Shown in pieces: positions 1 to 63,444 of a DNA stretch of 63,444 bases. The position numbers and the translations under genes were made by a program. This stretch comes from Thermoplasmata archaeon (GTDB lineage Archaea; Thermoplasmatota; Thermoplasmata; Thermoplasmatales; Thermoplasmataceae), in contig JAKAAY010000005.1 in the NCBI GenBank assembly GCA_021802055.1, positions 15,419-78,862 on the forward strand. Direction: 5' to 3'. The notes under the pieces are model-generated. The model worked only from the letters and a program-made list of their open reading frames with translations, was not told the origin of the DNA and ran no database searches. Each line of letters opens with the position of its first letter. Position 1 is the stretch's first letter.

Positions 1-2570
1 TGTTCCGTTGGAAAGGGTATAGATTATGGCCGATCCTGCTGCAGCACTCTTAGAAGAGCCTGAGATGTTCACATACCATGTTCCTGATGCGAGGCCGGAT
101 TCTGTGAACGTGACGGAGAATGTCTGGGGGGTGAATGTAACAGTGGGGAGAGTGACTGAAGATCCTGATACCGTTAACGTGCCGGAATATGAGGATGGCG
201 CGTATACCTTATCGGCAGTGGAGTTCTCAAATGTATAGGTACCGTTGACCAGGTTGAATACTATAGTGGATGTTGTTGAATGTCCATTGAACACATAACC
301 TGTATCGTTTGTCAGGTTGACATACCATGCCGTTCCTGATGGCAGGCCGGATTCTGTGAACGTGACCGTTGACACATACGGAATAAATTTGACAGAAACA
401 ACTGACGGCGTACCACCGGAGAATACCATAGTCCCTATGGTATGATTGTAGTAATCCTTGTTTGCAGATGCGAAGGTGTACGTATAGGTTCCATTGATGA
501 GCAAAAGTGTGGTCCCATTGGTGTTTGATGAGGAGGAAAATACATGTCCAGTGCTGTTAGTGACATAAACGTACCAGGTCACGCCAGGCGGCAACCCATT
601 CTCATGGAAAGTTATGTGGTATTCAACGAGGGAAAATGTGATGGATATTTGAACTGCACTTCCATTGACGTCCAGAGAGCCCGAATAAGACAATGGCGCG
701 TAAAGTTTATTGGAACTTGAAACGTAGTATGTATAAGAGCCGTTTACGAGGCTAAATGTCAGGAAGCCGCTGGACGAGGAACCACTCGCTCCGTTGCTAA
801 GATTGACATACCACACGGTGCCGCTTGGCAGGCCTGACTCTGAAAATGTGACGGTATATTTCGTCTCAGAGAATGTTGTTGAAATGGAAAGTGGACTGCC
901 ATTCACGGTAAAAGGACCAGTAGACGGTGATGCCCCCCAATTCTTGTTTGAGGATGCTATGAAGTATGTATATGATCCGTTTACGAGATTGAACGTGATT
1001 GTCGTCGATGTGGACGAATTTGAGAGGCCATTGCTCAAATTGACATACCACAATGTACCGGCCGGCAACTTTGATTCCACAAATGATACGCGGTAAAGCT
1101 GTTGGGAGAACGTGACGGGGATTGAAACGGGCGACCCCGTAACTGTGAAGGTTCCTGCCGATGGAGAGGGATGCCAGCTCGAGTTGTAGCTGAATACCTC
1201 ATATGAATAGGATCCGTTGGCTAAATCAAGCATCAGGTATGTTCCAAAGGAATTGTTGGAAACCACATATGTTGTCGTACTCTCGTTGAAGATATACACA
1301 TACCATCCGTCGCCGGCTGGCAGACCTGTTTGCGAAAAGGTTACATGGTAAGCCTTCTTGAACTGAATTCCGAATGTGGCTCCTGCCCCGTTGATGGTAA
1401 ATGTTGCAGATGATGGCACTGCCTGCCGGCCTGTTCCTGGCGCATTTATTTGGTAAATATAGGACCCGTTCATGAGACTAAACATAAGGGATGGCCCGAC
1501 TGAACTGTTGGAAAGCAGAAATGCACCAGTAGTCCCGTTGAAAATACACACATACCATTCATCACCAGCTGGCAGACCTGTTTGCGAAAAGGTTACCTGA
1601 TAGGCCTTGTTGAACGTTATGGTAACTGTGATGGCCGCTCCATTTACGGAAAATGATCCCAAAGCAGCATACAGATTGTTGGATGAGTTTGCGGAATAAC
1701 TATAACTACCATTGATGAGCCAGTCAACCATGGAAATTGAGGAGGTAAAGTTATCCCACTGGATGTATCCGTTGGTATTGCCCCGTGCAGATAAGTACCA
1801 ACCAGAACCTGCTGGGAGTCCGCTCTCAGCGAATGTCACTTTGTAGATTGGCTGACCCGTGAAATAGACCAGCTGTTGTATGGAGTTTCCGCTCGCAATG
1901 AGTATCCCTGTGTTCACGACTGGGTGCATAGAGGCCTCCGCGGAAGTTACGCTGTACTGATATGTGCCATTGGGCTCATAAAAGCAGATAATATTGCTGG
2001 TCGTGTTAAAGGTCTGGCCGTTGGAAAGACTTACGGACCATTGAGCCCCCACTGTCAGGTTAACTGCAAAAAAGGTAATTTGAGTTCCCTTTTCAAATTT
2101 TATGGGCACAACCTGGTTAAACCCGGATACTGTAACAGAGCCACTCTGCGTCTGTGGAAAATACTCCACAGAATAGTTGGAGTAAACGGGCCCTGTGGAG
2201 AACTGCAAAGTACCGTTCAGCTCATAAAACTGAATGACCGACGAGTTTGAGTACTTCTTAGTACCGTTCAGTGTCATGAACCAATAATTATAGCCGCCGT
2301 TGGGAAACCCTGACTCCGTGAAATTCACAGCAAATCCCTTCTTAAACACTAAACTGACTGTCATGCTGCCTGTGACAGAGACCATTCCCTCGCGGGGAGA
2401 GGCCACGAAGCCTTTGGACGAGATGCGGAACGAATATGTCCCATTGACCAGGTTAAAGACTACTGTGCTGCCCCTGGAACCTGAAGTACTGCTTCCGTTC
2501 AAGGTAACATTCCACTCATGATTGACGGGGAGCCCAGTTTCAGAGAACGTTACAACGTTCGACACCAAAG
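1..2570 (-). repeat. Tandem ~80-residue surface repeats (LPxG...WYV type)
   Basis: Within the giant protein, at least eleven head-to-tail units of about 245 bases occur, the last cut by the window edge. Each opens with a VTFxESGLPxG motif, continues with WYVxxxNG, then a FNLVNGSYxY strand and a closing SGTFTVNGSxVxxxVTF strand. The units have diverged at the protein level (for example FPNGG, LTVGA and LASGT replace LPxG), so this is an old beta-sandwich array, not a recent DNA duplication. Such units are common in extracellular proteins of Thermoplasmata; a stalk or adhesion role is inferred. Confidence 0.85.
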
Positions 2571-5367
2571 GTACGTAATCGCCGCCCAGAGGTATCATCC
2601 CGCCATCATTGTACGGTTTGGTACCATTGTAGTTCCACCAGTAATTCCCGCCCTGATAGGACGTGCCAATGATGCTGCCAGATAGTGTGTATCCGTCAAA
2701 GGTATGAGCATTGCTCGCACTCTGGTCTGTTATGTTCCAACTTTCCATCAACGGGTATGGTGAAATGGATGCTGAGTAAATGGATGCTGAGTTCGGGTTA
2801 AATGTAACAGCAGTATAGGAAATCCCGGCTCCAAAGAAGTTATTGTAGATCGTATTTCCAGGACTGCCTATGAGAACACCGTACGTAGGCGTAATGCAAG
2901 ATATGTTGCCGGAAATAATATTCCCCCACACATAATTCGTGCTGCCATTAAGGATCACAATGCCATCCGAAACATTCTTGAGAGTGTTGGACGCTATGAG
3001 TGTGTGATTGGATTCGAAGTCCAGGATGCCGAAGAATGAGGATTGTGTGGGCGGCGAAGCTGGATTAGGAATGAAGGATAAATGGTTGGACACAACGGTT
3101 GAGTTGGATGATTGAAATAAATAAACACCATACATGAAACCTCCATTGTTGCACATAACGTTGTTAAAGACCGAAATGTGAGGCGATGCTATTATTTCCA
3201 TTCCGAATAAAAACGCTTTTACTGCCTTGAAATCGTTCCCTCTGACGGAGATGTTAGAAGAATATTGGATTACGACCCCAAACACGAAATAACCCGTTGA
3301 AAAAGCATTGTCGGAGATTGTTGAATGCGTGGTATTGTATAAACACAGTGCGGTGAACGCTGACTGAGAAGAAAAGTTGAAGGTGTTATTTCCTACCTTG
3401 GCTCCGGTGCTGCCTGACAGTACAAGTTCCGCAGAGTAAAAAGTATTATGGATTACTTCATAGTTTGAAGAAGCCGCAAATGTTACGGATCCCATAATAG
3501 CACTATTGCTGACATTGACATTGGAATCACTTAAGAATAGCAGAGGAAGATGGACATTGAAAGACTGCCCATACGAAGTGCTGCCGGATGCATTGAATTG
3601 TTCCATGTTGTTAACATCGACATATGCGCTGGAATCGGTAATCAAAATTCCTGGGAACTCCGGGAAGAGATAGTCGTTGACCTTTGCAAAAATAGAACTT
3701 ATGTCTTTCGGCCCAGTGTTGAACAGAACGTAAGGATTTGCGGACGAGCCTGTGCCTGATTTTGAAATGTTTCCAAGTTGCGCCTCAGACCTTGCAACTA
3801 GGGGAGTGTAAACGCCATTCACGGTATCTGGGGAAAGTGTGATCACTGAGTTTGTGGAGAGGGTAAATGTGCTGTTTCCATACTCGCTCATTAACGCCTC
3901 AGCTACGTATGGCCCTGACGGAAGCGCAAACGAAAATGATCCCGAGAGTGAGGTTGGTGTCCACGCAGCAGTGGCGTTGTCAATCTTGCTTCCGTTGTTG
4001 ACAAAGAGGAGCGCATTTGAGGGTGAAATGGTGCCCGAATAAGTCTTCATCGATGTAACAGACGAAACATTCCACATCCCGTATAGCAGTGAAGGACCTG
4101 CGTTCAGTATGGCCTTTGAGTTTGACCATGACACAGCAACACCGTCAGATGATTCACCGGTGTCCATCCCAAAATCGTATGCCGACCTTATGTTTGAATA
4201 TGCGTCGGTTGTCTTGTTGTAATATTGGAGACGAAAAGTCCCGTTGAGTGTATATACGTTGGCTCCGCTTCCCCCGCCCGGACCTCCTATTATGAGTTCA
4301 GCGTCGTTCGGGAGGTTGTTCAATGGATTAGCGATCGTTCCACTTACCACGTAATCCGGAGCTCTTGCAGAAAATCCCGATGGCTGACCATAAGTCGAAT
4401 TGAAAATTACCTCATCATAGGATGAGGATGTGGTCACGCCGCCGGAAGATATTGAGTAGTTGAAGAACACCGCCGATCTGCCCGCAATAACTGTGGAATT
4501 GAGATAGAGAGTGACACTGAACGGATAAGAGACCGTAAGGGTGGGACCAAGAGCGTAATAAAATCCACCCGTACCTGTAGTAATCACGCCACCAGGTCCG
4601 TGACTATATATGGAATTTTCAGTAAATGATTGTCCTGTAAAGTTCCAGATGTTGTCGATAAAGCAGAGCTGGTGGGTTCTTGTGGAGTAAGAAATCACGT
4701 TCTGTGTCCAGAAATCATATTTGGAAGCGCCGAACAGCGTGACATTGTTCAGGACAGCATTCAGCTGGATCGACACATTGGATGGAGTCGCGGTGTTAGG
4801 AGCGATCGAACTAAAACTATTTGCAGTGAATGTTCCTTCGAAGCTCGATGTGTTATAGGTGTAGGGAGTCAAAGTTCCAGAAACATTGTCAACGCCATGG
4901 TCTGATACTCCCATGGATGAGGGACCCACAGGGATATAGGAGGAATTGGTAAGGTTGTTGAACATGGAGCCGGCGTTTAGGTTGGGGAGATAGATATCCT
5001 TCATCGAGATGTTATGCTCTTTTGCATTTTGCATTATACAGTCATAGTACAATGTTTGATTTGTCGTGGTTGAACCTAGTACGGTAGAGGGGTTATACCA
5101 TGGCGTTACTGGGACACCCTTGTTTAGACCTCTGAATCGTAACGGTATGTTTACCCCGTGGTTTCCAGGTACAGAATTCGGTTGACGTGCGGCGGTGGAT
5201 TTCTCTGTGTTTCCTGCCGAGACGTTAATGGCAGTGGCACTATTATCCCCTGACTTTGAGGGATTGGAGTTCGCGAAAGCGTTAGGCATCATGATCATCA
5301 GTCCGGACGCAATCATCAGGAAAACGACTATTATAGAGAGCAGCTTTGGGCCAGCGGTCTTATACAT
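1..5367 (-). CDS. Giant secreted thermopsin-like protein with beta-helix and repeat array (partial)
   Basis: The minus strand is open from an ATG at 5367 to the left edge, giving at least 1789 residues with no stop. Residues 1-31 form a signal peptide (hydrophobic run, ending near ANAFA). Roughly residues 65-405 resemble thermopsin, the acid endopeptidase family A5: a PMG-like GVSDHGVD stretch, FWTQNVISYS and GGPGGGSG are all visible. About residues 600-850 show N/S-rich parallel beta-helix (NosD-like) turns. From about residue 930 there are ten complete and one cut repeat of about 80 residues. The many Asn-X-Ser/Thr sites fit a glycosylated surface protein. A TATA box sits 26 bases upstream, so the start is well supported. 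Role is inferred: exoprotease, adhesin or cell-envelope protein. The C-terminus and any anchor lie outside the window. Confidence 0.85.
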   Translation of the reverse strand, partial: MYKTAGPKLLSIIVVFLMIASGLMIMMPNAFANSNPSKSGDNSATAINVSAGNTEKSTAARQPNSVPGNHGVNIPLRFRGLNKGVPVTPWYNPSTVLGSTTTNQTLYYDCIMQNAKEHNISMKDIYLPNLNAGSMFNNLTNSSYIPVGPSSMGVSDHGVDNVSGTLTPYTYNTSSFEGTFTANSFSSIAPNTATPSNVSIQLNAVLNNVTLFGASKYDFWTQNVISYSTRTHQLCFIDNIWNFTGQSFTENSIYSHGPGGVITTGTGGFYYALGPTLTVSYPFSVTLYLNSTVIAGRSAVFFNYSISSGGVTTSSSYDEVIFNSTYGQPSGFSARAPDYVVSGTIANPLNNLPNDAELIIGGPGGGSGANVYTLNGTFRLQYYNKTTDAYSNIRSAYDFGMDTGESSDGVAVSWSNSKAILNAGPSLLYGMWNVSSVTSMKTYSGTISPSNALLFVNNGSKIDNATAAWTPTSLSGSFSFALPSGPYVAEALMSEYGNSTFTLSTNSVITLSPDTVNGVYTPLVARSEAQLGNISKSGTGSSANPYVLFNTGPKDISSIFAKVNDYLFPEFPGILITDSSAYVDVNNMEQFNASGSTSYGQSFNVHLPLLFLSDSNVNVSNSAIMGSVTFAASSNYEVIHNTFYSAELVLSGSTGAKVGNNTFNFSSQSAFTALCLYNTTHSTISDNAFSTGYFVFGVVIQYSSNISVRGNDFKAVKAFLFGMEIIASPHISVFNNVMCNNGGFMYGVYLFQSSNSTVVSNHLSFIPNPASPPTQSSFFGILDFESNHTLIASNTLKNVSDGIVILNGSTNYVWGNIISGNISCITPTYGVLIGSPGNTIYNNFFGAGISYTAVTFNPNSASIYSASISPYPLMESWNITDQSASNAHTFDGYTLSGSIIGTSYQGGNYWWNYNGTKPYNDGGMIPLGGDYVPLVSNVVTFSETGLPVNHEWNVTLNGSSTSGSRGSTVVFNLVNGTYSFRISSKGFVASPREGMVSVTGSMTVSLVFKKGFAVNFTESGFPNGGYNYWFMTLNGTKKYSNSSVIQFYELNGTLQFSTGPVYSNYSVEYFPQTQSGSVTVSGFNQVVPIKFEKGTQITFFAVNLTVGAQWSVSLSNGQTFNTTSNIICFYEPNGTYQYSVTSAEASMHPVVNTGILIASGNSIQQLVYFTGQPIYKVTFAESGLPAGSGWYLSARGNTNGYIQWDNFTSSISMVDWLINGSYSYSANSSNNLYAALGSFSVNGAAITVTITFNKAYQVTFSQTGLPAGDEWYVCIFNGTTGAFLLSNSSVGPSLMFSLMNGSYIYQINAPGTGRQAVPSSATFTINGAGATFGIQFKKAYHVTFSQTGLPAGDGWYVYIFNESTTTYVVSNNSFGTYLMLDLANGSYSYEVFSYNSSWHPSPSAGTFTVTGSPVSIPVTFSQQLYRVSFVESKLPAGTLWYVNLSNGLSNSSTSTTITFNLVNGSYTYFIASSNKNWGASPSTGPFTVNGSPLSISTTFSETKYTVTFSESGLPSGTVWYVNLSNGASGSSSSGFLTFSLVNGSYTYYVSSSNKLYAPLSYSGSLDVNGSAVQISITFSLVEYHITFHENGLPPGVTWYVYVTNSTGHVFSSSSNTNGTTLLLINGTYTYTFASANKDYYNHTIGTMVFSGGTPSVVSVKFIPYVSTVTFTESGLPSGTAWYVNLTNDTGYVFNGHSTTSTIVFNLVNGTYTFENSTADKVYAPSSYSGTLTVSGSSVTLPTVTFTPQTFSVTFTESGLASGTWYVNISGSSKSAAAGSAIIYTLSNGT

Positions 5368-5387
5368 CGTGACTTTGACCGTTTGCG

Positions 5388-5398
5388 TATATAAATAT
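5388..5398 (-). promoter_or_regulatory. TATA box of the giant thermopsin-like gene
   Basis: The sequence TATATAAATAT is centred 26 bases upstream of the ATG at 5367. This is the standard archaeal spacing from TATA box to transcription start, so the message is probably leaderless. Confidence 0.7.
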
Positions 5399-5399
5399 G

Positions 5400-6026
5400 T
5401 ACTCTCTCAGTTTTTGGAACTTTTTACGATTTGAAGACAGATAGTTATAAGGAGTTTGTAAATGGGAGAGGGATAGATGGGAAATTTTTTGCACTTTCGT
5501 GAAACTGCGTAACGCGATGGCTGCCAGGCATGGAATCGTCTCAGCGCATAATATTATGAACCGGATTTGCAGATGGTTCGTTCTATCGCGTCTGGGGGCT
5601 GAAATATGGGCAAATAAATGGAAATAAACCTTCATCAAGGCCTTCTCATAAAGGCTGAGACACAATTCAGTACAGGCAGGAACGAAGGCAATGGGATTTT
5701 CAATCCCACTCTCCGGTCCCATGCCAGATGCAGAAGATAGCCTGGAAATGTAAAGGCAGAATGACACAGTGAAAAAAGTGTTCATACATTCAGAGTCGAA
5801 CATGAAACGACTTTGCGCAGGAGAGGAAAGAGAATAAAAAGGGAAAAGATGTTACTATCACTTTTCAGATGCCCGATAATGATAATCATGTCCTCCAGGC
5901 GGGACTATCTTGCTCGGAAGTGGAAATTACATCGGTGATAAGGGAGGCTGTAAATATAAATGGTTCACATTCGCTGGTAGGGCTGATAAAATGGTTGGAA
6001 GTGCTTGCCGGAAGTACGTTGAGTGA
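5400..6026. other. Long intergenic region
   Basis: About 630 bases separate the giant gene from the regulator at 6027. Seen here are a perfect 7-base inverted repeat with a 3-base loop at 5692-5708 (TGGGATT-TTC-AATCCCA) and an AT-rich TATA-like stretch near 5951-5961 that could serve the regulator, leaving a leader of about 40 bases. A 36-codon reading frame (5517-5627) and a 64-codon one (5869-6063) occur but have no recognisable product or start signal. No clear gene is seen. Confidence 0.5.
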
Positions 6027-7139
6027 ATGGAACCAGTGCCGAGGTGCCAAAAACAGAGATTAACGCTGGCCCTACATCAACAACTTTATGTGCGTTTTTG
6101 TTTATATGCCCCGTTGGATACTGACCTCGTCATCGACATAATAAGACACCTGCAATGGCCAGGCAATGATTCACTTGAATCATGGCCAGAAGGGGACGTG
6201 AAAAGACCCACTTACTATTGGATTTATCAGAGGATACGCGAAGAGCGGCAAGGTGCGATAAGTGATGGTATTCAGATTAACGTTCCATCCAAGAATCGTG
6301 TCCTGAAATACTTTAAACTCGTTGAAAATTCCTTTGTCCCAAGATTCATAGTGGATCCTTCAGTCTTTTCTCATTCCATGGCTTCTGTCATTTATAGGGA
6401 TGATCCTCTCATGCGGGATGATAAATTCATAGAACTCAGTAGAATTCCAAATGTTGAACTGGTCCAGCGGGGGTTGGGGTTAGGACCTATGGGATTGATT
6501 CCTGTGATATCTTTCAATATTCTTTATGAGAGAGAAAGTGCCCTCAACGATACGCTTGCCAGACTTAATGAAATAAATGATTCTTTCAGTGAAATTTATC
6601 GCGGAAGGTCTTTTATTTTCCCTCCAAAATCTGACACTGAATACCGTAATTTTGGGAACATGAGCAGGTACCGAAAGGCCATAATGAGAAATATCCTGAA
6701 AGAACTCGTCAGGGACCCACTCATTCCTCTCAATAATCTTTCAACAAAAACCGGTATAGGGAGGGATAGGCTGTACAGGGAGTATGAATCTCTTGCCCGA
6801 TCAGGGCTGTTCAAGATCGAGTTTAGCGTGAGAAATCCCATTGTGGGAGACATATTGCTGCTTCAGATGGGCTTTTCAGTAGAGAATGGGCGTAAGAGGG
6901 ACTTGGAGCGTAACCTCCGCGAACTCCCTGTCTTCAGGGAGAGACATTTATTGACTCGGTGGAGTTTCGATAACGTTCTTTACGTTATTTCCTGGACCAG
7001 GGACTATGCAGATGTCCTTTCCTTATATCTTCAGTTGTACGGATACCTGGAGGGCAATGTGCCCCTTATGTTTGTATGGCAACCAAGAACTTATCTTAAC
7101 CGCGATGCATGGATAAGAATGATAGATTTTCAGGAATAG
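6027..7139 (+). CDS. Putative duplicated winged-helix (Lrp/AsnC-like) regulator
   Basis: A 370-residue protein that appears to be an internal duplication. Residues 31-100 and 213-265 each look like a helix-turn-helix unit; the second is the clearer (RKAIMRNIL, then LSTKTGIGRDRLYREYESL). Each is followed by a beta-alpha-beta region of about 100 residues resembling the effector part of Lrp/AsnC proteins. No enzyme motif or membrane segment is seen. Tandem regulators of this size occur in Thermoplasmata, but the ligand and targets are unknown. The ATG at 6027 directly abuts the stop of an 11-codon frame starting at 5991 (TGAATG), so the true start could lie somewhat downstream. The family call is a judgement from fold-like pattern, not a strong signature match. 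Confidence 0.5.
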   Translation: MEPVPRCQKQRLTLALHQQLYVRFCLYAPLDTDLVIDIIRHLQWPGNDSLESWPEGDVKRPTYYWIYQRIREERQGAISDGIQINVPSKNRVLKYFKLVENSFVPRFIVDPSVFSHSMASVIYRDDPLMRDDKFIELSRIPNVELVQRGLGLGPMGLIPVISFNILYERESALNDTLARLNEINDSFSEIYRGRSFIFPPKSDTEYRNFGNMSRYRKAIMRNILKELVRDPLIPLNNLSTKTGIGRDRLYREYESLARSGLFKIEFSVRNPIVGDILLLQMGFSVENGRKRDLERNLRELPVFRERHLLTRWSFDNVLYVISWTRDYADVLSLYLQLYGYLEGNVPLMFVWQPRTYLNRDAWIRMIDFQE

Positions 7140-7296
7140 CCATAAGACATTTACATTTCCCCAAATGCTATCCGTTAAAAAGAAAGGGTTCCCAGGAAGG
7201 TGGTGAGGTGGACTTGTCTGAGAGAATACCGAAAATGCGATCCGGGTTTTTGGAAAATGTTATCATTATTTGCCACCTCCGCATCCTTGCAGATTC

Positions 7297-7665
7297 ATGG
7301 CAGAAAATGGCTATTTTGACCTGAAATCTGTGGAGGAAACATTGGCCTGGCTCAAGGAGAAACTTGACGAACTGGAAGATCTCGGTCCCAAGGAAATGAG
7401 GGCCATGAACCTGGGAGATCTGGATTCCGCGGAAGAAATTTCAATTGCCATCCAGGATATTATGGAAGAGATAGTCCAAAAGAGGATACTGGTTCGGGAC
7501 CAGTCCATGATGACCTTTGACTTTCCGGCGGTCATCAACAACATGCCCGCCTATCTCTGCTGGAAGAGAGGTGAGCCTGTTGTTTCTCACTGGCATTATC
7601 TCGACGAGGGTTTTGATGAGAGAAGGGACCTTACAGGGGAAGAGTCCATCATGAGTACTCTCTGA
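7297..7665 (+). CDS. DUF2203 family protein
   Basis: About 122 residues. The N-terminal half is a helical hairpin rich in Glu/Lys (SVEETLAWLKEKLDELEDLG). The C-terminal half carries the family pattern: a DFPAV segment, YLCWKRGEP, and a WHYLDEGFDERR tail. This matches DUF2203, found in bacteria and archaea with no established function. The chosen ATG at 7297 begins right before the conserved helix; an in-frame start at 7270 would add nine Pro/His-rich residues not typical of the family. It stands alone between the regulator and the parvulin gene, on the same strand as both. Confidence 0.65.
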   Translation: MAENGYFDLKSVEETLAWLKEKLDELEDLGPKEMRAMNLGDLDSAEEISIAIQDIMEEIVQKRILVRDQSMMTFDFPAVINNMPAYLCWKRGEPVVSHWHYLDEGFDERRDLTGEESIMSTL

Positions 7666-7727
7666 GACTGTATCTTCTCTCAATTCCATTGTTTCATGGA
7701 TTATATGTGTGATTGCCATTGCTTTTC

Positions 7728-8003
7728 ATGCCCGAGAAAATAAGATGCTCTCATATACTGGTCGAAAAGGAGAATACAGCCAGAGAGGTTGTTGAAAAGT
7801 TAGGCAAAGGCGAGCGTTTCTCGAAGGTGGCCATGCAGTATTCCATTGATGGAACAAGGAAGAAGGGGGGAGACCTTGGATTCTTCGGAAGAGGGCAGAT
7901 GGTGAAGGAGTTCGAGAAAGCTGCTTTTTCCCTGAATAAGGGAGAGATATCAGGGATAGTTAGGACACAATTCGGATTTCACATCATCATGAGAACAGAA
8001 TAG
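7728..8003 (+). CDS. Parvulin-type peptidyl-prolyl cis-trans isomerase
   Basis: A 91-residue single-domain parvulin. It begins KIRCSHILV, holds the FSKVAMQYSIDGTRKKGGDLGFFGRGQ stretch in two conserved blocks, and ends in FGFHIIMRTE. The two family histidines (in CSHIL and GFHII) and the GGDLG loop are all visible. It would speed proline isomerisation during protein folding in the cytoplasm: there is no signal peptide or membrane segment, so it is not the PrsA/SurA secretion type. The ATG at 7728 gives the family's usual start; an upstream in-frame start at 7713 would add only five residues. Confidence 0.85.
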   Translation: MPEKIRCSHILVEKENTAREVVEKLGKGERFSKVAMQYSIDGTRKKGGDLGFFGRGQMVKEFEKAAFSLNKGEISGIVRTQFGFHIIMRTE

Positions 8004-8114
8004 ACCACATATGAGAGTGATCTGGTGCCCAATGCTAGCGCCTTTTCAAAACATACAGCCGCCCCTCAGCCAGAAACATAACCTTAACTCATTCGAGGGA
8101 TTAGTTTCCATTAA

Positions 8115-8123
8115 GTTTTTAAA
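8115..8123 (+). promoter_or_regulatory. TATA box of the acyl-CoA ligase gene
   Basis: GTTTTTAAAT-like element centred about 26 bases before the ATG at 8145; indicates a leaderless transcript and supports that start. Confidence 0.5.
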
Positions 8124-8144
8124 TTGATAATCCATTGATTGCGG

Positions 8145-9827
8145 ATGGAAATTTCTTCTGAGAACCAATATGAAGCAGTATTCAAGAAACCGTATCCCGA
8201 GTGGGCGAGGCGCGAGATAGTCATTCCCGATATATCTCTTGGTGAAATAATCGACCGGTCTACCACCCAGTATGCTGACCGGGTTGCAATTTCATTTTAT
8301 GGCAGGGAAATCACTTACGCCGAGTTAAGAAACCTTGTGGACAACATGGCCGGGTACCTTAGTGCTTCCGGCATAAAGAAGGGTGACAGAATAGCACTCA
8401 TGCTCCCCAACATACCTCATTTTGCAGTATTTTTCTTTGCTGTAGCTAAGGTGGGCGGCATAGTGGTACAGACAAACCCGTTGTACACGCCGATTGAACT
8501 TAAGCATCAGATTGAGGACTCTGGTGCCACTACCATAGTGGTGTTGGATGACTTCGTGGACAAGGCACTTACCCTTTATCCCAAACCCATTACCAGTGTC
8601 ATAGTTACCAGGGCCCAGGACTTTCTCCCGCCAGGTCTGGGCTTCATGTACAGCCTCATAAGGGCATTTAAGAGAACAGGAAAGAAGGTTAAGGAGGATG
8701 GAAATATAAGGCTGTACCGCAGCATAATGAAGAAGGACTTTCCCCCTGCCAACCCTGTCGATATCAACACGGCGGAAGATCCCATGGTATTTCAGTACAC
8801 AGGCGGGACTACGGGGGTTCCAAAGGCTGCTGTGCTTACCCACAAGAATCTTGTTTCAAACGTATACCAGGTGACAGAATGGGTGCCGCCCAAGTACCGT
8901 GATGGTATTTCTTATCTCTCGGCAATACCGTTCTTCCATGTATATGGCATGATGACCGCCATGCTTACCCCCTTAGCAACGGGCTGCAAGATAATCATGA
9001 TTCCGGACCCCAGGGATACCAATACAATCCTTAAAACCATACAAAGAGAAAAGCCCGATTCTTTCCCCGGCATTCCCGCAATGTATCACTCATTCCTGGC
9101 GCACAAGGACATAGCCAAGTATGATATCAGTTCACTGAAGTTCTGTCTTTCTGGCGCAGCGCCTCTCCCCAAGACACTCCAGGACCCGTTTGAGGCCAGA
9201 ACAGGAGCGGTCATCATTGAGGGTTATGGCCTCAGCGAGGCTTCGCCCGTCACCAATGCCAACCCACTTGACCCTAACCTGAGAAGGATCGGATCCATCG
9301 GGCCTCCGGTGCCCAATACGCATGAAAAGGTTGTCGATCTTGAAACTGGGACAAAGGAAGTGCCTCTGGGACAGCCCGGGGAGCTTATCATAAATGGGCC
9401 CCAGGTCATGAAGGGGTTTTGGAACAACTCCGAGGAGACCGGCAGGGCCCTGAGAGATGGCTGGCTCTATACAGGCGATATCGCCAAGGTCGACGCGGAC
9501 GGCTATGTTTACATCATAGACAGAAAGAAGGACATAATCATTGCTGGAGGGTACAACGTCTATCCGAACGAGGTTGAGGATGTAATAAGGACCTACCCGA
9601 AAGTTGAAGAGGTCGCAGTCGTTGGAGAGAAAGATGAGCACAGGGGTGAAACGGTCAAGGCATTTATCGTCCTGAAGCAGGGGCAACAGGCGACACAGGA
9701 AGAGATTGTTGACCACTGCAGGCAGTACCTTGCCGTGTATAAGCTCCCCAGGATCATAGAGTTCAGGGACTCGCTTCCCAAGTCACTCATTGGTAAGGTG
9801 CTCAGGAGACAGTTGAGAAGTCACTAG
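8145..9827 (+). CDS. Long-chain acyl-CoA ligase (AMP-forming)
   Basis: A 560-residue member of the adenylate-forming superfamily. It has the P-loop-like YTGGTTGVPKAAVLTH, the GYGLSEASP adenine-binding motif, GWLYTGDIAKVDADGY with the ribose-binding Asp, the hinge DRKKDIII and a C-terminal KSLIGKVLRRQL with the catalytic lysine. It would activate a fatty acid with ATP to the acyl-AMP and then the CoA thioester, feeding beta-oxidation. Close relatives act on long-chain acids, but substrate length cannot be read from sequence. The ATG at 8145 lies 26 bases after the centre of an AT-rich TATA element, so it is preferred over a TTG six bases upstream. Other beta-oxidation candidates occur at 19692, 35451 and 56802. 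Confidence 0.9.
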   Translation: MEISSENQYEAVFKKPYPEWARREIVIPDISLGEIIDRSTTQYADRVAISFYGREITYAELRNLVDNMAGYLSASGIKKGDRIALMLPNIPHFAVFFFAVAKVGGIVVQTNPLYTPIELKHQIEDSGATTIVVLDDFVDKALTLYPKPITSVIVTRAQDFLPPGLGFMYSLIRAFKRTGKKVKEDGNIRLYRSIMKKDFPPANPVDINTAEDPMVFQYTGGTTGVPKAAVLTHKNLVSNVYQVTEWVPPKYRDGISYLSAIPFFHVYGMMTAMLTPLATGCKIIMIPDPRDTNTILKTIQREKPDSFPGIPAMYHSFLAHKDIAKYDISSLKFCLSGAAPLPKTLQDPFEARTGAVIIEGYGLSEASPVTNANPLDPNLRRIGSIGPPVPNTHEKVVDLETGTKEVPLGQPGELIINGPQVMKGFWNNSEETGRALRDGWLYTGDIAKVDADGYVYIIDRKKDIIIAGGYNVYPNEVEDVIRTYPKVEEVAVVGEKDEHRGETVKAFIVLKQGQQATQEEIVDHCRQYLAVYKLPRIIEFRDSLPKSLIGKVLRRQLRSH

Positions 9828-9831
9828 CTGC

Positions 9832-10356
9832 TCAGGAGATCAGGTGCAGAAGGTTACCCGCGAAGGCTACCAGTGCTCCTATGGACATCATAGAGACAGG
9901 CCATGTATAAACGTTCCCAGACACAGACTTGGCTATGGCCACCCCCGTAGCACCAAGCGCAATAATTGCCGTGGATAAAGACAGTATTGCGTTACCGGGA
10001 AAGACCGTTGCCACGAACAGCGGGAAGAAAGACCCCGAGAAGCTGAAACCTCCTGAGATACCGGTAGCTGCTATGGCCTCTTCAAGTATGTCTCTGCCTG
10101 GTTTGCTGCGGATCAGGAATAACGGGTTAGAAAGGCCGAGATGCCTTGATATCCTTGCAAGTTCCTCCCTGAGCGAGGAATATTCTGCAACAAAATAGCT
10201 GAAACTACCCACCAGTGCTGAACCAGCGGCTATCCTCAGTGAGAGCAGGAGGCTAATAACCCTTGCTTCCACAATATAGTTAGTTGCGAGCATCAGTGTT
10301 GTGATTATTCCATCGGTTATCCCGATGGCCATGGGAAACAGCAGACTGTTCTTCAT
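9832..10356 (-). CDS. VIT1/CCC1-like integral membrane protein
   Basis: A 174-residue membrane protein. It opens with MAIGITDGIITTLMLATN, which matches the start of the VIT1/CCC1 family of iron/manganese transporters (a conserved DG in the first helix). About four or five hydrophobic segments are visible, around residues 5-25, 32-55, 100-118, 122-143 and 150-172. The cytosolic metal-binding region, rich in Glu in plant VIT1, is present only as a short stretch (SSLREELARISRHLG). Its start overlaps the stop of the DUF211 gene by four bases, so the two are translated together. Metal transport is inferred from family; the metal is unknown. Confidence 0.6.
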   Translation of the reverse strand: MKNSLLFPMAIGITDGIITTLMLATNYIVEARVISLLLSLRIAAGSALVGSFSYFVAEYSSLREELARISRHLGLSNPLFLIRSKPGRDILEEAIAATGISGGFSFSGSFFPLFVATVFPGNAILSLSTAIIALGATGVAIAKSVSGNVYTWPVSMMSIGALVAFAGNLLHLIS

Positions 10357-10637
10357 TGCCGGGTTTGCACGCTGCTAAGTATCCTTGCGCCCGTCGCAAT
10401 CTCATCTATTGAGTGTACAACAGATCCTGTATCTTCTATGGCAGTTATTAGCTGATCCACGTTTATCTTCGTCCCTTCAATGGCTATCACAGTACCCATG
10501 GTTTCCATGTCTATTTCGTTCACGGATATATTGAGTGCTTCTACACCCTGAACATTTTCAATCGCCGAGGCCAGTTCCATGAGAGTGGGCCTGTTGAGCG
10601 ACTTGTCCACGTCGAGCACTATTCTTCTTACGTTCAT
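10353..10637 (-). CDS. DUF211 family protein
   Basis: A 94-residue protein matching DUF211: it begins NVRRIVLDVDKS, continues PTLMELASAIENVQGVEALNISVNEID and TVIAIEGTKINVDQLITAIEDTG, and ends VHSIDEIATG. The fold known for this family is ferredoxin-like and assembles into ring-shaped oligomers; the biochemical role is unknown. It precedes the VIT1-like transporter with an ATGA overlap, suggesting it regulates or senses that transporter's substrate (inference). The ATG at 10637 is preferred over an in-frame GTG four codons upstream. Confidence 0.75.
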   Translation of the reverse strand: MNVRRIVLDVDKSLNRPTLMELASAIENVQGVEALNISVNEIDMETMGTVIAIEGTKINVDQLITAIEDTGSVVHSIDEIATGARILSSVQTRQ

Positions 10638-10750
10638 CGATGACTTCACTTAACCCCTGATCAAAACACTGTAGCATTTCACCGTTCTGATGAATTCCGC
10701 ACTGTTGATATTTTGGTTACGGGATGTTACCGCTATGAAGAACATGGATG

Positions 10751-10760
10751 TTAAATTTAT
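10751..10760 (+). promoter_or_regulatory. TATA box of tpiA
   Basis: TTAAATTTAT centred about 28 bases upstream of the ATG at 10784. Confidence 0.5.
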
Positions 10761-10783
10761 CATATCATCGGCGATCTCATCTA

Positions 10784-11443
10784 ATGACATTCACCATAAT
10801 AGTCAATTTCAAACACTACAGACAGTCATCAGGACCCGATTGTGACAGGATGTTGAAGAATCTGGTTTCATGCAAGAAGAAGAGTGGTGTCGATGTCTAT
10901 TATGCTGTCGGGCCTTCTGATCTCAGGAGTTCTGTGTCCATAGCTCCGGGAAGAATAATCGCCCAATCTGTGGATACTCTCTCCATGGGTGCTTACACGG
11001 GGAGCCTTTCCGTCGAATTTCTGAAGATTTCCGGAGTTGCAGGCTCACTCCTGAATCATTCCGAAAAGAGAGTCAGCGCATCAACCGTTAAAGACCTCCA
11101 GGAAGGAACAAGTGGACAGAAGTTTCAGCTGTACATTTGCGCTGAAAACCTTGAAGAGGTGAGGGCTTTTGCTTCAATGAAACCGGGGTTTGTCGCCTAC
11201 GAGCCACCTGAATTGATTGGGGGTGACATATCTGTTTCAAAGGCAAAACCAGAAATCATTTCTGAGGCCAGTGCGATTTGCAGGGAAAATCATGTGGAGC
11301 TGCTGGTCGGAGCCGGCGTCAAGACTGCCGGGGACGTTGTCAGGTCTAAGGAACTGGGCGCATCTGGTATACTGATCGCATCAGGCGTTGTACTTTCCAG
11401 CGATCCGGCGAACGCGTTAAATTCATTAATAGAAGCTGTATAG
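10784..11443 (+). CDS. tpiA: Triosephosphate isomerase, archaeal type
   Basis: A 219-residue TIM-barrel enzyme that interconverts dihydroxyacetone phosphate and glyceraldehyde 3-phosphate in glycolysis and gluconeogenesis. The substrate lysine sits in NFKHY (Asn8, Lys10), the electrophilic histidine in LLNHSEKR (His92), and the catalytic glutamate in AYEPPELIGG (Glu140). The phosphate loop GAGVKTAGDV and the C-terminal GILIASGVV are intact. At about 220 residues it is the short archaeal form, about 30 shorter than bacterial enzymes. The ATG lies 28 bases beyond the centre of a TTAAATTTAT promoter, supporting a leaderless start rather than the upstream in-frame start at 10748. Confidence 0.95.
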   Translation: MTFTIIVNFKHYRQSSGPDCDRMLKNLVSCKKKSGVDVYYAVGPSDLRSSVSIAPGRIIAQSVDTLSMGAYTGSLSVEFLKISGVAGSLLNHSEKRVSASTVKDLQEGTSGQKFQLYICAENLEEVRAFASMKPGFVAYEPPELIGGDISVSKAKPEIISEASAICRENHVELLVGAGVKTAGDVVRSKELGASGILIASGVVLSSDPANALNSLIEAV

Positions 11444-11454
11444 GGTCGGGTTAA

Positions 11455-12123
11455 ATGGCCAAGGATAAGGCAGAGCCCGTATTTGAGGAGCCGGAGTTCG
11501 ATGAGAAAGAGTTCCTCCGCAGCGAGAAAGACAGAGCCAAGGGCATAATTCTGATTTTCATAATTGGTGCACTGCTTGGCCTTCTTTCAGGGTACTTCCT
11601 GACCATAGGCCTCTGGTACTTTGCAGTCCTTCTGTTCTTCGTAATAGCGCTATTCCTAAAGCAGATTTTTGGAGTCCTGGGGGTGCCGCTGCCCAAGCGC
11701 GGTTCCCACTGGTTCTACCTTGTGATGGAGTATCTGATCGTGTGGCTGGTGTTCTGGGTGATATTTCTGAACCCGCCGCTGAGCGTTGCCTCAGGACCAC
11801 AGATTTCCTCCCCCCAGTTCCAGATGGCTGGCGGCACCTGGCAGACACTTAACCAGAGTGGTTCCAACACTTACGTCATTTATGGTGGATATTATGATCT
11901 GGGGGTGCATGTGTCGTATATGAAGCCTATTACATCCTATTCTGTTTCCGAGAGTTTCAGTGGTAAAGTATACTCGCTTACTTCTGCTTACAACACAACA
12001 TCGGGTTATGTCACGTTCGGTCTTGTAAATGGAAAGGAGATCAGCCAGACTTATCCTGCCGATATGACCATAACTGTTTCTAGCGGCTCTGCCAGCAACA
12101 GCATGAGTTTCACGCTGATATAG
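11455..12123 (+). CDS. Membrane protein of unknown function
   Basis: A 222-residue protein that starts 11 bases after tpiA and is probably co-transcribed with it. The N-terminal 30 residues are acidic (EEPEFDEKEFL) and cytoplasmic in style. Three hydrophobic segments follow, near residues 30-50, 52-72 and 85-108. From about residue 110 there is a Ser/Thr/Gly-rich beta-type domain with Asn-X-Ser/Thr sites (NQSG, NTTS) that would face outside. No known family was recognised. The single long domain after the membrane segments suggests an envelope protein, but no role can be assigned. Confidence 0.65.
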   Translation: MAKDKAEPVFEEPEFDEKEFLRSEKDRAKGIILIFIIGALLGLLSGYFLTIGLWYFAVLLFFVIALFLKQIFGVLGVPLPKRGSHWFYLVMEYLIVWLVFWVIFLNPPLSVASGPQISSPQFQMAGGTWQTLNQSGSNTYVIYGGYYDLGVHVSYMKPITSYSVSESFSGKVYSLTSAYNTTSGYVTFGLVNGKEISQTYPADMTITVSSGSASNSMSFTLI

Positions 12124-12220
12124 TGTGATCAGCCTTTAAAGCCCGCCCACAACTTACATTCTAACTGTCATGGTTGAGCGGCATTCTTCCGTATTCCTCT
12201 GGTCACGACCCATGAAAAGG

Positions 12221-12230
12221 CTAAATAAAT
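12221..12230 (+). promoter_or_regulatory. TATA box of tRNA-Gly
   Basis: CTAAATAAAT centred about 27 bases before the first base of the tRNA. Confidence 0.6.
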
Positions 12231-12252
12231 CCAAATCATCTCAGCAAACTGC

Positions 12253-12327
12253 GCAGGTGTAGTGTAGACTGGTCTAGCACGGAAGCCTTCCAAGCTTTCG
12301 ACCCGGGTCCAAATCCCGGCACCTGCA
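12253..12327 (+). tRNA. tRNA-Gly (anticodon TCC)
   Basis: The acceptor stem GCAGGTG pairs perfectly with CACCTGC, with discriminator A at 12327. The D stem GTGT pairs with GCAC. The anticodon stem GAAGC/GCTTT holds the seven-base loop CTTCCAA, giving anticodon TCC for GGA codons. The T stem CCGGG/CCCGG is perfect around the loop TCCAAAT. No intron is present and the CCA end is not encoded. Confidence 0.95.
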
Positions 12328-12358
12328 TTTATGCTGAACGCCTTGCGCCTCTCCCATT

Positions 12359-13405
12359 TCACCATGAGACTTTAATGCTCACGCCTTCTTTCCTGAGACC
12401 ATCGAGGACGTATTGAATCATCCCCCTGTCAGAGGCAAGCTCTTCCGGTGGTATCAGCCCCCTGAGTTCAGGTTTATCCAGTATGCTTAGAGCGACGAGT
12501 GCTGCTGTGTGACCCGTGAGCCTTGCCATTGAGGACATCTCCGGAGACCCGCTGTCCCTGATTTGTACCCTGTGATCTTCCCTCCCTCCGGAGAACATAT
12601 CAAGTATGCAGATGTCCCTGGGATCCGAGTAACGGGCGAAGATAGACTCCGTTACTTTCCTGGGTCCGGGATTTCCTCCATTGTCAAAAAATCCCATTTC
12701 TCTGAGATTTCTCATCAGATCCAGGTGGCCGGGATATCTGAGCGTTATCTCCCGCAGACTGCTGATCCCCAAGGTCGTAAGCATGGTTCTGAGCCCGTCA
12801 GAATAGAAGCCTTCCAATGCACCGATCCCATCTGCGCTGTAATTGATTGTTTCATCAAGAGGATCCCTTTCCACTGCTTTCCCTTTCACGATTAACCTGG
12901 CCGGGCGAACATATTCATCAATAAGCCCTTCCACGCTCCAGGTCACGCTGTGAAGAAAAGGTTTCCTGGGATTTACTGGAATTCCGCCAACAAATATGTC
13001 CAGTGATTCCGCGCCGAGATGTCTGACCATATGTCCTGCAATGATGTTGGAAAGGCCAGGTGCAAAACCGCAGTCTGGGACGTAAAGCGCGTTGTTTCTT
13101 ATGTGCCCTGAAAGCATCGCGGGGTCCTCCTTATAGAATGAGACGTCGATCACTCTACTGCCCGACTCGAGAAGTCGTTCTATGGTCTTCAGAGCAACAC
13201 TGCCTGGAAGGGCGGTTATAAACAATGCACCCATGGAAGGCAATTCTGGAGTGCTCTCAACAGAGCCGTGCAAGACGTCGCATCTATTCCATCCTCCAAG
13301 GGCCTCTAAATTACGATCCACAAGCAAGCATTTACCTCTTCCGGAGAGAAATTTTGCTATCTCCTTCCCTATATGGCCCGCTCCAACCACAACAAAGTCC
13401 CACAT
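12359..13405 (-). CDS. Lysine 6-dehydrogenase / saccharopine dehydrogenase family
   Basis: A 348-residue NAD(P)-dependent oxidoreductase. The chosen ATG starts MWDFVVVGAGHIG, a Rossmann fold whose GxGxxG loop lies at residues 8-13, followed by the acidic LLVDRN that normally selects NAD. The family hallmark DCGFAPGLSNI follows. In this family the length and lack of a saccharopine-binding extension favour L-lysine 6-dehydrogenase, which makes allysine that cyclises to piperideine-6-carboxylate. An ALDH7 enzyme for the next step lies at 45141. An in-frame ATG at 13468 would add 21 residues before the Rossmann strand, which is less likely. It is divergent from the lipase gene. Family is secure, exact substrate is inferred. 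Confidence 0.7.
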   Translation of the reverse strand: MWDFVVVGAGHIGKEIAKFLSGRGKCLLVDRNLEALGGWNRCDVLHGSVESTPELPSMGALFITALPGSVALKTIERLLESGSRVIDVSFYKEDPAMLSGHIRNNALYVPDCGFAPGLSNIIAGHMVRHLGAESLDIFVGGIPVNPRKPFLHSVTWSVEGLIDEYVRPARLIVKGKAVERDPLDETINYSADGIGALEGFYSDGLRTMLTTLGISSLREITLRYPGHLDLMRNLREMGFFDNGGNPGPRKVTESIFARYSDPRDICILDMFSGGREDHRVQIRDSGSPEMSSMARLTGHTAALVALSILDKPELRGLIPPEELASDRGMIQYVLDGLRKEGVSIKVSW

Positions 13406-13499
13406 GAGCCAGTCTAAAGCGCCTGCAAACAAAAATGTTCCTTCTGAACGATTTATCAAAGAGAACATTTATATCACTCCAACAGCATAGTCTCTACCC

Positions 13500-14402
13500 A
13501 TGGGTTCACCTTTGAGGAAATATTCCAGTCTGGTGATAATGGTTGCCTTGCTCTTCCTGGGGATTTCGGCCCCTCTGTATTCCGGTTCAGGCGCCTCTGC
13601 GGCAGCTCCGCTTTATGCCCCTGCTTCCCCGAACACATATGTTATCCTGGTCCATGGCTATAGTCCTGGAGACACGTCAGGAACTCCAAGTTCCGGAACA
13701 TGGACATGCGGCGTCAACTTTGAGAGCCAGCTGATCTCTGCGGGTTATACCGTCGGCGTGGTTTCCTACTACGGGGAGTTCACCATAACCTTCAGTAATG
13801 GATATACCTACACCAATTCCTCATTCTTCGGAACGGCTAACACTCCAATCCAGAATATTGGCGCCCAACTGGGAATGGCAATGTCCAGGGTATTCACCTC
13901 GGGCACTACCAGCCTGGACATAGTCGCACACAGCATGGGCGGCCTAGTCACACTCTATGCGCTTGAGCACTACTACAATCCGTACATCAGCCTGAAAAAT
14001 GTGATCTTCATAGCCTCACCATTTGGCGGTTCCCCCTTTGCAAATGTCGCACAATACCTGGGTCTTTCCGGAATCGTGGGTTATGAAGCCTATCAGATGG
14101 TTGGTGGGTCTTCCTTCCTTACCGGCCTTCAAAACAACCTTGGAAATGCCTTCAGCAACTACCCTGGCTTTGTATGGACCGTATTTGCCGGTAACTATGA
14201 TCCGTGGTGGGGATATTTGTTCTTCAATGGAGCGAATGACGGCGTAGTGTCTGTGAATTCAGCGACGTATCTGGGATATAACAACCTCTATGTCTTCCCT
14301 GATCTTCACACAGGCTTCCTTGACAGTTTCACATGGTTTGGAGTCTCCTATTTCCAGGACCAGAATGTAGCAAGTACCATGCTGTACGTGCTGGGTAATT
14401 GA
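13500..14402 (+). CDS. Secreted lipase/esterase (alpha/beta hydrolase)
   Basis: A 300-residue exported hydrolase. Residues 1-36 are a signal peptide (basic start, hydrophobic core, ASAAA end). The mature enzyme opens with TYVILVHGYSPG, the oxyanion region of alpha/beta hydrolases. The nucleophile elbow is AHSMGG (Ser145), with likely partners Asp247 in NGANDGVVS and His270 in DLHTGF. Resembles triacylglycerol lipases and PGAP1-like esterases. Asn-X-Ser/Thr sites suggest glycosylation. It would cleave external lipid or ester substrates, supplying fatty acids for the acyl-CoA ligase at 8145 (inference). A TTTATAT element is centred 28 bases before the ATG. Confidence 0.8.
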   Translation: MGSPLRKYSSLVIMVALLFLGISAPLYSGSGASAAAPLYAPASPNTYVILVHGYSPGDTSGTPSSGTWTCGVNFESQLISAGYTVGVVSYYGEFTITFSNGYTYTNSSFFGTANTPIQNIGAQLGMAMSRVFTSGTTSLDIVAHSMGGLVTLYALEHYYNPYISLKNVIFIASPFGGSPFANVAQYLGLSGIVGYEAYQMVGGSSFLTGLQNNLGNAFSNYPGFVWTVFAGNYDPWWGYLFFNGANDGVVSVNSATYLGYNNLYVFPDLHTGFLDSFTWFGVSYFQDQNVASTMLYVLGN

Positions 14403-14501
14403 CCTGCGTGAATTTGGGGACGTCAAGACAGTATGTCTTCAGTTTAGGAGGTATCGGGCTGAAAGGAAGAAAATATAGCCCCGTTGGTGTTTTCCTAGTC
14501 C

Positions 14502-16019
14502 ATGGTAGACCTTGACGGAGAATCCCTGACCATCGATCAGGTGGTGGGGGTGTCCTCACGATTGGAAGAGGTCAGGATTGGGGGAAAGACATGGGAAAGC
14601 GTGCTCAGATCCAGGAAAACTGTTGATGAGATCATTAATTCGGGCAAAACTGCATACGGGATTAACACCGGATTCGGCAGCCTTCTCAACGTCAAAATAG
14701 ACAGGAACCAGGCGGTCATTCTTCAGGAGAATCTTATCAGGAGCCATGCCTCCGGGATTGGGAATCCTCTCTCCCAGGAGCATGTAAGGGCCATTATGCT
14801 GGTGAGACTCAACAGCCTTGTAAGAGGATTCTCGGGCGTGAGCAGGGAAGTCGTTGAGAGCCTTGTTGTTGCCCTGAACCAGGGACTATTCCCGGAAGTG
14901 CCTGAGTACGGTTCCGTTGGAGCAAGTGGAGACCTGGCCCCGCTTGCACACATTGCCCTCGCACTGATGGGAGAGGGAAAGTTTTTTGTTAACGGATCGA
15001 CAGTTCCCGCATCAGAAGTTCTCGCATCTGCGGGTATCAGGCCACTGAAGCTGAAGGAGAAAGACGGGGTCGCTTTTATAAACGGCACTTCCGCAATATC
15101 CGGGATACTTTCCGTAGAACTGGGAAGAGCCGCGAGGCTCCTTGAGGAAGGTATAGCCTCAGCCGCCATGTCAATGGAGGCCTTGAAGGCAACCCTGAGA
15201 GCCTTCTCAGACCAGGCTATAGCCACCAGAAAACATCAGGGGCAACGCGTGGTTGCACGCATTGTGAGAGACGTGCTCAGCGGAAGCAGGAACATAGAGA
15301 AGCATACCGCCAGCAAGGTTCAGGATCCATACACCATAAGATGCATGCCCCAGGTGTATGGCGCCGTTCTAGACACGGTAAACTATTCCTCTCTTGTTCT
15401 GGCGGATGAGATCAACTCAACCACCGATAATCCCATTGTGGTTGACGATGACGTGATATCGGCGGGCAATTTCCATGGAGAACCTGTGGCCTTTGTATGC
15501 GATTTTCTTGCCATTGCCCTCACCGACCTGGGTAACATGATTGAGAGGAGAATCGCAAGGATGGTGGATGAAAAGCTCTCTGGACTTCCTCCGTTTCTAA
15601 CGTCGGATTCCGGGCTCAATTCAGGTCTTATGATACCCCAGTACACAGCAGCAGCACTGTGCAACATGAACAAGGTTCTTTGTTTTCCATCGTCTGCCGA
15701 CAACATACCCACTTCCGCAAACCAGGAGGATCATGTGAGCATGGGCATGACCTCAGCACTGAAGCTCTCGAAGATTGTTGAGAACCTGGAGAGGATCATT
15801 GCAATTGAGTTCCTCGTTGCCAACCAGGGCCTATATTTCATTGAGGATGAAATTTCTCCCAGGATCAGGGATCTGAGCGGCATGATTAGGATGCTTGTTC
15901 CAAAGATAGAGGCAGACAGGCCATTCAGCATTGACATGGATAATATAATAAGAATTATGAGATCGGAGGACTTCAGAGATGCCGTCAAGACAGCCGGCGC
16001 CAATCTCGTTCCATGGTAA
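14502..16019 (+). CDS. hutH: Histidine ammonia-lyase
   Basis: A 505-residue enzyme of the aromatic amino acid lyase family, which removes ammonia from histidine to give urocanate. The Ala-Ser-Gly that cyclises into the MIO cofactor is at residues 141-143 in GSVGASGDLAPLAH. Catalytic Tyr52 is in YGINTGFG, and TTDNP and NFHGEP contribute the active site. The pattern is HAL-like rather than phenylalanine- or tyrosine-lyase-like, but substrate choice is inferred. No urocanase or other hut gene lies nearby. thrS follows after 13 bases, so the two may share a transcript. AAATATAG is centred 27 bases upstream of the start. Confidence 0.9.
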   Translation: MVDLDGESLTIDQVVGVSSRLEEVRIGGKTWESVLRSRKTVDEIINSGKTAYGINTGFGSLLNVKIDRNQAVILQENLIRSHASGIGNPLSQEHVRAIMLVRLNSLVRGFSGVSREVVESLVVALNQGLFPEVPEYGSVGASGDLAPLAHIALALMGEGKFFVNGSTVPASEVLASAGIRPLKLKEKDGVAFINGTSAISGILSVELGRAARLLEEGIASAAMSMEALKATLRAFSDQAIATRKHQGQRVVARIVRDVLSGSRNIEKHTASKVQDPYTIRCMPQVYGAVLDTVNYSSLVLADEINSTTDNPIVVDDDVISAGNFHGEPVAFVCDFLAIALTDLGNMIERRIARMVDEKLSGLPPFLTSDSGLNSGLMIPQYTAAALCNMNKVLCFPSSADNIPTSANQEDHVSMGMTSALKLSKIVENLERIIAIEFLVANQGLYFIEDEISPRIRDLSGMIRMLVPKIEADRPFSIDMDNIIRIMRSEDFRDAVKTAGANLVPW

Positions 16020-16032
16020 GAGTGGTTAACAG

Positions 16033-18045
16033 ATGCCTGAAAAAGAAAAGAAGATCAAGGTGAAAAAGGGAACCCCCATAGCTCAATCCGTCCCCCGGGA
16101 GCTGCTGCCTGAAATTGTAGCCGCCAGGATCGGGGACACTGCGGTTGATCTGTCATTTATTCCGGACCGCGATGAGGAAGCTGAACTGATAAGTGCCGAT
16201 ACCGAGGATGGTCTTCGAATTCTGAGACATTCTGCAGCACATCTCACCGCGCAGGCAGTCCTTTCCATCTACAAAGATGCAAAGCTTAATGCCGGCCCTC
16301 CCACCGAAGATGGTTTCTACTATGACATCCAGATGGATCCCATCAGCCTGGAAGACCTTGGAAAGATAGAGGCTCGGATGAAGGAGATTTCTGCCCGGAA
16401 ATTGAAGATTGAGCGTATTGAGATGACCCGCGAAGACCTTGAGAAGAAGTTCGCCCAGAACAGGTTCAAACTGGACAAGATAGTTGCAAAGGTCAAGCCC
16501 GGACAGCGTTCTACCGTGTACCGGCAGGGAGATTTTGAGGATTTCTGCACCGGACCCCACGTGCCTGACACGTCCTATCTGGGGGCGGTTAAACTCCTCT
16601 CAGTGGCTTCGACGAACTATCTGGGAGACGTGAACAGGGAGAAGATGGTCAGGATCTACGGAACCGCTTTTCCAGACAGAAAGTCCCTTGAGCATTACCT
16701 TGCAATGAGGGATGAAGCCCTTAAGAGAGATCACAGGAAGATCGGGCAGGAAATGGACCTTTTCACCTTCAATTCCGAGCGGGCCCCGGGATTTCCCCTA
16801 TATGCCCCCAATGGTCAGTGGATCCGATCCATGATGGTGGGATTCATGAAGAACCTCAACGAGAAATATGGCTGGCAGGAGGTGTGGACTCCTCATCTGT
16901 TCAAGGACACCATGTGGAAGCAGTCCGGCCATTATGCAAAGTACAAGGATAACATGTACCTCTTCCAGCTAAGCGACGGTGATTCATATGCCATTAAACC
17001 CATGAATTGCCCCGGCCATATCACCATATTCGAGCGTACCATGTACAGCTACAGGGACCTCCCGGTGAAGTACTTCGAAGCAGGTACGGTATACAGATAC
17101 GAGAAATCCGGTGAGGTTGGCGGACTGACAAGACCAAGGGCGTTCACCATAGACGACGGACATGCATTCCTCAGAATGGATCAGATGGTAGCAGAGATAA
17201 CCGCTGTCCTGGCCATGGTGAGGGAAGCGTTTTCCGCTTTCTTTGAAAGCCCGGAGATGATCTACGACCTGAGTGTCATTGATAAGGAAAACTACGACAA
17301 CTACCTCATATCGTATCATTGCAATAGCTGCAACACCATATCTGATATCAGGAAGGCTGCGGTTGAGGAACTGAGGTGCCCTGCATGCGGATCCACCGGG
17401 CTGGAACCAGACTTCAGGAGATGGGATGCTGCAACGGATGCACTGAGGATGGCCCTCCAATCCAATGGTATACCATACAAGGAATTCCCGGGAGAGGCCG
17501 CTTTTTATGGCCCCAAGATCGATATCCACGTTAAGGATGCACTGGGCCGCAGCTGGCAGCTTTCCACGGTTCAGCTGGACTTCTTCATGCCCATCAACTT
17601 TGAACTCAGCTTCATAAACGAACAGGGAAAGAAGGAGACTCCGGTTATGGTCCACAGGGCCATATACGGCAGTTACGAGCGATTCCTGGTAATCCTGCTT
17701 GAAAGCTATGCCGGCAGGCTGCCGACATGGCTTTCCCCACTGCAGTGTTATGTGGTGCCGGTCAGTCAGTCTTTTTCCCAGTATGGTCAGAAGGTAGCAG
17801 AGGCACTTAAAGCCAGGGGGATAAGGACTGTGCTTGACGATTCCAATGAGACCATGAACAGGAAGATAAGGAACGTAAGGAGGCTGAGGCCCTCTTACAT
17901 CGTCGTTGTTGGCGCAAAGGAAGCTGAAAGCAACACCGTAAGTGTCAGAAACAGGGATGAGAAACAGAGTGTGCATGAACTCGACCGGTTCGCAGAGGCA
18001 CTGGAGAAGGAGATCGATGAAAGGCGCATACAACAGACCCTATGA
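16033..18045 (+). CDS. thrS: Threonyl-tRNA synthetase (bacterial-type editing domain)
   Basis: A 670-residue class II synthetase that charges tRNA-Thr. Order of domains: a TGS domain (about 5-65); a bacterial/eukaryotic-type editing domain (about 70-230) with HSAAH and DFCTGPHVP, the zinc-like His/Cys residues of that domain; the catalytic core with MNCPGHI, RYEKSGEVGGLTRPRAF (motif 2) and HRAIYGSYERF (motif 3); and an anticodon domain. Most euryarchaea instead carry a D-tyrosyl-deacylase-like editing domain, so this gene points to transfer or ancestral replacement. A CNSC...CPAC cluster (Cys430, 433, 449, 452) is inserted between motif 2 and GEAAFYGPKIDI; see findings. Confidence 0.95.
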   Translation: MPEKEKKIKVKKGTPIAQSVPRELLPEIVAARIGDTAVDLSFIPDRDEEAELISADTEDGLRILRHSAAHLTAQAVLSIYKDAKLNAGPPTEDGFYYDIQMDPISLEDLGKIEARMKEISARKLKIERIEMTREDLEKKFAQNRFKLDKIVAKVKPGQRSTVYRQGDFEDFCTGPHVPDTSYLGAVKLLSVASTNYLGDVNREKMVRIYGTAFPDRKSLEHYLAMRDEALKRDHRKIGQEMDLFTFNSERAPGFPLYAPNGQWIRSMMVGFMKNLNEKYGWQEVWTPHLFKDTMWKQSGHYAKYKDNMYLFQLSDGDSYAIKPMNCPGHITIFERTMYSYRDLPVKYFEAGTVYRYEKSGEVGGLTRPRAFTIDDGHAFLRMDQMVAEITAVLAMVREAFSAFFESPEMIYDLSVIDKENYDNYLISYHCNSCNTISDIRKAAVEELRCPACGSTGLEPDFRRWDAATDALRMALQSNGIPYKEFPGEAAFYGPKIDIHVKDALGRSWQLSTVQLDFFMPINFELSFINEQGKKETPVMVHRAIYGSYERFLVILLESYAGRLPTWLSPLQCYVVPVSQSFSQYGQKVAEALKARGIRTVLDDSNETMNRKIRNVRRLRPSYIVVVGAKEAESNTVSVRNRDEKQSVHELDRFAEALEKEIDERRIQQTL

Positions 18046-18112
18046 CGTCGATCTCCATGATCTCAGGCCGCACCTTCAAGGATCGGGGAAGCGAGAGGAG
18101 GTGAAGCTTTGA
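18017..18112 (+). CDS. Possible 31-residue ORF overlapping thrS and the next gene
   Basis: A short frame begins inside the end of thrS (ATG at 18017) and ends with a TGA at 18110-18112 that overlaps the TTG start of the next gene as TTGA. The product would be basic and polar (RPYDVDLHDLRPHLQG). The stop/start overlap is the arrangement used for translational coupling elsewhere in this window. It may be a coupling leader, a tiny protein or chance. No homology recognised. Confidence 0.25.
   Translation: MKGAYNRPYDVDLHDLRPHLQGSGKREEVKL
18095..18104 (+). promoter_or_regulatory. Strong Shine-Dalgarno before a TTG start
   Basis: GAGGAGGTGA lies four bases before the TTG at 18109. Few genes here show so strong a ribosome site, and it favours the TTG over the ATG five codons later. 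Confidence 0.6.
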
Positions 18113-18444
18113 CTGACTGTCTTATGTACAACATAATCCTTGAGAACTACCACCCGTCCACAATCTGCGTGGAACTTTCACGGGTTCCAGAGTCGCTGGA
18201 ATACATTTCCCAGGTCATCGATAGTCCACATATTCTGGAAGAAATCCCGGAGTTCATTGAGAAATTTGCCAGAAAGGATCAGATCATGCCCAGCGACCGA
18301 ACCGTGGGTTTTTTGGTTCTGCATCAACCGAAAAAGAACATGGCCATATCCCTGGGCAAGGTTGAGCAGGAGACAAAGGACAGGATAAAGAAGTCTGCAG
18401 ATCTGTTCAGGAACATTAAATTCAACGTGGAACTGGATTTCTGA
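18109..18444 (+). CDS. Hypothetical protein
   Basis: A 111-residue cytoplasmic protein of mixed helices and strands, without signal peptide, membrane segment or metal-binding motif. Notable stretches are MYNIILENYHPSTICVEL, which looks like a beta strand pair, and a charged helical tail ending FRNIKFNVELDF. The strong ribosome site at 18095-18104 selects the TTG start. It follows thrS by 63 bases on the same strand, so it is likely read through from hutH-thrS. No family was recognised; the symmetrical N- and C-terminal strands hint at a dimeric alpha/beta fold (inference). Confidence 0.6.
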   Translation: MTDCLMYNIILENYHPSTICVELSRVPESLEYISQVIDSPHILEEIPEFIEKFARKDQIMPSDRTVGFLVLHQPKKNMAISLGKVEQETKDRIKKSADLFRNIKFNVELDF

Positions 18445-18576
18445 CTGCTGATCCATAAGCGTGCTGTTCAGCGTGCTAACCCATGTAACCTGAAAACTTC
18501 ATTGAACAAGAAGAGGCTATGATCTCTGTAGAGTCCTGTTCGCATTGACGGGTACCTTCAGGCCACTATCATAAAT

Positions 18577-18586
18577 TTATAAATAA
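18577..18586 (+). promoter_or_regulatory. TATA box of the tat operon
   Basis: TTTATAAATA centred 26 bases upstream of the tatA ATG at 18606; leaderless start expected. Confidence 0.75.
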
Positions 18587-18605
18587 GTATAACCTATGTA
18601 GAAGC

Positions 18606-18896
18606 ATGTTTGATTCGCCTACCGACTGGCTTATCATAATTGTCGTAGTGCTGGTCCTGTTTGGCGGTGCAAAGAAGATTCCGGAATTTGCCCGGAGCCT
18701 TGGTAAGGCAACTGGCGAGTTCAGCAGGGGAAAGATGGAGATTGAAAAAGAGATCAGGACCGCTGCTGCAGCACCCGCGGCGGCCGCAGCTTCCCAGCCT
18801 TCAGTGAGGGAAGCCGCCAGGAATCTTGGTATAGAGACCACAAACAAGACGGACGACGAACTTAAGATAGAGATGTCGGAAAAGCTGAAGAGCTGA
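18606..18896 (+). CDS. tatA: Twin-arginine translocase subunit TatA/TatE
   Basis: A 96-residue protein with the TatA plan: a short N-terminal membrane helix (WLIIIVVVLVLFGGAKKIPEF), the FG hinge, and an amphipathic helix (ARSLGKATGEFSRG). An Ala/Pro-rich linker (about residues 58-68) leads to a charged tail. TatA rings form the pore that exports folded proteins carrying an RR signal peptide, energised by proton motive force. tatC follows after three bases, and no separate tatB is seen, which is usual in archaea. Confidence 0.95.
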   Translation: MFDSPTDWLIIIVVVLVLFGGAKKIPEFARSLGKATGEFSRGKMEIEKEIRTAAAAPAAAAASQPSVREAARNLGIETTNKTDDELKIEMSEKLKS

Positions 18897-18899
18897 TGA

Positions 18900-19715
18900 A
18901 TGCTAGAGGAACTGGTAAACAATCCTGAATTTATCAGGCATCTTGAGGAACTGAGGTACAGGGTAATCAGGGTACTCTACTATTTCATATTTTTCTTCAT
19001 TTTCTTCCTTGATTTCCGCATAAACTTCACAGCATTATCGGGGGTGGTGATACCTTACCCCTACCCCGATTTTTTTGACAATTCAGGAGCGCAGTTCCTG
19101 CAGTTGCTGGAAGCGCATGTGCTGCCTCACAACGCTGTTCTCATAAATGTGAAGCCGACGGACAGCATAGTGGCTGATTTCTATGTGTGCATGTTCCTGT
19201 CCCTTATCTTTTCCATGCCGGCCATCGCCTATCACGCCTGGAGATTCATAGCACCCGGACTCAAGCCAAAGGAGACCATGACCATAAGGTACATTGTGCT
19301 CCCCGCCACGGTCCTGTTCCTGCTGGGTTCATTCATGGGCATCTGGATCGTTGCGCCTGAACTTTTCAGGATATTCAACGATTTCAGTATAGGGCTTGGT
19401 GCCCTTGACAGCATGACACCGCTTTCATTCATCTCATTTCTCCTGGTCTACACCCTCGCATTCGGATTGTCCTTCGAAGTTCCGGTTTTCATGGTGGCTC
19501 TCACCCGGTTCGGCGTTGTGTCCTCGGATTACTGGTCCAAAAACTGGCGATATGCCGTCGTGGCTTCACTGGTATTCGGCATGATATTTTCTCCCGGGGT
19601 TACAGGATTCACCATGGTGGTCATGGCAGCACCCATGATATGCCTCTATTTCGCGGGCATTTACTTTGCAAGGAGAACGGAGAAAAGCACCTCAGTGGTT
19701 GCCTCTCCCGATTGA
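18900..19715 (+). CDS. tatC: Twin-arginine translocase subunit TatC
   Basis: A 271-residue polytopic membrane protein, the receptor for twin-arginine signal peptides. The N-terminal cytoplasmic signature is FIRHLEELRYRVIRVL, matching the conserved HLxELRxR. Six hydrophobic segments are visible (about residues 22-42, 93-113, 128-152, 172-195, 210-228 and 232-250). The conserved F-P region in the periplasmic loop is replaced by FSMPAIAYHAWRFIAPGL, typical of TatC. It is the second gene of the tat operon; its last 24 bases overlap the convergent crotonase gene. Confidence 0.95.
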   Translation: MLEELVNNPEFIRHLEELRYRVIRVLYYFIFFFIFFLDFRINFTALSGVVIPYPYPDFFDNSGAQFLQLLEAHVLPHNAVLINVKPTDSIVADFYVCMFLSLIFSMPAIAYHAWRFIAPGLKPKETMTIRYIVLPATVLFLLGSFMGIWIVAPELFRIFNDFSIGLGALDSMTPLSFISFLLVYTLAFGLSFEVPVFMVALTRFGVVSSDYWSKNWRYAVVASLVFGMIFSPGVTGFTMVVMAAPMICLYFAGIYFARRTEKSTSVVASPD

Positions 19716-20432
19716 CGCCCTGTGCTCCTCTAACTGTTTCAGCCTTATTCTTCCCGGGTCATATAGCAACGGAAGCATGGCATGGTAGTTCCCCAGCCCT
19801 GCCGTGGCAATGCCCTTGTACCTGTGGTTCAGGTAGCTGTTTATGTCCGGGATAAGGCGGGATATAGAATCAGAGTCATCGACAACGCCAGATATGATGC
19901 CCAGCCGCCTTGCCATCTCCTCCCCGAAGAGGTCTCCCGACAGTATGGTTTTCTGCAGCTGGGTCCCGTATATCTTCCTCGTGGGGTCCAGGGCAAGAAA
20001 GGGCATTCCGAACAGTATGTCAGGGAAGCCAAACAAAGTTCCCCTGGTGCAGTAGGTATAATCAGAGAGCAGCGCTATTTCAAGACCGATGCCCAGACAC
20101 GTTCCTGATATCATAGTGACGAACAGCTCTCTGGAGGTCGAGATGAGATTCCCAAGTGTGGACGTTATGGATATGATCTCGCGGAAGTAGTCCTGTTCCC
20201 GTATTCTCTGGCAGGAGGCATCGAACCCCATGGTGAAGTTATCCCCGTCTGTGGACCTAATCACAGTTACCCCTTCTTCCTGGAGAGAGAGGACACTCAC
20301 GATCGCCTGGACCAGATCCTCAAGCATCTCGATGTCCATGACAGGATAATTCAAGCTGTTTATCCTGATATTCCTCACTTTCCCGTCGATCTCAAGGAAA
20401 ACCTTGGAGCGGTTATTAACGCCCGCCTGCAT
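19692..20432 (-). CDS. Divergent enoyl-CoA hydratase/isomerase (crotonase) family protein
   Basis: A 246-residue crotonase-fold protein. GTCLGIGLEIALLSDY matches the region holding the first catalytic glutamate (Glu118). The second position carries Asp138 (FPDILFG) in place of the usual Glu. The first oxyanion loop reads DNFTMGFDAS where hydratases have an AGAD motif, so it is a divergent member whose reaction cannot be assigned: hydratase, isomerase or thioesterase are all possible. The ATG at 20432 is chosen over one at 20450 because a CTTTTAAGC element lies 26 bases upstream of it. The 3' end overlaps tatC on the opposite strand. Confidence 0.7.
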   Translation of the reverse strand: MQAGVNNRSKVFLEIDGKVRNIRINSLNYPVMDIEMLEDLVQAIVSVLSLQEEGVTVIRSTDGDNFTMGFDASCQRIREQDYFREIISITSTLGNLISTSRELFVTMISGTCLGIGLEIALLSDYTYCTRGTLFGFPDILFGMPFLALDPTRKIYGTQLQKTILSGDLFGEEMARRLGIISGVVDDSDSISRLIPDINSYLNHRYKGIATAGLGNYHAMLPLLYDPGRIRLKQLEEHRASIGRGNH

Positions 20433-20531
20433 TCGTGCTAATTGTGACATGGCTTAAAAGCGGTCGCATGTCCATGCTGGGGGTCCGGTGCAAAAGAGCG
20501 AAATTCGGGTTGACCGGAGACCATACGGCCA

Positions 20532-20780
20532 TCAGTACATGGTTAGGTTGTATTTTCTGTCTGCAGAACGGTAGCTTTCAAGGTCCCTTATCCCCAGAGC
20601 GCCGGAAAGTCTTGCCATCTCATCGGATACAGAACTGTCGTAAAGTTCCCGTCCCAGCACCAGTCTCCTCTTTTCCGCACTGAACATGACAATCTCGCCG
20701 TATTTCTTCAGGCAGTGGATCGCCTCGGCTGCATCTTCTTCCCCGTCTATGTTTTCAAAGCATTTTCTGAAGTCTGTCAT
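20532..20780 (-). CDS. Unknown protein at the end of the nuo operon (82 aa)
   Basis: An 82-residue, mostly helical, charged protein with no membrane segment and no cysteine cluster (two Cys, in RKCFEN and IHCLKK). It begins with a four-base ATGA overlap with the preceding 120-residue gene, which itself overlaps nuoN, so all three are tightly coupled. It is the last gene of the complex I operon. No family was recognised. The coupling suggests an accessory or assembly role for complex I; this is inference from position. Confidence 0.65.
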   Translation of the reverse strand: MTDFRKCFENIDGEEDAAEAIHCLKKYGEIVMFSAEKRRLVLGRELYDSSVSDEMARLSGALGIRDLESYRSADRKYNLTMY

Positions 20781-21139
20781 TGATCTCCGCACCTCTTCTG
20801 GTCAAAAACCGGATAGTCAACGTCGTACCTGTCCACGGAATACCGCACGTAAAATGACAGGTTCTTCAGGTAGCTTTCAACGTCCTCCACGTTGCCAAAC
20901 ATCCCGGAATACTTCGGCTCAAGGAACTTTGGAATCATCGTATCGCCAGTTATCTTCCCCTTCACCAGGTCAAGCAGTAACTTGTATGCGTCCTGAAAAT
21001 CCACATAAATGGGTTTCTTTGTTGCCATGTGAAGGAACCTGGCTCTTTTCATTCTCTTTTCAAGCCACCCGACTGCCAGTTTCACGTCTCCCATGAGCAT
21101 GAATGTCCTGACCTGCTCAATATCAAGTTCTATGTTCAT
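20777..21139 (-). CDS. Unknown protein in the nuo operon (120 aa)
   Basis: A 120-residue soluble protein, helical in the first half (DIEQVRTFMLMGDVKLAVGWLEKRMKRARF in two blocks) and rich in aromatic and charged residues in the second (LKNLSFYVRYSVDRYDVDYP). There is no membrane helix or Fe-S motif. It overlaps nuoN at its start by ATGA and the 82-residue gene at its end, so it should be made in step with complex I. No known Nuo, Fpo or Fqo subunit was recognised in it. Candidate accessory subunit, assembly factor or electron-input adaptor. Confidence 0.7.
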   Translation of the reverse strand: MNIELDIEQVRTFMLMGDVKLAVGWLEKRMKRARFLHMATKKPIYVDFQDAYKLLLDLVKGKITGDTMIPKFLEPKYSGMFGNVEDVESYLKNLSFYVRYSVDRYDVDYPVFDQKRCGDQ

Positions 21140-22602
21140 CCAGTCACCCCGAACAGGCTAGTTGCGTATCCGTGCAGTAGTGGAAACAGGGGGAAAAAGA
21201 AGAAGATAACTACAACCACGACCGCAGAGATCAATACTGTAGCTGAAGCTGCCCTTGACCTGGTCATAAGCACCTGACTCTCCGGCTTCCAGTACATGTA
21301 CATGATTACCCTGAAGTAGTAAAACACGGAGATTGCGCTGTTCAGTATGGCGATGATGGCCAGCCACCATAGCTTTACGTCAACCAGATACAGGAACATG
21401 TAGAACTTACCGGTGAATCCTCCGGTAAAGGGAATGCCGGCCAGTGCCAGGAGTAGTATGGAGAGTCCCATGGCGAGGGCAGGAGATTTTCTTGCCAGAC
21501 CTGAAATGTCTGAAAATTCCGGGCTTTCCTTGTCAACCGTGTTGAGGAAGACAAAGGCACCTCCCTTCATGAATATGTAAACCAGTGAGTACAGCATCGC
21601 GGCTGCCACAGCGTTTATTGCGATGAAGCTGTAATTCTGGCCTGACCACATGGCATAGGAGGTGATGGAGAAGACAAGGATCAGGTAACCTGCCTGGGCA
21701 ATGCTGGAATACGCAAACAGCTTCTTGACGTTGGTTGTTGAAAGTGCCGAAATATTCCCATAGGTCATGGTGAACACCGCCAGCAGCGTGAACAGGAGGA
21801 AGACATCCTCGCCCATTGACGCAAACCCGATAATGAACACCTTGATCATGATCATGAATGCTACGAGCTTGCTTCCCGTGGAGAGGAAGGCTGATACTGA
21901 ATTCTCTGAGCCGTAGTATGTATCGATGGCCCACTGGTGCATGGGAAATATTGCCACCTTGAACCCAAAGCCTATGGTGAGGAACAGCAACGCAATGAGC
22001 AGGGCGGGTTTTGAGGCCACTGCCATCGCCGGGCCAAGCTGGAACGTGCCCATTGCCTGGTAGAAGAAGGCCAGCCCAAATATGATGAATGACGTTGAAA
22101 CTACGCCCGTGAAGAAGTACTTTGTTGAAGCCTCGAGCGTCCTCCTGGTCTTGTGAAACGCTGCCAGTACGTAGGTGCCTATGCTTACCGCCTCGAATGA
22201 AATGAACAGGACTATGAGGTTCATGGTGAAGGCCGCGACCACCATGCCTGTGGTCACAAAGAGAAGAAGGGCATAGAATATGTCCCCCTTTGCAGATATG
22301 TTCTTCAGCGACGGGAGCGTTATGAAAAGTGAGGAAATCAGGAAAAGGATGGCAAAGTAGAGGCCAAACTGGTTGAAGGTGAAACTATCACTAAGGACAT
22401 TGTAAGTGTTCTGCGGGATTACCAGCAACAGAATGGCAGCAAGAACCAGTGAACCAAAGGCGATCCCGGCGTAGGCCCTCTTGCTGGAGGTTACCAGCCC
22501 AAGTCCCAGGATCACAAATCCTGCAATTCCGAGGACTATGAGCGGATAGAGATATTGCAGCGATTGAATGCCTGTAACGGTTGATATTGATTCTGTGATC
22601 AT
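21136..22602 (-). CDS. nuoN: Complex I subunit N
   Basis: A 488-residue antiporter-like membrane subunit with about fourteen hydrophobic helices. It carries the conserved proton-channel features of the family: a glutamate in the fifth-helix region (FISFEAVSIGTYVLAAF) and lysines in GFKVAIFPMHQWAIDTYYGS. It pumps protons as part of the membrane arm. The start overlaps the nuoM stop by four bases, and the stop overlaps the next unknown gene likewise. Confidence 0.92.
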   Translation of the reverse strand: MITESISTVTGIQSLQYLYPLIVLGIAGFVILGLGLVTSSKRAYAGIAFGSLVLAAILLLVIPQNTYNVLSDSFTFNQFGLYFAILFLISSLFITLPSLKNISAKGDIFYALLLFVTTGMVVAAFTMNLIVLFISFEAVSIGTYVLAAFHKTRRTLEASTKYFFTGVVSTSFIIFGLAFFYQAMGTFQLGPAMAVASKPALLIALLFLTIGFGFKVAIFPMHQWAIDTYYGSENSVSAFLSTGSKLVAFMIMIKVFIIGFASMGEDVFLLFTLLAVFTMTYGNISALSTTNVKKLFAYSSIAQAGYLILVFSITSYAMWSGQNYSFIAINAVAAAMLYSLVYIFMKGGAFVFLNTVDKESPEFSDISGLARKSPALAMGLSILLLALAGIPFTGGFTGKFYMFLYLVDVKLWWLAIIAILNSAISVFYYFRVIMYMYWKPESQVLMTRSRAASATVLISAVVVVVIFFFFPLFPLLHGYATSLFGVTG

Positions 22603-24071
22603 GCTATCCCTCCCAGGTATCCTGTGAGAAGCGGGAATACTATCCTAGGAAACAGGCCTATTACCAGGATCGAGATCAGCATGAAGATCATTGCTGCCGA
22701 CTCTGAACGGGAAAGGTCCCTGACCTGGCCAAGATTTTCGTTGTAAGGGCCGTAGAGGGCTTTCTGTGCGGCCCAGATATGATAAGACGCCGTAATGATC
22801 ATTGAGAAAATTACCAGGTATATCAGTGGTCCGAGAATGCCATAGGAGCCAGCGATGATGGAGAACTCAGCTACAAAGCCCGCAAGTCCCGGCAGACCAA
22901 GGGATGCAAGAAGCCCCCCAAGGAAGAGAGTGGCCATCACGGGAGATTCCCTGTAGATTCCGCCCAGGCCATAGAAGGTATCGTGACCCGTGTGGGTCTT
23001 GATGTAGTAGAGGAGTGAGAACAGGAAGGCCACTATGAGCCCGTGCGCGAATATCTGGAACATCCCTCCGGCAAGATCGATGATCCCGTTGTTTCCCGTT
23101 CCAAGTATCCCGCTCCCGAAGGCAATGCTGACAAATCCCATTGAGGCTGCACTGGCATATGCCATCATCCGCTTGATGTTGCTCTGGAACATGGCTGTGA
23201 AGGAGAAATATATGAGGCTCAGGATCCCAAGTGCAATGAGGAGCCACAGGAAGAATGATGGGATCTGCGAGTAGAGAGGATACAGGATCCCAAACAGGCC
23301 GAAACCTCCCATCACTGAAAGTGCACCCGCGAGGATCACAGTAACGGGATAAGGGGCCTCTTCATATGAATCTGGCAGCCAGGAATGCAAGGGAAATGTT
23401 GGAAGCTTCACCAGGAATCCGATGAGGAAGCCCGTGAGAATGAATACCTTGTAAAAGTAAGGGATGGTTGCGAAGAAAGGTGTTGACAGCAGGTCAGCGT
23501 TCTGCATGGTAAGAATGCCGAACTCCGAGTAATAGTACGAATAGAGTGTGAAGATGGAGAGCAATATGAATACGGAGCCTATATGCGTGTACACAAGGAA
23601 CTTCAGGGAAACTGAATCCTTCCTCGGTCCGCCATAGAGACCTATGAGGAAGTAAACCGGAATAAGCACAACTTCCCAGAAAACATAGAAAAAGAACAGG
23701 TCTGTGGACATAAGGAGACCGAATATCCCCACTTCCGTAAGCAGGATGAGACCATAGTATACCGGGTCATCGCTGCGATCGGATATGAAGAGAGCTGCAA
23801 GGACAATAATGGAACCCAGGACCACCAGCAGATCCGTAAACCCGTTTATTCCCAGAGAGAAATAGAATCCGGTGTATGAGGAAAGTGTCAGGCTGAATGT
23901 CGAGATATATCCGCCATCGTAGCCCGGATAGAACCTGTATGCTGAATAAATGATCACAGCAGCAGCAATTGCCAGCGATGTCAGCCTGGCAAACTGGCGG
24001 GATCTTCCGCCTGTGAAGAAGGTGATCATGGAAGCTGCCACAAGCACTGCAAAGATATATTCGATAATCAC
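22599..24071 (-). CDS. nuoM: Complex I subunit M
   Basis: A 490-residue antiporter-like proton-pumping subunit with fourteen or so membrane helices. FFYVFWEVVLIPVYFLIGLYGG includes the conserved glutamate of helix 5, and GFLVKLPTFPLHSWLPDSYEEAP is the family signature containing the channel lysine and the HxWLPD motif. It overlaps nuoN at its 3' end by four bases and abuts nuoL directly at its 5' end. Confidence 0.95.
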   Translation of the reverse strand: MIIEYIFAVLVAASMITFFTGGRSRQFARLTSLAIAAAVIIYSAYRFYPGYDGGYISTFSLTLSSYTGFYFSLGINGFTDLLVVLGSIIVLAALFISDRSDDPVYYGLILLTEVGIFGLLMSTDLFFFYVFWEVVLIPVYFLIGLYGGPRKDSVSLKFLVYTHIGSVFILLSIFTLYSYYYSEFGILTMQNADLLSTPFFATIPYFYKVFILTGFLIGFLVKLPTFPLHSWLPDSYEEAPYPVTVILAGALSVMGGFGLFGILYPLYSQIPSFFLWLLIALGILSLIYFSFTAMFQSNIKRMMAYASAASMGFVSIAFGSGILGTGNNGIIDLAGGMFQIFAHGLIVAFLFSLLYYIKTHTGHDTFYGLGGIYRESPVMATLFLGGLLASLGLPGLAGFVAEFSIIAGSYGILGPLIYLVIFSMIITASYHIWAAQKALYGPYNENLGQVRDLSRSESAAMIFMLISILVIGLFPRIVFPLLTGYLGGIA

Positions 24072-25961
24072 TCACAACCCCCCCGCCAATTCAAGCACGA
24101 TAAATACTGCAGCGGCTGCGATGATGATGAGCAGGAAGTAGTTTTCCACCACACCGCTCTGAAGCTTCCGTAAGGCATTTCCGATCCTGAGGAAGGAACC
24201 TCCGAACCTCTCAACAGCCCCATTGTATCGGGATTCAGCGCCTGCAAAAGAAGAAGAGAGCGGCAGGATTGTCCCCTGTGCAATTGCATTTGTGAAGAGG
24301 CGGTCCAGGTAATACTTGTTGGCAAGCAGCCTGTACCCGGGAATCTTTTCCGGGTGAATACGGGTGAACCTGTCACCTGCATACAGGAAATATGTCACGG
24401 CCAGACCAATAAGCAGGAAAGCAATGCTCAACATCTCCGTGAAAGCAGGAATCGCGGGGACAGATGCGCCGGGTGAAACATAACCGTAGAAGCTTCCCTG
24501 GAATACTCCATACCCAAGAGAAAGGACGGCAAGTATTGCAAGCGGGATGAGCACTATCTTCTTTGGATCCTTTGCCTCTGAAGCCAGGTGGGATCTGGGC
24601 TTGCCCAGAGCAACCATGAAAAACATCCTGAATGTGTAAAGAACGGTGGCCAGCGCCCCAAACTGGAGAAAGAGCCATGGCAATGCCATTGCAAGGGTTC
24701 CGCTGCTCTGGTACATGGTATACGAAAGCCCTATGATGGTATCCTTGGAAAAGTACGCAGAGGTAAATGGAACTGCTGCGAGTGTGATTGATCCGATGAA
24801 CAGCAGGCTGACTGTATAAGGCATGCGCTTCCACAGTCCTCCCATTTGCCTTACATCCCTCAGGTCCATGAGGGCCAGGAGTATTGCACCTGCACTCATA
24901 AAGAGTAGTGCCTTGAAAAAGGCGTGAACCACAAGATGGTACATCGAATACGCAATGACGTCAGGCCCAAACATGCTGCCCAGGCCCAGTGCCGCAAGCA
25001 TGTAACCCAGCTGGCTGATGGTTGAATAAGCCAGGATGCGCTTTATGTCGTTTACCACAATACCGATGGTACCTGCAAATAGTGCCGTGAATGAACCTAT
25101 GAACAGTACAATGTACAGTGATACAGGATATGCTTCATAGAAAAGCGGATATACCCTTGCAACCAGGTAAATTCCTGCAGTGACCATAGTGGCTGCATGG
25201 ATCAGGGCTGAAACCGTTGTTGGACCCTCCATGGCATCCGGGATCCACACATGGAGCGGAAACTGTGAAGATTTTCCTATTGCACCGCCCAGAAATAGGA
25301 GGGAAACCAGGGTGAGGTTGTACTGCCCGATGAGTGAGGGGAGCCGGGACGCGTTGTTTACTATGAAGCTTATGCTCAGGGGGTCGCTGGAAACTGAAGA
25401 CATGCTGCTATATAATACGGCCAGGCCGATCAGGAAAAGAAGATCGCCGACCCTGGTCACTATGAATGCCTTCTTGGCGGCAGAAGCTGCGTTTGGCTTG
25501 AAGAACCAGAAACCTATCAGCAGGTATGAACAGAGGCCCACCAGTTCCCAGAACATGAAGAATTCCAGCAGGTTTGAAGCTTCCACCAGTCCCAGCATGC
25601 CTGAGGTGAAGAGTGCAGTTTCTGCAAAATAGGCGTGCCGGTTTGGATCGCCACCCATGTAATACAGGGCAAAGAGATGAATCATCAGGGACACTAAGGC
25701 GACCATGAGCAGCATCACGATGGCGAGGTGATCTACAAAAATCCCGTAATTGATGTCGTAGAACCAGTTATACTGGGACTCAACAGATGTGCTGGATGAG
25801 ATGTTCAGGTAAAGGAGAAAGGCCAGAACCAGGGAAAGGCCTATGGATGCCGAGGCAATGATGCCGGCAGCATTCCTGCTTTTCCTTCCTGCAACAAGTG
25901 CGATGGGAGAAGCAATGAGTGGGGACAGGAATATGCCCCACGCCTCAAGTTCGGTTATCAT
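24072..25961 (-). CDS. nuoL: Complex I subunit L
   Basis: A 629-residue antiporter-like subunit, the largest in the membrane arm. Signature blocks: FMFWELVGLCSYLLIGFWF with the helix-5 glutamate, IGKSSQFPLHVWIPDAMEGPT with the key lysine, and VSALIHAATMVTAGIYL. The long C-terminal helices (about 560-629) fit the lateral helix that ties the pumping modules together. Its start overlaps the nuoK stop by four bases. Confidence 0.95.
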   Translation of the reverse strand: MITELEAWGIFLSPLIASPIALVAGRKSRNAAGIIASASIGLSLVLAFLLYLNISSSTSVESQYNWFYDINYGIFVDHLAIVMLLMVALVSLMIHLFALYYMGGDPNRHAYFAETALFTSGMLGLVEASNLLEFFMFWELVGLCSYLLIGFWFFKPNAASAAKKAFIVTRVGDLLFLIGLAVLYSSMSSVSSDPLSISFIVNNASRLPSLIGQYNLTLVSLLFLGGAIGKSSQFPLHVWIPDAMEGPTTVSALIHAATMVTAGIYLVARVYPLFYEAYPVSLYIVLFIGSFTALFAGTIGIVVNDIKRILAYSTISQLGYMLAALGLGSMFGPDVIAYSMYHLVVHAFFKALLFMSAGAILLALMDLRDVRQMGGLWKRMPYTVSLLFIGSITLAAVPFTSAYFSKDTIIGLSYTMYQSSGTLAMALPWLFLQFGALATVLYTFRMFFMVALGKPRSHLASEAKDPKKIVLIPLAILAVLSLGYGVFQGSFYGYVSPGASVPAIPAFTEMLSIAFLLIGLAVTYFLYAGDRFTRIHPEKIPGYRLLANKYYLDRLFTNAIAQGTILPLSSSFAGAESRYNGAVERFGGSFLRIGNALRKLQSGVVENYFLLIIIAAAAVFIVLELAGGL

Positions 25962-26251
25962 TCCCTTATCTCCTTCAGCAGTGATATGCTGACACGCCCG
26001 AACTTGCGGAAGACCGCCACAAGAAGACTCACGCCTATGACGGATTCAACTGCTGCTATGGCTATGACAAAAAGCGCAAGGACGATAGGTTCCATGGAAT
26101 TGACTGCTGAGACGACGAGGGCGATCACAGCGGAGTTGATCATAATCTCCACAGAGATCAGCATCTTGATCCCCACGTTTGAGGTCATAACCCCGTAAAG
26201 GCCCACTGCGAACAGGAATAGCGCCACTGTATCTGCAATAAAGATGTCCAA
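25958..26251 (-). CDS. nuoK: Complex I subunit K
   Basis: A 97-residue membrane subunit with three helices. The second helix retains the conserved glutamate in LISVEIMINSAVIALV, and the third carries AIAAVESVIGVSLLVAVFR, with the second conserved glutamate. These residues form part of the proton path linking quinone reduction to pumping. It abuts the second nuoJ fragment. Confidence 0.92.
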   Translation of the reverse strand: MDIFIADTVALFLFAVGLYGVMTSNVGIKMLISVEIMINSAVIALVVSAVNSMEPIVLALFVIAIAAVESVIGVSLLVAVFRKFGRVSISLLKEIRE

Positions 26252-26470
26252 TTAATCCTCCCTCCCGGCAACGTAGAGCATACCAACTATACCCCCGACA
26301 AGGATGAGTGAGATCAGCTCAAACGGAATCAGGTAGATGCTGAACAGCTGGCTGGCGATGTCTGTGATGCTCTGATTCACATAGGTTGTGCTCCCCGAGA
26401 TTTGCAGCACCTGGTAGAGGATGGCAAGGAAAAAAATCGCAACCGCTATACCTGCTGCCCGTCTATTCAA
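26252..26470 (-). CDS. nuoJ: Complex I subunit J, C-terminal part
   Basis: A 72-residue two-helix protein corresponding to the second half of NuoJ: a first helix (AGIAVAIFFLAILYQVLQI), an outside loop, then LIPFELISLILVGGIVGMLYVAGRED, the typical NuoJ ending. The N-terminal half is a separate gene just upstream, overlapping by eight bases. A split J subunit (JN/JC) is also known from the methanogen Fpo complex, so this is likely functional rather than a frameshift: both parts have their own start codons. Confidence 0.85.
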   Translation of the reverse strand: MNRRAAGIAVAIFFLAILYQVLQISGSTTYVNQSITDIASQLFSIYLIPFELISLILVGGIVGMLYVAGRED

Positions 26471-26711
26471 CTTCCTTCCCCCCGGTAAGCATAAGCGTGA
26501 ATGCTATGAGTGTGACAACTGCCCCCACGTATACCAGCAACTCTATGGCACCCAGAAAATCAGCGCCCATGAAGATAAACAGCGATCCCACGCCAAACAG
26601 GAATATCATGAGATAGACGACCGAATGCACTATGTTCTTTTCCCTCACAGCCAGTATTGCCGTCACCATCATGATGATGGTGAATATGAGAAAGATGATG
26701 GTGAAGATCAT
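26463..26711 (-). CDS. nuoJ: Complex I subunit J, N-terminal part
   Basis: An 82-residue membrane protein with three helices matching the first half of NuoJ, including the conserved block HSVVYLMIFLFGVGSLFIFMGADFLGAIELLVYVGAV, which forms the pi-bulge helix region in complex I. It ends LTGGKEVE and overlaps the C-terminal J gene by eight bases in another frame. The start overlaps nuoI by four bases. Confidence 0.88.
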   Translation of the reverse strand: MIFTIIFLIFTIIMMVTAILAVREKNIVHSVVYLMIFLFGVGSLFIFMGADFLGAIELLVYVGAVVTLIAFTLMLTGGKEVE

Positions 26712-27154
26712 TTCTTCACCTTATCCTCATCCATTGCAAGCTCCTCCGGAGAGTATGTAAAATTATTCCTTGTCCTCGATGTTTCGAAGACATGGGTCAG
26801 GTATATTGCGTCTGTTGGGCAAATCTCTTCACAGTTCCTGCATACGGTACAGGTCCCGAAATTGACATCCGGGTATATCATGCGCTTGTTGCGCGGGTTT
26901 TCCCTGTGAACGTTCTGCATCTTGATGGACCCGTTGGGACATACCTGCTCGCAGAGCGTACATCCAACGCAATCGTCCAGCTTGAGGTAGATCCGGAAAC
27001 GGAATCTCTCCGGCAGATCGGGTTTCTCCTCAGGATATTTGAGCGTCACCGGTTTCTGGAAGAGATGCTTTCCAACCGTAGCCATGCCTGAGATCACTCC
27101 AACGAGGGGCACACGCCTCCTCGGTTCTTCCACTTCCTTGATTCCGATCGTCAT
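26708..27154 (-). CDS. nuoI: Complex I subunit I (2x[4Fe-4S] ferredoxin-like)
   Basis: A 148-residue iron-sulfur subunit. Two CxxCxxCxxxCP motifs bind clusters N6a and N6b: Cys62/65/68/72 in CVGCTLCEQVCP and Cys102/105/108/112 in CTVCRNCEEICP. It passes electrons from the input side to NuoB. With NuoE, F and G absent, it is a likely docking point for an alternative electron donor such as a ferredoxin or another flavoprotein (inference). It follows nuoH by one base. Confidence 0.95.
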   Translation of the reverse strand: MTIGIKEVEEPRRRVPLVGVISGMATVGKHLFQKPVTLKYPEEKPDLPERFRFRIYLKLDDCVGCTLCEQVCPNGSIKMQNVHRENPRNKRMIYPDVNFGTCTVCRNCEEICPTDAIYLTHVFETSRTRNNFTYSPEELAMDEDKVKK

Positions 27155-27155
27155 T

Positions 27156-28196
27156 TTACCACCCCAGCCCTAGCGTGAGGATTCCGCTGATGATCAGATT
27201 CGCAAAGGAGATGGGAAGCAGATACTTCCAGCCAAAGTTCACGAACTTGTCAATGCGAATCCTGGGCATTGACAGCCATACCGTGAAGGATATAAGGACA
27301 AGGATCATTGCCTTGATCACCAGCCAGATTACTCCGACGTCTGTGGAAAGGGGCCCGTTGTAACCAGACAGGTAAAGAAGGGATACAAGCATTGAACCCA
27401 GGAGTATTGATCCAAAGAGCCCGACATAGAACATCGCGAATCTCATGCCCGTGTATTCTGTTGAATATCCGGAAACCAGTTCACTGTCGCTTTCTCCCAT
27501 ATCAAATGGAGTATAGGAAGCCCTTGCGACCATTGCAGTGAAGAAGACGAATATGCCCAGAGGCTGGAGAACAGCATAGGGCAGGAATTGCGCAGAAACA
27601 ATGGAACTTATGCTGAGCGAGTCGGGAACTCTGGCAGAGGCCATCATGACGATGGCAAGGATGGATATCATCATTGGAACCTCGAAAGAAATGTCCTTGG
27701 CGATTGAACGGAGTGCACCTATGAGTGCATACTTGTTGTGGGAACTTACCCCTGCCAGAACCTCGCCGATGGGCATTATTGAAATTACTGCAAACACCAG
27801 GACCAGCGTCACTGCAGAGTTTGTGACAGTGAGTGATCCTATGCCTATCAATGAACCATAAGGCAGGATGGTGAAGGCGAGAAATAGCCCTACCATGACA
27901 ATCATCGGAGCAACCCTGTACGGAAGATCATCCCTCTCCTTCGGAAGAATTGATTCCTTTCCCACGAGTTTCAGGGCATCTGCTATGAGCTGCAGTGACC
28001 CGAACTTTCCGACCCTGTTTGGGCCGAGCCTCAGCTGGAGTCTTGCCATGAACTTCCTGAACAGGTATATCATGAATATGAGAAACAGCGAAATGACTAT
28101 GAGATAGAGCACGGTCTCAATGAGATAGCTGATTGCATAGCCTGGATAATGTCCAAGGAATGAAAAGATACCGTAGAGTGTCTGCAGGAGGCTCAT
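27156..28196 (-). CDS. nuoH: Complex I subunit H
   Basis: A 346-residue membrane subunit with about eight helices that forms the quinone entry site. Conserved blocks are RLGPNRVGKFGSLQLIADALKL near residue 55, SSHNKYALIGALRSIAKDISFEVPM in the middle (with the conserved E of loop regions) and ASYTPFDMGESDSELVSGYSTEYTGMRF, which is the quinone-chamber loop. Its start overlaps the nuoD stop by four bases. Confidence 0.95.
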   Translation of the reverse strand: MSLLQTLYGIFSFLGHYPGYAISYLIETVLYLIVISLFLIFMIYLFRKFMARLQLRLGPNRVGKFGSLQLIADALKLVGKESILPKERDDLPYRVAPMIVMVGLFLAFTILPYGSLIGIGSLTVTNSAVTLVLVFAVISIMPIGEVLAGVSSHNKYALIGALRSIAKDISFEVPMMISILAIVMMASARVPDSLSISSIVSAQFLPYAVLQPLGIFVFFTAMVARASYTPFDMGESDSELVSGYSTEYTGMRFAMFYVGLFGSILLGSMLVSLLYLSGYNGPLSTDVGVIWLVIKAMILVLISFTVWLSMPRIRIDKFVNFGWKYLLPISFANLIISGILTLGLGW

Positions 28197-29296
28197 CTGT
28201 CTATCTCCCCGAAAACCAGGTCAATGGAACCGGAAATGGATATGAGGTCCGCTATCATCTGATCCTTTGCGAGCACTGGCAGGATTGAGAGGTTCTTGAA
28301 CGCTGGGCTCCTGACATGTACCCTGTATGGCTTGACGCCACCGTCGCCCACAATATATACCCCGAACTCCCCCTTGCTTGACTCCGTCCTGGCATACACC
28401 TCTCCATCTCCCCTCAGTCGTATCATCAGCGGTTTCTTTGCCTTGGGGTTGAAAAATGGGCCTTCCGGTATCTTGTCGATAATCTGACCCAGTATCCTTA
28501 TGGATTGTCTCATCTCCTCGAACCTGACCAGAAATCTTGCCAGTGAATCTCCCTTTTTGGATACCGGGATGTCGAAATTGACCCTGTCATAAAGAAGGTA
28601 TGGCTCTGCCTTCCTCACGTCATATGGAACGCCGGATGCCCTGAGGATGGGCCCGGTGACTCCATACTGTATGGCAACCTCAGGGGACAGATATCCGATC
28701 CCCTTGGTCCTCTGGATGAAAACATCGTTCTTGGCGAACAGGTTGTATATCTCTTCAAGTTTCCTGGGGAATTCAGTGATAAATGCCTTTACGTGATCCA
28801 CGATCTCGGGCGTCAGGTCCTGGTAGACGCCGCCAATGCTGAAGTAGTTTGTCTCCTGCCTTGAACCACAGGCTTCAGTGAATATCCTGAGTATCTTCTC
28901 ACGCTGCACGAAGCAGTAGAAAAACGGCGTCAGCATTCCCAGGTCAAGCCCGAATGCCCCTGCCCACACAAGATGTGAAGCTATCCTTGATAGTTCGTTC
29001 ATGATAGTCCTGATATATATTGCCCTTTCAGGTGGAGGTATTCCAAGCAGTTTTTCAGCTGCCTCCAGATAACCTGCCTCCATATTCATGGAAGCGACAT
29101 AATCCATTCTGTCAAAGTATACGAGATTATCACAGTAATATGTCATCTCGCACAGTTTCTCCGCGTTCCTGTGAAGATAACCGATAACGGGTTCAACTTC
29201 CCTGATTATCTCCCCCTCAACTTTTACCTTCAGCCTGAGCACACCGTGCGTGGAGGGATGTTGTGGCCCGATGTTGAGTTGCATGAGTTCAGACAT
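28193..29296 (-). CDS. nuoD: Complex I subunit D (49-kDa homologue)
   Basis: A 367-residue subunit descended from the NiFe-hydrogenase large subunit. It opens with the quinone-site motif IGPQHPSTHGVLRL, where the conserved His and the later tyrosine line the quinone pocket, and includes the VEPVIGYLHRNAEK block. It lacks the hydrogenase CxxC metal ligands, as expected. Separate from nuoC, unlike the fused CD of E. coli. It follows nuoC by two bases. Confidence 0.95.
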   Translation of the reverse strand: MSELMQLNIGPQHPSTHGVLRLKVKVEGEIIREVEPVIGYLHRNAEKLCEMTYYCDNLVYFDRMDYVASMNMEAGYLEAAEKLLGIPPPERAIYIRTIMNELSRIASHLVWAGAFGLDLGMLTPFFYCFVQREKILRIFTEACGSRQETNYFSIGGVYQDLTPEIVDHVKAFITEFPRKLEEIYNLFAKNDVFIQRTKGIGYLSPEVAIQYGVTGPILRASGVPYDVRKAEPYLLYDRVNFDIPVSKKGDSLARFLVRFEEMRQSIRILGQIIDKIPEGPFFNPKAKKPLMIRLRGDGEVYARTESSKGEFGVYIVGDGGVKPYRVHVRSPAFKNLSILPVLAKDQMIADLISISGSIDLVFGEIDR

Positions 29297-29298
29297 TG

Positions 29299-29757
29299 TT
29301 ACCAGCCGTCTCCTGGATCAAAGGTGGCGTAGTCTTCCCCGTCCTCGTCCATGTTGATGTACTGCACATTGCTCAGGTCGTAGTCCTTCCTCAGCGGATG
29401 TCCCACCCACGATTCCGGCAGGAACATTCTCCTGAGGTTGGGATGTCCTTCGAACTTTATTCCCATCATGTCCCACTGTTCACGCTCGTCCCAGTCAGCG
29501 CTTCGCCAAAGTGACGATACACTGGGCACAGTGGAGTTGTTGGTAGTGGTCTTCACAACTATATACCTGTTCTGCTCAAGGGAATGCAGATGGTATACCA
29601 CCTCTATGTAATCTTTCCTGTCAACACCGGTTATGAGCGAGAGGTGGTCAAAACCTTCCTCCTTCCGCTCCCTCATGAACTCAAGGAGCTTCTCCCTGGG
29701 AACCTTGAATATCTGTCTCCCGGCCCTGTCCACCAGTTGCTGTGATTCCTCTGTCAT
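29299..29757 (-). CDS. nuoC: Complex I subunit C
   Basis: A 152-residue 30-kDa-type subunit. Visible signatures: HLSLITGVDRKDYIEVVYHL and, near the end, the family motif DWDEREQWDMMGIKFEGHPNLRRMFLPESWVGHPLRKDY in separate conserved blocks. It contacts NuoD and NuoB in the peripheral arm. Four bases separate it from nuoB. Confidence 0.93.
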   Translation of the reverse strand: MTEESQQLVDRAGRQIFKVPREKLLEFMRERKEEGFDHLSLITGVDRKDYIEVVYHLHSLEQNRYIVVKTTTNNSTVPSVSSLWRSADWDEREQWDMMGIKFEGHPNLRRMFLPESWVGHPLRKDYDLSNVQYINMDEDGEDYATFDPGDGW

Positions 29758-29761
29758 TGTA

Positions 29762-30226
29762 TCACCTGTCGGATTCGCCCCGGATCCGCTTCTGCAGTGT
29801 CATGATGCCGTAGATGAGTGCTTCTGGTGTCGGGGGACAGCCTGGGACGTAAACGTCCACGGGCACAACCCTGTCAACCCCAAGAACCACGGAATATCCC
29901 TTCACGTAGGGGCCGCCCTGAATGACGCATACTCCCATGGCTATGACGTACTTGGGGAAAGGCATTTCATCATAGAGTCTCTTGACCCTTGGTGCCATCT
30001 TCTTGGTCACGGTGCCCGCGACAATCATAAGATCCGATTGTCGTGGTGAATTCCTGAATATTTCGCTGCCAAACCTGGCAACGTCGTAATCTGCACCCTG
30101 CATTGCCATCATCTCGATGGCACAGCATGCAAGACCGAATGTGAGCGGCCACAGTGAGTTGCTCCTGCCCCACTCCATGGCGTTATCAAGTGTGGTGGTG
30201 ATGATTCCGAAATCTCCGTTCTTCAT
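29762..30226 (-). CDS. nuoB: Complex I subunit B (cluster N2)
   Basis: A 154-residue iron-sulfur subunit holding the terminal cluster N2. The four ligands are present: the tandem Cys34-Cys35 in [10 protein letters not shown], Cys100 in [11 protein letters not shown] and Cys130 in [11 protein letters not shown]. It delivers electrons to quinone at the NuoB-NuoD interface. The start overlaps the nuoA stop by four bases. Confidence 0.96.
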
Positions 30227-30660
30227 CTAATCCACCTCATATATCCCTCCTTGAACGCATAGAAGACAGCAAACATAGGCATGGAGAGGAATATGATTGT
30301 CTCAATGAAGGGGTATATTCCCAGAGAGTAGAAGTTATAGGACCATGCGAGCAGCAGGACCATGTCAACATCGAAAAGAACGAAAAGAAGTATCACGACG
30401 TAATACTGCAGGTTCACGAAGGTACCAAATTCACCCCTGGATTTCTCACCGCTCTCATACGGTTCCATGTATGAGGTGTCCTTCACGGGAGGGCTTGATT
30501 CCTCTGCCATCCCCCTGATGATGTCGGATGGCCTGAAACTCGGTTTTCTTCCAGGCGCGTATCTTGTCGCCTGTATTGACGGCAGTATGGAGAATAACCC
30601 TATCACCCCTAGCACCAGCAGGATAAGAACCAATGCAAGCACGATGTAGCCGTCATTCAT
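30223..30660 (-). CDS. nuoA: Complex I subunit A
   Basis: A 145-residue subunit with three membrane helices. The family motif [11 protein letters not shown] followed by [16 protein letters not shown] is clear. The loop between the first two helices is longer than in bacteria (about residues 30-75). It is the first gene of the operon, with a TATA box 24 bases upstream of the ATG. Confidence 0.93.
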
Positions 30661-30677
30661 CGGTTCAGGATTGCAGG

Positions 30678-30690
30678 AAAATATTTAATG
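30678..30690 (-). promoter_or_regulatory. TATA box of the nuo operon
   Basis: On the minus strand CATTAAATATTTT is centred about 24 bases before the nuoA start codon. No other convincing promoter is seen inside the operon, whose genes overlap or lie within four bases of each other down to 20532. Confidence 0.65.
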
Positions 30691-30749
30691 CTAAGCCCAC
30701 AATCTCAGGTTCCCCTTGTATTTCAGCCGTCGGAGCAGTTTCAGAAGAG

Positions 30750-31505
30750 TTACCCGTAAAGCCCGTCAGAACCTGGAGTCTCGTCCTTCTTCATCTTGTC
30801 CATCTCCGTAGCGAGTTCCCTGATCTGTTTGTGAATCTCCTTTATCGATTCTTCCAGAGGTTCGGTGGGTATTTTCAGCCCAAAAAGGTTATTGAGCGCC
30901 GTGATCACACGGAGTGCAGAGTCTGGATCCGGCACATAGGCCGATACATCTGCCATGATGCACATGCTGGCAAGGTCCCGCTCAATGCACTGGTTCATAA
31001 TGGCCCCGCCAAGGCCGCCAATGAGGGCTGATTTTGCAGCTTTGAGCCCTTTCTTCTGGTACTCCTGGAGTTTTTCCTTGCCTGCAATGCCATAAACATC
31101 GCGTTCGTCCTGCACTCCTTCGACCTGCGTACCTTCTATGATCACAAGGTCCGAGGCGTTGATACTCTCTATCCAGTTGACCAGAACGCTGGAGATCTCG
31201 TAGTACCCGGCACTTCCAATGGGAGATTCACTCAGTATCACCACAAGAGTCCCGCCTGAGTTAATATAGATCCTGAATGGATTCCTCAGCCTCTGCCCGA
31301 CAAACACGGCAATTGGCGGGATGAAATATGACCTAAGGTGCCCGATCTGGTGAAGTTTCAACTGGTCAACCATATAGGTCGCTGTGAGAGACCCCACAGG
31401 AAAAGAGTCAACAAATCCGCAGACTACAACGGGGTTATGGAATTTTACGTCCTCGCTCAGAACCACTCTGGTCTTCAGCAACTCATCAGAATCCATGGAA
31501 GGCAT
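30750..31505 (-). CDS. PAC2 family protein (proteasome assembly chaperone-like)
   Basis: A 251-residue protein of the PAC2 (former DUF75) family. Typical blocks are PVVVCGFVDSFPVGSLTATYMVDQL, IRTY-like RIYINSGGTLVVILSESPI and, late, KSALIGGLGGAIMNQC. Eukaryotic relatives help assemble the 20S proteasome; archaeal homologues bind proteasomal core in some species, but the role here is inferred. A charged helical tail (about 205-251) could be a coiled coil. It lies upstream of nuoA on the same strand with an 89-base gap and a nuo-specific promoter in between, so the two are probably separate units. Confidence 0.8.
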   Translation of the reverse strand: MPSMDSDELLKTRVVLSEDVKFHNPVVVCGFVDSFPVGSLTATYMVDQLKLHQIGHLRSYFIPPIAVFVGQRLRNPFRIYINSGGTLVVILSESPIGSAGYYEISSVLVNWIESINASDLVIIEGTQVEGVQDERDVYGIAGKEKLQEYQKKGLKAAKSALIGGLGGAIMNQCIERDLASMCIMADVSAYVPDPDSALRVITALNNLFGLKIPTEPLEESIKEIHKQIRELATEMDKMKKDETPGSDGLYG

Positions 31506-31531
31506 GAATGCTCCATGAGGAAATAGCTAAT

Positions 31532-33367
31532 CTACTTTCCCGCTGAAGCCTTAAGTGACTCGTACAGCTTCAATGCGACCGATGGATCGAATGGCCTGCC
31601 ATAGTTTTCCCTGATGGATGCTATGATCCTTGCCCTTTCTGAGCCTGGCCCCCCCTTTTCCAAAAGGTGCCTGACGATTGATTCGAGTTCCAGCGAACTG
31701 AGGGGCTTTATGAGGCCGCTCTCTGCAACCCGGGAGGGAGACTCCTTTCCTGCATATACAAGTTCCAGGGCCTTTTCCATGGATTCACGGCCCAGATTAA
31801 GGGCCCTCACTGACTCCAGAATGCCTGTTATATCCGTATCACTCAGCGCATTTTTATATTTTGACTCAAAACTTCCCCTGAGTTGAAGTATGAATCTTGC
31901 GGACCATCTCGGGTCTGATGAGATTTCCGAGATACGTTCCAGAAGACCTGTACCGTATTCCCTGAAGATTGTCTGGGCATCCTGCATGGATATGCCATAT
32001 CTTCTGGCAACTTCCGCGGATGCCTCCTCCGGTGTTCCCGGAAGCTTACCGGCGTTCTCTATTACGGAGTCCCTATCATATTCAATGGGCTCAACATCCG
32101 TCTCCGGGTACATTCGCTCGCTGCCGGCAAGGGGCCTTAGAAAGTATGTGCCGTTATCGGGACTGTAACCCCTGGTCTCAGCCAGATCCATGGACATGAT
32201 CTTTGTGAGCCTCAGTTCCATTGATGTCTGTATCCTGGGGATATCCTCCCTTCTTGCCACCATTATTGCAAAGCCGTCCAGAAGACCCGGGGAAAGTGCT
32301 ACGACAACTGCCCTGGTTTCCTCTTCCGAGACACCATAGCCTGGCAGTTCGTCTGAATGCATGAGTCCTGCCACGCCAACAGCTTTCACGGCATCCGCAA
32401 GTTCCCTTCCAAGCCTCAGTGTGCCGCTCTTCAGAATGCCGCCCATTCCTGGAAGTTTCAGACCAAGCACCTGGCTGCCGGAATCCAGACCCTTCCTGAG
32501 TATCTTGCTCTGCGTTTCCCTGAATATCGCGGAAAGTTCCTTGAGCGTGAGCTCGGGTGCTTTTTCCCCGATCCTCTCTTTAAGAACTGTGATTGCCTGC
32601 TCAAGAGAGTCATTTCTTTCCCTTTCGGCCCTGATTGAGTCCTTAATGTCAGATATCCTGGACACACCTTTCAGCTCAATTCTGCCATGCCCGAACGAGA
32701 CGTTCACATCCTGCCTTATGGCCTCCGCCGCTCTGTGCGCCTTTCCTGTGGCGGTAACCACAAAGGAGATGGCCCTTGCTGTCTCAACGGCATGTTCCTC
32801 GTCTCTGATGTCCGGTTCCGTGGATATCTCAATAAGCGGGACGCCTAGCCTGCCAAGGGAATAGTTTACGCTGGAACCCACGGCTTCAACCTTCCTTGCA
32901 GAGTCCTCCTCAAGGCACACCGAAGATATCCTCACCGTTCCCCGGGAAGTCGATATGGTGCCACCAATTCCGATTAGTGCGGTCCTCTGGAAACCGGACG
33001 TGTTGGAACCGTCTATGACGAGCTTTCTCATCACAAAGATCCGGTCCATCAGGATGCAGTCCAGCTTCGCAGCAACCGCAAGGGCGGTGCTCAACGCTTC
33101 ACTGTCCATGCCGTGTGGAGGCTCTTCATCTGCCTCAACCAGGCAGCTGTTCTCTGTAATGAGGTATCCGAACGTCCTGTCCCGGAACGTCTCAAATTTG
33201 ACTGCACTATCTGATTTTCCCATCTCGCCGGTTGTTGCAAATAGCTTTCTTGAGATCTTTCCGCCCGTCAGTGTTTCGCCCGTGCTGCTGCACCTGCAGA
33301 AAAGCTTTCCAGTGTTTAGCTGCACGTGGATTTCCAGGCCGATTTTGGTGCCATTATCTGCCGTCAT
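31532..33367 (-). CDS. gatE: Glutamyl-tRNA(Gln) amidotransferase subunit E
   Basis: A 611-residue archaeal-specific subunit that holds Glu-tRNA(Gln), activates the misacylated glutamate and transfers ammonia to make Gln-tRNA(Gln). GLEIHVQLNTGKLFCRCSS is the GatB/GatE signature at the start, PHGMDSEAL and SRGTVRISSVCLEEDSARK follow, and the C-terminal YqeY-like helical domain (about 470-611) binds tRNA. The start overlaps gatD by four bases, so both are co-translated. Its presence means Gln-tRNA is made by the indirect route, as in nearly all archaea. Confidence 0.95.
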   Translation of the reverse strand: MTADNGTKIGLEIHVQLNTGKLFCRCSSTGETLTGGKISRKLFATTGEMGKSDSAVKFETFRDRTFGYLITENSCLVEADEEPPHGMDSEALSTALAVAAKLDCILMDRIFVMRKLVIDGSNTSGFQRTALIGIGGTISTSRGTVRISSVCLEEDSARKVEAVGSSVNYSLGRLGVPLIEISTEPDIRDEEHAVETARAISFVVTATGKAHRAAEAIRQDVNVSFGHGRIELKGVSRISDIKDSIRAERERNDSLEQAITVLKERIGEKAPELTLKELSAIFRETQSKILRKGLDSGSQVLGLKLPGMGGILKSGTLRLGRELADAVKAVGVAGLMHSDELPGYGVSEEETRAVVVALSPGLLDGFAIMVARREDIPRIQTSMELRLTKIMSMDLAETRGYSPDNGTYFLRPLAGSERMYPETDVEPIEYDRDSVIENAGKLPGTPEEASAEVARRYGISMQDAQTIFREYGTGLLERISEISSDPRWSARFILQLRGSFESKYKNALSDTDITGILESVRALNLGRESMEKALELVYAGKESPSRVAESGLIKPLSSLELESIVRHLLEKGGPGSERARIIASIRENYGRPFDPSVALKLYESLKASAGK

Positions 33368-34599
33368 AGCCTGAGTCTCTCCCTAATCTCTCCCCTCATG
33401 TTTGCGGTCATGATCTCCCGGAACTGCTCTCGGGGGTAGCTTCCCAGCACATGCATGGCTTTCACATATGCCACTTCGGATAGCATGTCACCCAGGTATG
33501 TAACGCCTGCATCCTTCAGGTTTCTCCCGGTGGAATAGATGAATGGATTTACACGGCCGTATATGCACTGGGTGGTCATCAGGAATTCTGTCCCGTCCCT
33601 GGAAAGGGTTCTGATGGTCTTGAGCAGATCATCGGCTATGTGCCCCAGCCCGGTTCCCATTATGACCACTGCCTTCTTCCCGGAAGACATAGATTCAAAA
33701 TCTGAAGCGGACAGGCCCGGGTAGAAGTATGTCATCATTACGGACGTATCCATGCGATCATCCAGATCCGATTCTTCTGAAAGTTGCCTGTGATTGCCGT
33801 TGACCTCCAGTCTGCCATTGCAGTAAGTCGCCAGGGGCCCTTCTTCTATGGACTTGAAGGCGTCTCTCCTTGTGCTGTGCATCTTCCTTGTGCGCACGGC
33901 ACGCATGGCAGAAATGCAGTCATCGGAGGATGAGGAGTGCATGGCGATGGCAACCTCTCCTATGCTGGAGGAAGAGGCGGAAATCGCTCCCTCTACATTG
34001 AGAAAAGAGTCGCTGCTCGGCCTGTCTGAACTTCTCTGTGAACCCGTGAATACCACCGGGTGACTCAGCGATCTGAACATGAAGGCCATTGCTGATGCGG
34101 TATATGTCATGGTATCGGTTCCGTGAAGCACCACCACGGACCTGCCGGCATCAAGATCGGACTTGATCGTTCTTGAAATTGCAACCCAGTTTGAGGGTTT
34201 CATGTTCTCGCTGAGAATATTTTCGATGATCCTGAACTCTGCAGTGAGCCGGGAGCCATTTTTATTGAAAGCAGCGCTCTCCAGCAGCCAGTCGATGTCC
34301 TCAGAAGGCTTCACGGCGCCTGTAGAATAATCCACCCGGCTGGCTATGGTTCCGCCGGTCGAAAGTATGCTGACTCTGGCACCTTCCACCTTTCTGGTAC
34401 GCTCCTTTTTTCTTTCGGCTTTAGCCGCAGATTGCTCAATGATTTCAATGGAATCCGGCAGGAAACCTGCATTGTAACCGTTTGAGAGCTTTATTGTCAC
34501 TATGCCGTTTTCAACGCCAATGAATGTCCCGGACATTTCCGTATTCCTGTACCTGAACTTCACCGCCGCTCCAAACCTTATTGAACCTAAGTCTGACAT
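33364..34599 (-). CDS. gatD: Glutamyl-tRNA(Gln) amidotransferase subunit D
   Basis: A 411-residue subunit with an L-asparaginase-like core that releases ammonia from glutamine or asparagine. The N-terminal 75 residues form a small beta-barrel (FGAAVKFRYRNTEMSGTFIG). The active-site threonine is in SILSTGGTIASR and the second catalytic segment is VLHGTDTMTYTASAM. The ammonia passes to GatE. The start at 34599 is chosen over ATG 34605; both give similar proteins. Downstream gatE overlaps by four bases. Confidence 0.95.
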   Translation of the reverse strand: MSDLGSIRFGAAVKFRYRNTEMSGTFIGVENGIVTIKLSNGYNAGFLPDSIEIIEQSAAKAERKKERTRKVEGARVSILSTGGTIASRVDYSTGAVKPSEDIDWLLESAAFNKNGSRLTAEFRIIENILSENMKPSNWVAISRTIKSDLDAGRSVVVLHGTDTMTYTASAMAFMFRSLSHPVVFTGSQRSSDRPSSDSFLNVEGAISASSSSIGEVAIAMHSSSSDDCISAMRAVRTRKMHSTRRDAFKSIEEGPLATYCNGRLEVNGNHRQLSEESDLDDRMDTSVMMTYFYPGLSASDFESMSSGKKAVVIMGTGLGHIADDLLKTIRTLSRDGTEFLMTTQCIYGRVNPFIYSTGRNLKDAGVTYLGDMLSEVAYVKAMHVLGSYPREQFREIMTANMRGEIRERLRL

Positions 34600-34641
34600 G
34601 CACATGCAACCCGGGAATGAATCCTACAGGAATGGACAGGG

Positions 34642-35451
34642 TCAGAATAATCTTTGCTGGCCTTCCCCTTTCTGTCCACCGACACCTAGTATTTCCATCA
34701 TTTCCATTGCATTCGCCGGGGCATTTCCATTGGGGTGGTTGTTGAAGAAAATGAGGGTTTCCTCAGTTATTCCTGACGATTTTATGAGATCGGCGATCCC
34801 TGATAGCTCCGCCATTGAGTAACGGTAGAGATATCTGTCCATGCCCTCACCTGTTTTCCATGTCTCGTAATTCCTTCCGTGGAGCCGGATATAGACCACC
34901 GGCCCGTTCCTGTATATTTCCTTGAGCGGGTTCTCCGGACTGTCTATGCTCACCACCGACACGTTCATTGATCCCAGTTCCTCGACTGTGTCCTTATGGC
35001 CATAGAGCGATTTGTCCCTGAATTCAACCGCATAGGTTATTTCCCTGGTGTTCGCTTTGCTCAGGAGCGAAGTGAGTCTGCCCATGTCCGATCTTCTGAA
35101 ATACGGCGGAAGCTGCACGAGGCAGGCCGCCAGCAAATTTACACGGCCCAGAGGGTGAACCACTGTTTCCAGAAACTTCTCAAGAAGGTCGGATGCCGCA
35201 TCCGTATCTGTTAGCAAATTTTTGTGGGTGATCTCCCCCCACATCTTGACCGAGAACCTGAAATCCCTTAATATCGCGGCCTTCCTGATCCACGCGTTCA
35301 CCATATCATGAGATGGGAGGCCGTAAAACGTTGAGTTTATCTCCACAGTATTGAAACTGCGGGAATACTGGGTGAACATGTCAGCCCTTCCAGCGTATAA
35401 TACCCCCTTCCATTCAGGATAGCTCCAGCCTGAACAGCCGATGCGGATCAT
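34642..35451 (-). CDS. DUF72 family protein (TIM-barrel)
   Basis: A 269-residue protein of the DUF72 family. Signatures: IGCSGWSYPEWKGVLYAG at the start, NTVEINSTFYGLPS, FRFSVKMWGEITHK, AVEFRDKS, VYIRLHGRN and the ending FFNNHPNGNAPANAMEMMEILG. The family has a TIM barrel resembling xylose isomerase-like enzymes and is of unknown activity. Its start shares one base with the stop of the acyl-CoA dehydrogenase gene, so they are probably co-transcribed. Confidence 0.85.
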   Translation of the reverse strand: MIRIGCSGWSYPEWKGVLYAGRADMFTQYSRSFNTVEINSTFYGLPSHDMVNAWIRKAAILRDFRFSVKMWGEITHKNLLTDTDAASDLLEKFLETVVHPLGRVNLLAACLVQLPPYFRRSDMGRLTSLLSKANTREITYAVEFRDKSLYGHKDTVEELGSMNVSVVSIDSPENPLKEIYRNGPVVYIRLHGRNYETWKTGEGMDRYLYRYSMAELSGIADLIKSSGITEETLIFFNNHPNGNAPANAMEMMEILGVGGQKGEGQQRLF

Positions 35452-36587
35452 CAGGATTTGAGAAGCTCTCTGGCTATTATGACCCTCTGTATCTGGTTTG
35501 TTCCCTCGTAAATCTGTGTTATGCGGGCATCCCTCATGTGCCTTTCAGCGGCAAAATCCGTGGTATAACCATATCCGCCGAATATCTGCAACGCCATTGT
35601 GGCTATTTCATTGCATATGTCCGAAACATACATCTTGGCCATGGACGTAAGCTTGACGGAGTCCTCTCTCTCCTCCCAGGATTCTGCGGCCCTGTAGGTA
35701 ATGAGCTTCGCAGTCTCGAGCTTTGTGGCCATGTCCGCGAGCATGAACTGGATACCCTCGAAACTGGAAATGGGCTGCCCAAACTGCTTTCTATTCTTGC
35801 TGTACTCGAGAGCCTCCTCGAACGCAGACTCTGCTATGCCGAGAGCCTGGGCCGCTACGCCAACCCTGCCTGCATCAAGGGTTTCCATGATTACCTTGAA
35901 ACCCTCGTTCTTCTTCCCCACGATGTTCTTTGCAGGGACCTTCATGTCCTTGAACACCAGTTCAACAGTGCTTGACCCCCGGATCCCCATCTTGTGTATG
36001 TCCCTGCTTATCTCAAGGCCGGGCGTGCCCGCATCAACGACAAATGTGGTTATGCCCCTGTGTCCCTTCGAAGGATCAGTCACTGCATCGAAGACGAAGA
36101 ATTCAGCTATTCGACCGTTGGAGATGAAGGTCTTGGTGCCGTCGACCAGATAATGATCGCCATGCTCAACGGCAGAAGTCTTTATGGAGGCTGCATCGCT
36201 TCCTGCTCCCGGCTCGGTGATGGCTAAACCGCCAATTGCTCCCGCAGAGACTCTGGGGAGATATCGCCTCTTGAGGTCTTCGCTCCCAAACATCATTACC
36301 GGTTCTGCGAAAAGGGTGAGGGCTCCATCCAGAACAAGGGCCGTGCTGGGGCAACCCCTCGAGATTTCCTCTATAACCTTCACAAGGAATCCAAAGCTAA
36401 GACCAGCGCCGCCGTATTCCTGAGGAATATATGATGAGAATAACCCGAGCTCCTTCATCCTGGAGATCAGGCTTTCCGGCACGTTCATGTTTTCATCAAT
36501 GCTCTTCGCAAGAGGCTTTACTTCTTTTTCCGTGAATTCCCTCACATATTTCAGGACCTCATTCTCTTCGTCAGAGAGTTTCAGCAT
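35451..36587 (-). CDS. Acyl-CoA dehydrogenase
   Basis: A 378-residue FAD flavoprotein that introduces the C2-C3 double bond of acyl-CoAs in beta-oxidation or amino acid breakdown. GGLAITEPGAGSDAASIKT binds FAD and substrate, and RKQFGQPISSFEGIQFMLADMAT and the C-terminal QIFGGYGYTTDFAAERHMRDARITQIYEGTNQIQR are complete in separate blocks. The catalytic base is expected to be the glutamate in YEGTN. Substrate chain length cannot be told. No electron-transfer flavoprotein genes occur in the window. The next gene downstream (DUF72) starts at its stop codon. Confidence 0.92.
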   Translation of the reverse strand: MLKLSDEENEVLKYVREFTEKEVKPLAKSIDENMNVPESLISRMKELGLFSSYIPQEYGGAGLSFGFLVKVIEEISRGCPSTALVLDGALTLFAEPVMMFGSEDLKRRYLPRVSAGAIGGLAITEPGAGSDAASIKTSAVEHGDHYLVDGTKTFISNGRIAEFFVFDAVTDPSKGHRGITTFVVDAGTPGLEISRDIHKMGIRGSSTVELVFKDMKVPAKNIVGKKNEGFKVIMETLDAGRVGVAAQALGIAESAFEEALEYSKNRKQFGQPISSFEGIQFMLADMATKLETAKLITYRAAESWEEREDSVKLTSMAKMYVSDICNEIATMALQIFGGYGYTTDFAAERHMRDARITQIYEGTNQIQRVIIARELLKS

Positions 36588-36732
36588 AAGTCCAGATCAT
36601 TTGGGTGCTATAAATAGTTCAGAGTCCCATCAAATGGATCCAGTCAGGTCTTTTCTTGTTGGGGTCCATTGCAGACCAACCCCGTGAAGTGATAAAAATC
36701 TGCTAGTAAAGGAAATTGAAGAAATGTTGAAT

Positions 36733-37308
36733 TTACGATATTTCGGACTTAAGGATCCCAAGGAGTTCCGCAGGTACACCTGCAGCTTCCTCATACCCTT
36801 TCTTTCTGCACTCAATGAATGCGTGCCTGGACGACCTGAATCTGGCCGCAGTGTCCGGGGTGAAGTTAAACCTCAGGTACTGAAGGGTTGATTCCAGGGT
36901 GTCGGTTGATCTGCCTTCCTCGTAGTCTGCGTGGATCTCGCTTCCATCAAATACCAGGTATACTTCCTTCTCCACACCGGACAGAGGCACCATGGATCTG
37001 GCCAGGGTCTCAGGGTCGGAGATGTCTATGAACATGCTGACGCTCAGGCTCCTGGAATCTGGCAGCAGGCTGGAATATATTTCGACAAGGGCATCTATCT
37101 CCTTCCCGCTTGTTATTTTCTCCAGGTAGATCATCTCGTTGATCTGGTTGAGGACGGTCTCCCTGGTTTCAAACAGAAAGGTGAATGTCCTGGTCGAGAC
37201 CCTTCTCTTCTTCTCGATCTCCACTACTTTCCTGTTGTAATCGTCCCTGATGTTGCCGTACTCCTCGTAGCTTAGGACCCCGCTCTTCAGGTCTTGCTGC
37301 ATGTGCAT
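36733..37308 (-). CDS. DUF3501 family protein
   Basis: A 191-residue protein matching DUF3501: EKKRRVSTRTFTFLFETRETVLNQINEMI is the conserved first block, followed by LLPDSRSLSVSMFIDISD, VYLVFDGSEIHADYEEGRSTD and YLRFNF. In bacteria this family is usually encoded with rubrerythrin and an Fe-S oxidoreductase; here it sits directly after rubrerythrin, sharing one base, and the Fe-S partner is missing. Role unknown; a part in oxidative stress defence is inferred from the neighbour. Confidence 0.75.
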   Translation of the reverse strand: MHMQQDLKSGVLSYEEYGNIRDDYNRKVVEIEKKRRVSTRTFTFLFETRETVLNQINEMIYLEKITSGKEIDALVEIYSSLLPDSRSLSVSMFIDISDPETLARSMVPLSGVEKEVYLVFDGSEIHADYEEGRSTDTLESTLQYLRFNFTPDTAARFRSSRHAFIECRKKGYEEAAGVPAELLGILKSEIS

Positions 37309-37736
37309 TATTCCTTGATTGCTGCCAGGGTATCCTCGTACTTCTTTGCGTGCGATTTTTCTGCCTTGGTCAGGATCTCAAACCAGTGGGCGATTTCCTC
37401 AAATCCTTCGTCCCTTGCGACCCTTGCAAATCCAGGATACATCTGGGTGTACTCATACGTCTCTCCGGCAATGGCGGATTTCAGGTTCAGCACTGTGGAA
37501 CCAATTGGTTCCCCTGTAACCGGGTCTCCGGCTTCCTTGAGGTACTTCATGTGTCCGAATGCGTGGGCGGTCTCTCCGTCTGCTGTTGACCTGAATATGT
37601 TTGCTATCTCCTGGTATCCTTCCTCGTCTGCCTTCAGTGCAAAGTAGAGGTATCTTCTGTTTGCCTGGCTCTCGCCGGCAAATCCGGCTTTCAGGTTTTC
37701 CAATGTCTTACTCTTTTTGAATTCCATTTCCATCAT
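37308..37736 (-). CDS. Rubrerythrin-like diiron peroxidase
   Basis: A 142-residue four-helix-bundle diiron protein. Metal-binding glutamates and histidines are visible in AGESQANRRYLYFALKA, RSTADGETAHAFGHM, IAGETYEYTQMYPG and FEEIAHWFEILTKAEKSHA. The C-terminal rubredoxin domain of classic rubrerythrin is absent, so an outside protein must supply electrons. It would reduce hydrogen peroxide in the cytoplasm. Start could be any of three closely spaced ATGs (37736, 37733, 37727). The DUF3501 gene follows without a gap, and a TATA-like TTATAATAG lies about 25 bases upstream. Confidence 0.9.
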   Translation of the reverse strand: MMEMEFKKSKTLENLKAGFAGESQANRRYLYFALKADEEGYQEIANIFRSTADGETAHAFGHMKYLKEAGDPVTGEPIGSTVLNLKSAIAGETYEYTQMYPGFARVARDEGFEEIAHWFEILTKAEKSHAKKYEDTLAAIKE

Positions 37737-37778
37737 TCCACAATCGAGTACGGTTATAATAGTTTTTTTATCATGTTA

Positions 37779-38933
37779 TTACATAATAGTTGATATAATC
37801 TGTGAGCGCTTTGATGCGGAGGCATAAACGCCAAGATAAGTGGGGACCTCGCACTCCCCCTCGGGAATGATAAAGTCCTCCCCGTTCATGGACACCCGGA
37901 ATCCTCTTTCAGTGCCTATGAGGAGTTTTCCATTGAGGAATGCCCTGGGTATGGCCTCCACCAGTGGTTCAAATTCTGTGAGGCGGTCTATGGAAACTTC
38001 CTTGACCATGAGACCGGTCTTGCCATGCAGGCTTCCTGGCAGCCTGATTAGCCTGTGGGTGTCCGTGGTGACCGGGCTGTCAATCTCGACCCTCTCCTCC
38101 CTGGAGAGTTCATCGAGTATTGCCTGCCACAGTCTTTCATCGTCCTGATCCATTATGGCGTATTTCGCATAGCCGGGAGATTTGAAAATGTCAATCCTGG
38201 ACTTTCCGTCCACAAAACGCGTCCTGAGCCTGGTGATGTATTTTTCCGGGTTTAACCCTGCCCTCTCAAGCAGACGGTCCGTGTTGCCTCCTGATGCGAT
38301 CTCCCGGTAGAATTCAGTAATCCTGAAATCCAGTTCTCCTATCCATCCTCCGCCATTATACCTGACGCCTTTCGCGTTTTTCCTTATGTCTGGAATGTTC
38401 AGCCCCTCTGCCCTGACATAATTTGCTATCTCCCTTCTCATGTCCGAATCAAGGCCATAGACCTTTTCGCTCACAACGTGGACATGATAACCTCTGCCTC
38501 CGGAGAAGAACAACCTCAACTCGCCGGGATCAAATCCCATCTCCGAGAGCAGGAACTTCTCCACAAGCCGTTTGGTATGGGCCTTTATCACCCCCAAGGT
38601 CTGTTCGTATGTCATCTCCTTCACACCCTCTATGTGATCCGCATCGAGATCGAAGATCAGTTCAGCGCCCATCCATTCCTTATCCTGCATGTTCCGCTCC
38701 TCCGGTTTCCTATAATAGGCAGTTGAGTAGTAAACGTGCCTTGGTACTGTAGTGGAAAGGAATTTCCTGAGGTCGCTGTGTGACTGAAATGCCAGGTGCC
38801 TGATCATTGATCCCGTGAACGGTATGTAACCGAACTCCCTGGATACGATCCTCTCTGGTTCCACTGGCCTGAACGATGAGTAGTATTTCCTGAATAGCGC
38901 CATCAGCGGGGGTACCTGTTGGGTTCGTTCCAT
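37779..38933 (-). CDS. priS: DNA primase small (catalytic) subunit
   Basis: A 384-residue archaeal/eukaryotic-type primase catalytic subunit that makes RNA/DNA primers for replication. The metal-binding acidic motif FDLDAD sits at residues 94-99, and SGGRGYHVHVVSEKVYG is the conserved nucleotide-binding block. A late motif TTDTHRLIRLPGSLHGKTG is diagnostic of PriS. The large subunit PriL is not in this window. It is divergent from the sedolisin gene, with the promoters packed into about 47 bases. Confidence 0.95.
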   Translation of the reverse strand: MERTQQVPPLMALFRKYYSSFRPVEPERIVSREFGYIPFTGSMIRHLAFQSHSDLRKFLSTTVPRHVYYSTAYYRKPEERNMQDKEWMGAELIFDLDADHIEGVKEMTYEQTLGVIKAHTKRLVEKFLLSEMGFDPGELRLFFSGGRGYHVHVVSEKVYGLDSDMRREIANYVRAEGLNIPDIRKNAKGVRYNGGGWIGELDFRITEFYREIASGGNTDRLLERAGLNPEKYITRLRTRFVDGKSRIDIFKSPGYAKYAIMDQDDERLWQAILDELSREERVEIDSPVTTDTHRLIRLPGSLHGKTGLMVKEVSIDRLTEFEPLVEAIPRAFLNGKLLIGTERGFRVSMNGEDFIIPEGECEVPTYLGVYASASKRSQIISTIM

Positions 38934-38980
38934 CCGTTACGCATAATTGATATGTGCTAAATACACTTCACCTAACCGTT

Positions 38981-41900
38981 ATGATAAAAATTGCCGCCGT
39001 CCTGATGATCGTGGTGATGGCTGTACCTGGATTATCTGCACTGGACCCGGCCCATGGCCAGGTACCCATACAGGCGGTGTTTCCAGGGATCCCGGTGGCG
39101 TCATCCGCTAACGGATCTGTCAGCCTTGACCTCTACAATCCCACCGGCTCAATGTATTCATACCTGTCCCTTTACAGAACGCTTGAGCCGCGGGGAATTC
39201 ATGTATCCAATTACGGTTATCTCATCCAGCTTTCCGGAACCAGGGCTTCGATGGGCAAAAACGCTGGCAGCATCATGAACCTGGAGGGTGCGCTTCATCT
39301 TTCTGCAGGACCAGGGAACGTAACGTACACACCGTTTCTCTCATACCAGCCTTACCAGTCTGGTCAGCCGTATATGCCCAGCCAGATCGCAAAGGCATAT
39401 TCAATGCAGGGCGCATACAGGATGGGAATAAACGGCTCAAATGAGACCATTGCCATTATCGATGCATTCGGTGACCCCGCGATACAGTTTGATGTGAGAG
39501 CCTTTGACTATATGTACAATGTTCCTGGGCCACTTAAGCTCAATGTCGTCTATCTTAATAACACCCCCAACCCGTTCAGCGCCTCGTGGGCCACAGAAAC
39601 TGCACTTGACGTTGAATGGGCCCATGCAATGGCTCCTGGCGCAACCATTGACCTGGTGGTTTCCCCCAACGCAAATTTCGGCCTCAATAATGCCATCAGC
39701 TACGTGATATATCACCGGCTGGCCAATGTCATCTCACTGAGCTGGGGAACCCCGGAATATCAGATCTCGGACGCAAACCTGACCCAGATGAATTACATAT
39801 TCCAGCGGGCTGCCAGTGAGAATATCAGCGTTTTTGCAGCCTCTGGAGACGAAGGTGCATACAATGGAACGCAGCTCACCGTGAGCTACCCTGCTTCCGA
39901 CCCATATGTAACGGGAGTTGGGGGCACGACCCTTTTACTGTTAAACGGCGTATTCAGTGAATCAGCATGGGGCGGCAGGACGTCCAAGGGCAGTTTCGGA
40001 AGCGGTGGCGGATTCAGCGGGTTCTTCAGGAGGCCTTACTGGCAGAATAATGCCTTCTCCAACAATACCATGAGAGGCGTTCCCGACGTTTCACTTGATG
40101 CGAACCCGGCAACGGGGGTTGAGGTCATTTCAGAAGGAGGGCAGATATACCTCGGAGGAACAAGCCTGGCAACGCCCATATGGGCCGCTGTGGCTGCAAT
40201 GATGGATCAGCGGAGCCACAGGAGTATAGGTTTCATGAACCCCCTTCTCTATTACATAGGATCCTCGGAATACTACCACAATGCCTTCAATGACATAACA
40301 ACAGGCAATAACGGCCATTACTATGCCTACCCAGGATGGAACCCGGTGACTGGGCTGGGGACCCCCAGGGTTTCGACCCTCATAAACCTCAGCGCAAGCA
40401 TACTTGAACCACAGGGGTCTGCTGCGCAGGTCACGGGGCCTGGTTTCAATTATTCCGGAATAAAAGCCAGCGTCGGGCTGGCCAGTAATGCCCTGGAATT
40501 TTCCGGTTCTGATTTCTACTACCTGTCTTTCTACGGGAACGCCTCAGAGTACATCAAGTTCGGAATACTGAACACGAACAACACCCTGAGCTATGGTTTT
40601 ATGGCCATGTGGAACAACCTGAGCTATGACGCGTTCTCCCCGCTTGGCATTATGGCTGGAAACAGCAGTTTCAGCCTTTCCCTGTCCAGAGATGGATCGG
40701 CATTGACCGGGACCGTTGGCACAGACCAGCTCAAGGCCAATATTTACATACCGGCAATCGGCCGCTTCAATGACTCCATTGGCGCGGAAATGATAGGAGC
40801 GCCTGGGAACAGCACTGCTATACCCAAGGCCTCATTCTCTGCCATAGAGCTGAGCAGCGGTGCATCCACGGTCTCGCCCCGTTACATCCTTTGCTCAAAA
40901 TACTCTGGACTTGGGGCTGGATTCAGCACTGTAGGCTTTTCATACAGCGGCGGGTACGTCAACACCACGTTCGCTCAGGGTCATGGAGATGCTTATATCA
41001 CTTCACCCCCGCCGTCAACCCCCGTTTCCATCACATACACGGGGTCCCTCGCGCCCGTTCCCGTTTATGCGTTCACCCTGCAGGGCTATACTGGCGGCGT
41101 CAGCTGGACCACTGTTCAGGGTGGCACCTCCAGCAGCGGTGACCAGATCACGTTCTTCCACCCGGGCAAATACGAGGTCACCGCCACCACCTCTGCCGGG
41201 ACCTACAACAGGAACATAACGGTGCCTGCTGTATATTCCGTGAAGAGCACGGTTTCAGGCCCATTCAGCAACCTGTCCATTGATGAGACCTCGATAACCG
41301 GCTCTTTCTACTCCTCACACGCAAGTTTTACTGGGTCGGATGTCCTGTATTTCTACTTCCTGGATGGTGTCAACACGATTCAGATCACGGCACCCGGCTA
41401 TCTCCCCCTGACCGAGACATTTACGGTGACGTCCAATGGTTCCATGGATTTCTCCCTCAGCCCCCAGAACGCGACCCTGCATGTTTACCTCTTTCCGGCA
41501 GTTCACTCTTTCACGCTCAATGGACTTGCACATGACTATGTCCCTGAGACGACTCTGACCACTCAACCGGGTATGAAGTACGTAAATTTCACATCCCGGG
41601 GCAGGGCTGAGAGCAGTGCGGTTTTCCTTGGGCCCGGATCCGATTCTGCCTTCCAGTATGAGGCAGAGGCCTCCCCACCGCATAACTACACGTTCACCGG
41701 ATATGTCACGGACAATCCCTACGGGATGCCGCTGGAAGGTGTGAATGTCTCGTCCAACGGTTCCTATGCATACACAAATTCGTCAGGGTTCTTCAGCCTC
41801 ATCGTACCGTATGGCACTCACGGCATCCTTTTCTCGCTCAACGGATTTTATTCCGGATTCTACAACGGAACGTTCTCGGCCAATGTGTCCGCAAACATAA

Positions 41901-42310
41901 CGATGAAGTTCTCGTCGGAAGCCAGCCAGTACTACATCCAGATAAACAGGGTGTTCTCACTCCTGTTCTTCCTGTATTACGTGAGCTGGGAATACAACAT
42001 GAATGGCATCGCTTATTTCAAGCTTGCATATTCCCAGTCAAGTTCCATGGCGGATCCTACCACCGTTACCGTGGGCTATAATCAGGGATACAGCATGATC
42101 ACGCTTCCACCCAATCTAGGCACGTATTACTTCACAATCAGCGCATTCCTGACCACCGGCAACATATACACCAGCCCGGTGGTGTCCATGAACAACACCT
42201 CTCCCATCACTCTTTACGCAAACCTGGCGATATATGGCGCGCTGATCCTTTACATTGCATACTTTGTGCATCTGGTATCCAGACGGCGCAGGTACCGCAG
42301 GGAGTTCTAG
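38981..42310 (+). CDS. Membrane-anchored sedolisin (S53) serine-carboxyl peptidase
   Basis: A 1109-residue secreted endopeptidase of the sedolisin family, active in acid. Signal peptide 1-30 (IAAVLMIVVMAVPGLSA). The catalytic residues are Glu206 and Asp210 in ATETALDVEW, Asp290 in ASGDEGAYN and Ser395 in GGTSLATPIWAA; the calcium-site region is FNDITTGNN. A short pro-region precedes them. After about residue 480 come beta-rich modules, one resembling a carboxypeptidase-regulatory fold (residues ~900-970), then a membrane helix (ALILYIAYFVHLV) and a basic tail RRRRYRREF, so the protease stays tied to the cell surface. ATG 38981 is chosen over a GTG at 38954 because CTAAATAC lies 24 bases upstream. 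Confidence 0.9.
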   Translation: MIKIAAVLMIVVMAVPGLSALDPAHGQVPIQAVFPGIPVASSANGSVSLDLYNPTGSMYSYLSLYRTLEPRGIHVSNYGYLIQLSGTRASMGKNAGSIMNLEGALHLSAGPGNVTYTPFLSYQPYQSGQPYMPSQIAKAYSMQGAYRMGINGSNETIAIIDAFGDPAIQFDVRAFDYMYNVPGPLKLNVVYLNNTPNPFSASWATETALDVEWAHAMAPGATIDLVVSPNANFGLNNAISYVIYHRLANVISLSWGTPEYQISDANLTQMNYIFQRAASENISVFAASGDEGAYNGTQLTVSYPASDPYVTGVGGTTLLLLNGVFSESAWGGRTSKGSFGSGGGFSGFFRRPYWQNNAFSNNTMRGVPDVSLDANPATGVEVISEGGQIYLGGTSLATPIWAAVAAMMDQRSHRSIGFMNPLLYYIGSSEYYHNAFNDITTGNNGHYYAYPGWNPVTGLGTPRVSTLINLSASILEPQGSAAQVTGPGFNYSGIKASVGLASNALEFSGSDFYYLSFYGNASEYIKFGILNTNNTLSYGFMAMWNNLSYDAFSPLGIMAGNSSFSLSLSRDGSALTGTVGTDQLKANIYIPAIGRFNDSIGAEMIGAPGNSTAIPKASFSAIELSSGASTVSPRYILCSKYSGLGAGFSTVGFSYSGGYVNTTFAQGHGDAYITSPPPSTPVSITYTGSLAPVPVYAFTLQGYTGGVSWTTVQGGTSSSGDQITFFHPGKYEVTATTSAGTYNRNITVPAVYSVKSTVSGPFSNLSIDETSITGSFYSSHASFTGSDVLYFYFLDGVNTIQITAPGYLPLTETFTVTSNGSMDFSLSPQNATLHVYLFPAVHSFTLNGLAHDYVPETTLTTQPGMKYVNFTSRGRAESSAVFLGPGSDSAFQYEAEASPPHNYTFTGYVTDNPYGMPLEGVNVSSNGSYAYTNSSGFFSLIVPYGTHGILFSLNGFYSGFYNGTFSANVSANITMKFSSEASQYYIQINRVFSLLFFLYYVSWEYNMNGIAYFKLAYSQSSSMADPTTVTVGYNQGYSMITLPPNLGTYYFTISAFLTTGNIYTSPVVSMNNTSPITLYANLAIYGALILYIAYFVHLVSRRRRYRREF

Positions 42311-43326
42311 ATCCCAAGACGCTCCCTGGCAAGGTCCCTGCCCTTCACCATGCTTGCCAGCTTCTTCTCGCCAACTTCGCGGCTCCTTGTCCTAAGTCCG
42401 CAGTCCGGGTTAATCCTGAGCCTGGAGGCATCGATGTGCTTGAGGGAAGTTTCTATCCTGTCAGCAATCTGCTGCGGACTCTCAACGTAATCGATGTGCA
42501 CGTCGTTGACCCCAAGCCCGAGGAACCTGTCACTGGAGACTTCCGCGAAATCCCTGACCGTCTCGAATGCGGTAATATCCTGCTGTCCTGTGGAAGGATC
42601 AACAGGAGCCCTGTTTGCAAACTCCAGGTTATAGCCGTGAAAGTTCAGGTCCGGGATGCGCCTGTACAGCATTCTGTAGTCAGTGCTGTAGCATACGTGC
42701 AGCGAGAACTCGCATCCGCTGATGCCCTCCATGGATGCATTGAGAGACTCCACCCCTATGTCCATCTCCGATGGCCTGGTGGTGAGGGCCGGTTCATCAA
42801 TCTGAATCTCCATAACGCTGTTGTGCCTGGAATGCCAGAAGTCCCTGAGTTCCTTTATCTCCTGGTTGATGAGTTCTGCATATTTCATGGCGAGTTTTTC
42901 CCGGCTCTGGTAGTAATCGTCAAATGACCAGTCCATCATGGTGTACGGGCCTGTTATGGGAACCTTTATGGCTTTGCGGGTGAGTGCCATCACGTCACCC
43001 AGTTCTTCCAGGTGAACGTTGCCGATCTTCCTCAGGTCGGACACGGCGCTCCCCTTCCTGAAATACCTGTTGTCAAAGCTCCTCACCATACCGTAGAACT
43101 CGATGCCCGCGAGGCCGGCTGCCAGATGCTCGTACATCTCCCATCTGTACATCTCACCGCCCACGCCCATGTTCTCCAGACCCGTACGGTCAAAAACCTC
43201 CAGTGTTTCTTTCAGGGCCTTCTTTTTAAGCTGATGCAGTTCTTCGCCGGAAATCTTGCGGAAAACATTGCTGAGATATTCCGGTTTTCTGAAACTTCCA
43301 ATCTCCTGTGTGATCAGATCCTTCAT
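42307..43326 (-). CDS. metE: Methionine synthase, MetE C-terminal-type catalytic protein
   Basis: A 339-residue cobalamin-independent methionine synthase core. The zinc ligands of the family are present: His210 and Cys212 in SLHVCYS, Glu235 in GYNLEFANR and Cys309 in NPDCGLRTR. It would activate homocysteine thiolate and transfer a methyl group to it. The protein is about half the length of bacterial MetE (about 750), as usual for archaea, where the N-terminal half is separate or absent. Here a MetE-N-like gene lies seven bases upstream and a MetF-like gene above that, so the three form a methionine operon. The 3' end overlaps the convergent sedolisin gene by four bases. Confidence 0.9.
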   Translation of the reverse strand: MKDLITQEIGSFRKPEYLSNVFRKISGEELHQLKKKALKETLEVFDRTGLENMGVGGEMYRWEMYEHLAAGLAGIEFYGMVRSFDNRYFRKGSAVSDLRKIGNVHLEELGDVMALTRKAIKVPITGPYTMMDWSFDDYYQSREKLAMKYAELINQEIKELRDFWHSRHNSVMEIQIDEPALTTRPSEMDIGVESLNASMEGISGCEFSLHVCYSTDYRMLYRRIPDLNFHGYNLEFANRAPVDPSTGQQDITAFETVRDFAEVSSDRFLGLGVNDVHIDYVESPQQIADRIETSLKHIDASRLRINPDCGLRTRSREVGEKKLASMVKGRDLARERLGI

Positions 43327-43333
43327 GTTCGGT

Positions 43334-44251
43334 TTACGCCTCCCCTGATAGGGCCATGAGTTTGCGGTCCGCTATGCCTCTTGGGAGAAAGTCCATGTAA
43401 TCATTGTGCGTAACGATGCATCTCGATACCCCATGTCTTTCTGACAGCCTTATGGCGGTGTCTGCCGCCTTCTCTTCGCTGGAAAGGCTGGTGGAAAAAG
43501 CATTGGAAAGCCCTATTCCCGCCACTCTTGAGTGGGATGCTGATAAGCCGAATGATGATGGGTCCGGCACAACAACCGACTGGAACTCGTACCGGAGTCC
43601 CCTGAACACAGACTCTGAAATGGCGCCTGTGGAGACAAGAATCACCTTTCTGCCCTGAAGCAGGTTCTCGATTGAGGAAAGTGTGTCACCTTCCTGGTAT
43701 CCTGTGGCCTCATACAGCAGGATCCTGTCAAGACCCAATTTCTCCAGGATGCTGTTGTAAATCCCCACTATGCCATCTATGATCTCATCCGTCTCGTATG
43801 ATCCATGATCGGACATCCTGTTGAAGGATATGGGGGAGGGAAGAAATGCGAAATAATCCCCTAATCCGGGGTCCTGATACATGGGCAATTCCATGGTTCC
43901 ATCCAGAGGGAGATCGATGGGCAGGTCCTCTTTTAGCTTGAGTTTACCCCTGATTTCCGGCAGCCTGTAGAAGGTGTTTGTCTCCCTGTACCTCCTCAAA
44001 GGTCCCAGAGTCATTCCATCCGAGGCAAGCACTATGGGCCTGTATATATCGTTCCAGTTGGAAAGGGGGTCGGTAAAATGATCAATACGGTTCCTCTCTA
44101 TATTTAATGCGTAATGCTCCTTCTTCTCTCTGGATATCTCCTCCAAAAGGCTGTCGAAGGTGTCACGCTTCCTCTCCCACCTGCCAATTTTTATCCTCAG
44201 TCTTTCGCTTCGGGGGTACAGACCATACACTAATTTCTCTATTTTCACCAT
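43334..44251 (-). CDS. MetE N-terminal-like partner protein
   Basis: A 305-residue protein resembling the N-terminal half of cobalamin-independent methionine synthase: VYGLYPRSERLRIKIGRWER near the start, then FTDPLSNWNDIYRP, MYQDPGLGDYFAFLPSPISF in two blocks, and LLYEATGYQEGD. It lacks the zinc cysteines found in the catalytic half. Between a MetF-like gene (three bases away) and metE (seven bases away), it probably binds the methyl donor or helps the catalytic subunit. The donor in archaea is still debated, and no known family function was recognised beyond this. Confidence 0.7.
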   Translation of the reverse strand: MVKIEKLVYGLYPRSERLRIKIGRWERKRDTFDSLLEEISREKKEHYALNIERNRIDHFTDPLSNWNDIYRPIVLASDGMTLGPLRRYRETNTFYRLPEIRGKLKLKEDLPIDLPLDGTMELPMYQDPGLGDYFAFLPSPISFNRMSDHGSYETDEIIDGIVGIYNSILEKLGLDRILLYEATGYQEGDTLSSIENLLQGRKVILVSTGAISESVFRGLRYEFQSVVVPDPSSFGLSASHSRVAGIGLSNAFSTSLSSEEKAADTAIRLSERHGVSRCIVTHNDYMDFLPRGIADRKLMALSGEA

Positions 44252-44254
44252 TGA

Positions 44255-45070
44255 TTACACGCTCTCCAGTATTTCTCCTGCGGTCCTGTAGTCGCCCATG
44301 GACATAATATGGATGCCGCGGACGTGGGCTCTGATCTCATCGTATGTGTCAAGTATGAGTTTTATGGATTCTCCCCTGACGTCTTCTGCCTCACTCAGCC
44401 TTCTCATTCCCGGAGATGACTTGGGAACGCCAAGTTTCTCAAGAAACTCAAGGCTCGACTTTCTCTTCAATGGCATGAATCCGGGGATTACGTTGAGCCC
44501 GGCCGCTTTTAGACCCGCAAAGTCCACGTTCTCAGAGCCTGCAAGGATCTGCGAGATGAAAAACCTTGAGCCTGCTTCGCTCTTCTTCATGAGGAATTCT
44601 GTTTCATTCTCTCTGTACGGGTTGAATGCGGTTCCGACTGCCACGTTCTCAACGAAGTCTTTCATCATTGACGTGGAATTCACAATGGTCCTTATGGTGC
44701 CCAGGACGTCAAGTTCCCTCACCTCCCTGGAATTGTACTTATCACTGATCCTGTCACCGCCGATGACGAAGAAATTCCTGATCCCGAACTTGAGTCCCGT
44801 AAGCACCTGAGACATGATATGGACGGCGTTCTTGTCCCTGGGTGAAATATGCGGCACAGGTATGATGTTGGTATCGCTGGTAATATCTATGAGTGAAGCA
44901 ACCGGATCTATCCCGGGGCTCCCCATGGGATTCTCGGGGCAGGTCATCACGTTGGCATAGTCCCTGAGTAATTCCCTTGCCGAATGAAGATCGTCCTTAC
45001 CTGGAACCCTGTTGGGAACCACTTCCACCGATCGAATTACGGAGAGATCTGAAACGGTGCCAATCTTCAC
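44255..45070 (-). CDS. Methylenetetrahydrofolate reductase-like (MetF family)
   Basis: A 271-residue TIM-barrel protein of the MetF family. Typical blocks: SVEVVPNRVPG at the start, VPHISPRDKNAVHIMSQ, GIRNFFVIGGDRISD (the GGD-like flavin loop), FFISQILAG and GFMPLKRKSSL. MetF reduces a methylene-C1 carrier to the methyl form used by methionine synthase. It heads a three-gene cluster with the two MetE halves. The archaeal C1 carrier is not known here, so the exact substrate is inferred. TTTTTAGT lies 26 bases before the start, giving a likely leaderless promoter. Confidence 0.8.
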   Translation of the reverse strand: MKIGTVSDLSVIRSVEVVPNRVPGKDDLHSARELLRDYANVMTCPENPMGSPGIDPVASLIDITSDTNIIPVPHISPRDKNAVHIMSQVLTGLKFGIRNFFVIGGDRISDKYNSREVRELDVLGTIRTIVNSTSMMKDFVENVAVGTAFNPYRENETEFLMKKSEAGSRFFISQILAGSENVDFAGLKAAGLNVIPGFMPLKRKSSLEFLEKLGVPKSSPGMRRLSEAEDVRGESIKLILDTYDEIRAHVRGIHIMSMGDYRTAGEILESV

Positions 45071-45140
45071 CAGCGCCCCATAGGACGTCCACTAAAAACA
45101 TTATGCAGTAAAAAATTACTATGAGTAATAACAAATGGGG

Positions 45141-46682
45141 TCAGATGTCGAACCTGACTCCCTGCGAAAGCGGCAGATCCCTGCCGTAGTTGATTGTGAC
45201 TGTCTGCCTCCTCATGTAGCTCTTCCACGAATCGCTTCCGCTCTCCCTTCCTCCACCGGTCTCCTTTTCCCCCCCAAAGGCACCGCCAATTTCTGCCCCC
45301 GCTGTCCCGGTGTTGATATTCGCAATGCCGCAGTCCGATCCCCTTGCTGAAAGAAAATACTCCACCTCGCGAATATCGTTGGAAAAGATGGAGGATGAGA
45401 GTCCCTGTGGTACGCTGTTATGGATCTCCAGGGCCTCCTCTATGGTGTTGTACCTGTAGATATACAGGATTGGAGCAAAGGTCTCCACCTTGTCTATCTT
45501 CATGCCCTTCCTGGCCTCTATGACAGCAGGTATGACATAATGTCCGTTCTCATGCCCCTTAATACTCGCCCTGGATCCACCGAACAGGATCTTTCCACCC
45601 TCTGATCTGGCCTGCTCTATGGCGTTGAGAAAGTTCTCCACCGCCTTATCGTCTATGAGTGGCCCTACAAGAACTCCCTCATTGAATGGGCTTCCGACTC
45701 TGGCGGAGGAATACGCCCTTATGAGCCTTTCCACAAAGCTGTCGTATATGGCCGAGTCCACTATTGCCCTTCTTGTGCTGGTGCACCTCTGACCGGCAGT
45801 TGCAAGAGCCCCAAATGCCACACCTTTGAGCGCAATGTCCATGTCAGATCTGGATGAAACTATGGCAGCATTGTTGCCGCCCAGTTCAAGGATAGTCCTG
45901 CCAAGCCTCTCTGAGACTACTCTGGAGATGTGCTTTCCGCTGGGTATTGAACCGGTGAAAGAGACGAGCTTGATCCTCCTGTCACCGGAAACCAGTTCTC
46001 CGATTGTCCCGCCGCTCCCGGTAACCAGAGAGAAGATCTGGGGGTATCCAAGACGCTCCACCACCTGCTCCACAACCTTCATTACTGCAATTGCGGTGAG
46101 AGGTGCCTTGGAGGATGGTTTCCAAACAATGGTATCGCCTGCAACCGCCGCGATGAAGGAATTCCATGACCAGACGGAGCACGGGAAGTTGAATGATGAT
46201 ATTACCCCTATGGGCCCGAGCGGCACCCACTGCTCATACATCCTGTGATTTGGCCTCTCGGATGCAATGGTCAGCCCGTATAGCTGCCTGGACAGGCCCA
46301 CTGCAAAGTCTGCAACGTCTATCATCTCCTGGATCTCTCCCTCTCCCTCGGATTTTGTCTTACCCACCTCCAGTGATACCAGCCTGCCGAGCTTCTCCTT
46401 GTTCAGCCTCAGGGCGTTTCCTATCTCCCGTACCAGTATGCCCCGCTCAGGCGGAGGCATAAGAGACCACCTGTTGAAGGCCTCCACTGATTTCCTGATT
46501 ACATGTTCGTAAGTTTCAGTGCTGGTTGCAAATACCCCGGCGATCTCTGATCCGTCTACTGGGCTGTGTGAGACTATGCGTTCCACTCCTTCATCAACCC
46601 ATCTTCCATCAAAAGTGCCATAGTTAGTTTCACTCAGCCCAACGTCAGATAGAATTCTTGAGATTTCTGCCCTGTCCATCAT
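45141..46682 (-). CDS. ALDH7-type aldehyde dehydrogenase (aminoadipate semialdehyde dehydrogenase)
   Basis: A 513-residue NAD(P)-dependent aldehyde dehydrogenase. Catalytic Cys300 is in GQRCTSTRR and the general base Glu266 in TILELGGNN. The ending GSDCGIANINTGTAGAEIGGAFGGEKETGGGRESGSDSWK (in blocks) closely follows the ALDH7 subfamily, whose best-known member oxidises alpha-aminoadipate semialdehyde in lysine breakdown. The lysine-dehydrogenase-like enzyme at 12359 would make its substrate. Start: two adjacent ATGs (46682, 46679) lie 24-28 bases after a TTCTATAC promoter; ATG/GTG further up is less likely. No close neighbour operon is seen. Confidence 0.85.
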   Translation of the reverse strand: MMDRAEISRILSDVGLSETNYGTFDGRWVDEGVERIVSHSPVDGSEIAGVFATSTETYEHVIRKSVEAFNRWSLMPPPERGILVREIGNALRLNKEKLGRLVSLEVGKTKSEGEGEIQEMIDVADFAVGLSRQLYGLTIASERPNHRMYEQWVPLGPIGVISSFNFPCSVWSWNSFIAAVAGDTIVWKPSSKAPLTAIAVMKVVEQVVERLGYPQIFSLVTGSGGTIGELVSGDRRIKLVSFTGSIPSGKHISRVVSERLGRTILELGGNNAAIVSSRSDMDIALKGVAFGALATAGQRCTSTRRAIVDSAIYDSFVERLIRAYSSARVGSPFNEGVLVGPLIDDKAVENFLNAIEQARSEGGKILFGGSRASIKGHENGHYVIPAVIEARKGMKIDKVETFAPILYIYRYNTIEEALEIHNSVPQGLSSSIFSNDIREVEYFLSARGSDCGIANINTGTAGAEIGGAFGGEKETGGGRESGSDSWKSYMRRQTVTINYGRDLPLSQGVRFDI

Positions 46683-46808
46683 ATAACTGGAATCACGCAA
46701 GCGTATAGAATGTTAATCTTCGGATCCGGCACATCATTCTGCGTGCGTGTTGATTCCGTTCATTGCCGTGCCCGGGTCATGAATTGATGCAAGTATGGTA
46801 TTGTTCAC

Positions 46809-47792
46809 TCAGGCAATCGCACTTATCCGGTCTATAACTATGACTGAAAGATCCATCAGAGTTTCCAGATCAGGAGACCGGCCGGTATCCTTCAGTGCAT
46901 CGATTGACATCAGCGCATACTTCTTTGCCATGGAGAGGGAATACTCTATGGAGCCCGACTCCAGGAATATCTGCTTCAATTTCTCCCTCTGGCCATCCAG
47001 ATGACCGTGGTCTTTCAGTATTTTCAGAAGATCCTCGGAATATGTGTCGTGTCTCGAAAGTGTATGGATCAGGGGCAGCGTGATGGCGGAATGCTCTATG
47101 TCCACGAAGACAGGCTTGCCCATGGTCTCCTCGTCCCCTATGATATCGAGAATGTCGTCGGTGATCTGGAAGGCCATGCCCATGTTAAACGCAAATTTTC
47201 CCAGCGCGTCATACATCTTTTCAGTGGAGTCGGCCGCTCGCGCGGCGCCCTGCGAGCATACAGCAAAGAGGTGCGCAGTCTTCCTGGAAATTATGTCGAG
47301 ATAGGTCTCCTCTGACATCTCCAGGTTTCCCAGGTTATTATATTCAAGCACCTGCCCCTCCGCCATCTTCATGGCTCCCTGAGCCATTATCCTGGAAACC
47401 TCATGCCCATATCGCGAAGCCAGTTCGTAAGCCTTTGTGAAAAGATAATCCCCGACCACTATGGCATTATAGATGCCGTATTTGTATCCAAGGGTTGCCT
47501 TCCCCCGCCGTGTGGGTGAGTTGTCAATTATGTCGTCATGTATGAGGCTGGCAGTATGAACCAGTTCTGTGCTTACCGCCAGGTCGAGGATCTCCTCATA
47601 TGGCCTGTCGCCAGCTATGCTGTAACTGAGTATCGTTAGGATAGGCCTGAGTCTCTTTCCTCCGGCCTTGATGACATAAACAGACATCTCCTCCAGGTCT
47701 TCCTGGTCGCATTTCACTGAATCTACCAAGCGAGAGTTTATCTTATCGATCTTTGTTCTGAGACTGCTCTCCCATTCAGAAATGTCCTTCAT
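46809..47792 (-). CDS. idsA: Trans-isoprenyl diphosphate synthase (GGPP/FPP type)
   Basis: A 327-residue chain-elongating prenyltransferase. The first aspartate-rich motif is LIHDDIIDNSPTRRGK, and the second is ITDDILDIIGD, both binding Mg-diphosphate. It would add isopentenyl units to make farnesyl or geranylgeranyl diphosphate, needed for archaeal ether lipids and quinones. Product length is set by residues before the first motif and cannot be decided by eye. Upstream AGCATATACC is centred about 25 bases from the start. Confidence 0.93.
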   Translation of the reverse strand: MKDISEWESSLRTKIDKINSRLVDSVKCDQEDLEEMSVYVIKAGGKRLRPILTILSYSIAGDRPYEEILDLAVSTELVHTASLIHDDIIDNSPTRRGKATLGYKYGIYNAIVVGDYLFTKAYELASRYGHEVSRIMAQGAMKMAEGQVLEYNNLGNLEMSEETYLDIISRKTAHLFAVCSQGAARAADSTEKMYDALGKFAFNMGMAFQITDDILDIIGDEETMGKPVFVDIEHSAITLPLIHTLSRHDTYSEDLLKILKDHGHLDGQREKLKQIFLESGSIEYSLSMAKKYALMSIDALKDTGRSPDLETLMDLSVIVIDRISAIA

Positions 47793-47980
47793 CTGCCTTC
47801 AGCTTTCCCGGGTATATGCTTAAATGACATTTAACACTTATTTAGAAATATATCAAATAAAATAGTGCGGGTTTGCCCGTCCCGACACCCTGTCTTCGCT
47901 CCCTGACGGACTTCTCCTGATCCTAATGCCCGTGATAGAATGGGAGATCTCTGAAATGGGGCTCTAGAACGTTCATTGCC

Positions 47981-48250
47981 TTATCTTGACAGGATGATCT
48001 CGATGGACGAGACGTTGGATTCTCCCCTTTCCCCCTGTACCACTTCCGTGCTCAGGTTTATTTTGGAATACTTGACTTCTTTGATAAATTTATGCTTGGT
48101 AATCTCGGCTATGTCTACGGCCTTGCTTATGGCTTTACCCCTGGCCTTAATGGTAATGTGGTCGTTGTTGTTGTTGAACCGTGTTACAATTGCCAGGACG
48201 TAGTTCATTACAGGCTTTTTGCCAACGTAGATAATGTTTTCCTCTGCCAT
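47981..48250 (-). CDS. albA: Alba chromatin protein
   Basis: An 89-residue DNA/RNA-binding protein that compacts the chromosome as a dimer. It begins with the diagnostic NIIYVGKKPVMNYVLAIVTRF, holds the lysine-rich loop of the DNA-binding region (KARGKAISKAVDIAEITKHKF) and ends with a conserved beta hairpin. Lysines in KKPV are the usual acetylation/DNA contact site. A TATA-like element lies about 25-33 bases before the ATG. Confidence 0.95.
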   Translation of the reverse strand: MAEENIIYVGKKPVMNYVLAIVTRFNNNNDHITIKARGKAISKAVDIAEITKHKFIKEVKYSKINLSTEVVQGERGESNVSSIEIILSR

Positions 48251-48270
48251 GCCGGGCCCCCAGTTCCGAT

Positions 48271-48288
48271 TTAAATTTCTTATATAAT
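48271..48288 (-). promoter_or_regulatory. AT-rich promoter of albA
   Basis: Minus strand holds TTATATAAGAAATTTAAAT ending about 21 bases before the ATG. Either half could act as the TATA box; the inner half gives the usual spacing for a leaderless message. Confidence 0.5.
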
Positions 48289-48363
48289 TGTATCGTACGG
48301 TTCCATGAACCGATCTACACTTAGAGTTCCTGGAGAATAATAGCCGGCCCCATCCCTCATTCC

Positions 48364-48771
48364 CTAACTAAGCCTGATAAGGGTGTCCGTCGCCGTGACG
48401 CCGTCCAGGTTCCTTATGATGTCTACTTCCCTGTTTATTTCTTCAATGCCCTTCCTCTTTATGCTGATTGCCATGTCCAGGCCTCCGGATAGCTCATAAA
48501 CCTCAGAATACCTTGATCTTAGCGCGTTAAGCACGCTCTTTGTCTTCCGTGTTTCAGTCTTTACCATAACTATGGAGGAAACAAGACTCTCCGAGGTCTC
48601 GATGGTGAATTTTCTGATTATTCCAGATGACAGAAGTCTGGCAACCCGCTTCCTGACCGTTGCTTCCGATATGTTCAGTTCACGTGCAATCTTCGAGTTG
48701 CTGCTCCTGGAATTGAGCCTCAGGATCCTGAGAATCTCCGAGTCGGTCTGATCCACGCTGTGAAATCCCAT
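48364..48771 (-). CDS. Lrp/AsnC family transcriptional regulator
   Basis: A 135-residue regulator with the standard layout: an N-terminal winged helix (DQTDSEILRILRLNSRSSNSKIARELNISEATVRKRV in two blocks, recognition helix at about 31-46) and a C-terminal ligand-binding RAM domain (SIVMVKTETRKTKSVLNALR through DLDGVTATDT-like ending). It would bind DNA as a dimer of dimers, usually sensing an amino acid. Target and ligand unknown. The surrounding genes are not an obvious operon with it. Confidence 0.9.
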   Translation of the reverse strand: MGFHSVDQTDSEILRILRLNSRSSNSKIARELNISEATVRKRVARLLSSGIIRKFTIETSESLVSSIVMVKTETRKTKSVLNALRSRYSEVYELSGGLDMAISIKRKGIEEINREVDIIRNLDGVTATDTLIRLS

Positions 48772-48817
48772 GAGGGGTATTTATGTTATCTAATTTGGAG
48801 GAGGAGTGCCTGAACAC

Positions 48818-49090
48818 TTAACGGTACAGGGCCTGTCCCTTTGATTCATCAGGCGATTTTCTGACGATATTCTTCTTGTCCACGTTCTTGAGTCTTATGA
48901 TGTTGGTAGCCTGGACCATGTATGCAGGAAGTCCCGTATTGGGGTCATGCCCTGCCTTCAGGATGGACACTATCTCCATCTTTATCTGGATCACTGAGCC
49001 ATCCTGCAGCTTAACAGTAACCCACTTTGGCTCTTCTTCTATCTCAAAGTCAACCACTTCGCCGCCATCTGGAAAATTTGTGGGCATCAT
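48818..49090 (-). CDS. Small conserved beta-rich protein
   Basis: A 90-residue soluble protein, strand-rich (VVDFEIEEEPKWVTVKLQDGSVIQIKMEIVSIL) with a charged tail. The start is set by TATAAA at 49115-49120, 25-30 bases upstream of the adjacent ATGs at 49090 and 49087. Longer upstream frames would lie across that promoter and lack similar composition, so they are rejected. The family was not recognised with confidence; it has the length and style of a small conserved archaeal protein. Confidence 0.6.
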   Translation of the reverse strand: MMPTNFPDGGEVVDFEIEEEPKWVTVKLQDGSVIQIKMEIVSILKAGHDPNTGLPAYMVQATNIIRLKNVDKKNIVRKSPDESKGQALYR

Positions 49091-49303
49091 ATGGCTGGCC
49101 ATGCCCAGGATACTTATAAAAGGTGATCTGGGTATGCAATCGGGAGTTGATGTCAGGAGGTTTGTAGCTGTATGGGCGTGCCGCATTGTCAGCAGGGCAT
49201 CTGCTGTTAAATCCAATCTTGCCGGGAACTGGAGGCAGCTAAACGCGAGTTCGCTTACGACGGCCATCTCACCATGCCTGCAGCAGGCATGCAAAATACG
49301 CTC

Positions 49304-50323
49304 TCACGAGAACATGCCCAGAATGGCATCGTCTGCAAGGGCGACTGCATATCCGGCAACAGCCCTTATGTCCCTCACGATAAGTTCCCAGGAAAGCTGG
49401 TTCTCCAGCTGCAGAAAGTTTTCGGAGCCGTGTATCTCCTCGTAAATTTCCCTGACAACCGTCATGGTGTCTATAACCTGCGAGGCTGCGTTCATGTTCC
49501 TTGTTATGAGTGAGAAGAAGGCTTTTCTCTGCATCTCCCTTGTCACTTTTTCCATCCTGGCTACAAGTTTTCCTATGGCATCTTCTGCCGGCCTGCCAAT
49601 TTCCAGAACATGCTCCGCCGTCCTCATGGAGTAATATGCGATTCTCCCCATCTCCCTCACGGCGATGGCTGTGACAATCAGGGAAGATACCGATCCGATC
49701 CCATATTCCATCCTTAAACCCTTGTCTCTTGACGCCAGCATCACCAGGCGCATCAGTAGCCTGTAGTTCCTGGTAAGATCTTTTCCCCTCTGGAATGCGT
49801 CCTCTGCGACCTCTCTGTTGCCGTTCAGGAGTGAGCTGACTGCATCTGTAAGCACCAAAGCAGAGTTTCCCGAAAATTTTTCCAGCATGCCCATTAGGTC
49901 AAATTTGTGGGGATCCACGAGGTTCTGCAGCAGGATTCGATCCGAGTACTCCTCGAATATCTCCACTCCCATAATCTCAGAAACTGCCTCTCTGGCCCAT
50001 TTTTTCCAGTCGTGCTTCCTGCCGCTGGAGGAAGAGACCTGTGTTATATCGTGCCCCTGAATATAGGAAGCCACAATGGACAGTTCAAGGAACTTTCTGT
50101 TCTTGAGACTGTCTGCATCTATGGTTCTGCTCTCCATGGAGGTTCTCTGGTCTCCAGGCACTATGGTGATCTCGTTGTTTTCAAGTACCATGGACAGCGG
50201 CGATCCTCTTCCAACGCCCAAGTTTTCTGCCCATTCCTTTGGAATTGTGATTATGTAGGTTCCGCCGGTTGTAACCTGGAGTTTTCTTATCTCCTTCACA
50301 GACTGCTCTCTGCTGGAGTCCAT
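49304..50323 (-). CDS. AbrB-PhoU-like regulator
   Basis: A 339-residue regulator. Residues 10-55 form a SpoVT/AbrB DNA-binding barrel (VTTGGTYIITIPKEWAENLGVGRGS), and about residues 110-339 form paired PhoU helical repeats, where the first half reads as a metal/phosphate-sensing three-helix bundle. Such fusions are annotated as phosphate uptake regulators in archaea. No phosphate transporter is nearby. It is divergent from the glyoxylate shunt genes across a 78-base region, so it may also act there (inference). A TATA element lies about 26 bases upstream of the start at 50323. Confidence 0.8.
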   Translation of the reverse strand: MDSSREQSVKEIRKLQVTTGGTYIITIPKEWAENLGVGRGSPLSMVLENNEITIVPGDQRTSMESRTIDADSLKNRKFLELSIVASYIQGHDITQVSSSSGRKHDWKKWAREAVSEIMGVEIFEEYSDRILLQNLVDPHKFDLMGMLEKFSGNSALVLTDAVSSLLNGNREVAEDAFQRGKDLTRNYRLLMRLVMLASRDKGLRMEYGIGSVSSLIVTAIAVREMGRIAYYSMRTAEHVLEIGRPAEDAIGKLVARMEKVTREMQRKAFFSLITRNMNAASQVIDTMTVVREIYEEIHGSENFLQLENQLSWELIVRDIRAVAGYAVALADDAILGMFS

Positions 50324-50365
50324 ACATACAATATGTTTATTATGTATTTAATGCATATCCACGCT

Positions 50366-50395
50366 TTTATAAACATATGCGAATACATTTATAAG
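50366..50395 (+). promoter_or_regulatory. Two TATA boxes before aceB
   Basis: TTTATAAA (50366-50373) and CATTTATAAG (50386-50395) are each placed to drive aceB: the first would start transcription just before the ATG at 50402 and the second at about the ATG at 50414. This suggests two alternative transcription starts. Confidence 0.5.
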
Positions 50396-50401
50396 AATCC
50401 C

Positions 50402-52009
50402 ATGGATCGTTCCATGAGATTGCTGATGACCGGAACTGAGTTTATGGAACCTGTTTTAGCGGGAAAAGCGCAGGCAAGGAATGAGGAGATACTGGGACGC
50501 GAATGCCTCCAGTTCGCAGGCGAGCTGTCTGCAGTGTTTTCCCCGAGAAGGAATGAGCTGCTGCTGGCGAGAACGAAGAGGCAGAAGGAGTTTGACTCAG
50601 GTATGCTGCCCGCTTTCAGGGAGGATACCAAACACATTCGCAATGGAAAATGGAAGATTTCTGCCTTCCCTTCCTTCCTCGATGACAGAAGAGTCGAAAT
50701 AACGGGTCCATCAGGGGATGCTAAGATGGTCATAAATGCCTTCAACTCGGGTGCAAAGGTCTACATGTCAGATTTTGAGGATGCCCAGTCACCCACATGG
50801 GATGGCATCGTCTCCGGACAGGACAACCTCTATGATGCAGTCAGGGGGGACCTCAGATACAGGTCCGATGACGGGAAGAACTATGAGCTTGGCGGGAAAA
50901 GGGCCGTACTCTTTGTGAGGCCCAGGGGGCTCCACATGGAAGAGAAGCATGTATTGGCAGGCGGTGTTCCCATGCCAGCTTCGTTCTTCGATTACGCCGT
51001 ATTTATCTTCAACAATGGCAGGGAACTGGTTTCCAGGGGTTATGCACCATGCTTCTACATCCCCAAGATTGAAAGCATGGAGGAAGCCAGGCTGTGGAAT
51101 GATATTTTCTCATTTTCCGAGTCATATCTGGGCCTGAAAAGGGGAAGCGTCAAGGCTACGTTTCTCATAGAGACCATACTGGCTGCCTTTGAGATGGACG
51201 AGATCCTGTATGAAACAAGGGAGCACTCTGCCGGTCTCAACTGCGGCAGGTGGGATTACATTTTCAGCTATATCAAGAAGTTCAGGAATCATCCCCAGTT
51301 TGTCCTGCCTGACAGATCAAGCGTAACGATGGACAAAGGGTTCCTCCTTGCTTACTCAAAGCTGCTCATTGGCACCTGTCACAGGCGCGGGGCACACGCA
51401 ATGGGTGGAATGTCCGCGTATATACCCGTGAAGGGTGATCCATCTGCCAACGAGAGGGCATTCCGGATGGTGCGCGATGACAAGATCAGGGAAGTGCTCC
51501 AGGGCCATGACGGGACATGGGTGGCTCATCCAGGACTGGTACCTGTGGCAATGGAAGTGTTTGACCAGCACATGAAGACACCCAATCAGGTTATGGTCCC
51601 ATTAAATACGGATTCGATCACACCTGCAGATCTTCTTAAGCCGGTGGAGGGGAGTATCACAGAAGATGGAATCAGGGTCAACGTCAGAGTTGGCGTGAGG
51701 TATATCGACTCCTGGCTTTCCGGCAGGGGTGCAGCACCCATTTACAATCTGATGGAGGACGCGGCTACAGCAGAGATATGCCGGTCTCAGATATGGCAGT
51801 GGCTCAAGAACAGGGTGGCGCTAAATGATGGGAGGCTGGTCACTCCTGAGTTCGTGGAAAATATTCTTGAAAGCGAGAAGGTCAGCCTACCGGCAACGGA
51901 AAATTCACTCAAGGCATTCAATATTTTCAAGAAACTAACGTTTGACAGCCAGTTCGAGGATTTTCTCACCTCTGGTGCTTATGACATGCTCGTGGCAGGG
52001 GGCGCTTAA
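50402..52009 (+). CDS. aceB: Malate synthase (glyoxylate shunt)
   Basis: A 535-residue malate synthase of the A type, condensing glyoxylate with acetyl-CoA to malate. Conserved blocks include [68 protein letters not shown] and the region [16 protein letters not shown], as in bacterial MS-A. The gene runs into aceA with a two-base gap. ATGs at 50402 and 50414 are both possible; the upstream TATA pair favours neither clearly. A short lead before the first block is typical. Frames extending back across the divergent regulator are not credible. Confidence 0.93.
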
Positions 52010-52011
52010 CA

Positions 52012-53304
52012 ATGACTCCATTTCCGCCAGATAAGAAGCGATGGGAAGGGATCTACCGCCCATATTCGGTTGAGGATGTGGAGAGACTCAGCGGTTCCAT
52101 GAAAATTTCACATACCATCGCCGAGAAAATGTCCTCCAGACTCTGGGATCTGCTGAATACAGAAGATTATGTCCCTGCGCTTGGAGCCATGACCGGAGGC
52201 CAGGCGGTGCAGATGATGAAGGCTGGCCTCAAGGCAATCTACCTCAGTGGATGGCAGGTGGCTGCAGATGCCAACCTCTCTGGGCATACATACCCTGACC
52301 AGAGCCTGTATCCCAGCAACAGCGTTCCTGCTCTCGTGAGAAGGATAAACTACAGCTTCATGCGGGAAGACCAGAAGGCCACAATGGACGGCATACGCCA
52401 GGATTCCTACATCCCCATCGTTGCCGATGGCGAAGCTGGCTTCGGCGGACCACTTAACGTCTTCGAACTCACCAGGTCTATGATTGAGGCGGGTGCCGCA
52501 GGCATCCATTATGAGGATCAGCTCTCCTCGGAGAAGAAGTGCGGCCATCTGGGTGGAAAGGTTCTTGTTCCGACGTCTACGTTCCTGCGGAGCCTTGTCG
52601 CTGCAAGGTTTGCTGCAGATACCATGGGAGTGCCCACCGTACTCATAGCAAGGACGGACTCAATGACCGCCAGGCTCATCACCAGCGATGTTGATGATGC
52701 GGACATGGAATTTACCGGCACACAGAGAACCAGTGAGGGGTTTTATGGCTATGATGGCTGCCTGGATGCGGCAATAAGCAGGGGGATCTCTTACGCGCCC
52801 TATGCGGATCTGCTGTGGTTTGAGACCCCATCACCCAACATCGAGGAGGCGAGAAAATTTGCAAACACCGTGCACGCAAGGTTCCCTGGAAAGATGCTGG
52901 CCTACAACTGTTCTCCGTCTTTCAACTGGAGACGAAACCTCACACAGGATGAGATAGAAGGCTTCCAGTCGGAATTGGGCAGGCTGGGTTATAAATTCCA
53001 GTTTATCACGCTGGCTGGTTTCCATGCCATGAACTATTCCATTTTCAGCCTCGCAAGAGATTATGCCATTTCGGGAATGTCTGCGTATTCAAAACTTCAG
53101 GCCGGGGAGTTCGAGGCCGAAAAAGATGGTTATGAAGCCGTGAAGCACCAGACCTTTGTGGGCACCGGATATTTCGACGAGATATCGAGAATAGTCAGTG
53201 GAAATCAGTCTTCAACCACGGCCATGGATGGCTCCACGGAATCTGCCCAGTTCAATGCAGATCCCCGTCTCCACGGCAAGGCCCGGGCACTGAAGCCGGA
53301 ATAA
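52012..53304 (+). CDS. aceA: Isocitrate lyase
   Basis: A 430-residue enzyme that splits isocitrate into succinate and glyoxylate. The catalytic signature KKCGHLGGK (Cys177) is intact, and [26 protein letters not shown] and TVLIARTDS show the magnesium and substrate regions. Follows malate synthase in a two-gene operon, giving the complete glyoxylate shunt that lets the cell grow on acetyl units. Starts with ATG two bases after aceB stops. Confidence 0.96.
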
Positions 53305-53480
53305 ACTGGCTATAATGGATCTGCTTACATCCCCCTCCCTTAAGATCGTGGTTTTCCTGGCTCAGATCATTGAAAGGAAGGAATGCCCGGGAACCATGAT
53401 CAAAAGCCATGCAAGCAGTTCATCCGATATTCTCCCGGCTCCAGGAGGGGAGTTCCACTTCTCATTGGCATTTAAGCACT

Positions 53481-53490
53481 TTTATTATAT
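53481..53490 (+). promoter_or_regulatory. TATA box of tRNA-Leu
   Basis: TTTATTATAT centred about 28 bases upstream of the tRNA 5' end. Confidence 0.55.
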
Positions 53491-53514
53491 TTCCGGAGTA
53501 TTGACCGTTTAGCT

Positions 53515-53599
53515 GCGAGGGTAACAAAGCCTGGCCAACTGTGCAGGACTTAAGATTCTGTCCCGTAGGGGTTCGTGGGTTCAAATCCCATCCCTCGCA
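53515..53599 (+). tRNA. tRNA-Leu (anticodon TAA)
   Basis: A class II tRNA. The acceptor stem GCGAGGG pairs with CCCTCGC, with discriminator A at 53599. The anticodon stem CAGGA/TTCTG holds the loop CTTAAGA, giving anticodon TAA for the UUA codon. The long variable arm and the T stem with loop TTCAAAT complete the fold. No intron; CCA not encoded. Confidence 0.93.
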
Positions 53600-53601
53600 C
53601 T

Positions 53602-53820
53602 TCATACATTTGCCGGGCTGACTTGCCCTCGCTGTACGAAAGTTCCCTCTTCGTGTGCAACCCTTGCAAAGACCCAACCTGAGAGAGGATTCAATGTTCC
53701 CACGTGCGCGTCTCCTTTCTCATACGTCATAAGGCATTGGACCACTGTTCCATTCTGCATTTCCATTATGTGATGTGTGATGAGGGTTCTGCTGCACTTC
53801 ATAACGGAGGGTAACTCCAT
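53602..53820 (-). CDS. Hypothetical small protein downstream of the methylase
   Basis: A 72-residue frame 26 bases after the methylase, ending two bases beyond tRNA-Leu on the other strand. The ATG at 53820 is preferred over an in-frame GTG at 53844. It is soluble in style, with a strand-rich second half (VVQCLMTYEKGDAHVGT and GWVFARVAHEEGTF). No domain was recognised. It may be a real partner of the methylase or a chance frame. Confidence 0.4.
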   Translation of the reverse strand: MELPSVMKCSRTLITHHIMEMQNGTVVQCLMTYEKGDAHVGTLNPLSGWVFARVAHEEGTFVQRGQVSPANV

Positions 53821-53846
53821 ACTGCCATGGATATCAGGTAACACGC

Positions 53847-55238
53847 TTAATTTTCCGAAAGAGCCGAGAAGGCTTCCTCGTGGTTTTCGCTTTCTATGAG
53901 ACCCAGAATTTCGGCCTTCCTGCTCTCTGGAATAGAATCCATGGGGATTGTGGAGATCAGTTTTTTGGCCTGGATGAGCCCAAGATATTTCCTGGTATAT
54001 GGAGCTCCTGAATATTTGTAGGTGGTCATGAATTCGCTGTCCGTGATCTGTCTCAAGTGTTCAAGGTAGAGATTGAATGCCCTTGCCAAAAATATGGAAT
54101 CCTCATGGGTGAGCAGGGGATCTATGAACAGCTGGATGGGGTGGGTCCTGTATGTTTTTTCCGCCATTATTCCGTCGACACCGAAATCATCCTTGATGAT
54201 TGCAAGCCCTGCCCTTCCCGCCTGAGACCCAGAGTCAAGTGTTCTTACATAGATTGGATTCGCCATTATCCGGTGTAAAAGGGAATCATTCACCTGGATT
54301 TCCTGCACCATGTACCGGCCGGCCTCAAATCTGTTGGCATCCATTACCTTTAACAGATGATTTCCTGGGCTGTTCCTGACTTCAGTACTGCGAAGATAGT
54401 ATTTCACGTTAAGGCTATTGGCACCCTCATGCGCGTTTATGAATATGTCAAAATAGCCGCCGGCCCTGTAGCCGTTTGATGGGGTGAGAACCATTTCTCT
54501 CGAGGAGTCCGCGTTTCCTATCTTCCTGGCCATAAATGTCTGGGTTTCGTCGACCGGGTGCTTCTTTCGCTGCAATTGCAGTATTGAAACGTTGAAACCG
54601 GTATTCTTGAAGACCTGTCTCTCCAGCACGACCGCATCTCTCACCTGGTAGTTTTTCAGGATTGTTTCCCGTATGAGGTTTGAGCCCGAAGACGCGTAGA
54701 GGAAATTAGACGGAATGATGTATATCATTCTCTCCACTCCGTTGGATGAGTCATTGTTCATGGACACCTGGTAGAGGTCCTGCAGGCCTCTGTTTCCGCC
54801 GCTGAAGTATCTGTAGAGTGCCCTGCTTGACGAGTTCTTCCTGATGTACCCCAGATACATGTAAGGAGGGTTGGTTATATGGAAAACCGGGAACCCCGAC
54901 CTCCTCGGTTCAGCAGGATAGTGTTCAAGGGTGTCCCTCACCGTGACCTTTGACTCTGCAATGCGTCCGGGTATCCCAATGCTCACCAGTCTATCCACCG
55001 TTCTGGACACCATTCTTTCCTGTATGTCGTACAGCCATACCCTCTCCGAAACAAATGCTGCACGCTTTTCAGCGGGTACCTGCTCAAGCAGGGGGATAAT
55101 CATGTCCCCCTCTCCGCAGAACATGTCCACAATGGCATAGCTGAATAATTCCGGCAATGCCCAGGGTACTATGTATTCCCTAACGATACGGCCAGGAGTC
55201 AGGTGTTCACCGTAATTTCTGTTTCCCACCGCTTTCAT
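53847..55238 (-). CDS. Orphan N6-adenine DNA methyltransferase-like protein
   Basis: A 463-residue class I SAM-dependent methylase. SAM-binding motif I is near VDMFCGEGDMI, preceded by the opening HLTPGRIVREYIV that is typical of type I/IIG enzymes; catalytic motif IV is HITNPPYMYLG (NPPY). Regions beyond about 270 could be a target-recognition part. No restriction endonuclease or specificity subunit lies near, so it is probably a solitary methylase acting in regulation or an antirestriction role (inference). It could also methylate something other than DNA. Confidence 0.7.
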   Translation of the reverse strand: MKAVGNRNYGEHLTPGRIVREYIVPWALPELFSYAIVDMFCGEGDMIIPLLEQVPAEKRAAFVSERVWLYDIQERMVSRTVDRLVSIGIPGRIAESKVTVRDTLEHYPAEPRRSGFPVFHITNPPYMYLGYIRKNSSSRALYRYFSGGNRGLQDLYQVSMNNDSSNGVERMIYIIPSNFLYASSGSNLIRETILKNYQVRDAVVLERQVFKNTGFNVSILQLQRKKHPVDETQTFMARKIGNADSSREMVLTPSNGYRAGGYFDIFINAHEGANSLNVKYYLRSTEVRNSPGNHLLKVMDANRFEAGRYMVQEIQVNDSLLHRIMANPIYVRTLDSGSQAGRAGLAIIKDDFGVDGIMAEKTYRTHPIQLFIDPLLTHEDSIFLARAFNLYLEHLRQITDSEFMTTYKYSGAPYTRKYLGLIQAKKLISTIPMDSIPESRKAEILGLIESENHEEAFSALSEN

Positions 55239-55321
55239 TCAGGACACACCCATTCTAAACTTTGGCCAGTGCAGCAGGGTATGGAAACCTGATTAAGTTA
55301 ATTTCAGGTCTCCGGAACGGC

Positions 55322-56224
55322 CTATCCCTTTCTGCTTTCAGCTGCCCGGTCCAGCAGCAGTGAGATGCCATCCCTGAGACTGATCCTTGGTTTCCAGCCA
55401 ATCTGCGTTGATATCTTTGAAATGTCAGCCTGCGTAAACATCTGGTAATTCCGGAACGGGTTTTGCACATGCACAATCCTGGAATGGGCCCCTGAGATCT
55501 CCATCACCTGCTTCGCAATGCTGTTGAAGTCCGTGGAAACGCCTGTGCCAACGTTATAGCTCTCGCCGGGTTTTCCCCTGATCATTGCCTGATAAGTGGC
55601 TTCAGCCACGTCTTCAACATAGACAAAATCCCTTGACTGGCTTCCGTCCCCAAATACCACAATGTCCTCGGCCCTTGAAGCTGCCTCAACGAACTTCCAT
55701 ATCACGCTGGAATACAGGCTCTTTGTGTTCTCGCCGAACCCATAGGTGTTGAAGTACCGCATGGCCACAAACTCGATTTCACTGCGCCTGTTGAAAAACG
55801 TCCCCAGCAGCTCGCCGATTGCCTTGGTTAGCGGATACATATTTTCGTGCTCGTAAGAGAGCATGGACTCGTCAGCAATATGCGGCAGACTCCCATAAGT
55901 GGCCGATGAAGAGGCAAAGACCACCCGGGATGCGCCGTTCTCATGGGCCGCCCTGAGAACGTTAAGCGTGCCATTGACGTTGCTTGAAAATCCGCCCATA
56001 AGATCCTCCTCAAACTGAGGCGGTGAGGTGATTGCTGCAAGGTGAAAGACCCCGTCGCATCCCTTGAACGCGGATATGATTCCATCAAAATCTGCTACGG
56101 AAACCTTTATGTCTGGATTTCCCGTGATATCCACGCTGATCGCGGTGTCTCCGGATTTCCTGATCCTGCTGACCAGGTTACGACCAATGAAACCCTCTCC
56201 TCCTGTTACTGCGTAAACTGACAT
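55322..56224 (-). CDS. NAD-dependent sugar-nucleotide epimerase/dehydratase (GalE-like)
   Basis: A 300-residue short-chain dehydrogenase/reductase of the extended type. Rossmann loop VTGGEGFIGRNLV is at the start, DGVFHLAAITSP follows, and the catalytic SSATYGS (Ser) and YPLTKAIGE (Tyr-X3-Lys) are complete. The YGFGENTKSLYSSV block matches UDP-glucose 4-epimerase-like enzymes. It would make activated sugars for glycoprotein or surface glycans, which fits the Asn-rich surface proteins in the window. Substrate unassigned. Confidence 0.88.
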   Translation of the reverse strand: MSVYAVTGGEGFIGRNLVSRIRKSGDTAISVDITGNPDIKVSVADFDGIISAFKGCDGVFHLAAITSPPQFEEDLMGGFSSNVNGTLNVLRAAHENGASRVVFASSSATYGSLPHIADESMLSYEHENMYPLTKAIGELLGTFFNRRSEIEFVAMRYFNTYGFGENTKSLYSSVIWKFVEAASRAEDIVVFGDGSQSRDFVYVEDVAEATYQAMIRGKPGESYNVGTGVSTDFNSIAKQVMEISGAHSRIVHVQNPFRNYQMFTQADISKISTQIGWKPRISLRDGISLLLDRAAESRKG

Positions 56225-56415
56225 TCCAGACTGCCCGCCTGAAAGCCCTGGTTCCTGTTTGAACCCGGGGCCATTCTTGAGGAGTGCTAAAAGCCAAGTT
56301 CCCTAATAGATATTTCGCGCCGGGGATTTCCAGGGAAACCTGCCTCCAGGAACCGCCAGCAGGTGAGGTCATTCAGGGCGCTGCCGCCATCAATGATATC
56401 CTGCACCGTGGCTGC

Positions 56416-56649
56416 TCAGAATTTTATTCCTGTCAGTGTCTTGGTGTCCACGATGCCTGGGATTGATCGTATGTGGTCGATAACTATCCTCTCCAGCTGT
56501 GAGAAATCCTTGGTTTCGACCTTAACTATGAGATCATACTCCCCGAATAGCGTGTATATCTCGCTCACATTTTCCATTCCGGAGAGCTTCTTGTAGACCT
56601 CGGTTTCCTTACCAGGGACTGTGTTTACCAGAATAAATGCAATGACCAC
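56416..56649 (-). CDS. Stand-alone Lrp/AsnC effector (RAM) domain protein
   Basis: A 77-residue protein consisting only of the ligand-binding domain of Lrp regulators: VIAFILVNTVPGKETEVYKKL, then GEYDLIVKVETKDFSQLERIV, and the ending GIVDTKTLTGIKF. It has no DNA-binding helix, and the full regulator lies elsewhere at 48364. Such lone domains are widespread in archaea and may tune full-length Lrp proteins by mixed assembly or act as amino acid sensors (inference). Confidence 0.85.
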   Translation of the reverse strand: MVIAFILVNTVPGKETEVYKKLSGMENVSEIYTLFGEYDLIVKVETKDFSQLERIVIDHIRSIPGIVDTKTLTGIKF

Positions 56650-56801
56650 TGTAATGCGCCGTCAATGTAGCTGAACTACGGAAAAAAACTTTTCTACGGT
56701 TTTTCAGCCACCGGCTTTCCAGCATAGAATGTCCGTGTCTCTTCATGCCTTTGCCAGTATTGCCGTAAACGTCACCTGGCGCTGCTTTTTTTCACCTATG
56801 G

Positions 56802-57953
56802 TCAGGTTTTCTCCAGGATGCAGGAATTTGCCATGCCCCCACCCTCACAAATGGCGATGAGGCCTCTCTTTTTGCCGGTCACTTCCAACTCATTAACCAT
56901 GGTGGACACGATTCTGGTTCCTGTTGCACCAAGCGGATGACCCAGTGCTATGGCTCCCCCAAAGGGATTGAGGCGATCCTCGTCGACCCCGGTCTCCTGC
57001 ATCCACGCCAGTGGAACGGAGGCGAATGCTTCGTTCACCTCGAAAATGTCCACATCATCAGATTTCATGCCTGCCTTCCTCAGTACCCTGGATGTGGCCG
57101 GAATCACGCCTGTGAGCATGATCTCGGGGTTGACCCCGGCATATGAGAAGGCAATGAGTCTTGCCCGCTTCCTTAGAGAGTGTGTCTTTACCGCAGACTC
57201 CGAGGCAATGATGCATGCACTTGCTCCGTCCGAAATCTGGCTGGAGTTCCCAGCCGTGATCTTGTCGAGTCCCCTGAATGCAGGAGGCAGGGCACTCATT
57301 TTCTCAAGGGATGCATTGGCCCTGATGCCCTCGTCCTCAGTGACCCTCCTTTCCTCACTGTCAAGAAGTATGGGGATCTTCTCATTCATGCTATGTGACG
57401 AGTTCTTGTGAGCTTTCACATGACTGAGGAAACTCATCTCATCCATTCTTTCCCTTGAAATGTTGTACTTGTCAGCAATCATCTGCGCCCCCCTGGCCTG
57501 GCTGAACCACCCATCCTCCAGGGCATACCGCCTCTTCAGGGACTCAGTAACCGGCATCGACTGTGGAGTTATGTTGCTCATCATGGGTATGCGTGACATG
57601 GACTCGATGCCCCCCGCCACCACAATATCGCTCACCCCGGATGCGATCTCCGCAAATCCAAACTGCAATGCCTGGAGGCTGGACCCGCACTGCCGGTCAA
57701 CCGTGGTAGCAACCACCTCCTCCGGGAATCCTGCGGAGAGCCATGCATTCCTGGATATGTTCACCGCCTGTTCTCCAAACTGCCCTACGCATCCGCCTAT
57801 GAAATGGTCCACCAGACCAGGTTCCAGCCCGGACTTTACCACCGCAGCTGACACCACTTTTGAGAACAGATCCACTGGATGGATCTTGCTGAGGGAACCG
57901 TTTCTTCTTCCTATGGGAGTTCTAAGGGCCTCCACTATGTAGACATCCTCCAT
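56802..57953 (-). CDS. Acetyl-CoA acyltransferase (thiolase)
   Basis: A 383-residue thiolase that breaks 3-ketoacyl-CoA to acetyl-CoA or does the reverse. The nucleophile is Cys89 in VDRQCGSSLQALQFG; the second site GHPLGATGTRIV holds the catalytic His, and CEGGGMANSCILE near the end holds the second catalytic Cys. This is the two-cysteine bacterial/mitochondrial pattern rather than the archaeal thiolase that partners HMG-CoA synthase, so a degradative role is likely. It is divergent from the LysE gene over a shared TATA. Confidence 0.93.
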   Translation of the reverse strand: MEDVYIVEALRTPIGRRNGSLSKIHPVDLFSKVVSAAVVKSGLEPGLVDHFIGGCVGQFGEQAVNISRNAWLSAGFPEEVVATTVDRQCGSSLQALQFGFAEIASGVSDIVVAGGIESMSRIPMMSNITPQSMPVTESLKRRYALEDGWFSQARGAQMIADKYNISRERMDEMSFLSHVKAHKNSSHSMNEKIPILLDSEERRVTEDEGIRANASLEKMSALPPAFRGLDKITAGNSSQISDGASACIIASESAVKTHSLRKRARLIAFSYAGVNPEIMLTGVIPATSRVLRKAGMKSDDVDIFEVNEAFASVPLAWMQETGVDEDRLNPFGGAIALGHPLGATGTRIVSTMVNELEVTGKKRGLIAICEGGGMANSCILEKT

Positions 57954-57979
57954 TGGAAACTCTGAGTCTATGGCATGTC

Positions 57980-57987
57980 TTTAAATT
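57980..57987. promoter_or_regulatory. Shared symmetric TATA box between thiolase and LysE genes
   Basis: TTTAAATT reads as a TATA box on both strands. Its centre is about 30 bases from the thiolase ATG (57953) and about 24 from the likely LysE GTG (58007), close to normal spacing on both sides. See findings. Confidence 0.5.
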
Positions 57988-58006
57988 TTCCTGCCATGGG
58001 GGTGCC

Positions 58007-58603
58007 GTGAATGCAGCCCTCCCAGCTCTGCTCGGGATAGCACTTGGCCTTTCGCTTGCCGGACCGCCTGGGCCAATTACGGCAATCATGGTGAGACAGG
58101 CATCCTTCAGGCCATTTTCGGGTATTGTGGTGGGCCTAGGTGCCATGACTGCAGATTTCATCCTGATGGTTGTGGTCTTCGTCGTTGGAATTTCCTCCGG
58201 GATATCGGCCTACCGCAATTACATATTCATCATGGGATCATTTTTCTTCTTCTATCTGGCATACAGGACAATCAGGTCATCAGAGGTGGAATATGCGGGA
58301 AGCGCCAGAGGATACCTGACAGGACTGACGCTTGGAGTTGTCAACCCGTTCCAGATAGGGTGGTGGCTTACTGCAGGACTCAGTGTTTACTACGTCTTTG
58401 GCATCTCCCCATTCTTCTTCCTTTTCGCGGGCATTGTGGTATGGATCACGCTTCTTTCAGAACTTGTATATCTCGGCGCCATGAAATACGGCCCAAGGAT
58501 ACAGGAGGCGATGAAGATTTTCAGCGTTGCCACCCTGACATTTTTTGGCATTCTGTTCCTTTACAGCTTCATCTCGGCGACGCCCGCTCTCACACAGGTT
58601 TAA
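58007..58603 (+). CDS. LysE family amino acid exporter
   Basis: A 198-residue membrane protein of the LysE family with six predicted helices. The family motif LAGPPGPITAIM is near the start, followed by RQASFRPFSGIVVGLGAMTADF and GVVNPFQIGWWLTAGLSVYY (the conserved NP). The GTG at 58007 is chosen because the TATA lies 24 bases before it; an in-frame TTG 18 codons upstream would lie before the promoter. LysE exports basic or other amino acids such as lysine; the substrate is not determined here. Confidence 0.85.
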   Translation: MNAALPALLGIALGLSLAGPPGPITAIMVRQASFRPFSGIVVGLGAMTADFILMVVVFVVGISSGISAYRNYIFIMGSFFFFYLAYRTIRSSEVEYAGSARGYLTGLTLGVVNPFQIGWWLTAGLSVYYVFGISPFFFLFAGIVVWITLLSELVYLGAMKYGPRIQEAMKIFSVATLTFFGILFLYSFISATPALTQV

Positions 58604-58664
58604 TCCATAACTGACAGCTCAATGCCGCCTCTGTGTTTACCCTGCAATTAACGGATCGGTGATC

Positions 58665-59222
58665 TCACGCCTTATCTCTGGCAGAGGCAACCAGACGGTC
58701 CAGCATGGCCTTCATGTTACCCTTTGTTCTATCGTCCTTCAGCTTTCCGTCCACCCCAAATTTTTCGGAGGCGTATGTCACAAAGACCTCCGGTTTCGGG
58801 ATGGTTCTCGCCTCAAGATATTGCAGCACCTGCCTCAGGTGGTATTGAGCCCTTGAACCGCCCATCATGCCTGTGGAGCAACTGGCGATGGCCACCGGTT
58901 TGTCCCTGAACGGGTTGGAATCGGCAGGGCGTGAAACACAGTCAATGGCGTTTTTCAGATATCCAGGAATCGAGTAGTTATATTCCGGACTGACAATGAG
59001 GATGGCATCTGCCTCTGAAAGTGCAGCCCTAAAACGTGATACAGCTTCGCCGGGATCTCCATCCAGGTCCTGGTTATAGAGGGGAAGGTCAGAAATTTCT
59101 GCAATGCGGAAAGTTGAGCCAGGTGGAGACATGGAGGCAAACTCTTCCATGAGCATTCTGTTGTATGAACCCTGGCGGAGACTGCCGCCAAAGGCCACCA
59201 TCTTAACTATCTTTTCGTGCAT
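58665..59222 (-). CDS. NAD(P)H-dependent FMN reductase
   Basis: A 185-residue flavodoxin-like oxidoreductase. FGGSLRQGSYNRML is the FMN phosphate loop, and ILIVSPEYNYSIPGYLKNAIDCVSRP is the family signature. The chain SCSTGMMGGSRAQYHLRQVL is the second flavin loop. It would reduce quinones, azo compounds or flavins with NAD(P)H. Physiological substrate unknown. Confidence 0.9.
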   Translation of the reverse strand: MHEKIVKMVAFGGSLRQGSYNRMLMEEFASMSPPGSTFRIAEISDLPLYNQDLDGDPGEAVSRFRAALSEADAILIVSPEYNYSIPGYLKNAIDCVSRPADSNPFRDKPVAIASCSTGMMGGSRAQYHLRQVLQYLEARTIPKPEVFVTYASEKFGVDGKLKDDRTKGNMKAMLDRLVASARDKA

Positions 59223-59243
59223 TCTGCTAAATTTGCATCCAGG

Positions 59244-59534
59244 TTATGTAGTTGGCGGTTTTTGGGAATCCGAGTTTTCCGGTTTTCTCCTGACCTTGAG
59301 GTAAAACATGATTGCAAGAATGACTATGAGGATTATAATCGTCCAGAAGAACGGGCTATGAATTCCAAAGTTATACGCAAGGGATGAACTGAAGGTCGAC
59401 CCTGCCTCGTTGATGACGGTGATTATGGTCACTATGATGGCATCAAGCACTGCTGCGACCACAACTATACCAATGAGAATGAGTATTATGACTGAAGGAG
59501 GGATTCTTTTCAGCCTCTCAAGATTTAGGGCCAT
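59244..59534 (-). CDS. Small two-helix membrane protein
   Basis: A 96-residue protein with two hydrophobic helices (about 13-40 VIILILIGIVVVAAVLDAII and 61-80), joined by a Ser-rich outside loop, then a basic Lys/Arg-Pro tail. No family was recognised. ATATATAAATAA lies about 27 bases upstream of the start, so this is a monocistronic leaderless gene. Divergent from the surface protein at 59673. Confidence 0.6.
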   Translation of the reverse strand: MALNLERLKRIPPSVIILILIGIVVVAAVLDAIIVTIITVINEAGSTFSSSLAYNFGIHSPFFWTIIILIVILAIMFYLKVRRKPENSDSQKPPTT

Positions 59535-59553
59535 TGTAGCTAAAGCGCTAGCT

Positions 59554-59566
59554 TATTTATATATTC
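59554..59566 (-). promoter_or_regulatory. TATA box of the two-helix membrane protein gene
   Basis: On the minus strand ATATATAAATAA is centred about 27 bases before the start at 59534. Confidence 0.6.
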
Positions 59567-59672
59567 TATTGTATGGTCAGCGTACACTTTCAAAATTCTG
59601 GCGTCCTGCCACTATTATTGGAGAGTACGAAATATTTATTACTGCGCCCCTGCTTAGTATTTCAAGACTTCT

Positions 59673-62237
59673 ATGGGAAAGTTAACCTCGCTTCTCGTGG
59701 GAATGGCTTCTGCTTTGATATTATCATATTACGTCCTCAGCACAGCATATGCTCCGATCCTCAACTGGCTTGGACCGCTATTGGGTTATCACCTGAACCT
59801 TCTTATGGGGCTCTTCTACCTCCTATTGGGTATCCCAACAGATCATCTGGTTCTTCTTGGCTCCCTGGTCCTGATTGCAGCCTTAATCGGCATTACGTCA
59901 GCGAAGGTGGGCCGCGCCCTTGGGGTCGTCACTCTGGTTATTTTCCTTTCCTGGGTTATAATGGGGCTCACCGCTTTTGCCATGTTCCTTTCGTTCAGTC
60001 ATGGAGCTGGTATCAGCGGTATCTTCGCCTCTGCCCAGACGTCTTCTTCCGCTGCTTTCCCCAGCCCACCGCCTGGGTCTGATCTGTACAGCATTATCAC
60101 CGAGCCTGTGATATTTAGGATATTTTCATTCCTGTCCGGATTTGCCAGCAGTGCAATTGCCAGTTCCACGACAGGTGCCGGAGGTCCTTCCCCATCAGGG
60201 TTTATAGGACCGTTGCTGACAGGAGGGCTAGGGCTGTTGCTTGAGATATTTATAGAGCATCTCGTGATCCTGTATGGAGTCAGCGGTGTGACGGCATACC
60301 TTGTCCGGAAGTATCTTCTCGGCGGTGGTAAGAAGGGAGTGATAACACCTGTTGAGCCTCCCAGGCCACTGGTTCAGCAGCAGGAACCCGAGGGCCAGCG
60401 CACCATGAGCAGGATTGCTGCAGTATTGCTTATTGCCATCGTCCTGGGATCTGCCTTTGTCGTTCTGGGCAGCGCAGGGTCCACTGGAGTTGCCAGTCCT
60501 GGGTATTCCCAGGATGCAGTTGCGGCTGAGATGTCTGGAATGGGTGCTATGCTGACGCAATACCCCTTGACCGACGGTGCGCATGATGCATGGATGCCGT
60601 ACGATCTCCCGGCATTATTCAGTGCTCTGGGGAACCACGTTGGAGGAAAAAATTCACCTGCGGAGTCAGAGCTTGCAAACCAGCAGGCTGCACCCGCCGC
60701 CAGTTATCTCAACCTTACCACCGTAGAAGGGGGTGTTTCACTTGTAACCGGCACTGGAAGCGTCTATAACATATGCGGGCTGTACAATTCGTCGGGTTCA
60801 CATGGCTCTTTCTTTAATGGCCCCGACTTCTCCGGTAGCGCTTTTAGCATTGTTCTGCTCCAGAACAATATTGGGGAAGCGCTTTCTCTGCTGAATTTGA
60901 ACTCCACCGGGAGTAATATCACAGGAATATCTTCCAGTTCCTTCACATCCCTGATCCCGTCTTACGTCTTCATAGTGGGGTACAACGGAAGTCTGAATAC
61001 CACATCCAGCCTTGCGTCAGGTGCCGCAGCTGAGGTTGCGTCGCAGTTGGGAATCGGCGGGTTTGTGAAGTTGATAGCCTTAAGCACTTCCTCCCTGCTT
61101 GGAAGCTTAGGTTCCTCTGGATTCTCTCTGTCATTTTATGTGTTCATAGGAGAGGCTGATTTCGGCGTCTCTGCGGTAAAGGCATCCACCGGCATTATTC
61201 CATCAATAGGGAATGGAGCCGTGAACCTATTGATGAAGAACTCGTATTCCACGGGATATACTGTACCTGGATCAGGCCCACAGAGTGCAACAGGGTCAAT
61301 GCTGGCAATGGGACAAATTAATGGAAAGGATCTGGGTTCTCTGGGACACAGCATGTTTGGCTCCAACATCTCTGTGGCGCCCTCTGGTATTGCATCATTC
61401 GCAATTGGGATTTCTATGTGGCAAAACCGTGTCCATTACTCCACCAGCAGTTATAACATGACCCTCTCCGACCTCTTTGGATACAGCGGATCTCTCAACC
61501 TGAACACCGGAGCAAACCTGACCCTGCTGGCCATAGGGCATGAGCCGTTCGGAGCGTCTCCATTCTCCATCCGTTCATACAACGCTTCATTGTTTGTCAG
61601 CAACCTATCCAGGGCGGGACTCGTATCGGGGCAGTTTGCGAACGGCAGTATGCAGGAATACCCATCCGGCCAGTCATTGTCCACAGATACTGCCTATTCC
61701 TCATTTTCAGGAACGTATACTCCCAACGTAAATGTCTCTGTGACCGGGAGCGTTTCCGGATCAAATCTTGCCACGCTAAACATAGAGGTGACGGACAATG
61801 ACAATCTCCCCATGGAGAATGTAACCCCCCAACTGACTGCTTTCTTTGATTCATATAACTCCTCAATGAAGATAATCAGCAGCACGGGAAGTGCCAGTAT
61901 GGGATCTATTCAACCGGGGCAGTCCAAGATATTGACGTACAGGTTGCAACTCTATGGATCTGGCGAATACTATCTGCCACCGCTGGTGGTTAGTTATGCC
62001 TATGCTGGTAACCATTATTCCCCTTCTTACACCTCTTACACACTCATCCCGAGTCTGCCTTCCGTGGCCTATGCATCCACCACAGCCATGATAACCCCCC
62101 TCGAGTTCATACACTGGTCAGGGGCAAGCTTCCACATCGGCCCTCTCGACTTCTTTGAGATCATCATCCTCCTGATTATACTCCTGGATGTCTACATGGA
62201 GTACAGGCATTTCACCAAATCGAGAAAAGTGCGCTGA
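59673..62237 (+). CDS. Large multi-helix membrane/surface protein, unknown
   Basis: An 854-residue protein. About four hydrophobic helices occur in residues 5-110, another at 185-215 and a signal-like one at about 247-268 (RIAAVLLIAIVLGSAFVVLGSA). Residues 270-820 are a large Ser/Gly/Asn-rich domain with many Asn-X-Ser/Thr sites, presumably outside. A final helix (about 823-845, EIIILLIILLDVYMEY) precedes a basic tail. No catalytic motif or known fold was recognised. The opening helices before a big exterior domain are unusual for an S-layer protein. A TATA-like element lies at 59631-59640. Confidence 0.7.
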   Translation: MGKLTSLLVGMASALILSYYVLSTAYAPILNWLGPLLGYHLNLLMGLFYLLLGIPTDHLVLLGSLVLIAALIGITSAKVGRALGVVTLVIFLSWVIMGLTAFAMFLSFSHGAGISGIFASAQTSSSAAFPSPPPGSDLYSIITEPVIFRIFSFLSGFASSAIASSTTGAGGPSPSGFIGPLLTGGLGLLLEIFIEHLVILYGVSGVTAYLVRKYLLGGGKKGVITPVEPPRPLVQQQEPEGQRTMSRIAAVLLIAIVLGSAFVVLGSAGSTGVASPGYSQDAVAAEMSGMGAMLTQYPLTDGAHDAWMPYDLPALFSALGNHVGGKNSPAESELANQQAAPAASYLNLTTVEGGVSLVTGTGSVYNICGLYNSSGSHGSFFNGPDFSGSAFSIVLLQNNIGEALSLLNLNSTGSNITGISSSSFTSLIPSYVFIVGYNGSLNTTSSLASGAAAEVASQLGIGGFVKLIALSTSSLLGSLGSSGFSLSFYVFIGEADFGVSAVKASTGIIPSIGNGAVNLLMKNSYSTGYTVPGSGPQSATGSMLAMGQINGKDLGSLGHSMFGSNISVAPSGIASFAIGISMWQNRVHYSTSSYNMTLSDLFGYSGSLNLNTGANLTLLAIGHEPFGASPFSIRSYNASLFVSNLSRAGLVSGQFANGSMQEYPSGQSLSTDTAYSSFSGTYTPNVNVSVTGSVSGSNLATLNIEVTDNDNLPMENVTPQLTAFFDSYNSSMKIISSTGSASMGSIQPGQSKILTYRLQLYGSGEYYLPPLVVSYAYAGNHYSPSYTSYTLIPSLPSVAYASTTAMITPLEFIHWSGASFHIGPLDFFEIIILLIILLDVYMEYRHFTKSRKVR

Positions 62238-62622
62238 AGTACCCCTTCAGGGCCTCCTCGTCATCTAATGAGTATATAGACAAGGAACACTCTACAGGGA
62301 TAGAGGTGATAGATTGTTTATATTTCCACCCAATTTTGAAGAGAGCCTCTCGTTTATTACTTCTAATTATTCCAACTCATTTTTGCCCGCTCAAATCTGA
62401 ATTGCGCAGGATATTTTCAATTTTACAGCAGATTTAGTACCATACCCTATGTGGTAGCATTCGAATGGCTCATCCGGCTCACACCAAAGCTTTCCTGCCT
62501 TTATCCGCAACCTAAATTAAGTTCTCCTCCAAATATCAATAATATTCATACTACGCATGATCAGATTCGACTTCATTCCCACTCCACCGTAACGACCTGG
62601 CTTATTGTTGGCCTAGAATCGA
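62238..62622. other. AT-rich intergenic region, no gene seen
   Basis: About 385 bases between the surface protein and a convergent small gene. The stretch is AT-rich with several TATTTAT- and ATATT-like segments. The only open frame, 62451-62651, starts with GTG and reads as low-complexity. No hairpin terminator, tRNA or repeat was found. Confidence 0.5.
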
Positions 62623-62910
62623 TCATGGAATCAGCCCGGAATTCAGAATAACCTGTGGAAATACCCAGTTTCCGAAAACCATTTGATAAGCATTACCGTG
62701 GGAGGAGACGGTGAGCTTTCCACCAGAACCGGTGAAAAGGGAGCTTGTAGAAACGTACTGGCTCGCACTGAACTCCGCGCTCCCGGAATACGGGCCACCG
62801 GGAGGAATGGGCGGATAGACCGCAGTTCCCTGGTAAATGACCGGAACGAACAGAGCAAACGCAACGGCAGCTATAACGGCGCAGTAAATCACTCCCCTTT
62901 TACGAATCAT
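62623..62910 (-). CDS. Small secreted or membrane-anchored protein
   Basis: A 95-residue protein beginning MIRKRGVIYCAVIAAVAFALFV: a basic start and a single hydrophobic helix, either a signal peptide or anchor. The rest is Pro/Gly/Ser/Tyr-rich (YPPIPPGGPYSG), facing outside. It overlaps the 3' end of the upstream membrane gene by eleven bases, so both are likely co-transcribed. No family recognised. ATG 62910 is chosen; longer upstream starts lie in that gene's frame region. Confidence 0.55.
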   Translation of the reverse strand: MIRKRGVIYCAVIAAVAFALFVPVIYQGTAVYPPIPPGGPYSGSAEFSASQYVSTSSLFTGSGGKLTVSSHGNAYQMVFGNWVFPQVILNSGLIP

Positions 62911-63274
62911 TTCTGCGTCCCCTCCTCTCAACCGCAAATAAATACGCACACGCCGGCACCACGAAGACGTCAAGGCCTATGTTTATTATAGAAAATACCT
63001 CAAACCCATAGATGTGAAGTCTGACAACGGCAAGGGAAGCGCCGAGAAACGGCAGGATTATCCCGAGGAGATAGAAGATTTTCACGGATTTAAAGAGCCC
63101 GATGGAAATGACAAGATAGATGGTTCCAAACACAACGCCGGCGATGAGCGTCGGCAGCGTAACCTTAAGGATGAAGAGCTGGAGGTAATGCACATATGCC
63201 GCAGTACCAATAACAGCAGATGCTGCAACCTCAAGATCTCTTTTGTCTATTTTTACACTTTGTGAGGGTTTCAA
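62900..63274 (-). CDS. Membrane protein with four helices, unknown
   Basis: About 124 residues with four hydrophobic segments (for example AASAVIGTAAYVHYLQLFI, TLIAGVVFGTIYLVISIGLF, IFYLLGIILPFLGASLAVV and IINIGLDVFVVPACAYLF). Chosen start is a TTG at 63274, since the only in-frame ATGs, at 63370 and 63364, would overlap the preceding gene by 65-71 bases. The start is uncertain. No known family. Together with its two neighbours it forms a small minus-strand cluster that continues beyond the right edge. Confidence 0.5.
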   Translation of the reverse strand: MKPSQSVKIDKRDLEVAASAVIGTAAYVHYLQLFILKVTLPTLIAGVVFGTIYLVISIGLFKSVKIFYLLGIILPFLGASLAVVRLHIYGFEVFSIINIGLDVFVVPACAYLFAVERRGRRNDS

Positions 63275-63299
63275 TTTTGTCGCCCCTTTAAGGTCTCCA

Positions 63300-63444
63300 T
63301 CATATCCATCCCCAAACCTCCTCGCCCAGTTCCGAATAGTATTCCAGCAGCGGATGTGTGTCATGATCAACCATCAGGGAGTTCATCATTATGGAGACGT
63401 ATTCATCGGCTTCTGCAGCGGGAACGAACGTCGTATCGTAGAGC
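63300..63444 (-). CDS. C-terminal end of an unknown protein (partial)
   Basis: The minus strand at the right edge is open from the edge to a TGA at 63300-63302, giving at least 47 residues of acidic, well-structured sequence (AADEY-like EADEYVSIMMNSL, then HPLLEYYSELGEEVWGWI). It looks like the true C-terminus of a cytoplasmic protein, lying 25 bases before the TTG start of the next gene. The product is not identifiable from this piece. Confidence 0.5.
   Translation of the reverse strand, partial: LYDTTFVPAAEADEYVSIMMNSLMVDHDTHPLLEYYSELGEEVWGWI

Follow-up and report, generated by a model that had tools for sequence, protein, structure and literature searches.

The window analyzed here, a 63-kb stretch of DNA that is part of a 1.48-Mb genome assembly, contains a complex I (nuo) operon on the minus strand. 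It runs from position 30660 to 20532 in the order nuoA-B-C-D-H-I-J-J-K-L-M-N-X-Y, where X and Y are two small genes following nuoN. The features of the operon are as follows.

30223 to 30660, minus strand: nuoA
29762 to 30226, minus strand: nuoB
29299 to 29757, minus strand: nuoC
28193 to 29296, minus strand: nuoD
27156 to 28196, minus strand: nuoH
26708 to 27154, minus strand: nuoI, with two 4Fe-4S motifs visible in its sequence
26252 to 26711, minus strand: nuoJ, as two overlapping genes (26463 to 26711 and 26252 to 26470)
25958 to 26251, minus strand: nuoK
24072 to 25961, minus strand: nuoL
22599 to 24071, minus strand: nuoM
21136 to 22602, minus strand: nuoN, 488 amino acids, above the cut-off of the NCBIfam NuoN equivalog
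21136 to 21139, minus strand: ATGA shared by the nuoN stop and the X start
20777 to 21139, minus strand: X, 120 amino acids, 14.2 kDa, predicted to be soluble with six helices, with the conserved C-terminal tail RYxxxYPxxxxKRCxD
20790 to 20795, minus strand: GAGGTG, a Shine-Dalgarno-like site for Y, inside the KRC codons of X and 9 bases before the Y start
20777 to 20780, minus strand: ATGA shared by the X stop and the Y start
20532 to 20780, minus strand: Y, 82 amino acids, 9.5 kDa, predicted to be soluble with a helix, a beta-hairpin and two helices, ending in NLTMY

The length of Y is counted from the ATG; a start at the in-frame GTG at 20792 would make it four residues longer. The nuoM/nuoN junction is a 4-base ATGA overlap like the nuoN/X and X/Y junctions, and the 4-base X/Y overlap was found in 52 of 59 named loci. 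These coordinates and overlaps agree with the preliminary description, which placed nuoN, X and Y in one operon with ATGA overlaps. Its statement that the complex lacks NuoE, NuoF and NuoG also held, as none of the three is encoded in the window's nuo operon.

Neither X nor Y had a credible match in Pfam or NCBIfam, including to any core NuoA-NuoN family. Comparison of 15 Y and 16 X homologs with Pfam gave scattered matches only, nearly all in single members. FpoO (PF10621) was considered as an identity for X and Y and rejected, since it was absent among the Pfam matches listed for these 31 family members up to E = 1; its Pfam profile also found no FpoO in the window's own genome. The earlier claim that neither small protein is a standard Nuo or Fpo subunit thus stands. 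Sequence and profile searches against the PDB returned nothing significant, with matches at chance level only, and the two proteins contain no homology to the NADH module (NuoE/F/G) and no Fe-S, FMN or NADH binding motifs. Single-chain AlphaFold2 models were built from 50-sequence alignments. The X model is all-helical (pLDDT 89.2, pTM 0.82), and the Y model consists of a helix, a beta-hairpin and two helices (pLDDT 89.2, pTM 0.74). Foldseek found no PDB match to either model at E ≤0.001 (best E 1.3 for X and 2.5 for Y), and none of the solved complex I accessory subunits in the PDB had the same fold. Sequence prediction revealed no transmembrane stretch in X or Y, and both are predicted to be soluble. 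X and Y are two protein families unmatched in current sequence and structure libraries, and we found no description of them in the open-access literature that our searches covered.

In the loci that the Y alignment retrieved, X was 22-65% and Y 37-76% identical to its counterpart in the window. The median dN/dS of close pairs was 0.10 for X and 0.06 for Y, while the nuo genes had values of 0.005-0.06, including 0.05-0.06 for nuoJ and 0.04 for nuoN. By this measure, X is evolving more rapidly than the core. Purifying selection acts on both X and Y, which, considering their conservation across loci and low dN/dS, are not chance ORFs.

We determined the distribution of X and Y by genome searches within the window's phylum; other archaeal phyla were covered by a contig scan with the Y pattern, which is insensitive to distant relatives. 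The Y-alignment scan of genome contigs yielded 61 loci with record titles all consistent with Thermoplasmata, including Ferroplasma acidarmanus, Acidiplasma aeolicum, Thermogymnomonas acidicola, Thermoplasma sp. and Cuniculiplasma sp. A genome scan with a single X sequence gave no match, although the Y alignment did succeed. Of 400 genomes of the class, 78 had X, every one of them in the window's order; Y was present in 92 of the order's 117 genomes. Among genomes covered by both searches, the X and Y sets were identical (78 genomes), and the two genes were adjacent on one strand in 77 of the 78. When the whole phylum was searched with a profile, Y was recovered from 40 genomes of the order, and genome G428 gave one marginal match inside a long frame (E 0.001).

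All 59 named loci holding X had the order N-X-Y, and the order A-B-C-D-H-I-J-J-K-L-M-N-X-Y was kept in the named loci wherever the contig was long enough. The named loci outside the N-X-Y pattern were L126, whose contig begins inside Y, and L102, where nuoN is followed directly by Y. Y was missing from 25 genomes of the order, all of which either had no true NuoN or were cut by a contig edge. Twenty of them belong to families f2, f5 and f6, which had no NuoN match at E ≤1e-40; their NuoN-like matches had only ~21-31% identity and were taken to be hydrogenase- or Mrp-type paralogs. Y and a true NuoN were both absent from G360, G363 and G418, which are incomplete genomes (68-78% complete), while in G294 and G409 NuoN reaches the contig edge where X would begin. 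Aside from a rearrangement in genus g2, none of the order's genomes with a readable nuoN 3' flank was without X and Y, and searches of the phylum genomes and contigs found no X or Y homologs away from nuo genes. In 20 complex I loci from other Thermoplasmatota, no ORF behind nuoN matched the X or Y profile (best E 0.9 and 1.7); several of these loci carried instead genes that, by eye, look like polyprenyl-synthase and geranylgeranyl-reductase types.

X and Y therefore show the co-occurrence with and linkage to complex I genes expected of accessory subunits, and these comparative tests strongly favor a tie of both to complex I. Across genomes, X and Y are probably order-specific to Thermoplasmatales complex I, either as extra parts or as dedicated assemblers. 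The preliminary description had proposed two undescribed components tied to complex I, which is borne out by homologs that follow nuo genes and were found nowhere else. Its expectation that they always follow nuoN is correct for all 59 named X loci but fails in genus g2, where X follows nuoM and Y follows nuoN. In this genus (genome G024), the nuo operon is split over two contigs, as follows.

L127, 5350 to 9037: L-M-X, with X overlapping nuoM by ATGA
L128, 5202 to 11001: B-C-D-H-I-J-J-K-N-Y, with the examined stretch ending inside B and leaving A out of view

The N-Y junction of G024 recurs in L102. After the split, X and Y are each still beside complex I genes, but different ones. Because X and Y were kept with different nuo genes, this rearrangement is the strongest argument for a functional rather than a passive tie.

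The region beyond Y contains an enoyl-CoA hydratase (ECH)-like gene (19692-20450, minus strand; Pfam ECH_1, E 9e-11), which starts 81 bases after Y, and tatA-tatC (18606-19715, plus strand), which is convergent with the end of the nuo operon. The ECH-like gene was near Y in 30 of 53 loci, mostly at 26-34% identity, indicating that it is fast-evolving yet often keeps its place. TatC was encoded within about 2.5 kb of Y in 41 of the 53. Such partial conservation would fit X and Y being passengers, kept beside nuoN by slow change of gene order. However, N-X-Y persists where the flanking order is broken (L093, L077, L084 and L100), X and Y stayed with nuo genes after the operon was split, and both are missing where complex I is missing. 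We therefore regard passengers as highly improbable.

The Shine-Dalgarno-like site for Y recurs at most coupled junctions. AGGTGY, spanning the RC codons, occurred in 61 of 68 coupled X/Y junctions. The tail arginine codon was AGG in 63 of the 68. In the rest of the operon AGG accounts for 52% of arginine codons, and the excess has a binomial P of about 5e-13 when relatedness is ignored. The codons are AGA TGC in L110 and L111, whose Y genes have a GGAGG of their own and begin 17-21 bases downstream of X, but KRC is kept. In G024, where no Y lies behind X, they are CGT GCA, i.e. KRA. KR is thus held at the protein level and the cysteine at least partly by the ribosome-binding site. The conservation of the X tail is thus explained in part by the Shine-Dalgarno site for Y that its KRC codons carry. 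A promoter and terminator scan of the region found no more than shuffles yield.

The C-terminus of Y, NLTMY, was present in every row of two Y alignments; a single f3 genome has NLTIY instead, and family f4 has NLTDY or NITDY. Conservation peaks at the C-terminal end of both proteins, the majority-residue share of the last six columns being 0.85 for X and 0.93 for Y, compared with 0.37 and 0.59 outside the last 18 columns. The tails are the low-confidence part of the AlphaFold2 models (pLDDT 55-57), as expected if they fold only on a partner.

We also considered the cysteines as ligands. The X tail cysteine is replaced by serine in L088, L091 and L112 and by alanine in G024, and the cysteines of the CxHC motif of Y are absent from several members. 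The KRCxD cysteine of X was rejected as a redox or metal ligand on account of these replacements and the double use of the KRC codons as a Shine-Dalgarno site, and CxHC of Y was rejected as a metal site, being not conserved. With cysteines that vary between members, X and Y lend no support to a role in metal binding or Fe-S redox chemistry.

X and Y combine a dedicated linkage to complex I, coupled-translation signals, purifying selection and conserved tails. We consider it likely that they are soluble accessory subunits specific to Thermoplasmatales complex I, bound through their tails, that stabilize or cap an enzyme without an NADH module. X and Y would be translated alongside the other subunits, with Y using a ribosome-binding site of its own that is embedded in the final codons of X. 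We infer that both would be physical members of the complex, docked on its cytoplasmic face with the conserved C-terminal tails inserted into it. Their most likely function there would be to stabilize the truncated enzyme or to close off the peripheral arm at the end that NuoEFG would occupy. A mirror-tree analysis gave weak residual correlations (0.2-0.3 only), X correlating with D and B and Y with N and H, and it offers little basis for placing either protein in the complex.

Dedicated assembly factors or chaperones, which would not be part of the mature enzyme, would produce an identical genomic pattern. X and Y resemble such factors in being small soluble proteins encoded by the operon's last genes, and their conserved tails might bind nascent subunits. 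Moreover, X comes after the large membrane subunit that closes its operon, which in G024 is nuoM, and its faster evolution relative to the core also fits. However, the coupled translation of Y suggests a fixed stoichiometry, and most known complex I assembly factors have their genes outside the structural operon, so that we hold assembly factors to be unlikely, if worth keeping in mind. We are more doubtful that X and Y are an electron-input adaptor replacing NuoEFG, by which ferredoxin or another soluble donor would dock at NuoI/NuoB. They would then form an input platform in place of the NADH module and select the electron donor of Thermoplasmatales complex I, which we think improbable. Such an adaptor would suit an operon without NuoEFG and two proteins confined to this lineage, and PMC5155288 reports NuoEF as absent from the Thermoplasmatales genomes then available, with an unknown electron source. 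Conversely, X and Y have no cofactor-binding motif, and their cysteines are replaced in several members. The 20 sampled complex I loci from other Thermoplasmatota have neither gene beside nuoN, so complex I of related lineages can do without them. The lack of any invariant cysteine makes a redox adaptor improbable; a passive docking platform for a donor is possible. Of the roles listed in the preliminary description (accessory subunits, assembly factors or an electron-input adaptor), the shared tie to complex I is upheld; a redox carrier is not, given the replaced cysteines and missing cofactor motif.

Small extra proteins are known from other relatives of complex I. FpoO (PF10621) of the Methanosarcina F420H2 dehydrogenase, whose gene lies at the end of the fpo operon, is likewise small and lineage-specific, an addition to an archaeal homolog of complex I. 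Thermus Nqo15 and Nqo16 and cyanobacterial NdhM-S are, as we propose for X and Y, small soluble extras on a conserved complex I core. They have no sequence match to X or Y, and no PDB match was found with Foldseek at E ≤0.001.

The core order, the split nuoJ and the absence of NuoEFG in the window are all shared with the 11-subunit archaeal complex I without an NADH module, NuoABCDHIJKLMN. PMC5155288 gives Cuniculiplasma complex I as nuoABCDHIJJKLMN without NuoE, F and G; the two overlapping nuoJ genes of the window (26252-26711, minus strand) match its JJ. The same paper reports NuoEF in no Thermoplasmatales genome then available and leaves the electron source open, and PMC3750248 describes the same absence in most acid-mine-drainage plasmas. 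In the passages of PMC5155288 and PMC3750248 on this enzyme, the NuoABCDHIJKLMN operons end at nuoN, with X and Y unmentioned. X and Y are universal where the operon is readable and order-specific; the published gene lists, as far as these texts give them, stop at nuoN. The two proteins are concrete candidates for what stabilizes complex I in Thermoplasmatales (Thermoplasma, Ferroplasma, Acidiplasma and Cuniculiplasma) or feeds it with electrons.

Other complex I-like genes occur in the window's genome on contig C35. A NuoF-like gene (Complex1_51K; L204, 6694-8232, minus strand) lies beside a formate-dehydrogenase-like gene (4010-6730, minus strand), far from the nuo operon, and a NuoF-like gene of this kind was present in 15 of 41 genomes of the family. 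A second membrane complex on the same contig (L205, 5602-12238, minus strand), with two antiporter-like proteins, a NuoD-like and a NuoB-like protein, resembles formate hydrogenlyase or group 4 hydrogenase.
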